Source: an uncultured Syntrophaceae bacterium | GTDB taxonomy: Bacteria; Desulfobacterota; Syntrophia; Syntrophales; UBA2185 | Assembly (NCBI GenBank): GCA_903893135.1 | Contig: CAITLA010000280.1 | Coordinates: 1 to 34,620, forward strand | Reading direction: 5' to 3' | DNA: 34,620 nt | Notes under the pieces: generated by a model | What the model saw: only the letters and a program-made list of their open reading frames with translations | Database searches by the model: none | What the model was told of the DNA's origin: nothing | Shown here: in pieces, positions 1 to 34,620 of the stretch | Layout: every line of letters starts with the position of its first letter | Numbering within the stretch: the first letter of the stretch is position 1 | Translations under genes and position numbers: made by a program

Positions 1-370
1 CCTGATGGCCGTATTTCGGTATTAAACCCTGAAAGCCGTATTTGATGCCTACGACGTTTTTCACTCCGTAACGGTGAAACAATTCCATGAAAATTGCCCT
101 GATGACGTCGTTGATGCCGGGGCAGAGGCCGCCGCAGGTGACAATGGCGGCCTTCGTCTGGGCAGGGTCAAAAAAAATCTTTTCCCGGGGACCGGCCACT
201 TCTATTGAGAGGGGCATGCCATCCGCAGTAGTCACATCTTTATAATGCTCAAGATAAATATTATGAAGAATGCGTTTGCTATCGGGAGTATAATAACTGA
301 CGTTTACCGGCGACGGTATGGCTCTCTCCCCCAGATCCTGGATTGTAAAATCATCAAATCTATTATCCAT
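1..370 (-). CDS. 6-phosphofructokinase, N-terminal part (runs off the window)
   Basis: This is the first 123 codons of a phosphofructokinase, which phosphorylates fructose 6-phosphate in glycolysis. The translation has the family glycine-rich phosphate-donor loop as CGGLCPGINDVIR (about residues 79-91), followed by a YGFQGL segment near 111-116. The roughly 75-residue N-terminal extension before this loop and the GGLCPG wording resemble the longer bacterial/plant-like PFK group rather than the short E. coli PfkA; this is family knowledge from memory. Residues that separate ATP from pyrophosphate use lie outside the window, so the donor is not resolved. The ATG at 370 overlaps the end of the upstream FAD gene by 8 bases and follows GGAGAGAG, a good ribosome binding site, so translation is probably coupled. 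Not in the supplied long-frame set because it is cut by the window edge. Confidence 0.85.
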   Translation of the reverse strand, partial: MDNRFDDFTIQDLGERAIPSPVNVSYYTPDSKRILHNIYLEHYKDVTTADGMPLSIEVAGPREKIFFDPAQTKAAIVTCGGLCPGINDVIRAIFMELFHRYGVKNVVGIKYGFQGLIPKYGHQ

Positions 371-1829
371 GCCTGTCTCTCTCCTTTGATATGACTAATT
401 TGGCAGCATTTATGCCGGATACTATTTCCCCTTGGAAACCAAGACCTGCCAGTAACATTCCCCCCGTCATAAAGACATTGCGAATGGGAGTCTTATTGGA
501 TATGCTTGATATGCCAAAGAAAGAATCGGATTGCATTGCGTACTTATGATTTACTAACTCCTGACACTTTCTTGAGAATTCAATAGACATGCCGATATTG
601 AGGAAATCGAGATTTTCCCTCAGGAACGGAAGAAACTTTTCGAGGGCGCAAAAAACGACTTGGGAAACTTCCTTAAGTTCGTCATTTGTCAATACCAGCG
701 GACTTTCCTTCAGGAAAATAGTTGCACTCAAAGCCCTCTTGCCGGCAGGTGCCCGTTCTTTACAATCTCTGGCGCTTATCTCTACAAAAACAAGATTATC
801 ATCCATGACCGGTCTATCTTGATCGATGACGATGGCGACATAAGTTGCCATTTTTTCGGGGATACATCTTTCAAGGATACCCATGTGCAAGGTAAATGGA
901 TAGTATGCCGATCTTACCAATTTGAGTCTTCGTTCCATGCGCCTGAATTTCCGGCCGCTGAGAAGAAGTAATCTGAGTTTCTCCCATTTTGTACTCGCAA
1001 TAAGATATCGTCCGCGAATTTGTGACAATGTGTCAGGTATGGAAACATCGACATCAATTTCTTTACCCACGTTTATTCTCATGACAGAACAATTCTTTAT
1101 GAGATGACCTCCGGAAGCCTCAAACGCAGATTTCAGTAATCCCATGAGTACTTCATTCCCGCCGACATGATGATACAATCCCCTCAGGGGCAATGACAGC
1201 GCATACGAGGACGAGATAGTAAAGGGGCTGTTCCGGTTGTTGCTCGAGTTTGAAAGAATGGCTCTTTCTGCCTCGAACACCCTGGTCAGTGAAGAATTCT
1301 TTGCAATTGATTTAAATCTTCTTGAAAGTGAGTACCTTTCCTTCAGAATTACGGGGATGCCCTTCAGAAGAGAAAAAAATTCATTAATGTTGGTAGGGTA
1401 TATATACGGCTTTTCCGTGATCCTCTGCTCGACAAGATTGCTGATTTTCAGAACCGACGAGTATAACTTGCGAATCTCATCTCTCTGATCGGGAAATTCT
1501 CTTTCCATATCATTGAGAAGTTCTTCCCGCCTATGGAAGCAATCAACTCTGTGATCGGAAAGAATGATTTGAAGACCGGGATTCAATAACTGCAGGCCTG
1601 AGTATTCCGCGACGGGTATTCCAAGATCTTCAAGAAGGCGTGAACATATCTGTGCCGGGCCGAAGCCTGTCAAGGGTAAGGGATCGATGTTGAAAGTGTA
1701 TCCAAAATCAGAATAAACGTGTTTCACATCGCTTTCAGATAAGAGCGCCGTCTTCTTACCATGATGTGAAATTACGGCAGCCGCAACTAAGGAGCTTAAA
1801 TCATTACCGATGACAATAGTATCGTACAT
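363..1829 (-). CDS. FAD-dependent oxidoreductase, phytoene desaturase/carotenoid isomerase-like
   Basis: A 488-residue flavoprotein of the NAD(P)/FAD-binding amine-oxidase/phytoene-desaturase superfamily. It begins with a beta-alpha-beta dinucleotide fold (TIVIGNDLSSLVAAA, residues 4-18), an acidic/serine end of the second strand near residue 31, and ends with the family FAD-contacting segment FMTGGMLLAGLGFQGEIVSG (about 452-471). The usual GxGxxG is degenerate: only the first glycine remains (G-N-D-L-S-S). No transmembrane helix or other domain is obvious. Substrate is unknown; no carotenoid, quinone or lipid biosynthesis gene is nearby. It sits between purN (97 bases upstream) and a phosphofructokinase gene that overlaps its stop codon, so it probably shares the purine operon transcript. 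The ATG at 1829 has no clear Shine-Dalgarno sequence. Family call fairly sure, role unknown. Confidence 0.75.
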   Translation of the reverse strand: MYDTIVIGNDLSSLVAAAVISHHGKKTALLSESDVKHVYSDFGYTFNIDPLPLTGFGPAQICSRLLEDLGIPVAEYSGLQLLNPGLQIILSDHRVDCFHRREELLNDMEREFPDQRDEIRKLYSSVLKISNLVEQRITEKPYIYPTNINEFFSLLKGIPVILKERYSLSRRFKSIAKNSSLTRVFEAERAILSNSSNNRNSPFTISSSYALSLPLRGLYHHVGGNEVLMGLLKSAFEASGGHLIKNCSVMRINVGKEIDVDVSIPDTLSQIRGRYLIASTKWEKLRLLLLSGRKFRRMERRLKLVRSAYYPFTLHMGILERCIPEKMATYVAIVIDQDRPVMDDNLVFVEISARDCKERAPAGKRALSATIFLKESPLVLTNDELKEVSQVVFCALEKFLPFLRENLDFLNIGMSIEFSRKCQELVNHKYAMQSDSFFGISSISNKTPIRNVFMTGGMLLAGLGFQGEIVSGINAAKLVISKERDRHG

Positions 1830-1926
1830 ATATAAAAAAGGAGATTGAAATACCGCTGAAACTTGTGATCTATTCTTGCTCTTAATCTATTTCTGAAAAT
1901 ATATGTGGGCCATAAGAATAGGCAGG

Positions 1927-2592
1927 TCAAAAGGCTGTCACGGGAGGATTATGAAGAGGTGTTTCTGGGATCCGCGCACTGCCTCTTATTCTGACCTTTC
2001 TCCCGATTACTTCAATTCTGCCTTCCGCATAAAATTGAATGGCTTGAGGATATATCCTGTGCTCTTCCTTTAATATTCTGGCAGCGAGAGTATCCTCGGT
2101 GTCATCATCATAGGCCGGAACTATGGCTTGAATAATGATAGGGCCAGAGTCCACCCCCTCGTCAGCAAAATGAACCGTACAACCCGAAAATCTTACACCA
2201 TAGTCAGCAGCTCTCTTCTGAGCATGAATACCGGGGAAGGCGGGAAGGATTGCAGGGTGTATATTCATTATTTTCATGGGAAACGCATTCAAGAAAAGAG
2301 GGGTTAAAAGTCTCATAAATCCGGCCATCACTACCAGATCAACGGAAAGCGATTTCAGAACATCGATCATCTTCCGGTCAAAATCTTCCCTGTTTTCAAA
2401 ATCGGAATTCTTGATAATCACGGATGGAATATTATGTTTCTTCGCCCGCACAAGAGCATATGCATCGGTGTTATTGCTGATAATGACCTTAATCTCCCCA
2501 TCAAGGAGACCCTTCTCGATATTGTCTATGATGGCCTGGAGATTGGATCCGCTCCCTGAGACGAGCACTCCCAAACTTATTTTTTGTTTCAT
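1927..2592 (-). CDS. purN: phosphoribosylglycinamide formyltransferase
   Basis: PurN transfers a formyl group from 10-formyltetrahydrofolate to GAR, the third step of purine synthesis, in the cytoplasm. The 221-residue product has the opening VLVSGSGSNLQAI, and the catalytic residues are present: N110 and H112 in MNIHPAILPAFPG, and D148 in EGVDSGPII (E. coli N106, H108, D144). I place the start at the ATG at 2592, four bases after the purM stop. A longer in-frame start at 2655 would overlap purM by about 59 bases and add 21 residues unlike PurN. The spacing points to an operon with purM, and expression likely depends on the promoter at 3674-3702. Length and motifs look intact. Confidence 0.97.
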   Translation of the reverse strand: MKQKISLGVLVSGSGSNLQAIIDNIEKGLLDGEIKVIISNNTDAYALVRAKKHNIPSVIIKNSDFENREDFDRKMIDVLKSLSVDLVVMAGFMRLLTPLFLNAFPMKIMNIHPAILPAFPGIHAQKRAADYGVRFSGCTVHFADEGVDSGPIIIQAIVPAYDDDTEDTLAARILKEEHRIYPQAIQFYAEGRIEVIGRKVRIRGSARIPETPLHNPPVTAF

Positions 2593-2596
2593 ACCG

Positions 2597-3640
2597 TTAG
2601 ATAAATGATACGGATGGTTGGTCTTCGTCTTTCCGATCGATGAAACCGATGGCATACGCCTGCATTCCCAAATTTTCGAGTCGCTCCGTTACTTCGGACG
2701 CTTCTTTTTCAGTCGCAACTGCCATCATGCCTATACCCATGTTAAAAACACGGTACATTTCTCCATCATCAATATTTCCCATTCTCTTGATAATCGTAAA
2801 AACCGGCGGTATGTCCCAGCTGTCTCTCAGAATAACGGCACGACAGGCTTTAGGCAAAATGCGTGGTATATTATCGATGAATCCACCGCCAGTAATATGG
2901 ACAATGCCCCTGATGCTGAAATTCTTGATTAGATTTAAGAGGGGTTTCACGTAAATGCTTGTCGGACGGAGAAGTTCCATGCCTATGGAATGGGGCAGAT
3001 CGTCGAGCTTATCATTGACGCCGAGTTTCCCCTTTTCAAACAGAACTTTTCTCGCAAGGGAAAAGCCGTTGCTATGGATGCCGTTGGATGCAATGCCGAT
3101 GATCCTGTCCCCTACGCGGATCTCCGAGCCATCAATTATCTTTTCGGCCTCTACTATGCCAACACAGAATCCGGCCAGATCATAATCATCATCTTTATAG
3201 AATGCGGGCATTTCAGCCGTCTCTCCACCGATGAGGGCGCAACCAGCCTCCTGGCAGCCCTTTACGATGCCTTCGATGATCTTAATATCTCTTTCCACAT
3301 TGATCATGCCCGTAGAGATGTAGTCCAGGAAAAAAAGGGGCTCTGCTCCCTGGACTACCACATCATTTACGGACATCGCAACAAGATCGATGCCGATAGT
3401 GTCGTGCTTATCCGTCATCTGTGCAATTTTTAGCTTCGTCCCCACGCCATCCGTGGATGAAACCAGAACAGGATTATTATATTTTCCGACATCCAGGCGA
3501 AAGAGACCTCCAAAACCGCCGATGGAGCTCATTACTTCCTTGCGAAAAGTTGCTTTTGTAATTGTCTTAATCCTGTCGACAAAGAGATTGGCTTTGTCTA
3601 TATCAACACCTGCATCTTTATAGGACATTTTTTCCTGCAT
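2597..3640 (-). CDS. purM: phosphoribosylformylglycinamidine cyclo-ligase (AIR synthetase)
   Basis: PurM closes the imidazole ring (FGAM + ATP to AIR), the fifth purine step. The 347-residue protein starts SYKDAGVDIDKAN, typical of the family, and carries the nucleotide/substrate motifs SSTDGVGTKLKIAQ (about 60-73), DLVAMSVNDVVVQGAEPLFF (about 85-104) and GCALIGGETAEMP. The C-terminal half includes HITGGGFIDNIPRILP. Two start codons four residues apart are possible (3640 and 3628). The second has an AGGA 6 bases upstream, and both fit the promoter at 3674-3702. It is the first gene of the leftward purM-purN group and is divergent from recG. Confidence 0.97.
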   Translation of the reverse strand: MQEKMSYKDAGVDIDKANLFVDRIKTITKATFRKEVMSSIGGFGGLFRLDVGKYNNPVLVSSTDGVGTKLKIAQMTDKHDTIGIDLVAMSVNDVVVQGAEPLFFLDYISTGMINVERDIKIIEGIVKGCQEAGCALIGGETAEMPAFYKDDDYDLAGFCVGIVEAEKIIDGSEIRVGDRIIGIASNGIHSNGFSLARKVLFEKGKLGVNDKLDDLPHSIGMELLRPTSIYVKPLLNLIKNFSIRGIVHITGGGFIDNIPRILPKACRAVILRDSWDIPPVFTIIKRMGNIDDGEMYRVFNMGIGMMAVATEKEASEVTERLENLGMQAYAIGFIDRKDEDQPSVSFI

Positions 3641-3673
3641 TTTATTTCCGGTGACCCTCTGAGATGGGGATGA

Positions 3674-3702
3674 CTTGTATCGTAATTGCTCTCTTATGTC
3701 AA
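3674..3702 (-). promoter_or_regulatory. sigma70-type promoter for purM-purN
   Basis: On the minus strand a perfect -35 TTGACA (3702-3697) is followed after exactly 17 bases by TACAAG (3679-3674, 4 of 6 consensus). Predicted transcription begins near 3667, giving a leader of about 27-40 bases before purM. No PurR-like operator or guanine/purine riboswitch was recognised in this short leader. Confidence 0.7.
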
Positions 3703-3750
3703 TTCTTTACTTGCGAAAAGATTGGATATCTGCTACCTCAATTCAATCCT

Positions 3751-3778
3751 TGTATTTGAAATTATTATATATATATTC
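3751..3778 (+). promoter_or_regulatory. possible weak promoter for recG
   Basis: TTGTAT (3751-3756), 16 bases, TATATT (3773-3778, 5 of 6 consensus) lies in an AT-rich stretch just before recG. The -35 match is poor, and the implied leader would be only about 16 bases, so this is a tentative call. Confidence 0.3.
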
Positions 3779-3800
3779 GACTTTGAAGACTCGATATCTA

Positions 3801-6278
3801 ATGGAATCAATAATTGCAATACTTGAGAAAATCGAGGCTCCGTTATTGTTCTCGTCGAGAGACTCATACAGGCATCTGCCCCTTATTAAGGACATTGAAG
3901 CAACAATGAGATCGTTCTTGAAGGAGCTAAAAAGTGTCTCCTTCACGAATGCAACACAAAATGAAACATATACGGCATATAAAAGTATCATTTCTGGTTT
4001 TGAAGAAGCAATCGCTGGTTTTGATAAACTGCCGTTGGAAAATAAGAAAGAACGTATAGAAAAGGCGATGCTCGTTGTAAAGAAACTGAGAGGGTTTGTC
4101 GCAGAGTCTTCGATCGGAATTTCTTACATGCGAGAAGAGATGGAACCCCAAAATCTGGAAAATGGCGGAATGAGCCTTGAGAAGCTATCCCTCCCTCTGA
4201 GGTTTGTAAAGGGGGTAGGGCCTAAAATGGCTTCTCTGCTTGAGAAAAAGGGACTGAAAACTGTTGCGGATTTACTTTATTTTGTGCCGCGAAGATACGA
4301 AGACAGGCGTACGGTCAGGGATATTAAATCGGTCACGGTGGGCAACAGGGAGACAGTCATCGGCCATGTAGTTGGCGCAGAGTACAGATCTTACAGAAAT
4401 AGAAAAGCATTTGAGGTCACCATACAGGATGGTAGCGGACTGCTTACGGCGAAATGGTTTCGAGGCAATCTAACTTACCTGAGAAAGATTTTTAAAAAGA
4501 GTATCCGGGTCATAATGACAGGCGAAGTGAGCAGTTACCTTTTCAGCAAGGACATGGTGCACCCCGATTTTGAGGTTCTTGACGATGATGAAAGCGGGGA
4601 AGATTTGATCCACTTCAAAAGAATCGTACCGGTTTATTCAGAAACAGAGGGTCTTCATCAGAAATATATAAGAAGGATTATAGCGCACGCCGTCGATAAA
4701 TATTCACAATATCTCCTAAGCCCCATACCTCACGAAATTCGTGAGAGGCGCCATCTCCAGGATATTAAGAATGCCGTGCGCAGCATTCATTTTCCTGCAA
4801 CTGATGAGCGGATCGATGCATACAATGAAATGCGCTCGGATGCCCACCGAAGACTGATTTACGATGAATTCTTCTTTCTCCAGTTGGGTATGGCCTTAAG
4901 AAGAAAGGCCAACACGATAGATGCGGGCATAGCTTTTAAGACCCAAGGTCAGAACCTTCATAAATTTTACAAGATTCTTCCCTTCACGTTGACCGATGCG
5001 CAAAAGAGGGTCATCGTAGAAATCGAAGGCGATATGGAAAGACCCTCCAGCATGAACAGGCTTCTGCAGGGTGATGTGGGGTGCGGTAAGACAGTAGTTT
5101 CCATGGCGGCGATGATCACTGCTTGCGAAAACGGCTATCAGGCGGCCATAATGGCGCCGACTGAAATTCTTGCTTCGCAGCACTACAACCGCATCAAAGA
5201 TTGGTCTTGCGAGCTTGATTTGAAGGCTGTTTTGCTGACGAGCGGTATGAAGAACATGGAGAGAAAGAAAAATTTTGAAGGGATAATGAAAGGGCATACT
5301 CACATCATATGCGGAACTCATGCGTTGATCCAGAAGGATGTGACTTTCAGCAAGCTGGGTTTGGTTGTTATCGATGAACAGCATCGCTTTGGAGTTGTAC
5401 AGAGGGCATTACTGAGACAGAAGGGTGTAAATCCCGATGTTTTGGTTATGACTGCCACTCCCATTCCGAGAACACTTACCATGACGGTATATGGCGATTT
5501 GGACATTTCGATCATTAATGAATCTCCTCCCGGCAGAAAAGAGATTCGGACAAAGGTTTTTTTTGAAGAGGAACGCAACAAGGTTTATGAAATTATGAGG
5601 ATGGAACTCATGAAGGGAAACCAGGTCTTTGTTGTCTATCCGTTGGTTGAAGAATCTGAAAACCTGGATCTCAGAGATGCGACCATGATGGCCGATTATC
5701 TGCAAAGGGAAATGTTCCCTGACCATAAGGTAGGGCTGATTCACGGCCGTATGAAAGGAAAGGACAAGGATGAAACAATGGCAGGTTTCCTAAACAGAAA
5801 TATAAACATCCTTGTTTCCACAACAGTCATTGAAGTGGGGATTGACATACCCCATGCATCCCTAATAGTGATAGAACATGCGGAGAGATTTGGACTGTCT
5901 CAATTGCATCAATTGCGGGGGAGAGTGGGAAGGAGCGATATTCCTTCATTCTGTATATTAATGTCGCATCGCAGGAGCTCTGATGATTCAATAAGAAGGC
6001 TGCAGGTCATGGAACAAACAAATGACGGTTTTAAAATCGCTGAAGAGGATTTAGCCATAAGGGGGCCCGGTGAATTTATGGGAACCAAGCAGTCAGGAGT
6101 TCCTGATTTCCGTATTGCCCATATCCTGAGAGATGCGCATATTCTGGTTGAGGCAAGAACAGATGCTTTTTCGTTTGCAGAGAACATTTCGGGTCTGGAT
6201 AATGGCAAGTATGCATTGTTGAAAAGAGTCCTCCTGCACAGATGGGGAGGCAGGTTTGAGCTCGCAAAAACCGGTTAG
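3801..6278 (+). CDS. recG: ATP-dependent DNA helicase RecG
   Basis: RecG is a monomeric double-stranded DNA translocase that remodels stalled forks and Holliday junctions. The sequence shows the wedge/OB region starting at RFVKGVGPKMASLL and DLLYFVPRRYEDR, then helicase motifs: Walker A GDVGCGKT (about 424-431), the DEQH box (525-528), MTATPIPRTL, and a C-terminal TVIEVGIDIP plus QLRGRVGRSD. With the ATG at 3801 it is 825 residues, longer than the about 693 of E. coli RecG, because an N-terminal helical stretch of about 125 residues precedes the wedge domain; such extensions occur in other RecG proteins. The reading frame is open to 3675, but that start would run through the purM promoter and encode a low-complexity leader. 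Shine-Dalgarno is weak. Confidence 0.96.
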   Translation: MESIIAILEKIEAPLLFSSRDSYRHLPLIKDIEATMRSFLKELKSVSFTNATQNETYTAYKSIISGFEEAIAGFDKLPLENKKERIEKAMLVVKKLRGFVAESSIGISYMREEMEPQNLENGGMSLEKLSLPLRFVKGVGPKMASLLEKKGLKTVADLLYFVPRRYEDRRTVRDIKSVTVGNRETVIGHVVGAEYRSYRNRKAFEVTIQDGSGLLTAKWFRGNLTYLRKIFKKSIRVIMTGEVSSYLFSKDMVHPDFEVLDDDESGEDLIHFKRIVPVYSETEGLHQKYIRRIIAHAVDKYSQYLLSPIPHEIRERRHLQDIKNAVRSIHFPATDERIDAYNEMRSDAHRRLIYDEFFFLQLGMALRRKANTIDAGIAFKTQGQNLHKFYKILPFTLTDAQKRVIVEIEGDMERPSSMNRLLQGDVGCGKTVVSMAAMITACENGYQAAIMAPTEILASQHYNRIKDWSCELDLKAVLLTSGMKNMERKKNFEGIMKGHTHIICGTHALIQKDVTFSKLGLVVIDEQHRFGVVQRALLRQKGVNPDVLVMTATPIPRTLTMTVYGDLDISIINESPPGRKEIRTKVFFEEERNKVYEIMRMELMKGNQVFVVYPLVEESENLDLRDATMMADYLQREMFPDHKVGLIHGRMKGKDKDETMAGFLNRNINILVSTTVIEVGIDIPHASLIVIEHAERFGLSQLHQLRGRVGRSDIPSFCILMSHRRSSDDSIRRLQVMEQTNDGFKIAEEDLAIRGPGEFMGTKQSGVPDFRIAHILRDAHILVEARTDAFSFAENISGLDNGKYALLKRVLLHRWGGRFELAKTG

Positions 6279-6296
6279 GCAAGAACTTAATTTATT

Positions 6297-6324
6297 TTGA
6301 CAAGCGTGTGTTAACTGTTATAGA
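6297..6324 (+). promoter_or_regulatory. sigma70-type promoter with extended -10, upstream of hom
   Basis: TTGACA (6297-6302), 16 bases, TATAGA (6319-6324), with TGT directly before the -10 forming an extended -10 element. It begins 18 bases after the recG stop and would give a leader of about 85 bases before hom. No leader peptide or T-box was recognised in that leader. Confidence 0.6.
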
Positions 6325-6415
6325 AGTAAGAGGATTTGGTTCCAAGCAACAAAATCATTCTTTCGGTTAGGTTCGAACATACGAGAAATCTGGAACTTGA
6401 TACGGGCACGGCGTT

Positions 6416-7726
6416 ATGAAAACAATAACTATCGGATTAATCGGTTTCGGTACTATAGGAACAGGGGTCGTAAAGCTGCTTCAAGATAACGGTGAGGTCA
6501 TCGAAAATCGCCTAGGCGCAAGGCTCTTTTTAAAGAAGATTGCCGATCTTGATATTACAACGCCAAGACAGGTTGCCGTAGAGAAAGATTTGTTAACTAC
6601 AGATGCGAAAGTGATCCTGGACGATCCTGAAATATCCATAGTCATAGAGCTAATAGGCGGGTATGAGCCTGCGCGCTCCTTCATCCTTGAGGCTATCCGG
6701 AAAAGAAAGCACGTAGTAACCGCCAATAAAGCCCTTTTAGCTACCTACGGAAACGAAATATTCCGGGCTGCTGAGGCAGAACAGGTCGACATCGGCTTCG
6801 AAGCCAGTGTAGGCGGTACAATCCCTATCATTAAGACCTTGAAGGAAAGCCTGGCAGCGAATCGTATCAAATCGATTTTCGGCATTATCAACGGTACAGC
6901 CAACTATGTATTGAGCAAAATGACGGATGAGAAGAAATCCTTCCAAGTTGTGCTGAAGGAAGCCCAGAAGCTCGGATTCGCAGAAGCCGATCCGACATTT
7001 GATATCGAAGGTATCGATACGGCTCACAAGCTTGCCATCACGTTATCATTGGCATACGGGAAAAGGGTAAGGCTTGAAGACGTTCACAGAGAAGGCATAT
7101 CAGGCATTAGTCAGCAGGACATCGAATTTGCCAGGGAACTCGGGTATCGGATAAAGCTTCTTGCCATTGCCATCGGTAAGGGTGACTGCATCGAGGCGAG
7201 GATTCATCCGACTATGATTCCCCTTAGCCATCTTCTGGCAAACGTCAATGGAAATTTCAATGCATTTCATATCGTCGGTGATGCGGCGGATTCAGTGTTT
7301 CTCTATGGCCAGGGCGCAGGAATGATGCCCACAGCAAGCGCCGTAATGGGTGATGTAATCGATATCTCGCGTAATCTGCAGAGAGGCGCATCCGGACGCG
7401 TACCCGCCCGCTCACTTAGGGAAAATGTAATCGATGATATCAAGCTAATGCCATTTGACGAAATCATTACAAACTACTACTTCCGTTTTTCTGCCCTGGA
7501 CCGGCCAGGCGTCCTCTCCAGAATAGCGGGAATTCTCGGTGCAAATGATATAAGCATTGCCGCCGTTATCCAAAAGGGCAGGCAGAAGGCAGGCCCTGTT
7601 CCTATTGTCATGACTACGCACAAGTCGAAGGAAAGAGATGTTCAGAAAGCTATAACGGAAATAGATCAACTTGAAATCATTCACGGAAAAACGATATTGA
7701 TAAGAATTGAAGACGAAAGGTTATAA
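6416..7726 (+). CDS. hom: homoserine dehydrogenase with C-terminal ACT domain
   Basis: Reduces aspartate semialdehyde to homoserine with NAD(P)H, at the branch to threonine and methionine. The 436-residue protein has the Rossmann motif GLIGFGTIGTGVV (8-20), the VVTANKALLATYG segment, GGTIPIIKTLKESL, GIINGTANYVLSKM, and the active-site region EADPTFDIEGIDTAHKLAI. A C-terminal ACT domain (about 355-433, beginning FRFSALDRPGVLSRIAGIL) suggests allosteric control by an amino acid such as threonine; that control is inferred from the family. Size and domain order match the monofunctional Hom found in many bacteria. It leads a rightward group with the ApgM-like gene 66 bases downstream. Shine-Dalgarno upstream of the ATG at 6416 is weak. 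Confidence 0.97.
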   Translation: MKTITIGLIGFGTIGTGVVKLLQDNGEVIENRLGARLFLKKIADLDITTPRQVAVEKDLLTTDAKVILDDPEISIVIELIGGYEPARSFILEAIRKRKHVVTANKALLATYGNEIFRAAEAEQVDIGFEASVGGTIPIIKTLKESLAANRIKSIFGIINGTANYVLSKMTDEKKSFQVVLKEAQKLGFAEADPTFDIEGIDTAHKLAITLSLAYGKRVRLEDVHREGISGISQQDIEFARELGYRIKLLAIAIGKGDCIEARIHPTMIPLSHLLANVNGNFNAFHIVGDAADSVFLYGQGAGMMPTASAVMGDVIDISRNLQRGASGRVPARSLRENVIDDIKLMPFDEIITNYYFRFSALDRPGVLSRIAGILGANDISIAAVIQKGRQKAGPVPIVMTTHKSKERDVQKAITEIDQLEIIHGKTILIRIEDERL

Positions 7727-7792
7727 TGGTTTCGAAGAAATGACCTTTTTAGCCTCATCCCATTCATTTATTTGAGGAGCAATCTGGCTGTA

Positions 7793-9022
7793 ATGAAATA
7801 TATTATCCTCCTCGGCGATGGTATGGCGGATTATCCCATACAAGAACTGGACGGTAAGACACCCCTGGAATACGCACATACCCCATATATGGACAGGATT
7901 GCGAAAGAAGGAACATTGGGCATGATCGACACCATTCCGGCCGGTTTTTCTCCGGGCAGTGATGTGGCAATCATGAGCCTCCTTGGTTATGACCCCATGG
8001 AATGCTATACTGGTCGAGGACCTTTGGAAGCGGCCAACATGGGGGTTCAGCTTGGAGTCGATGACGTAGCCTTCCGCTGCAATCTTGTGACCCTTAGGGG
8101 AGATGCAGAACATATAATGGAAAACTTTACATCCGGACATATAACTACTGAAGAAGCGAAGATAATCATAAATGATATCAATAAAGAACTGGGTAGCACA
8201 AATTTTCAATTCTATCCTGGAGTGAGTTACAGGCATCTCTTTGTCTGGAGGGATGGTAAAGCACTGCTTGAGACAACTCCGCCCCATGATATCACCGGCA
8301 ATGCGGTCAAAGATTATCTGCCCAGGGGAGAGGGGAAGGAAGAAATAAGAGGACTCATGGAGCGTTCGCAGGTTTTTTTGCGCGATCATCCTGTAAACCA
8401 GTTACGCATCGCAGAAGGCAAAAAGCCCGCAAATTCGATATGGCTTTGGGGGCAGGGGAGGGCGCCGAAATTTGCCAAACTGACGGACAAGTACGGTTTG
8501 AACGGGGGCATGATATCGGCTGTTGACCTTCTGAATGGCATCGGTATTTACGCCGGCCTCAAAGTCATACGCATTGACGGTGCGACGGGTTATGTAGATA
8601 CCAACTATATTGGAAAGGCAAGAAAAGCTCTCGATGCCTTAAGAGACACCGATTTTGTATTCGTCCATGTTGAGGCCCCTGACGAAATGGGACATGAAGG
8701 AAATGTAGCTGGAAAAATCCGGGCCATTGAAGATTTTGACGAGAAGATCGTAGGCGCCGTCTTGAATGAAATTTATGGACTGTCTCCCTTCAGACTGCTG
8801 GTTTTAAGCGATCACCATACGCCCATCAGCCTGAGGACCCATACATCGGACCCGTCTCCCTTTGCGGCGCTGTCTTCTGATGAACATGAGAATTTGAGAA
8901 ACGGCTTAGCATTTAGTGAAGTATCGGCACTGCTCAGTGGCGTGAATATCTCTCCTGGTTACCTTCTGATGGATCACTTCATAAAGAATTGGAGAGGATT
9001 TATTGAAGAGAAATCGAGTTAA
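7793..9022 (+). CDS. apgM: ApgM-type phosphoglycerate mutase homolog, proposed homoserine kinase
   Basis: A 409-residue member of the alkaline-phosphatase superfamily in the archaeal-type cofactor-independent phosphoglycerate mutase branch. It starts KYIILLGDGMADYP (metal-binding D in GDGMAD), keeps the putative serine nucleophile region FSPGSDVAIMSLLGYDP, and ends with the metal ligands VHVEAPDEMGHEG and LVLSDHHTPISLRTHTSDP. Two roles are possible: 3-phosphoglycerate/2-phosphoglycerate interconversion, or homoserine phosphorylation. A TIGRFAM family of such proteins was proposed, from gene neighbourhood, to be homoserine kinase. The position 66 bases after hom, and no thrB in view, favour the second. 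I chose the ATG at 7793 because MKYIILLGDG is the normal family start; an in-frame TTG lies at 7772. A GAGGAG lies about 13 bases before the ATG. Confidence 0.88.
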   Translation: MKYIILLGDGMADYPIQELDGKTPLEYAHTPYMDRIAKEGTLGMIDTIPAGFSPGSDVAIMSLLGYDPMECYTGRGPLEAANMGVQLGVDDVAFRCNLVTLRGDAEHIMENFTSGHITTEEAKIIINDINKELGSTNFQFYPGVSYRHLFVWRDGKALLETTPPHDITGNAVKDYLPRGEGKEEIRGLMERSQVFLRDHPVNQLRIAEGKKPANSIWLWGQGRAPKFAKLTDKYGLNGGMISAVDLLNGIGIYAGLKVIRIDGATGYVDTNYIGKARKALDALRDTDFVFVHVEAPDEMGHEGNVAGKIRAIEDFDEKIVGAVLNEIYGLSPFRLLVLSDHHTPISLRTHTSDPSPFAALSSDEHENLRNGLAFSEVSALLSGVNISPGYLLMDHFIKNWRGFIEEKSS

Positions 9023-9419
9023 CATACGTGTCATTTACGCTGATACAGATGCCATGGGCATCGTCTATCACACCAATTACATTAAATGGTTTGAAATTGG
9101 GAGAACGGAGCTCCTCAGAAGTGTGGGCATAGTCTATGCTGAAATGGAAGCACAGGGTTATAACCTGCCCTTGACAGAGGCGTATTGCAACTACCTTTCT
9201 CCAGCCAAATATGACCAAATCATCGTTGTTGAAACTGAATTGGAATATCTCAAGAGGGCGAGCATGAAATTTGTCTATACAATCTGGGATGAAGACAGGC
9301 AAAAAGCCCTTGTTGAAGGTTACACGATCCATGCATGCACAAACAACCTGGGCAAGATAGTAAGGATTCCATCCTTCATCCTTGAAAAAGTCAACGAACA
9401 AATGCAAATAAAATTTTGA
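9003..9419 (+). CDS. ybgC: YbgC-type acyl-CoA thioesterase (4HBT hotdog fold)
   Basis: A 138-residue hotdog-fold thioester hydrolase. The signature YADTDAMGIVYHTNYIKWFE (12-31) contains the catalytic Asp (D16) and the conserved G-x-V-Y/H-x-x-N-Y pattern. In E. coli YbgC hydrolyses short- to medium-chain acyl-CoA and is encoded with tol-pal; here the neighbours differ, so the substrate is open. The only start in frame before the motif is TTG at 9003, which overlaps the upstream gene by 20 bases and has a good GGAGAGGA ribosome binding site (8991-8998) just ahead. The TTG start and overlap suggest translational coupling. No signal peptide. Confidence 0.9.
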   Translation: MKRNRVNIRVIYADTDAMGIVYHTNYIKWFEIGRTELLRSVGIVYAEMEAQGYNLPLTEAYCNYLSPAKYDQIIVVETELEYLKRASMKFVYTIWDEDRQKALVEGYTIHACTNNLGKIVRIPSFILEKVNEQMQIKF

Positions 9420-9431
9420 TAGGAAATCTAT

Positions 9432-10115
9432 ATGGCAAGAAAAATCACAAAAAAGGAAATTGAAAAACCGGATTCCTTACAGGCGGCGTTAAATAAGGTC
9501 ACGGCGTATATATCGGCAAATAAGTCAAAGATCTATCTGGCATCGGGAATTGTAATTTCAATAATCATAATATCTTCCGGCTGGTACTTATACAGGATGA
9601 ATTATGAGGATAAAGCGCAGAGGCTTTATGCTATGGCCCATATTGCCGGTATGAAAGCTGCCCGTCAGGGAGGCAAACCGGATCAAAATAATATGAAGAT
9701 GTATAACGACGTCATAACTCAATATCCGCGGTCGAAGGCTGCCATGATGTCATATTATCAAATGGGAAATATGCACTACAACCTTGGAGATGTGGATGCC
9801 TCGATAAAGGCATATACGGAGTTTCTCAAGGAAGTCGCGGATGGGAGCGACGTGAAAATCCTGGCGTATAATGGCATCGGTTACTGTTACGAAAAGAAGG
9901 CCGACTTCCCGCATGCTCTGGAGTCATTCGAGAAAGCGGCAAATTCAAAATCGAGCGGGGGCTTTGAAGGCATGACTTACAGAAACATGGCAAGAACTTA
10001 CGAAGAGATGAATAACAAAGAGAAAGCCTTAGAGTATTATCAAAAAGCTCTTAACAGCGCTGCCGATCCTTCCATGCAACTTCTCTTGAAAAAAATAATA
10101 TCAACCATCAACTGA
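9432..10115 (+). CDS. membrane-anchored tetratricopeptide repeat protein (YfgM-like)
   Basis: A 227-residue protein with a charged cytoplasmic N-terminus (about 1-35, K/E rich), one transmembrane helix near residues 36-54 (IYLASGIVISIIIISSGWYL), and at least three TPR units in the C-terminal half. Repeats are visible at AMMSYYQMGNMHYNLGDVDA, at AYNGIGYCYEKKADFPHALE and at TYRNMARTYEEMNNKEKALE. This layout matches YfgM-like ancillary subunits of the secretory machinery and related TPR proteins of the periplasm; which of these is not decidable here. It follows the thioesterase gene by 12 bases with AGGA before the ATG, so it is in the same operon. Confidence 0.8.
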   Translation: MARKITKKEIEKPDSLQAALNKVTAYISANKSKIYLASGIVISIIIISSGWYLYRMNYEDKAQRLYAMAHIAGMKAARQGGKPDQNNMKMYNDVITQYPRSKAAMMSYYQMGNMHYNLGDVDASIKAYTEFLKEVADGSDVKILAYNGIGYCYEKKADFPHALESFEKAANSKSSGGFEGMTYRNMARTYEEMNNKEKALEYYQKALNSAADPSMQLLLKKIISTIN

Positions 10116-10181
10116 AGACAAAGTTCACTGAGATTTCAGGTGATCTTTTCTCTTTGATGCCGCAGGGGCAAATAGGGGTCT

Positions 10182-11975
10182 ATGAAAGTATTGATGTCGG
10201 GAAATGAGGGTATTGCAAGGGGCGCCTTCGAACATGGAGTTCGTTTTGCAGCCGGTTATCCGGGTACGCCGAGCACTGAAATTATCGAAGCATTTGCAAA
10301 GTATGACGGAGTTTATGCCGAATGGTCTCCCAACGAGAAGGTGGCTTTGGAGGTAGGCATAGGTGCGGCGGTGGCTGGCGCAAAGGCCTTGGTTGTCATG
10401 AAGCATGTCGGCGTCAATGTGGCCGCAGACCCGCTGTTCACTTTGGGCTATACGGGAACTAACGGAGCTCTTGTTATCATTACGGCAGATGACCCGTCAT
10501 TGCACAGTTCACAAAACGAGCAGGACAACCGCAATTATGCCAAATTCGCAAAGATACCGATGATTGAGCCTGCAGACAGTCAGGAGGCGAAAGATTACAT
10601 CAAGATTGCCTTCGATATCAGCGAAAGATTTGATACACCTGTTTTCTTTCGGACAACTACACGTGTCTCCCATTCAAAATCCGTAGTAACTTTAGGTGAC
10701 CTATCAACGGCCAAGGATTGCACTGCAATAGAAGTCAATGCAGCTAAATATGTCATGGTGCCCGCATATGCGCGTGCCAGGAGAATAGAGGTAGAAAAGA
10801 GGCTCCATAGGCTCAGAGAATTTGCTGAAACTTTTCCCGGAAACAGGATAGAAATGAATGATCCTGAAATTGGCATTATTACGGCCGGTATGCCTTATAA
10901 TTATGCAAAAGATGTCTTTCCCGATTTCTCATACCTGAAACTCGGCATGGTTTATCCGCTGCCATCTGGGCTTATCCGTAAATTTGCCTCGAAGGTCAAG
11001 AAAATCTATGTGGTTGAGGAACTCGACCCCTTTATTGAGGAACAGGTCAAGGCAATGGGTATCGATTTGATAGGAAAGGAAATATTTCCCTATACAAATG
11101 AATTTGATCCCGGCGTGATTCATGCGGCCATCAAACGTAAAAAGATTGCAAAATCACTTTTGCCAGATGTTATGATTCCGCCGAGACCGCCGAATCTTTG
11201 TCCCGGTTGCCCTCACAGGGGATTGTTCTATGTCCTCGGAAAACTGAAAACCTTTGTCGCAGGTGATATAGGTTGTTACACCTTGTCTTTCATGAAACCT
11301 TTAGAAAGCCTTCATTCATGTATCTGCATGGGGGCGAGTATCGGCATGACGCATGGCATGAGCAAGGCTTTAAAGGATAAAGGAAAGGGGAAGGTCGTCG
11401 GCGTTATCGGGGACTCCACATTTATTCATTCCGGCATCACACCGCTGTTGAATATGGTTTATAACAAGAGCGACGCCGTAATTGTCATATGCGATAACAG
11501 GACAACGGCCATGACGGGCATGCAGGACCACCCGGCTACAGGATTCACCTTGCAGGGGGAAAAAACAAAGGAACTTGACTTTGCAAGACTTGCCTCTGCA
11601 CTGGGGATAGATAGCGTCCGTGTAATAGATCCTTATGATATCAAAATAACGCGGAAAGTGCTGAAAGAAGAATTGGCAAAACCGGGTGCCTCCGTCATCA
11701 TATCACAAAGAGCCTGTGTGTTGTTCAAGCGAGAAATGAAGGGTGTCCGAAAAACATTCAAAGTTGATATAGATAAGTGTGTCGGTTGCAGGGCCTGCAT
11801 TGGTCTTGGATGTCCGCCAATCTCGTGGATAAAGTTCGAAGATATGCCAAGTCAAACAGTCAAGAGGAATGTAAAGAAGCAGGAAGGTGTGGCATTCATT
11901 GATAATGAACTTTGCACAGGCTGCACACTATGCGAGCAGGTGTGCAATGTCGGTGCTGTGATTGAGGTGATATGA
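10182..11975 (+). CDS. iorA: indolepyruvate ferredoxin oxidoreductase, alpha subunit
   Basis: IorA with IorB oxidatively decarboxylates aryl pyruvates (from Trp, Tyr and Phe) to aryl-acetyl-CoA, reducing ferredoxin; the enzyme is typical of anaerobes. The 597-residue protein begins with the pyrimidine-binding domain (GNEGIARGAFEHGVRFAAGY, then YPGTPSTEI). The TPP domain carries CPGCPHRGLFYVLGKL, GDIGCYTL and GDSTFIHSGITPLLN. At the C-terminus are two [4Fe-4S] motifs: CVGCRACIGLGCP from residue 533 (a C-x2-C-x2-C-x4-C spacing) and CTGCTLCEQVC from residue 578 (C-x2-C-x2-C-x3-C). A ribosome binding site AGGGG sits just before the ATG. iorB follows after 4 bases. Confidence 0.97.
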   Translation: MKVLMSGNEGIARGAFEHGVRFAAGYPGTPSTEIIEAFAKYDGVYAEWSPNEKVALEVGIGAAVAGAKALVVMKHVGVNVAADPLFTLGYTGTNGALVIITADDPSLHSSQNEQDNRNYAKFAKIPMIEPADSQEAKDYIKIAFDISERFDTPVFFRTTTRVSHSKSVVTLGDLSTAKDCTAIEVNAAKYVMVPAYARARRIEVEKRLHRLREFAETFPGNRIEMNDPEIGIITAGMPYNYAKDVFPDFSYLKLGMVYPLPSGLIRKFASKVKKIYVVEELDPFIEEQVKAMGIDLIGKEIFPYTNEFDPGVIHAAIKRKKIAKSLLPDVMIPPRPPNLCPGCPHRGLFYVLGKLKTFVAGDIGCYTLSFMKPLESLHSCICMGASIGMTHGMSKALKDKGKGKVVGVIGDSTFIHSGITPLLNMVYNKSDAVIVICDNRTTAMTGMQDHPATGFTLQGEKTKELDFARLASALGIDSVRVIDPYDIKITRKVLKEELAKPGASVIISQRACVLFKREMKGVRKTFKVDIDKCVGCRACIGLGCPPISWIKFEDMPSQTVKRNVKKQEGVAFIDNELCTGCTLCEQVCNVGAVIEVI

Positions 11976-11979
11976 TTTT

Positions 11980-12567
11980 ATGAAAAGCAATGGCGATGTT
12001 AGGAGCATCCTCCTTGCCGGAGTGGGCGGCCAGGGAATACTTCGCGCAAGCGATATCTTATGTCACGTTATGATGGAAGCCGGCTTGGATGTCAAGAAGA
12101 GTGAGGTCCACGGGATGGCCCAGCGGGGTGGATGTGTAACCAGCCATGTTCGATACGGCAATAAGGTCCACTCTCCCCTCGCAAGAAAAGGAGACGTCGA
12201 TATCCTCGTCTCATTTGAAAAATTGGAAACACTCCGTTATCTCGATTTTCTGAGGCCGGGAGGCGGCCTTATCATAAGTGAAAGGGAAATCTATCCCCCA
12301 TCCGTGAACCTCGGTGACGCCGCTTATCCTGACAATATTATTGAGATAGTAATGAAAATTTTCAAGATTGTGAAAGTCGTTAATGCCTATAATATAGCGC
12401 TAAAGGCGGGAGACGCGAGAACAGAAAATACAGCCCTCTTGGGAGTTTTGTCATCCTATCTGCGTCAGCTTGATATTTCGCTCTGGGAGAAGGTCATCCG
12501 TGGGTCCTTTCCCAAGAAAGCCATCGAAGTAAACCTCAAAGCCTTTCATATGGGACGAACAGTATAA
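11980..12567 (+). CDS. iorB: indolepyruvate ferredoxin oxidoreductase, beta subunit
   Basis: The partner of IorA, a 195-residue member of the pyruvate/2-ketoacid ferredoxin oxidoreductase gamma-type domain family. It has the start SILLAGVGGQGILRASDIL (nucleotide-like loop GVGGQG, about 15-20) and the conserved KKSEVHGMAQRGGCVTSHVR segment. It starts 4 bases after the iorA stop, with GAGGTGA about 9 bases upstream of the ATG inside the end of iorA, so the two are co-translated at matched levels. Length is normal for IorB. Confidence 0.96.
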   Translation: MKSNGDVRSILLAGVGGQGILRASDILCHVMMEAGLDVKKSEVHGMAQRGGCVTSHVRYGNKVHSPLARKGDVDILVSFEKLETLRYLDFLRPGGGLIISEREIYPPSVNLGDAAYPDNIIEIVMKIFKIVKVVNAYNIALKAGDARTENTALLGVLSSYLRQLDISLWEKVIRGSFPKKAIEVNLKAFHMGRTV

Positions 12568-12621
12568 GAAAGGAAGGCCTGAAACTCTCATTTCTGTGGT
12601 TTTCAATGCTTCCTTCTGTCG

Positions 12622-12639
12622 TTCCTGCTAAAACAGGAA
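12622..12639. repeat. short intergenic inverted repeat (REP-like)
   Basis: TTCCTG (12622-12627) and CAGGAA (12634-12639) form a 6-bp perfect stem around the loop CTAAAA, in the 90-base gap after iorB. Its context (GTCGTTCCTGC ... CAGGAATC) resembles the dispersed intergenic hairpins of the form TTCCyGCGAAAGCrGGAATC seen in many proteobacterial genomes. A U-rich tract follows only after 15 bases, so terminator function is weak. Only one copy was noticed in the window. Confidence 0.45.
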
Positions 12640-12657
12640 TCTATAAATCAATTTTTC

Positions 12658-13602
12658 ATGAAATTATCTGATTGCATACATGCCTGGCTAATCGTTTGTA
12701 TGATGGCAATTACGACTGTCTTCCTTCCTCTGGACATGGCCGGGGCAGGGGAGACTCACGTCATTGAAGTTGACAGGCAATTTTCCTTTGCGGAAGCACT
12801 CCTTGCCGAAGGGGATTATTATAGGGCCATCAGCGAGTACAAGCGATTTACTTACTTTTTCCCCCAAAACAAGCTGGTCGAGACATGCAATTACAGAATT
12901 GGTGAAAGTTATTACAGAGCAAAGAGGTGGCAGGAAGCTCGCGAGGCCTTCACTTCTTTCATCATAAAATATCCAGCACGCCCGATGATACCGGGAGCCC
13001 TGTACTTAAAGGGCATGGCAGAGAAGCAACTGAGGCGATATATGGATGCACTCTCAACCTTTAAAGAGGTGATCAAGTCAAAATCTAATGAATTTGCCGA
13101 TAACGCGGTTTACCAGAGCGCCATTGTCCACATGGAAATGGAGGAATGGCAGAAGGCCAGAGAAACATTTTCCCTTGTTCCTAAAGATAGCAAGCTGTCG
13201 GGATCGGCAAGCATCATGGCGTCAGAGCTTCAGCGCATGGATGATTTGCCCCAAAAATCGCCTGCCACGGCAGGCACTCTTGCAGCTATTATTCCGGGTG
13301 CTGGTCATCTTTACACAGAAAGACCAAGGGATGCACTAGTGGCCTTTCTTTTGAACGGGGCATTCATATGGGGCGCTATAGAACTTTTTCATCACGATAA
13401 TTATGTTGCCGGGGGGATTGTGACGTTCTTCGAGATTGGCTGGTACACAGGCAACATATATAGTGCAGTGAGCAGCGCTCACAAGTACAACAAGAAAACG
13501 CGGGAAGATTTCCTCGAGCATCTGAAAGAGATAAGCTCCGTTTCTTTTCACCATGACCGGACAACGTCCTCCAATTACCTGACCTTTAGCTTCAAGTTTT
13601 AG
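12658..13602 (+). CDS. secreted TPR protein with C-terminal hydrophobic domain
   Basis: A 314-residue protein with an N-terminal hydrophobic stretch that looks like a signal peptide (about 10-32, ending DMAGAGE). TPR-like units of the BamD/YbgF style follow from about 40 to 190 (FAEALLAEGDYYRAISEYKR, RIGESYYRAKRWQEAREAFT, LYLKGMAEKQLRRYMDALST). After a linker, residues about 203-285 hold a glycine-rich hydrophobic segment AAIIPGAGHLYTERPRDALV with two or three likely membrane helices, resembling the DUF5683/P13-type membrane domains. The tail is SNYLTFSFKF, a beta-signal-like end with a terminal Phe. An envelope role is likely; no specific function can be assigned. No Shine-Dalgarno is visible before the ATG. 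Confidence 0.75.
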   Translation: MKLSDCIHAWLIVCMMAITTVFLPLDMAGAGETHVIEVDRQFSFAEALLAEGDYYRAISEYKRFTYFFPQNKLVETCNYRIGESYYRAKRWQEAREAFTSFIIKYPARPMIPGALYLKGMAEKQLRRYMDALSTFKEVIKSKSNEFADNAVYQSAIVHMEMEEWQKARETFSLVPKDSKLSGSASIMASELQRMDDLPQKSPATAGTLAAIIPGAGHLYTERPRDALVAFLLNGAFIWGAIELFHHDNYVAGGIVTFFEIGWYTGNIYSAVSSAHKYNKKTREDFLEHLKEISSVSFHHDRTTSSNYLTFSFKF

Positions 13603-13867
13603 CTATAAGTCATAATTAGTAATGATATTTCGTTATTCTACGTCCTGTTGTATTCAGATGTCCTGTGTTCTCGATCTCGGGAAGTCTGAGAGCCGCAATC
13701 GGACGGAGAATGTATGGTTCGCAGGGAGTTTTTAGTCGTGGTGCTCGCGGCCAGTCCTTGACAAATGGAAAGGAATGGGTAATTTACGTAGACGTGCAAG
13801 TGTGTACCGCGTCTTGTCATGCTTGGCAAGGCATTAATTATCTCATCATTAATCATATAGGAATCTT
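13603..13867. other. 265-base intergenic region before the dnaJ-like gene
   Basis: This is the longest stretch without a supported gene. The short open frames in it have no family resemblance. It holds a 9-bp hairpin (13811-13832, listed separately), an imperfect promoter-like TTGACA (13758-13763) 16 bases before TAATTT (13780-13785), and a pair of ATTAAT half-sites 9 bases apart (13833-13853). I recognise no tRNA, 6S, SRP or known riboswitch pattern. No CIRCE operator is present. Confidence 0.5.
13811..13832 (+). promoter_or_regulatory. hairpin in the 5' leader of the dnaJ-like gene
   Basis: Positions 13811-13819 pair with 13824-13832 (nine pairs including two G-U wobbles) around the tetraloop TGCT. 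It ends 35 bases before the ATG at 13868 and is not followed by a T run, so it is not a terminator. Any regulatory role, for example in heat-responsive translation, is speculative. Confidence 0.3.
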
Positions 13868-14812
13868 ATGGCAGAAGACTACTACAAGTTGTTAGGTCTG
13901 GATAAAAGGGCGACCGCCGAAGACATAAAGAAGGCCTACAGAAAACTGGCCCTGAAATGGCATCCTGACAAGAACCCCAATAATAAGGCTGCTGAAGAGA
14001 AGTTCAAGAAAATCAGTGAAGCCTATGCCGTACTCAGTGATCCCAAGAAAAGAGAAGAATATGATACTTTTGGATCTGCCGATCAATTCCGGCAGAGATA
14101 TACCCAGGAAGATATTTTCAGAGGCTTCGATCTGAACGATATCCTAAGAAGCTTCGGCTTCGGCGATCCTGGTGGAGCAGGGGCGAGAACTTTCAGAACA
14201 GACAGGGGAGGGGGCTTCCCTTTTACGCAGGGCGGCCAATTTTCCGATATATTCGAGGGAGAGCGGCAGAGATTTTCACGGGTGCCACAGAAGGGACAGG
14301 ACTTCGAATATAACCTCTCAATAACATTGGAAGAATCCGTATTGGGTGCAGAGAAAAAATTGTCCCTGCAAAAAAACGATGCCGTCGAGGAAATCAACTT
14401 CAAGATACCGCCGGGCATTAATTCAGGAAAGAAATTGAGGTTAACTGGCAAGGGCGGTCCCGGCATTGATGGAGGCCCTCCGGGTGATTTATATATAAAT
14501 ATCAGCATTATGCCCCATCCAATTTTTGCGAGGGACGGGAATGACATCTATATCGACAAGGTAATCAATTTCTCTCAGGCCGTTCTTGGTACGAGCATTG
14601 ATGTTCCAACAATAGAGGGAGTAACGAAAAGAATAAAGATCCCCCCCGGAACGCAGAACAATACGAAGATTAGAATGAAGGGCTTCGGAGTACCGCGATT
14701 GAAGGGTACGGGTAAGGGAGATCAATTTGTCAAGATCATCGTAGATGTACCGAAAAAGCTGACGGAGAGGCAAATTGAGCTGGTAAGGCAGCTGGCTGAA
14801 GAAGGTTTTTAG
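13868..14812 (+). CDS. DnaJ-family co-chaperone without zinc finger (CbpA type)
   Basis: A 314-residue J-domain protein that would stimulate DnaK ATPase activity and deliver clients. The J domain (about 3-68) has the HPD motif at 32-34 (WHPDKNPN) and the helix IV region. A Gly/Phe-rich stretch follows (about 95-130, e.g. [13 protein letters not shown]). Two C-terminal substrate-binding beta domains include [30 protein letters not shown] and [14 protein letters not shown]. No CxxCxGxG zinc-finger repeats are present, so this is a type II DnaJ like E. coli CbpA rather than DnaJ itself. AGGA lies 5 bases before the ATG. dnaK and grpE are not nearby. Confidence 0.93.
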
Positions 14813-14920
14813 CGACGGCCGTATGTCTTATAAGATATATTATGTAAACTTAAACGGATCCCACAATCTTAAATCATCCTGACTTCATCCATTCCCATCT
14901 GCTTTATACCTGTCATTGTA

Positions 14921-15640
14921 CTAAATCAACTCAATGTCCCCGATGACGCCAAAATGCTCTCCCATAACAATCAAGGCGCCCAAGACTCCCTCTATTTTGA
15001 TTCCCTTTTCAAGGGCAGTTCTTATATCTCCTTTATCTTTCACAAGATTTCCAATGGCAGTGGCTGCAGCATCAGCCATGGTGGACGTTTTTGAAAGAAC
15101 GCAGACTGCATCTGCTTTTCCAAAGCTCAGCGAGTGTCCTATGGTTCCGGAGGATGTGCAAACGCCTAGGGGCATCTGCTCAGGTTTCAATAATAGACCG
15201 ACTTTGTAAGTTAAGGGCGAATTACCAGCAAATACCCCGACCCTCACCTCTTCTTGAGTTTTTAGATAAATATCGCCCCCGTTTTCGACGATAACATTCC
15301 GAGACATCTTGAGCAGCTCGTTAGCTACGTATTCGGAAATCGCACCGGCCACGGAGGCCATTGGCCCTACATTGGCAGCAAGCGATGCCTTCAGCATGTC
15401 CCTTATGATGGGAGGAGCAAAATCATCATCCTGGATGGGCTCCAGCGAAGTCAGAAAGTCGGGATGCTTTTTAATGTAGGACTCAATGAATCCGCGATAG
15501 ATATAGACACATTCAAGGGCTTTCTGAGAAACGTCAGAATCACAGTGTATGAAAAGGTCTGTTTCACGTACACAGAGATGGAACGATGTGAGGCTATTCT
15601 GCGATACCCGGTTCCTGTAAGTTCTTTCTTGATAGCTCAT
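14921..15640 (-). CDS. UPF0280 family protein (ApbE-related)
   Basis: A 239-residue protein of the UPF0280 family, distantly related to the ApbE flavin transferases. Visible features are YRNRVSQNSLTSFHLCVRET at the start, PMASVAGAISEYVANELL, the NGGDIYL motif (conserved GGD), CTSSGTIGHSLSFGKADAV, and MADAAATAIGN, which mirrors the metal-binding D-A-x-x-T-A region of ApbE. Whether it flavinylates proteins is unknown. It follows dnaE on the same strand after 38 bases, with no recognisable Shine-Dalgarno, and is convergent with the dnaJ-like gene. No signal peptide is seen, unlike periplasmic ApbE lipoproteins. Confidence 0.8.
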   Translation of the reverse strand: MSYQERTYRNRVSQNSLTSFHLCVRETDLFIHCDSDVSQKALECVYIYRGFIESYIKKHPDFLTSLEPIQDDDFAPPIIRDMLKASLAANVGPMASVAGAISEYVANELLKMSRNVIVENGGDIYLKTQEEVRVGVFAGNSPLTYKVGLLLKPEQMPLGVCTSSGTIGHSLSFGKADAVCVLSKTSTMADAAATAIGNLVKDKGDIRTALEKGIKIEGVLGALIVMGEHFGVIGDIELI

Positions 15641-15678
15641 GGTGAGATATATCTGGATGGCAGGTTTTGTTGTTTTGT

Positions 15679-18600
15679 TTATTCTGACTCAATAGTCCTA
15701 TAGCTGAAGCGGGTAGCGCCTGCACCGAGAAGGCGGTCAGTTTCTCCCTTTAATTTGTCTGTCAGCTCGAGCTGAAAATCCCTCCCCAAGTATACGATGA
15801 CTTCACTGTTGCCATTGACAATACGGATAAAGCCGTCACACTTCCCCTTGTGATTAATGAGTAAGTTATGCAGAGAATCGATGTCTATTGCTGATGATCT
15901 TGAAACATCAATACTAAAGTGCACCACATCATAAGGTTGTTCGACCGCATCGCCAAGGGGGATAATTTCCGAGGCGATCACTTTGATCCCTTCCTCGCCT
16001 GCATCTATGGCTCCTTTAATTAAGACCGGCTCTTCGGAGTGCACGAGCCCGAATGCCTTACTGTACAGATCGGCAAAGCATATCACTGTGACAGAGCCTC
16101 TGAGATCCTCGATTGTTATATAGGCCATGACCTCTTTCTTTTTCGTAGTCACCTCTCGAATATTGTTCACTACGCCGCCAAAGGCAACTGTGTCGCGATC
16201 CTTCTTATCATTGATGCTCAAAGTGTCGACATTGGCCACTGTACGGAGTTTTTCGGCAAATCTAAGAAGCGGATGACCTGTGATATAGAATCCGAGGGTT
16301 TCCTTCTCATGGGCAAGTAATTCCTTATGATCCCATTCAGCTATATCAGAAAGCGGATATTCTTGCATGATATCGAGATGCGTTGATTTTTCACTTTCCA
16401 TGTGGTCGAAGAAACTGGTCTGACCGCTCGACCTTTCCTTTTGGCGCCTCTGGGCCGTATCGACGATTCCTTCATAGTATTTCATCAGCTGGCTTCTTCT
16501 ATAGCCAAGGGAATCAAAAACCCCGCATTTGATGATGCTTTCAATCATCCTCTTATTAATTTTCCTGAGATCGACACGGTTGCAGAAATCGTCGAAAGTC
16601 GCAAATTTCCCCTCCTTTTCCCTTACAGATATGATCGAGTCAATCGCACCTATCCCCACGTTCTTGACGGCAGCAAGACCGAAGCGAATATGCTCGCCTG
16701 TAACACTGAAATCGCTCTGAGATTCATTGATATCGGGAGGGAGCACATTTATGCCCATATCCTTGCAGCTGTTTATGTACTTGATGATCTTGTCCCTGTT
16801 GTCCTTTTCGCTTGTGAGCAGGGCGGCCATGAATTCAATGGGAAAATTAGCTTTCAGATAAGCGGTTTGGTAGGATATCATGGCGTAAGCGGTGCTGTGG
16901 GACTTGTTGAATCCGTATTCTGCAAATGCCTCCATCTGCTGCCAGATTTTTCTGGCCTTTTTTTCGGGTATATTTCTGTGCCTCGCACCTTCGAGAAATT
17001 TAGGTCTCTCTTTCTCCATCTCCGATGGTTTTTTCTTGCTCATGAGCTTGCGCAGTATATCAGCTTCAGCCATAGTATAGCCGCCGATGGCGCTCGCTAT
17101 TTGCATTACCTGTTCCTGGTATACGATGACGCCATATGTCTCTTTCAATATCTCTTTCAACGCCGCTATTTCATAAACAATCTTTGTCTTACCCTGTTTG
17201 CGCGAGATAAATTCCGGAACCATATTCATTGGCCCAGGTCTGTACAGGGCAATCAGGGCGATTATTTCCTCAATGCAGTCAGGCTTCATATTTACGAGGA
17301 TATCCTTCATGCCGGCACTTTCCAGTTGAAATATGCCGTCTGCATTACCCTTCATTAACAATTGATACGTTTCTTGATCATTAAGGGCAATTTTATCAAT
17401 GTCGATTTCCTCCCCCCTGCCCTCTTTTATAAACCTGAGTGTATTCTTAATGACTGTAAGTGTCTTCAGTCCCAGAAAATCAAATTTCGTTAGTCCCACA
17501 GCCTGAAGATCCATCATGGAAAATTGCGTAACAATTTCATCCTTGGGGCTCTTGCAGAGGGGCACGCGCTCAACAAGGGGCACATCGGATATAACAACAC
17601 CCGCTGCATGGGTTGACGAATGACGATTTAAACCTTCGAGTGCTCGTGACAGGGACAGGAGTCTTCTTACTTTCTCATTTCTTTTCTCCTCTTCCTGAAG
17701 ACGCGGCTCACTCTGGATGGCCATATCGAGAGAAATGTTCAGGATATTAGGTATCAACTTTGCAATACTATCCACTTCACTGTATGATATGTTCAATGCC
17801 CTACCTACGTCCCTGATGACGGCCTTGGCCTGCATTTTTCCGAATGTAATGATCTGGGCAACTCTATCGCTTCCATATTTATCCGTTACGTACTTGATGA
17901 TTTCATCGCGGCCATCCTGGCAAAAATCTATATCTATATCAGGCATGCTTATCCGGTCTGGATTTAAGAATCTCTCAAAGAAAAGTCCATACCTTATAGG
18001 ATCTATATTGGTAATACCAATTGCATAAGCAACGAGACTGCCGGCGACAGAGCCTCTGCCGGGACCGACGGGGATGTTTCTTTGTTTTGCGTAGTTCACA
18101 AAATCAGACACAATGAGAAAATATCCGGCGAATCCCATGGACTTGATGATCTCCAGTTCTTCCTGCAGGCGCTTCACATATTTCTCAGGAATGCCTTTGT
18201 CATCTTTATCCTTCATGATTACGGGCTGCAATTTTTCTAATCCCTTTTTCGCGAGCCCTGCCAAATATTCATCAAGTGATTCAGATGTACTGACTTCAAA
18301 ATTTGGCAGAGAAATATTGCCAAAATCAAAGGTCAAGTTACATCTCTCGGCAATAGCTACCGTATTATTGATAGATTCTGGAATATCTTTAAAAAGGCGA
18401 CTCATAGCCTCGGGTGAACGGAAATAAAACTGGTCTGTCTTGAATTTCATCCGGTCGGTATCTTCCATGGTCTTGCCCGTCTGGATACATAGGAGGACTT
18501 CATGCGCCTCGGCATCTTCTCGATCGATATAATGGCAGTCGTTAGTTGCCACGAGCGGAATTGAAAGTTCCCGACCAATTTCAATGAGACCATTATTAAC

Positions 18601-19164
18601 GATTTTTTGTTCAGGAAGACCGTTCTCCATAATCTCAAGGTAGAAATTGCCCTCGCCAAAAATTTCTCTATACTCATGGGCAACTGCTCTTGCCGTTTCG
18701 TTATTTCTTTTAAGCAGCAGGCTCGCTATTTCTCCGTGGAGACATGCGCTAAGTCCGATAAGGCCTTCGCTATACGTTGCTAGGAGTTCCTTGTCTACGC
18801 GCGGACGGTAATAAAATCCCTCCAGGTACGCCGCGGTAGCGAGCCGCATGAGATTCTTGTATCCCTGCCTGTCTTTGACAAGAACAAGTAAATGGTGAGC
18901 GCCCTCCCCTGTTGCATGTGCGTTTTTATCAAAGCGACTCCTTGGGGCAACGTATAGCTCGCATCCGATAATCGGTTTAATGCCGTATTTCTGGGCGTGC
19001 TGATAAAAGTCAATGGCGCCAAAAATATTCCCGTGATCCGTCATGGCCACCGCGGGCATCTGGTATTCTTTTGCTTTTTTGAATAGATTGTCGAGACGAA
19101 TAGTTCCATCAAGGAGACTGTATTGTGTATGAACGTGCAGGTGAACGAAATTGCCAGACTTCAT
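15679..19164 (-). CDS. dnaE: DNA polymerase III alpha subunit
   Basis: The replicative polymerase catalytic subunit, 1161 residues (E. coli 1160). It opens with a PHP domain (FVHLHVHTQYSLLDG, 6-20; MTDHGNIFGAIDFY). The palm has GPGRGSVAGSLVAYAIG and the catalytic aspartates in PDIDIDF (408-414), with the third metal-binding Asp at 562 in KFDFLGLKTL. Finger motifs such as FNKSHSTAYAMISYQTAYLK, a tandem helix-hairpin-helix region and a C-terminal OB fold (about 1000-1070) are present. The order fits the DnaE1 class. The start at 19164 has GAGG about 10 bases upstream. It lies 172 bases downstream of guaB and 38 bases upstream of the UPF0280 gene. Confidence 0.98.
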   Translation of the reverse strand: MKSGNFVHLHVHTQYSLLDGTIRLDNLFKKAKEYQMPAVAMTDHGNIFGAIDFYQHAQKYGIKPIIGCELYVAPRSRFDKNAHATGEGAHHLLVLVKDRQGYKNLMRLATAAYLEGFYYRPRVDKELLATYSEGLIGLSACLHGEIASLLLKRNNETARAVAHEYREIFGEGNFYLEIMENGLPEQKIVNNGLIEIGRELSIPLVATNDCHYIDREDAEAHEVLLCIQTGKTMEDTDRMKFKTDQFYFRSPEAMSRLFKDIPESINNTVAIAERCNLTFDFGNISLPNFEVSTSESLDEYLAGLAKKGLEKLQPVIMKDKDDKGIPEKYVKRLQEELEIIKSMGFAGYFLIVSDFVNYAKQRNIPVGPGRGSVAGSLVAYAIGITNIDPIRYGLFFERFLNPDRISMPDIDIDFCQDGRDEIIKYVTDKYGSDRVAQIITFGKMQAKAVIRDVGRALNISYSEVDSIAKLIPNILNISLDMAIQSEPRLQEEEKRNEKVRRLLSLSRALEGLNRHSSTHAAGVVISDVPLVERVPLCKSPKDEIVTQFSMMDLQAVGLTKFDFLGLKTLTVIKNTLRFIKEGRGEEIDIDKIALNDQETYQLLMKGNADGIFQLESAGMKDILVNMKPDCIEEIIALIALYRPGPMNMVPEFISRKQGKTKIVYEIAALKEILKETYGVIVYQEQVMQIASAIGGYTMAEADILRKLMSKKKPSEMEKERPKFLEGARHRNIPEKKARKIWQQMEAFAEYGFNKSHSTAYAMISYQTAYLKANFPIEFMAALLTSEKDNRDKIIKYINSCKDMGINVLPPDINESQSDFSVTGEHIRFGLAAVKNVGIGAIDSIISVREKEGKFATFDDFCNRVDLRKINKRMIESIIKCGVFDSLGYRRSQLMKYYEGIVDTAQRRQKERSSGQTSFFDHMESEKSTHLDIMQEYPLSDIAEWDHKELLAHEKETLGFYITGHPLLRFAEKLRTVANVDTLSINDKKDRDTVAFGGVVNNIREVTTKKKEVMAYITIEDLRGSVTVICFADLYSKAFGLVHSEEPVLIKGAIDAGEEGIKVIASEIIPLGDAVEQPYDVVHFSIDVSRSSAIDIDSLHNLLINHKGKCDGFIRIVNGNSEVIVYLGRDFQLELTDKLKGETDRLLGAGATRFSYRTIESE

Positions 19165-19271
19165 TTAGCGATTACCTCGTGATAAATTGAAATAGCAAAA
19201 AAAGTGCAATTACAAGTGAAAAGCTCCGCAATCAAGGCAAGGAATCCCTGGAATATTAGGCGTATATTGAA

Positions 19272-19307
19272 GATGCGTTAAATGCAAAGGGTGACAGGCA
19301 ACGCATC
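19272..19307. repeat. 8-bp inverted repeat between guaB and dnaE
   Basis: GATGCGTT (19272-19279) and AACGCATC (19300-19307) are perfect complements separated by 20 bases. Transcribed leftward it lies 30 bases past the guaB stop. No T-tract follows, so it is at best a weak attenuator or an mRNA 3'-end stabiliser, or a chance repeat. Confidence 0.3.
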
Positions 19308-19336
19308 ATATGGAGTCTTATTGTGCCGTTTCTTAA

Positions 19337-20797
19337 TCAATCCAGCCAGTAGTTTGGCGCTTCTTTGGTGATAATTACATCGTGGACATGGCTTTCGCGA
19401 AGCCCCGCAGATGTGATGCGGATAAACCTCGTCTTTTCTCTGAGCTCCTTGATTGTCCTGCAACCTACGTAGCCCATGCCAACTTTCAGACCGCCCACAA
19501 GCTGGCCTACGCTTGCAGACAATGGTCCTCTGAACGGTACCCTGCCCTCTATACCTTCCGGAACCGTTTTCAGGCTGCTTTCTATGTCATCCTGATAATA
19601 CCTGTCCATGCTTCCCATTTTCATGGCCTCAAGGGAACCCATTCCCCTATACATCTTGTAACTTCTTCCCTGGAAAAGAATTGTCTCTCCCGGACTCTCT
19701 TCTGTTCCAGCAAATAGGCTACCTATCATTACCGTGTGTGCGCCTGCTGCAAGCGCCTTTACAACATCGCCAGAGTACTTGATGCCTCCATCGGAAATGA
19801 CGGGGATACTATATTTCTTTGCTGCCTTGGCCGCATCTCTTATGGCACTCATCTGTGGGATGCCGACGCCTGCGATTATCCGCGTGGTGCATATTGATCC
19901 GGGCCCCACTCCCACCTTTATTGCGTCCACCCCCGCTCCAATCAGAGCTTCTGCTCCCTCAAAGGTAGCCACATTACCGGCAACCAGTTCACAGGCCGGA
20001 AAGTTGATTTTTGTATCTTTAATGGCATCCATAACACCTGCAGAATGCCCATGCGAGGTATCTATAACAATTACATCAACGCCAGCGGATAATAAGGCAT
20101 CTACCCGCGCCTCCCTGTCAATGATGCCGACAGCGCCACCAACTCGCAGCCTACCGCGGGAATCTTTACACGAATTGGGATATCTCCTTATCTTCTCTAT
20201 GTCCTTAATGGTAATCATTCCCTTTAAGTTATATGCATCATCCACGACCAGTAATTTTTCTATCCTGTGCTTATGGAGAAGTTTCTTTGACTCTTCCAGA
20301 CTTATATTTGATGAAACTGTAACGAGATTATCTTTCGTCATCACATCAGAGACTGACTGATCAAGATTAGTCTCAAATCTAAGGTCCCTGTTTGTCAGGA
20401 TTCCAACGAGCCTGCCGTTCTTGACTACAGGAACTCCCGATATCCTGTATTTGTTCATGAGTTCAAGAGCATCATGAACCTTCTGCTCAGGTTCGATTGT
20501 AATCGGATCCACAATCATGCCACTCTCGGATTTTTTTACTTTGTCAACCTCAATCACCTGCTTCTCTATACTCATATTGCGGTGAATGATCCCTATGCCT
20601 CCCTCTTGGGCAAGACATATGGCAGTCCCAGACTCTGTGACCGTATCCATAGCAGCGCTGACAATAGGAATATTTAGCGTAATATTATTGGTCAGGAGCG
20701 TCGACGTTTCTGCATCTTTAGGAAGAATGCTCGATTCGCAAGGCACAAGAAGAAGGTCGTCAAATGTCAATGTCTCTTTTACATGATCATCCAGCAT
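19337..20797 (-). CDS. guaB: IMP dehydrogenase
   Basis: Oxidises IMP to XMP with NAD+, the committed step to GMP. The 486-residue protein has the N-terminal barrel start [17 protein letters not shown], and [12 protein letters not shown]. An inserted tandem CBS (Bateman) pair spans about 90-205, including [20 protein letters not shown] and [20 protein letters not shown]. The catalytic cysteine is C303 in GPGSICTTR, and the IMP-binding [19 protein letters not shown] and flap region [11 protein letters not shown] are intact. GGAG lies 7 bases before the ATG. It follows the DUF1285-like gene by 33 bases. No guaA is adjacent in this window. Confidence 0.98.
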
Positions 20798-20830
20798 GGT
20801 GCGTCTCCATATGTGTTATATCTAATATCA

Positions 20831-21298
20831 CTACACAATAGTTATGTAGAAATGTTTGCCATTGAGCGAAATAAAGTACTCGTCTTTGCCATCACCATAT
20901 TCTATGAAATCTGCAATTTGATAATAACTTGCCCTTGAAAAACGCGCAACAAAAGCGTTTTCCTTAACCGAGCAATAAAGCACATTGTCCTTTCCTGCCC
21001 ACAGAGAATCTGGCTTGAGTCTCTCAATGCTTTGATCTGATAAGAGAAGGTAAATACAGTCTTCATTGTCTGCTTCAGCAGTGCATCTATATACTGCTCT
21101 TACGATAAAGGGCGTGTCCTCCACTTCCAGATAACAGCAGTCGTCCTCAAGCTCAATCAAATATCTCCCAACTTCATCTTTCTTCAGATTTTGATAGAAG
21201 TATTTTAGAATTTCATCTCTGAAGATTTCATTGCCCTTGTAATACCAGACACCGTCTTTGTCTATTCTTATGTTGCAAGGCGGGATATCCTTCTCCAT
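20831..21298 (-). CDS. DUF1285-like protein
   Basis: A 155-residue soluble protein. Its opening half resembles DUF1285 as I remember that family: IRIDKDGVWYYKGNEIFRDE (about 10-29), FYQNLKKDEVGRYLIE and YLEVEDTPFIV. Function is unknown. No signal peptide or transmembrane segment. I chose the ATG at 21298, 19 bases after the dtd stop; the frame is open to 21361, but that start would overlap dtd and adds residues that are just dtd read in another frame. Ribosome binding site is weak. It lies between dtd and guaB on one transcript, so the three are probably co-expressed. Confidence 0.7.
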   Translation of the reverse strand: MEKDIPPCNIRIDKDGVWYYKGNEIFRDEILKYFYQNLKKDEVGRYLIELEDDCCYLEVEDTPFIVRAVYRCTAEADNEDCIYLLLSDQSIERLKPDSLWAGKDNVLYCSVKENAFVARFSRASYYQIADFIEYGDGKDEYFISLNGKHFYITIV

Positions 21299-21317
21299 GG
21301 TTGCTTGGCTCTTTTTT

Positions 21318-21767
21318 TCAAAGCGTCTTTCTGCTGTCGAGCAGCATCGTGACAGGACCATCGTTTACCGATTCTATCTTCATCATGGCTTGGAATTCAC
21401 CAGTACCAACATGGTCGATTCTTCCACCGGCCATGCTGATGAAGTAGTCATAGAGTCTTTTTGCCACCTCCGGTTCCTCAGCAGAGATGAAAGACGGCCG
21501 CCTACCTTTTCTGCAATCGGCCAGAAGCGTAAACTGAGACACGATAAGAATGTCTCCCGATGTCTCGAGAAGAGATAGATTCATCTTCCCCTGTGAATCT
21601 TCAAATATCCTTAAATGGATTATTTTTTCAAGGAGAAAATCGGCATCGCCATAACTATCTCCCTTTTCTATGCCCAGAAAGACGAGGACTCCCTTCCCTA
21701 TACTCGATATTATCTGTCCGTCAACAATTACTCTCGCCCTATCGACCCTCTGGACAACGCACCTCAT
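21318..21767 (-). CDS. dtd: D-aminoacyl-tRNA deacylase
   Basis: Removes D-amino acids (and glycine from mischarged tRNA-Ala) from tRNA. The 149-residue protein begins MRCVVQRVDRARVIVDG, has the SQFTLLAD motif (77-84), and the cross-subunit Gly-cisPro motif NDGPVTM (135-141), which sits in the partner active site of the homodimer. Size is typical (E. coli 145). It is the first gene of the leftward dtd-DUF1285-guaB group. GGAG occurs 12 bases before the ATG, a rather long spacing. Confidence 0.97.
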   Translation of the reverse strand: MRCVVQRVDRARVIVDGQIISSIGKGVLVFLGIEKGDSYGDADFLLEKIIHLRIFEDSQGKMNLSLLETSGDILIVSQFTLLADCRKGRRPSFISAEEPEVAKRLYDYFISMAGGRIDHVGTGEFQAMMKIESVNDGPVTMLLDSRKTL

Positions 21768-21794
21768 ATTATTTTATTTCTCCGTTGAGCCGGC

Positions 21795-21823
21795 ATGTTA
21801 GCAATATTCAATTGTTGCTTCAA
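21795..21823 (-). promoter_or_regulatory. probable promoter for dtd-DUF1285-guaB
   Basis: On the minus strand TTGAAG (21823-21818) is followed after 17 bases by TAACAT (21800-21795), with TGC directly before the -10 (extended -10). Each hexamer matches consensus at 4 of 6. Predicted start is near 21788, about 20 bases before the dtd ATG. Confidence 0.5.
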
Positions 21824-21902
21824 GTCTTTTCTCGGCATTTGTTAATAAGAGATGAGATTATATTGTTTTAGACGTGCAAAAATTATATAAGCAGTAACAC
21901 AT

Positions 21903-23261
21903 ATGGCTTCATATAAGAAAAAGAGTGTACTTCTTATCAATCCATGGATATACGATTTTGCCGCCTATGACTTATGGATAAAACCGCTGGGACTTCTCTA
22001 TTTGGCGAGTCTATTTCGTAAGAATGGCTATCATGTACATTTTATCGATTGCTTGAATGTCTGTCATCCTCAATTAAAAAGCGATGCCGGTGTTAAATTG
22101 GTCAAGAGGAGTATCAAAGGTCATGGCAACTTTCCCAAACAGAGAATTCCTAAACCGCATTCTCTTAGGGAGATTAAGAGAAATTATAACAGATACGGTA
22201 TAACGCCCGACATTTTTGTTAACGAACTGAAATCATTGGTCACTCCTGATTTGATTCTTGTCACGTCCGTGATGACTTACTGGTACCCCGGTGTCTTTGA
22301 GGTCATAAGAATTACGAAGCAAACGTTTCCAGATATCCCGATTGTTTTAGGTGGAATATATGCAACCCTATGTCCTGAGCACGCGCTACAGTCAGGAGCC
22401 GATATTACTGTAGCCGGTGCAGGCGAAAAACACATCCCTCTCTTATTGCACGATTTTTTGGGCGATGACCCGGTTTATGTACCAGATCCGGATGATTTAG
22501 ATTCAATGCCCTACCCTGCTTTGGATCTCCTGCCGCTTAAGGATCAGTTTCCCATTTTAACCTCGAGAGGCTGTCCTTATAATTGCACGTATTGCGCCTC
22601 ACAACTATTGACTGATAGATTTAAACAGCGTGACCCTGCCAAGGTAGTTGATGAGATCGACTTCTGGCATAAGCATTTCGGCATCAGTCAGTTTTCCATT
22701 TACGATGATGCACTTCTGGTGAACCCCGAAGAAATGGTAATTCCAATGCTTACGGAAATAATCAGAAGAAAGTTAACATGTCAATTTCACTGTCCGAACG
22801 GCCTCCACATATTTCAAATCACTCAAAAGTTAAGCAAGTTGATGCATATGGCAGGTTTTGCTACTATTCGTTTCGGCTTTGAATCATCCAATCCGATGAC
22901 GCAGTTATCTAGCGGAGGCAAAGTCAACAATGACCAACTGCAAGCTGCCGTCCGCCACCTAACGGACGCAGGCTATAAATCCGAGGATATTGGTATCTAC
23001 CTCCTGTGCGGCTTACCCGGGCAGGAGGCCGCAGAAGTGCGGGACAGCATACGCTATGTACAATCTCATGGAGCAAGACCGATTATTGCGGAATATTCTC
23101 CCATCCCGGGCACGGCGCTCTGGGAATCAGCAGAAAAAGGATCATGTTTTGACCTTAGAGGAGAACCTCTCTTTCACAACAACTCGTTGCTTCCATGCAG
23201 GAGCGAGAAATTGACGCCTGAAATGTATGAAGACTTAAAGATGATGGCAAGAGGGCACTGA
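21903..23261 (+). CDS. radical SAM protein with B12-binding-type N-terminal domain
   Basis: A 452-residue protein. The N-terminal half resembles the Rossmann-like B12-binding domain of class B radical SAM enzymes (VLLINPWIYDFAAYDLWIKP, LGLLYLASLFRKNGY, IPIVLGGIYATLCPEHAL). The cobalamin-ligating DxHxxG motif is not visible. The radical SAM core has CPYNCTYC (C224, C228, C231) for the [4Fe-4S] cluster and SAM, followed by FSIYDDALL and RFGFESSNP. The reaction is unknown; relatives include methyltransferases and many uncharacterised enzymes. It is transcribed divergently from dtd. The ATG at 21903 has no Shine-Dalgarno; a weak TTGTTT-17-TATAAG (21863-21891) would put transcription at or just before the start codon, so a near-leaderless mRNA is possible. 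Confidence 0.85.
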   Translation: MASYKKKSVLLINPWIYDFAAYDLWIKPLGLLYLASLFRKNGYHVHFIDCLNVCHPQLKSDAGVKLVKRSIKGHGNFPKQRIPKPHSLREIKRNYNRYGITPDIFVNELKSLVTPDLILVTSVMTYWYPGVFEVIRITKQTFPDIPIVLGGIYATLCPEHALQSGADITVAGAGEKHIPLLLHDFLGDDPVYVPDPDDLDSMPYPALDLLPLKDQFPILTSRGCPYNCTYCASQLLTDRFKQRDPAKVVDEIDFWHKHFGISQFSIYDDALLVNPEEMVIPMLTEIIRRKLTCQFHCPNGLHIFQITQKLSKLMHMAGFATIRFGFESSNPMTQLSSGGKVNNDQLQAAVRHLTDAGYKSEDIGIYLLCGLPGQEAAEVRDSIRYVQSHGARPIIAEYSPIPGTALWESAEKGSCFDLRGEPLFHNNSLLPCRSEKLTPEMYEDLKMMARGH

Positions 23262-23326
23262 TATTTGACATTGTTTCGCGTTTAGAATCATGTTAGTTAT
23301 GCTTTACTTATAAGGTAGGGACGAAG

Positions 23327-23920
23327 GTGAGAATCTATTTATTCCTGTTAATTTGTGTGTCTGTGCTTCTACATACCGATGCTTTTGCTGACTGTATCAA
23401 GGGAAATTGTAAGAATGGCGAAGGGACCTATGTTCATCTCAATGGTTCGGTCTATGAGGGTCAACATAAGGATGGCAAACGTGAGGGTCAAGGAACTTAC
23501 ACCTACAGAGATGGTACAAAGTATGTTGGTCAATTTAAAGAAAGCAATTTTGACGGACGAGGTGTCTATACAGTTCCTAACGGTGAAAAATACGAAGGTG
23601 AGTTCAAAAACGGTAAACGTGATGGAACAGGGATATTGATCTATGCCGATGGATCAAAATATGAAGGACAATTTAAAGACGATAAGCGAAGCGGAACCGG
23701 GGTATTGCTCTATGCCGACGGCATTAAGTATGCCGGCCAATTTCAAGACAATTTACTGAACGGCCAAGCTGCTGTGATTTTTCCGGATGGGAGAAGAATA
23801 GAAGGCCAATTTAAGAACGACAGGCTTGACAATAAGGGCATCCTGACATACCCGGACGGAAAGACACAACAGGTGGAGCAAACAGGCACAAATACCTTTA
23901 AGATTGTTATTGAGAAGTGA
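23327..23920 (+). CDS. secreted MORN-repeat protein
   Basis: A 197-residue protein with a clear signal peptide (RIYLFLLICVSVLLHTDAFA, cleavage before DC). A partial repeat and then six complete 23-residue MORN repeats follow (residues 40-177), each of the form G-x-x-Y-x-G-x-F-K-x-x-x-x-x-G-x-G-x-x-x-Y-x-D/N. MORN repeats form an extended beta-sheet scaffold; in bacteria their binding partners are mostly unknown. The sixth repeat is divergent (RRIEG). Two Cys flank the first partial repeat (C23, C28). The start is GTG at 23327 with AGGG about 8 bases upstream. It follows the radical SAM gene by 65 bases, same strand. Confidence 0.9.
   Translation: MRIYLFLLICVSVLLHTDAFADCIKGNCKNGEGTYVHLNGSVYEGQHKDGKREGQGTYTYRDGTKYVGQFKESNFDGRGVYTVPNGEKYEGEFKNGKRDGTGILIYADGSKYEGQFKDDKRSGTGVLLYADGIKYAGQFQDNLLNGQAAVIFPDGRRIEGQFKNDRLDNKGILTYPDGKTQQVEQTGTNTFKIVIEK
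23444..23857 (+). repeat. six tandem 69-base units encoding MORN repeats
   Basis: Six in-frame units of 69 bases (23 codons) encode successive MORN repeats; units 3 and 4 are the most alike at protein level (GEKYEGEFKNGKRDGTGILI and GSKYEGQFKDDKRSGTGVLL). The DNA has diverged considerably, so copy-number slippage is probably not frequent. Confidence 0.85.
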
Positions 23921-23982
23921 AGATACAATATTAGCCGTAGTACAGGAAAGTTTCTCTCTATTTGAATAGCAGGAGCGGTTTT

Positions 23983-24222
23983 ATGGGTTCACAGGCGCGG
24001 TGGGGAAAGAATGTCCTCATAGCCTTCTTATCGCTATTTTTCTTGGCGTTCGGCGTCAACGCCCTCATAAGCGCATATAGCACGAAGAATCCTCTCGAGT
24101 TTATCATGTATTTCTTTTCGTCAAGCCTGATTATTCTAATCAGTATGGTGGGAATCATTTACCCCGTCTTTCGCATACGAGCCATACTAAAACCAAACAA
24201 GATGGATGAAAATGATATATAG
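23983..24222 (+). CDS. small two-helix membrane protein
   Basis: A 79-residue protein I do not recognise. It has a basic N-terminus (MGSQARWGKN), a first hydrophobic helix (about 10-30, VLIAFLSLFFLAFGVNALIS), a short polar loop (AYSTKNPL), a second helix (about 40-62, FFSSSLIILISMVGIIYPVF), and a charged tail (RIRAILKPNKMDENDI). Both ends are therefore likely cytoplasmic. The ATG at 23983 is supported by AGGAG at 23971-23975, 7 bases upstream; the frame could also open at a TTG at 23962. Its last 17 bases overlap the first M16 peptidase gene, so the two are translationally coupled. It may be an inner-membrane partner of the peptidase pair; this is inference from position only. Confidence 0.75.
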   Translation: MGSQARWGKNVLIAFLSLFFLAFGVNALISAYSTKNPLEFIMYFFSSSLIILISMVGIIYPVFRIRAILKPNKMDENDI

Positions 24223-25714
24223 GACCATAGGGATATTGATGCGCATCTTTGCATTTGTCCTTCTTATTATTAGCATGCCTTCCCTCGGATTTTCATACGA
24301 ATTGGGAAACAGGGTCCTGTCCTATACCCTTAAAAATGGTTTGAAAATTCTCATGGTGGAGAGACATTTGAGTCCCACTGTTTCCTTCTATATCAGACAT
24401 CGGGTGGGTGCCGTCGACGAAATTGATGGTAGAACCGGTACGGCTCACCTCTTGGAACACATGTTGTTTAAAGGAACAAGAACGATCGGTACGAAAAACT
24501 ATCATGAAGAACAAAAAATTCTCAAATTGATTGCCGAAACCGGCAAAGAACTTGATCTTGAGAAGATGAAGGGGAAAAATACGAATAAGAGCCGCGTCCA
24601 AGCTTTATCCGAACGGATGGAGGTCTTGCAAAAAAAACACAAGAAATGGTTTGTGGAAAATGAAATTGACAGACTATACGTGGAAAACGGCGGAGATAAT
24701 GTGAATGCGTCCACGGGACAGGATCTTACAACATATCATGTCAGTCTTCCTTCTAATAAAATCGAACTCTGGGCAAGGATCGAGGCGGATCGGATGACCG
24801 GGCCTGTATTCCGTGAATTCTATTCTGAACGTAATGTTGTCATGGAAGAGCGCAAGCAAAGAATTGAATCGGAACCGGAGGGCCAGTTATACGAGCAGTT
24901 TCTAGCCGCTGCGTACATTGCCCATCCGTACAGACGGCCTGTCCTGGGCTGGCCTTCGGATATGCGTTTTTTGAGTCTCGAGTATACGGAAGTATTTTTT
25001 AAAAGATACCACGCTCCGAATAACACGGTAATTGCGGTTGTGGGCGATATTGATCCCGCAAATACCCTTACGATCATCAAGAAATATTTTGGAGCCATAC
25101 CCAGCCGTCATTTAGACCCCTCGCCTATTACAGAAGAGCCTCCTCAAAATGGTGAACGGCGGGTCGATATTGTCTCCGATGCAAATCCTCAGATAGTTAT
25201 AGGCTATCACAAACCGGCCATGCCGGACTTTGATGACTATGTGTTTGATGTAATAGAATGTATTCTTTCCAAAGGAAGAACATCGAGATTTTATAGAGTG
25301 CTTGTCGAGGAAAAGGCACTTGCCGAAAGCGTTCACGCAGTCAATGGCCTGCCGGGGGCAAAATATAATAATCTTTTCGCAATATTTGCGAAGCCTCGTC
25401 ATCCGCATACCAACGCCGAAATCGAGTCCGCTATCTATGACGAAATCGAAAAGCTCAAACTTAAACCTGCTACCACGAGAGAATTAGAAAAGGTTAAGAA
25501 TCAGATCAAGGCTGATTTTATAAGAAGTCTGAATTCCAACCCTGGACTGGCGAATCTGCTGTCTTATTTTGAGGCCGTAACCGGCAATTATCAATATATA
25601 ACTGATCATATCAAGGTAATCGAGCGGGTCACATCCGAGGACATCATGCGTGTGGCAAAAAAATATCTTGCTCCTGATAACAGGACTGTAACGAAGCTGG
25701 TCCATAAGAATTAG
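24206..25714 (+). CDS. M16 family zinc peptidase, catalytic member
   Basis: A 502-residue secreted peptidase of the pitrilysin/mitochondrial-processing family. The inverted zinc motif HLLEH is at 81-85 and the distal zinc-ligand glutamate is in MEERKQRIE (E214 or E215), so the site looks complete. A lysine/glutamate-rich helical insert of about 55 residues (roughly 100-155) separates HLLEHMLFKGT from the GGDNVNASTGQDLTTYHVSL segment; I recall similar inserts in some bacterial M16 proteins. An N-terminal signal peptide is present (MRIFAFVLLIISMPSLGFSY). The start may be 24206, or 24239 with AGGG upstream, which gives the neater signal peptide. The non-catalytic partner follows after 4 bases. 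Confidence 0.93.
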   Translation: MKMIYRTIGILMRIFAFVLLIISMPSLGFSYELGNRVLSYTLKNGLKILMVERHLSPTVSFYIRHRVGAVDEIDGRTGTAHLLEHMLFKGTRTIGTKNYHEEQKILKLIAETGKELDLEKMKGKNTNKSRVQALSERMEVLQKKHKKWFVENEIDRLYVENGGDNVNASTGQDLTTYHVSLPSNKIELWARIEADRMTGPVFREFYSERNVVMEERKQRIESEPEGQLYEQFLAAAYIAHPYRRPVLGWPSDMRFLSLEYTEVFFKRYHAPNNTVIAVVGDIDPANTLTIIKKYFGAIPSRHLDPSPITEEPPQNGERRVDIVSDANPQIVIGYHKPAMPDFDDYVFDVIECILSKGRTSRFYRVLVEEKALAESVHAVNGLPGAKYNNLFAIFAKPRHPHTNAEIESAIYDEIEKLKLKPATTRELEKVKNQIKADFIRSLNSNPGLANLLSYFEAVTGNYQYITDHIKVIERVTSEDIMRVAKKYLAPDNRTVTKLVHKN

Positions 25715-25718
25715 ATGC

Positions 25719-27155
25719 ATGAATAATTTATTTTCGCGTGTCATCTTGATGTTCCTTTTGCCATTGTGCATGTTGTATGGCGCTACTGCTTATGCAGCGG
25801 AACGACGCCATCTCCCCCTGCCCAAGCCCGATGAGCTTAAATATCACCCAATCCATTTCGCACCGCCACAGGCAGAAAGGGTGCTTTTAGACAACGGTAC
25901 CATCCTCTATGTATTTGAGGATAATGAACTCCCTCTCCTAAATATATCGGCCGTCATCAGAACCGGCTCCAATTATGACCCCGTCGGAAAAGAGGGACTT
26001 GCGGAACTTACAGGTGCGGTTATGAGGACAGGGGGAACTGACGCCCTCTCTGGCAACGCCGTTGACGAGGCCTTAGATTTCTTTGCCGGTTCACTTCACA
26101 TCTCCATGAACCGTGATTCCGGATTGATCAACCTTTCCATTCTCAAAAAAGATTTAGACGAAGGACTAAATATCTTTTCTCAGATAATCAGAAAGCCTGC
26201 CTTTGAAGAAAACAAACTGAAACTGGCAACAGATTTAAAGATCGAAGAACTCAGGAGAATAGCTGATGATCCCAAGAAACTGGCTTTCAGGGAATTCAAG
26301 CGACTTCTTTTCCAAAATAATCCCGCCGGGAGATTTCCATCAACATCATCTGTCAAGAACATCAAGAGAGATGACCTGATAGAGTTTCACAGAAGATTCT
26401 TTTATCCGGAAAACATTATGATATCCGTCACGGGAGACATTTCGAAGGAAGAGGCTGTCGCAAAAATTAATCAGTATCTTGGATCGTGGAATGAGTCTAG
26501 GAAGTATAATGTCGTTCCTCCCATACCCGTTAAGCAAAAAGGGCACATTTATTTTCTGTCCAAGAACACTCCTCAGTCCATAATCATCTGTGCCAATTTT
26601 GCTCCTGGCAAGAAGGAGCCAGACGCATACCCTTTTGAGGTCCTTGATTTTATAGTTGGAAGCGGCGGTTTCAAGTCTCGAATCTTTCAGGAAATAAGAA
26701 ATAGCCGGGGACTCGCATACAGTACGGGGAGCTTTTATACGAAGAGAAGCGAATACGGAGTTTTTGGGGCCTATGCAATGACAAAATCTGAATCGACGGC
26801 AAAAGTGCTTTCACTCCTGCGGTCAATAGTAGAAGATGCGAAGACAAAATCCGTCGATAAAAAAGAACTTGACTGGGCGACAAAGTCCATCAATAATAAC
26901 TTTGTTTTTTCGTTCCAGTCTGCAGACCAGATTGCTCGTCAGCAATTGATGATTGAATACGACAAACTGCCTCCCGATTATCTCGCAACCTACAGAGACA
27001 AGATAGCTAATGTTCAGCCGGAAGAGCTGAGAAGAGTGGCTATGAAATATCTATCACCGGATGAAACTGTTACCTTCATTCTAGGCAATGAAAGCGCTTA
27101 TAATCAGGTCATTACCACCTTCGGAAATGTTTCCCGAATTGAAGATAAGCTGTGA
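25719..27155 (+). CDS. M16 family peptidase homolog, non-catalytic partner
   Basis: A 478-residue secreted protein with a signal peptide (FLLPLCMLYGATAYA, cleavage near AERR) and two M16-type halves. The place of the HxxEH zinc motif is occupied by GLAELTGAVMRTGG, with no histidines, so it cannot bind catalytic zinc in the normal way. The C-terminal half keeps the substrate-binding features of the fold, such as GGFKSRIFQEIRNSRGLAYS (the R/Y pair typical of non-catalytic M16 domains). It resembles the inactive subunit of bacterial M16B heterodimers and the alpha subunit of mitochondrial processing peptidase. It starts 4 bases after the catalytic gene and overlaps the M20 gene by 4 bases. Confidence 0.92.
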   Translation: MNNLFSRVILMFLLPLCMLYGATAYAAERRHLPLPKPDELKYHPIHFAPPQAERVLLDNGTILYVFEDNELPLLNISAVIRTGSNYDPVGKEGLAELTGAVMRTGGTDALSGNAVDEALDFFAGSLHISMNRDSGLINLSILKKDLDEGLNIFSQIIRKPAFEENKLKLATDLKIEELRRIADDPKKLAFREFKRLLFQNNPAGRFPSTSSVKNIKRDDLIEFHRRFFYPENIMISVTGDISKEEAVAKINQYLGSWNESRKYNVVPPIPVKQKGHIYFLSKNTPQSIIICANFAPGKKEPDAYPFEVLDFIVGSGGFKSRIFQEIRNSRGLAYSTGSFYTKRSEYGVFGAYAMTKSESTAKVLSLLRSIVEDAKTKSVDKKELDWATKSINNNFVFSFQSADQIARQQLMIEYDKLPPDYLATYRDKIANVQPEELRRVAMKYLSPDETVTFILGNESAYNQVITTFGNVSRIEDKL

Positions 27156-28396
27156 GTGATATGACGCCTTTCGAAACAATTATTAGACGGATCGATTCCT
27201 ATAAGGATGCCATGATCAAATTGCAAGTTGATCTGACTGCCATCCCCGCCATGTCTCCCGATAATGGCGGCGATGGAGAATTTAATAAAGCTCAATTCAT
27301 TTTCAAATATCTCACTGTCATGAATTTTCCTAACGTTGTTGAAATTGACGCACCGGATAGCAGGACGTCTTCGGGTATCCGTCCCAATCTCGTCGTCACT
27401 ATACCTGGTAATAATCCCCAAAAAACTGTCTGGATTATGACACATATGGATGTAGTTCCACCTGGAGAACTGGAACTGTGGGATGAAGATCCTTTCAGAT
27501 GTTATGTAAAGAACGGTAGAGTCTATGGGAGGGGCACGGAAGATAATCAGCAGGACATAGTGTCATCCATATTTGCAGCCAAGGCCTTCCTGGATGAAGG
27601 CATTAAACCGGAATGTTCAATAGGCCTGGCATTTGTTGCCGATGAAGAAACGGCAAGCCGTTTCGGTTTATCATTCATCTTACAAAATAAAGAGAATCCT
27701 TTTCGCAAAACGGATATCATAGTGATTCCGGATTCTGGAAACGAAGACGGATCGATGATTGAAATAGCGGAGAAAAGTATCTTATGGCTTCGCTTCAAAA
27801 CAATCGGAAAACAGTGTCATGCCAGCAGACCCGGCCTGGGGAAAAACGCATTCCAAGCGGCATCTCATCTCGTAGTTCTGCTGGACAGACTTCATCACAT
27901 TTTCGCTGCTTCTGATCCATTTTACGAGCCCCAGACTAGTACCTTTCAACCGACAAAGAAAGAACCCAATATCCCCAACATCAACACCATTCCCGGAGAC
28001 GATGTCTTTTATATGGACAGCAGGGTCCTGCCTCAATATCGTCTGTCCCACGTGCTTCATGAAATAAGGGGGATTGCTGACGAGATCGAAAAACAATTTG
28101 ATATATCCATAGAGATCACGACCGTTCAGGAAGTTCAGGCGCCACCTCCAACACCGCATGATGCCCCCGTTGTTACAGCCCTTAAGGAAGCCATCAGACT
28201 CGTTTATAATGTCGAAGCAACTCCTCAAGGAATAGGTGGAGGGACTATCGCTGCAATTTTTCGTGAAAATAACTACCTTGCCGCAGTGTGGTCCAGGATG
28301 CAACACACAGCCCATCAACCCAACGAAAACTGCCTCATTTCTAACATGGTGGGAAATGCCAAAGTGTACGCTAATCTGTTTTTGCAAAGGCAGTAA
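27152..28396 (+). CDS. M20 family metallohydrolase (ArgE/DapE-like)
   Basis: A 414-residue cytoplasmic (no signal peptide) dinuclear zinc hydrolase. All expected ligands are visible: H98 and D100 in THMDVVPPGE, D131 in GRGTEDNQQD, E165-E166 in ADEETAS, D194 in PDSGNEDG, and a C-terminal His near 388 in TAHQPNENC. The lid/dimerisation domain begins about KTIGKQCHASRPG. Family members remove acyl groups from amino acids or cleave dipeptides; the substrate cannot be told. The GTG at 27152 overlaps the stop of the preceding M16 gene (GTGA), which implies coupled translation, so a role in using peptides released by the M16 pair is possible. An ATG three codons later is an alternative start. Confidence 0.92.
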   Translation: MSDMTPFETIIRRIDSYKDAMIKLQVDLTAIPAMSPDNGGDGEFNKAQFIFKYLTVMNFPNVVEIDAPDSRTSSGIRPNLVVTIPGNNPQKTVWIMTHMDVVPPGELELWDEDPFRCYVKNGRVYGRGTEDNQQDIVSSIFAAKAFLDEGIKPECSIGLAFVADEETASRFGLSFILQNKENPFRKTDIIVIPDSGNEDGSMIEIAEKSILWLRFKTIGKQCHASRPGLGKNAFQAASHLVVLLDRLHHIFAASDPFYEPQTSTFQPTKKEPNIPNINTIPGDDVFYMDSRVLPQYRLSHVLHEIRGIADEIEKQFDISIEITTVQEVQAPPPTPHDAPVVTALKEAIRLVYNVEATPQGIGGGTIAAIFRENNYLAAVWSRMQHTAHQPNENCLISNMVGNAKVYANLFLQRQ

Positions 28397-28518
28397 ATGC
28401 CGAGAGTAAAACTGATTGCAATGAGAAACATCGCATGATAGCATAAGTCATCTTTTCGTATATTTGAGCAGTAGTATTCAACATTATTAAGCAATTTATG
28501 ATGAGGTAGCCTATTTCA

Positions 28519-29523
28519 TTGAAGCAAACGCCCGACTTCAGTTCGGTTAAGAAGATCAGCTTTACAGACAACAACCTCTTGAGAAGTCTGCTGGGTGAAC
28601 ATGACAGGAATATAAAACTCCTTGAAAACTTTGAGGCCGTGAAGATAAGTGTGCACGGCAACCTCCTATCCATTGCCGGAGAACAGGTCGCCGTGGATCT
28701 TGTCCATAATCTGATTCTTCAACTCTATGCGTTATTGGAAAAGGGATATCCCATATATCCGGCGGACATCGACTATGCACACAGGATTCTTTCCAGCAAC
28801 GGCTCTACAAATCTTGAAAAGATATTCCTTGATACAGTCTTTATTTCATCAAAAAAACGTTCAATCACTCCCAAGAGCATCGTCCAGAAAATATACATTG
28901 ATTTAATCAGAAACTACGATATCGTCTTTGCCATTGGTCCTGCGGGAACAGGCAAGACTTACCTCGCTATGGCCATGGCAGTCTCTGCGCTTCTTGATAA
29001 GAAAGTTAATAGGATTGTGCTAGCACGACCTGCCGTCGAAGCGGGCGAAAGACTCGGTTTTCTGCCCGGTGATCTTGCAGAAAAAGTTAACCCGTATCTC
29101 AGACCGCTCTATGATGCCCTTTTTGACATGATTGATTTTGATAAAGCGACTGCCCTTATTCATAAGGGAGTCATCGAAGTTGCTCCTTTAGCATTCATGC
29201 GGGGGAGGACATTGAACGACTCTTTTGTCATCCTGGATGAAGCACAGAACACTACGTCGGAACAGATGAAGATGTTTTTGACAAGACTGGGATTCGGATC
29301 GAAAGCCGTAATTACAGGTGATATAACTCAGATAGATCTTCCGCATGATAAGATATCTGGCCTCATACAGGCGGAGGCAATTCTTAAGAAAGTAAGAGAT
29401 ATCAAATTTGTCCATTTCTCAGAGATCGATGTGGTCAGACATCCCCTCGTCCAGGACGTGATACGGGCATACAACCACTTGGATCGAGGAAAGAGGAAAA
29501 GTAAAAAACAATTGTCTTCATGA
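28519..29523 (+). CDS. phoH: PhoH-family ATPase
   Basis: A 334-residue P-loop NTPase of the PhoH (YbeZ) family, thought to act in RNA metabolism together with YbeY. The N-terminal KH-like region starts KKISFTDNNLLRSLLGEHDR. Walker A is GPAGTGKT (140-147), followed by RIVLARPAVEAGERLGFLPG, and Walker B is VILDEAQN (D240, E241) with GDITQIDLP. The only suitable start is TTG at 28519, with GAGGT about 12 bases upstream. Its stop overlaps the start of the pgpH remnant (ATGA). The canonical order phoH-pgpH-ybeY is kept even though pgpH is broken. Confidence 0.96.
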   Translation: MKQTPDFSSVKKISFTDNNLLRSLLGEHDRNIKLLENFEAVKISVHGNLLSIAGEQVAVDLVHNLILQLYALLEKGYPIYPADIDYAHRILSSNGSTNLEKIFLDTVFISSKKRSITPKSIVQKIYIDLIRNYDIVFAIGPAGTGKTYLAMAMAVSALLDKKVNRIVLARPAVEAGERLGFLPGDLAEKVNPYLRPLYDALFDMIDFDKATALIHKGVIEVAPLAFMRGRTLNDSFVILDEAQNTTSEQMKMFLTRLGFGSKAVITGDITQIDLPHDKISGLIQAEAILKKVRDIKFVHFSEIDVVRHPLVQDVIRAYNHLDRGKRKSKKQLSS

Positions 29524-30060
29524 TACCAGAATATCTCAAACTATCCACCATTACGCAAATCATCAAGAAGGAAGCAAAGCAAAAAAAGTTAATACCGGAC
29601 TTTCCAAGAAAGATAACCTTCCAAAGATGGGCTTCCGTCATATGTTTGAGTGTAATTCTGTCCTTTCTACTAACACCGCAACTTCACTTTTTATATCCAG
29701 AGTATAGGGTCGGCTCCATAGCTATCAGAGATGTACGGGCGGACAGCGATTTTCGCTATGCCGGACCCAAGCTTCACAGCAAGGAGGCGGGATTAGTGCT
29801 TGTCGCGGATGTTGTAGAAGCCTCATCAAGGGCGTTGTCAGCTCCAACACCGGCAAGATTCAGAAACCCTATGAGAGAAAGAATTGAAAAAAGGATTTAT
29901 GGATGGTCAACTTGATGAATGCAAAATTACCCTTCATGGTCCGAACAAAATTGCAGAGAACTTCACGAGGATTGTAAACGGCATCTTCCACTAAATAAAT
30001 GACTATGCCGATCCCGTCATACGGGAATTTAATGGCGATAAGACGATAAGAAATAAAGCC
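29520..30060 (+). pseudogene. pgpH: remnant of a 7TM-HD phosphodiesterase gene (PgpH/YqfF type)
   Basis: PgpH-type proteins of about 750-850 residues hydrolyse cyclic di-AMP and have an N-terminal helix, an extracellular 7TMR-HDED domain, seven membrane helices and a cytoplasmic HD domain. Here only the ends survive. From 29520 the frame encodes the N-terminus and first membrane helix (WASVICLSVILSFLLTPQL) up to VRADSDF. It then jumps directly to the C-terminal end of the HD domain (FRYAGPKLHSKEAG, ADVVEASSRALSAPTPARF), in frame, near 29745-29756. A 1-base insertion at about 29889-29897 (AAAAAAGGATTT) diverts it to a stop at 29913-29915. The other frame continues the family tail (FMDGQLDECKITLHGPNKIA, ENFTRIVNGIFH) to a TAA at 29992, after which family-like residues run on into ybeY. 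Confidence 0.85.
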
Positions 30061-30513
30061 ATGCCAATTATAATAGAAAACAGGCAGAAACAAATAAGCA
30101 TTGACCGGCGTAGCGTGCGAAGGGCAATGAGTACCATAATGAAGTATCTTTGTTGCAGTGATAAGGTTATTAGCCTGCTGTTTGTCAACGACAAGGAGAT
30201 AAGGGAAATTAACAGACGTTATTTAAGCAGGGATTATCCCACAAATGTCTTAGCCTTCTCTCTCACTGAAGGGGAATTTGGGGATATCAATCCTGACATC
30301 CTTGGTGACATTGTAATTTCTGTGGAAACAGCCTTCAAGGATGCCGTGGAATCCGGTATCGAATTTAATGACGAGCTGGTATTCCTCATGATTCACGGCG
30401 TTCTTCATCTCCTCAATTACGATCATGAGAATGCAAGTGTGGAGAAAACGCAAGAGATGAAGAAAAAGGAACAGGAGCTATTCTATATGCTGAAAGGTTA
30501 CGAGATTCAATGA
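30061..30513 (+). CDS. ybeY: endoribonuclease YbeY
   Basis: A single-strand-specific endoribonuclease involved in 16S rRNA 3'-end maturation and ribosome quality control. The 150-residue protein has the Zn-binding motif HGVLHLLNYDH (H112, H116, H122) and the preceding TNVLAFSL and LGDIVISVETA segments. The usual Gly before the Tyr-Asp-His is Asn, a mild change. It starts at ATG 30061 immediately after, and in frame with, the last pgpH-like codons. A Shine-Dalgarno is weak (AAGAAATAAAG). The gene looks intact despite the decay of its upstream neighbour; it is convergent with the mltD-like gene, 8 bases apart. Confidence 0.95.
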   Translation: MPIIIENRQKQISIDRRSVRRAMSTIMKYLCCSDKVISLLFVNDKEIREINRRYLSRDYPTNVLAFSLTEGEFGDINPDILGDIVISVETAFKDAVESGIEFNDELVFLMIHGVLHLLNYDHENASVEKTQEMKKKEQELFYMLKGYEIQ

Positions 30514-30521
30514 CAGTAAAC

Positions 30522-32381
30522 TCATTTCAGGATAATAACCTGACCCGGATGTATATTGTCTTCACGGGCTAATTTATTCATTTCAAGGATTTTATCCAAA
30601 CTGACTCCATTCTTTTTTGCAATTTTACCCAAGCTATCTCCATTTCGCACTGTGTATGTTTTCCCACCGTCATTAGATGCTGCTTCTTTGTTTCTCTTGG
30701 CAAGCTTCTTATGCGTTTCCTTATCTGATACGTTGCTCTGTTGTTTTTCTCCGTTCTTGTTACTTATCAAGATGACCTGGCCGCCTTTGAGCGTTTTGCG
30801 CTTTTTGAATTTGTTTAGCCTTCGAATATCATCAACAGTTGTATCAAAGCGTTTTGCGACAGATACCAGAGTGTCGCCTTTTTTTACCCTGTATTTGATC
30901 GTTTCCCCGCTGACCTGGATGTCATCTTTGTCTGATTGTTTCGTTGATCTAGCCTTCGCATAACCGGTTCCCTGAACAGGTATGATCAAACGCTGGCCGG
31001 TTTTCAGCCTTTTTCTGCTGGATACATTATTATAGGCCATTATCGCACTTACAGATGTTCTATATTTTCTTGCGATGGAAACAATTGTCTCTCCCCGTTT
31101 CGCTTTATAGTGCACAAATACCTGACGTGGCTTCTCACATTTGGGAACTTCATCCATTATCTTGGCAGATTTTTCAGCCATTCCCGGAGGCACCTTGAGA
31201 TTATATTCTTTATCAGGCGTAATATTTTGCCTCAGCTCCGAATTAAGTGTAGTAATTGTCTCCTCCGAGGTTCCAAGGTGGCGTGCGATATCCTGCAGAC
31301 GCATGGATTTATCTGTCTTCACCGTTTCATAGCGGTAGGTATTTTGCCTTTCAAGACTCTCATTAAGATCAAAGCCGTATTTCTTAGGATTCTTTATTAT
31401 CTGTAGAGTAGCCAGGAAGCGGGGTACGTAACGCGCCGTCTCATAAGGGAGCTGACGGTAAAGGTCCCAGAATCTGTCGAAATAGTTGATATGCTGCCTC
31501 GATATGACCTTGAGGACCCTTCCTTCTCCACAATTGTATCCAGCCAGAACTGTAAGCCAGTCGCCGAACATACCGTGCAGTTCCTTCAGATAGTCAATAG
31601 CAGCCCTGGTTGATTTTTCAACATCCAATCTTTCATCGATCCATTCGTCGCGGTTTAGGCCGTACTTATAGCCCGTAGAAGGAATAAACTGCCATAGACC
31701 GAGGGCGCGTGCCCGTGACAAGGCATGAATTTTAAATCCGCTTTCAACCAGTGGAAGCCATGACAGCTCCTCAGGCAAACCTGCTTTTTTCAACTCCTTC
31801 AAAATTATTGGACGATAAAGTGCGGAACGCTCGTGTGACTGAATAAAAAAATCTCTTTCTCCTGTTTGAAAGAGTCTGATTTCCTTCTCCACATCCGAAT
31901 TGACGATATGCGGTATTTCACTGTGCTTACCGCTTGTCGTAGTATGCATCGATGAGTAGATAGATAGGATCTGCTTTGATATGAGGAGGCGTATGTCATC
32001 CTTCTGGCGTGCAATATCAGTCTCCCCATTCGTATCCAAAAGCAGCGCATAAGCTTGATCGAGCAAATCTAAGGCATTTTCCAGATCACCCTTGACCCAG
32101 TATTCGCGCGATTCGTCAAGCAGTTCAAGTGCCTCTTCCATTATGTCCCTGCCCTTTTCTCTTTCTTGTTCGTTCACTGCACCATTCGAAGGAGGCACAT
32201 GTTTCAGCGACGGGGACGCTTCTTTTGTGTTCTTGTCTTTTGATTTTTCAGGACCGATGACACTATGGGAAGGTTCATCTTCAGTCTTCATCTGTCCGTA
32301 AGCATTAGTGATTGGAAATATCTGGCAGAGAAGCAAGCATATGAAAATAAGTGGCAGGAGAAATCGGCCTTCTCTTGACAT
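30522..32381 (-). CDS. mltD: LysM-containing lytic transglycosylase, MltD-like
   Basis: A 619-residue secreted peptidoglycan lytic transglycosylase. The signal peptide is residues 1-29 (RFLLPLIFICLLLCQIFPIT, then NAYGQ). A helical TPR-like region spans about 75-145. The SLT domain (about 185-300) has catalytic E213 in LPLVESGF, then ALGLWQFIPSTG and LAGYNCGEGRV. Three LysM peptidoglycan-binding repeats lie near 424-468, 497-540 and 575-619, with a more divergent LysM-like unit near 351-398. The signal peptide has no lipobox cysteine of the usual kind, unlike the E. coli lipoprotein. AAGGAG precedes the ATG by 9 bases. It is 93 bases downstream of prfB, same strand. Confidence 0.93.
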   Translation of the reverse strand: MSREGRFLLPLIFICLLLCQIFPITNAYGQMKTEDEPSHSVIGPEKSKDKNTKEASPSLKHVPPSNGAVNEQEREKGRDIMEEALELLDESREYWVKGDLENALDLLDQAYALLLDTNGETDIARQKDDIRLLISKQILSIYSSMHTTTSGKHSEIPHIVNSDVEKEIRLFQTGERDFFIQSHERSALYRPIILKELKKAGLPEELSWLPLVESGFKIHALSRARALGLWQFIPSTGYKYGLNRDEWIDERLDVEKSTRAAIDYLKELHGMFGDWLTVLAGYNCGEGRVLKVISRQHINYFDRFWDLYRQLPYETARYVPRFLATLQIIKNPKKYGFDLNESLERQNTYRYETVKTDKSMRLQDIARHLGTSEETITTLNSELRQNITPDKEYNLKVPPGMAEKSAKIMDEVPKCEKPRQVFVHYKAKRGETIVSIARKYRTSVSAIMAYNNVSSRKRLKTGQRLIIPVQGTGYAKARSTKQSDKDDIQVSGETIKYRVKKGDTLVSVAKRFDTTVDDIRRLNKFKKRKTLKGGQVILISNKNGEKQQSNVSDKETHKKLAKRNKEAASNDGGKTYTVRNGDSLGKIAKKNGVSLDKILEMNKLAREDNIHPGQVIILK

Positions 32382-32474
32382 CTCAATGAACTCCTTTCTG
32401 TTTGTATACGACTATCGACCTTGGCATCAGAGCTGCAGGCCGTCTATATCATATTCTGCTGATTCATTACACTT

Positions 32475-33570
32475 TTAATTCAACAGATATGCTTCAATAA
32501 AGTCATCGATGTCACCATCCAAAACTCGATTAACATTGCCAACTTCAAGATTTGTCCGATGATCCTTGACTAATTTGTAGGGGTGAAGAATGTAGGATCT
32601 TATCTGGCTACCCCAGGCAATATCTTTTTTCGCTTTATTCATTTCATCTATCTTCTTCTTTTGTTCCTGAAGCTGCATTTCATAAAGACGCGACTTCAAG
32701 AATTTCATTGCCATAGCTTTGTTCTTGTGCTGAGAACGTTCATTCTGGCATTGCACCACTATCCCCGTCGGCAGATGCGTGATCCTGACGGCAGAATCCG
32801 TCTTATTGACATGCTGTCCTCCCGCGCCTGTGGACCGATAGGTATCTATGCGAAGATCCTTTTCATCGATTTCCACGACTATCTCGTCGTTAACCTCAGG
32901 ATAGACAAAAACGGAAGCAAATGATGTATGCCGGCGCGCTCCGGAATCGAAAGGCGATATGCGTACAAGCCTGTGTATGCCGATTTCCGCTTTGGCATAG
33001 CCATATGCATAGTCTCCTTCAATGGTCATAGAAACGCTCTTTAGACCCGCTTCATCACCGGGTTGATAATCGATAATGGTAGTAGAGAAACCTTTCCGCT
33101 CTGCCCACCGCAAATACATGCGCAGCAGCATCTCCGCCCAGTCCTGAGCCTCGGTTCCCCCTGCGCCCGCATGTATTGTCATTATAGAATTCATTGCATC
33201 CTGCGGAGACCCCAACATAAGTTTCAGTTCTTCGTCTCTTACGGATGATTTAAGCCTCTCTAAGTCCTTTTCGATCTCTTCTACAGTTTGGTCATCACTT
33301 TCTTCGCGTGCCAGATCAAACAGGATTTCTATATCATCGATGTTATCCTTTAGCTTTTTCCAGTTATCGACGATCATTTCCAGCTTGTTCTTGTCCTTCA
33401 GGGTTTCACGTGCCTTATCCTGTTCATTCCAGAAATTTTCACTCAGTGATGCTTTTTCCAGTTCTTTGATGCGCTTTTGTTTTTCTGCGATGTCAAAGAC
33501 ACTCCCCGAGATGATCTATTCTCCTTTTCAATTCCATCATGCTTTCATTGATTCCTGTAAGCGTCAACAT
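32475..33570 (-). CDS. prfB: peptide chain release factor 2 (programmed +1 frameshift)
   Basis: Terminates translation at UGA and UAA. The coding sequence is in two frames: 33570-33496 (25 codons), then a +1 shift over the T at 33495, then 33494-32475, giving 364 residues, the usual RF2 length. The second part has the stop-codon reading motif SPF (in VRISPFDSGARRHT) and the GGQ motif (in STGAGGQHVNK). The first ATG of the second frame alone is at 33377 and would give only 300 residues, so it is not the true start. The ATG at 33570 is preceded by GAGGAGGAG (33581-33573) inside the end of lnt, which it overlaps by 26 bases; ATGs at 33540 and 33537 are in frame but lack such a site. The tail of the shift region is described separately. 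Confidence 0.96.
33492..33507 (-). promoter_or_regulatory. prfB autoregulatory frameshift site
   Basis: On the minus strand the SD-like GGGGAG (33507-33502), three bases (TGT), slippery CTT (33498-33496), in-frame TGA (33495-33493) and C (33492) reproduce the E. coli arrangement AGGGGG-3-CTT-TGA-C. Low RF2 lets the ribosome pause at UGA and shift +1; high RF2 terminates early. Reading on after the shift gives DIAEKQKRIKELEKASLSEN, normal RF2 sequence. Confidence 0.95.
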
Positions 33571-34620
33571 TTCTCCTCCTCAAAAAACTGATTATTATGC
33601 AACAAACTAAGGTCGTCATGCAAATTAGAACAAAAACATCCCCGTATACCGAGTAGAATGTCTTGGTGTTAATAAATTTTATCGCATCTCTCAAGGTCGT
33701 TCTTTCAAACAATTCCGTCTGCGCGACGATCCTTCCTGTAGGATCGATTATGGCACTGATTCCTGTATTTGCGCTCCTCACTATATATAGGCGATTTTCC
33801 ACTGCCCGGAATACGGTCATGGAAAGATGTTGATATGGCGCCGAAGTCCTTCCAAACCATGCATCATTTGTAATATTCACAAGCAAATCAGCCCCCATTT
33901 TTTTATACGCCCTGCTTGCCTCGGGAAATATCCCCTCATAACAGATCAGAACGCCAAGCTTATGATCATTCATGGTCAGAGGATTATAGCCTTCACCTGA
34001 ACGGAAATCCCCCACACCTATGACCAATTTGTTGATAAAGGGAAACATTTTTCTTAGTGGCACATATTCACCATATGGGACAAGATGTACCTTATCGTAA
34101 CGCCCAAGAATCTTTCCTTGCGGTGATAATAGAAAAGCACTGTTCAAAAAAGATACACACGCTGCATCCCCATCACAATCCCTATGATAGCTTGGACTCC
34201 CGAAGAGGAGCCAATCTTCCGAGATGCGGGCAACATCCAGAATCTCGCTTTGCATCTTGTTCGTATCCTGGAAGAAGAACGGTGCTGCAGTTTCCGGCCA
34301 CACGGTCAATCCCGGTGCTGATGATCTCTTCCTTAGGGAGAGATTCTTATACACACTGATTGTATCACTCTGAAAGTCGGGATTCCATTTAACACTTTGA
34401 TCTATATTCCCTTGAACAACAGCAATATCCATCGTTTCCGCTGCCTGCGAGACCTCCTCTATTTGGTCCGTGCGAATGTAACCGTAACAATAGATGCCAA
34501 GTATGACTATACAGCACAAAGCGACTTCTCCGATTACCCGCCTGCCTCTGAATCTCTTATTCAGGACATCGTAAATAACTACATTCACGAGGATGATAAT
34601 GAACGTGATTCCATATGTAC
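33545..34620 (-). CDS. lnt: apolipoprotein N-acyltransferase, C-terminal part (5' end outside window)
   Basis: Adds the third acyl chain to the N-terminal Cys of lipoproteins in the inner membrane. The visible 358 residues enter with a membrane helix (YGITFIIILVNVVIYDVL, upstream of the GTG at 34588, so the gene continues past the edge), a further helix (about 34500-34520) and the periplasmic nitrilase-like domain. The catalytic triad is in place: Glu in VWPETAAPFF, Lys in YDKVHLVPYGEYVPL, Cys in VLICYEGIFPEA. A final membrane helix (VFVLICMTTLVCCIIISFL) ends it. Its stop at 33545 lies 26 bases inside prfB. Start codon not in view. Confidence 0.95.
   Translation of the reverse strand, partial: TYGITFIIILVNVVIYDVLNKRFRGRRVIGEVALCCIVILGIYCYGYIRTDQIEEVSQAAETMDIAVVQGNIDQSVKWNPDFQSDTISVYKNLSLRKRSSAPGLTVWPETAAPFFFQDTNKMQSEILDVARISEDWLLFGSPSYHRDCDGDAACVSFLNSAFLLSPQGKILGRYDKVHLVPYGEYVPLRKMFPFINKLVIGVGDFRSGEGYNPLTMNDHKLGVLICYEGIFPEASRAYKKMGADLLVNITNDAWFGRTSAPYQHLSMTVFRAVENRLYIVRSANTGISAIIDPTGRIVAQTELFERTTLRDAIKFINTKTFYSVYGDVFVLICMTTLVCCIIISFLRRRNVDAYRNQ

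Follow-up and report, generated by a model that had tools for sequence, protein, structure and literature searches.

A phosphoglycerate-mutase-fold protein encoded beside hom as a probable homoserine phosphotransferase of the ThrB2 family in Syntrophales

We analysed a window of 34,620 nucleotides, contig C280 of the Syntrophales MAG G000 (2.96 Mb in 313 contigs; completeness 99.99%, contamination 5.86%). We conclude that the gene following hom in this window most likely represents ThrB2 (TIGR02535) in Syntrophales and encodes a phosphotransferase dedicated to homoserine, in place of ThrB. This role is favoured over that of a mutase, or over a dual role, because residues shared by the mutases are replaced and other mutase candidates are present. 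The idea of a homoserine kinase is not new, as TIGRFAM, GapMind (for BT2402) and the name 'ThrB2' have proposed it before, and the window protein is a well-supported, putative addition. Homoserine kinase is one of the steps most often apparently missing from amino-acid pathways. Here, a whole order has ThrC, lacks both profile-searchable classes of ThrB and carries TIGR02535 beside hom, never as its only candidate for a mutase. What had been a guess at the level of the family thereby becomes a proposal that names residues and can be tested. The name 'cofactor-independent phosphoglycerate mutase', used in databases, is misleading if the proposed role is true and would be corrected.

The hom-thrB2 gene pair and its neighbourhood

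The upstream gene, hom (6416-7726, + strand), encodes a homoserine dehydrogenase of 436 aa with a C-terminal ACT domain, as identified by profile and Pfam matches (NAD-binding, 70 bits; Homoserine_dh, 222 bits; ACT, 40 bits; PRK06349, 543 bits). No Rfam match to a threonine riboswitch or attenuator near hom was obtained within the window. The thrB2 candidate (7793-9022, + strand) is intact and encodes a protein of 409 aa that belongs to the ApgM family (TIGR02535/PRK04200) of the alkaline phosphatase superfamily. Its longest ORF (7772-9022) opens with an in-frame TTG, and the ATG at 7793, about 66 bases from the hom stop codon, appears to be the better start, because the TIGR02535 match begins there at profile position 1 and so does the conserved MKYIILLGDGMADYP.

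The protein matched TIGR02535, 'proposed homoserine kinase', with 548 bits over model positions 1-397 of 397, against a curated NCBI cut-off of 446.3 bits. It also matched PRK04200, which carries the mutase name given above as its NCBI equivalog name, with 573 bits (cut-off 426), TIGR00306 with 520 bits, above the cut-off of that model, and the Pfam families Metalloenzyme (143 bits) and PhosphMutase (206 bits). Neither the GHMP nor the APH-type ThrB family was among its profile matches. The AlphaFold2 model (pLDDT 89.8) had Pyrococcus PH0037 (2zkt_B) as its closest solved fold, with a TM score of 0.81 by query and 0.86 by target. The domain matches, the shared strand and this fold match confirm the original prediction that hom is followed by a protein of the phosphoglycerate mutase fold. 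The nearest named relatives of the protein are Syntrophaceae MAGs (95% identity across the protein), and the host was therefore assigned to Syntrophales.

We found hom directly upstream of the homolog and on the same strand in all 78 related loci with readable upstream DNA, and the pairing is therefore not due to chance. The related loci number 80 in total; hom was not matched at two, one of which lies on a contig that starts 73 bases upstream. Among the 78 readable loci the median spacing is 18 bases, and at 36 of them the two genes overlap or lie within 5 bases. On the other side, a gene for a 4HBT (YbgC/FadM-type) acyl-CoA thioesterase (9003-9419, + strand; profile and Pfam matches) overlaps the 3′ end of thrB2. 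It is the usual thrB2 neighbour in Syntrophales and has no evident tie to threonine. Since this thioesterase, a TPR protein and indolepyruvate oxidoreductase (iorAB) are also commonly kept downstream in related loci, the Syntrophales neighbourhood alone is weaker evidence than the threonine-operon placement in other species.

Such placement was seen among eight human-gut relatives, some from plasmid records of Bacteroidales and others from 'phage' scaffolds that are unverified and look bacterial. The arrangement thrA-X-thrC is annotated in L200 and L201 and was found by tblastn in L202, while L207 carries hom-X-aspartokinase and L205 X-aspartokinase; in L203 the TIGR02535 gene adjoins a MetY-like gene. 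In a tree built without BT2402 itself, the window protein and L200-L207, including the Bacteroidales members, formed one clade (support 0.98).

Several other genes of the window were noted. The prfB gene (33570-32475, − strand) has a canonical programmed +1 frameshift site, CTTTGAC, preceded by a GGGGAG Shine-Dalgarno-like stretch (about 33507-33490), so that the ORF list misses the first prfB codons. A DnaJ homolog (13868-14812, + strand) has the J and C-terminal domains and no zinc-finger match in Pfam, and is thus CbpA-like. A MORN-repeat protein (23327-23920, + strand; Pfam, 124 bits), here in a bacterial genome, is encoded next to a B12-binding radical SAM protein.

Active-site residues retained and replaced

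The metal ligands D9, D297, H301, D340, H341 and H350 and the nucleophile S56 were invariant in 106 of 106 Syntrophales TIGR02535 homologs, bearing out the earlier claim that the metal ligands and nucleophile serine of the superfamily are intact. The codon of Ser56, within a GSD motif, lies at 7958-7960 (+ strand); this serine, which is also present in both solved archaeal mutases, is presumed by analogy with the superfamily to be the phosphorylated nucleophile. In hhalign comparisons, D297/H301 aligned with the NGDMVGHTG motif of GpmI and D340/H341 with its ADHG motif; this alignment covered the metal-binding core only and gave no placement of transferase-domain residues on the substrate contacts of GpmI.

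In contrast to the true mutases, seven conserved positions differ (116, 146, 217, 219, 245, 294 and 298), with Arg, His and Lys among the residues lost and Asp, Glu and Trp among those gained. PRK04135, 2zkt, 3idd and L208, a plasmid copy of the PRK04024 type, have R116, H146, R219 and K294 in common. All 106 Syntrophales TIGR02535 proteins instead carry H116, Y146, W219 and E294, together with W217, D245 and E298. The signature substitutions are absent from PRK04135, 2zkt, 3idd and L208. By alignment, the corresponding codons of the window gene (all + strand) are those of His116 (8138-8140; Arg in true ApgM mutases and His, Asp or Glu in TIGR02535), Tyr146 (8228-8230; His in the mutases), Trp219 (8447-8449; Arg in the mutases) and Asp245 (8525-8527; Ala or Pro in the mutases and Ser in L208). 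Codons 294-298, EAPDE (8672-8686; alignment and hhalign), encode Glu294, which is Lys in the mutases, the metal ligand Asp297 and Glu298, so that E294 and E298 flank D297 in the sequence. Similarly, all eight gut relatives carry Y146, W217, W219, D245, E294 and E298, and position 116 is H, D or E.

The changed residues may contact the substrate, and the acidic D245, E294 and E298 may recognise the ammonium group of homoserine in a site that holds Arg, His and Lys in the mutases. If the acceptor is an amino acid and not a phosphoglycerate, the enzyme would require less basic character and acidic partners for the ammonium, and the observed changes run that way.

Homoserine kinases, threonine synthase and other mutases in Syntrophales genomes

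We searched the window genome and 40 Syntrophales relatives (41 genomes) with profiles, family by family. None of the 41 had a GHMP-type ThrB (TIGR00191) above the cut-off, against 11 of 14 control genomes with such a score, and APH-type ThrB (TIGR00938) was likewise found over the cut-off in none of the 41. Threonine synthase (ThrC) exceeded its cut-off in 38/41 genomes, and TIGR02535 in 34/41, with partial copies in two more (G009 and G028). A true ThrB in the host was rejected, as its weak GHMP matches are IspE (C28, where the gene adjoins prs), a protein similar to heptose kinases (C164) and, within a polysaccharide cluster, a GHMP protein whose gene neighbours one of the ThrC/cysteate-synthase-like kind (C210); the strongest GHMP match among the relatives (L141, 241 bits) is likewise IspE and not ThrB. 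In this last cluster (L096, 2816-4922, on C210), the GHMP kinase-like gene overlaps the ThrC/cysteate-synthase-like gene, and the surroundings, with NeuB-like, aminotransferase and formyltransferase-like ORFs, resemble a surface-sugar cluster; the pair possibly serves decoration with an amino-acid phosphate.

A housekeeping thrC was not found in the window MAG, in which the best match reached 52 bits. Because thrC is present in all three genomes of the same genus, we rejected a real absence from the host and attribute the lack to a probable gap in the assembly. Two further genomes, G025 (98% complete) and G027 (92% complete), have ThrC and neither class of ThrB nor TIGR02535, and must hold some other homoserine kinase or have gaps in their assembly; inspection of the ORFs around thrC in both revealed no candidate kinase. 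A shikimate-kinase-like homoserine kinase has been described in Desulfovibrio (DvMF_0971; PMC5764234).

Another candidate phosphoglycerate mutase was present in 36 of 36 genomes carrying TIGR02535, those with partial copies included. The candidates are GpmA, GpmI with its parts in either the conventional or the permuted order, or a second ApgM, which is mostly of the PRK04135 type and scores about 150-180 bits against TIGR02535. In the window genome this second ApgM is intact, distinct from the window protein and of the PRK04135 type; we joined its 402 aa from the ends of contigs C260 and C55. The two halves share an identical 47-aa overlap, and the joined protein has 65-97% identity to 21 relatives. 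With this second ApgM intact across two overlapping contigs, the window protein as the sole mutase of the cell was rejected. The only PF00300 protein of the genome resembles phosphatases (PspA, CobC) and not GpmA, and its gpmI appears reduced to a remnant. In the carriers G008, G010 and G018 the sole alternative is the permuted GpmI, a putative mutase, and in G014 the intact alternative is a divergent ApgM. Taken together, the absence of ThrB over the cut-off in all 41 genomes and the further mutase candidate in the host and every carrier support the suggestion in the original prediction of a non-orthologous substitute for ThrB.

GpmI itself appears to be circularly permuted in about 20 of the 41 genomes (L181:413-2152, + strand; also L180 and L182-L191) and has the conventional order in six Syntrophales genomes. 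In the permuted form, profile residues 213-504 come first and residues 2-211 follow, mostly in one ORF of about 530-600 aa. GNSExGH, the metal-ligand motifs and HVTYFLNG are kept, the summed TIGR01307 score of 486 bits is above the cut-off, and AlphaFold2 with three sequences as input gave a pLDDT of 49. We recognised no literature report as describing such a permutation. The remnant of a permuted gpmI in the window genome (L199, about 1270-1530, − strand; about 20650-21030 of contig C208) looks like the first ~10 codons joined to the last ~50 (MSRAVRNAFRKG... GKVVSVIGRYWSMDREENW), and thus like an internal deletion or a misassembly. We also observed a third type of ApgM in G014 and G026 (L168:249-1607 and L173:222-1553, both − strand; TIGR00306, 323 and 340 bits), which has neither the mutase nor the ThrB2 signature, with Q at 219, K at 294 and no R at 116.

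Proposed function, alternatives and known systems

L-homoserine, made by Hom, would be the acceptor of the phosphoryl group. By analogy with the superfamily, two metals would be held by D9, D297, H301, D340, H341 and H350, and Ser56 would take the phosphoryl group from a donor and pass it on to an alcohol, here presumably the side-chain hydroxyl of homoserine. The product would be O-phospho-L-homoserine, the substrate of threonine synthase. We know of no ATP site in the superfamily, so a donor must be postulated; our guess is phosphoenolpyruvate or another glycolytic phosphate rather than ATP. In a wider and more tentative reading, which we would put somewhat short of even, homoserine is phosphorylated in Syntrophales and other bacteria with ThrB2 by a metal-dependent phosphoserine enzyme whose donor is not a nucleotide but, for instance, phosphoenolpyruvate, a mechanism not known from established amino-acid kinases. 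The signature H/D/E116, Y146, W217, W219, D245, E294 and E298 would then mark where the acceptor changed from phosphoglycerate to an amino acid.

Genetic and genomic data from other groups bear on the family. BT2402 mutants of Bacteroides require threonine, BT2402 failed to complement E. coli thrB, and 29 of 148 prototrophs apparently lack ThrB, 15 of them having TIGR02535; the same study, GapMind, quotes the TIGRFAM curators as suggesting a donor such as phosphoenolpyruvate (PMC7311316). The original prediction was right that the family had already been proposed by neighbourhood to be homoserine kinase, and the Bacteroides genetics add to this. In gut genomes the family, named ThrB2 (Q5LHR7), occurs in 300 genomes, 278 of which are without thrB, and ThrB2 and ThrB are complementary there (PMC9026213). 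Archaeal-type iPGMs of bacteria, three of them in Syntrophus aciditrophicus, have been counted as mutases (PMC2964296). In the literature we found no biochemical proof or enzyme assay for any TIGR02535/ThrB2 member.

We weighed other functions against this one. An ordinary glycolytic or gluconeogenic phosphoglycerate mutase, as the PRK04200 name implies, with an incidental hom pairing, would agree with the fold and family of proven archaeal mutases (the 2zkt and TIGR00306 matches) and with the retained metal and nucleophile residues. It is nevertheless highly improbable, given the other candidate in every Syntrophales carrier, the replacement of R116, H146, R219 and K294 in all TIGR02535 proteins examined and the recurrence of the hom pairing in distant phyla. 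A protein acting both as mutase and as homoserine kinase, for example with 2- or 3-phosphoglycerate as phosphate donor to homoserine, would account for the kept fold and general chemistry and supply a donor, with glycerate as the by-product; we consider it quite unlikely, because the conserved basic positions are lost and other mutase candidates are present throughout, so that a mutase function need not have been maintained. Of the earlier suggestion that the pairing supports a kinase or a dual role, the kinase part thus stood, whereas the dual role lost ground with the replacement of residues 116, 146, 219 and 294.

The protein might instead be a related amino-acid phosphotransferase or phosphatase with another role in the metabolism of the aspartate family, for example an L-threonine kinase (CbiU) or an enzyme of a methionine-tied step. 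This would fit the TIGR02535 protein Dehre_1608 of Dehalobacter, whose gene lies in a corrinoid operon and for which the CbiU role has been put forward (PMC4285132), the MetY-like neighbour in L203 and the lack of thrB complementation by BT2402. We regard it as very unlikely for the window protein, as hom is the neighbour in all 78 readable Syntrophales loci, neither tested class of homoserine kinase (GHMP or APH) is present in the Syntrophales genomes, and threonine rescues the BT2402 mutant (PMC7311316).

As a dedicated homoserine phosphotransferase, the window protein would share its reaction product with the classical GHMP and APH-type ThrB enzymes, but it is not homologous to them and has no ATP-binding GHMP domain or APH domain. 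With the ApgM mutases (PH0037/2zkt, T. acidophilum 3idd/3kd8, PRK04024 and PRK04135) it has in common the fold, the metal ligands, the nucleophile serine, R95, N97 and R147, whereas their R116, H146, R219 and K294 are here H (or D/E), Y, W and E, and D245 and E298 are gained. PhpG, the CMP-5′-phosphonoformate:3-phosphoglycerate phosphonoformyl transferase (NF038358), belongs to the same ApgM family and gives a precedent for an altered donor or acceptor, but the window protein reaches 221 of its 545 cut-off bits and the pathway is unrelated. To TIGR02535/ThrB2 (BT2402), the likeness consists of a score over the curated cut-off, hom or thrA neighbours, the active-site signature and the shared clade; unlike the members in thr operons, the Syntrophales gene has hom as its one partner, with thioesterase-TPR-iorAB downstream and thrC located elsewhere.
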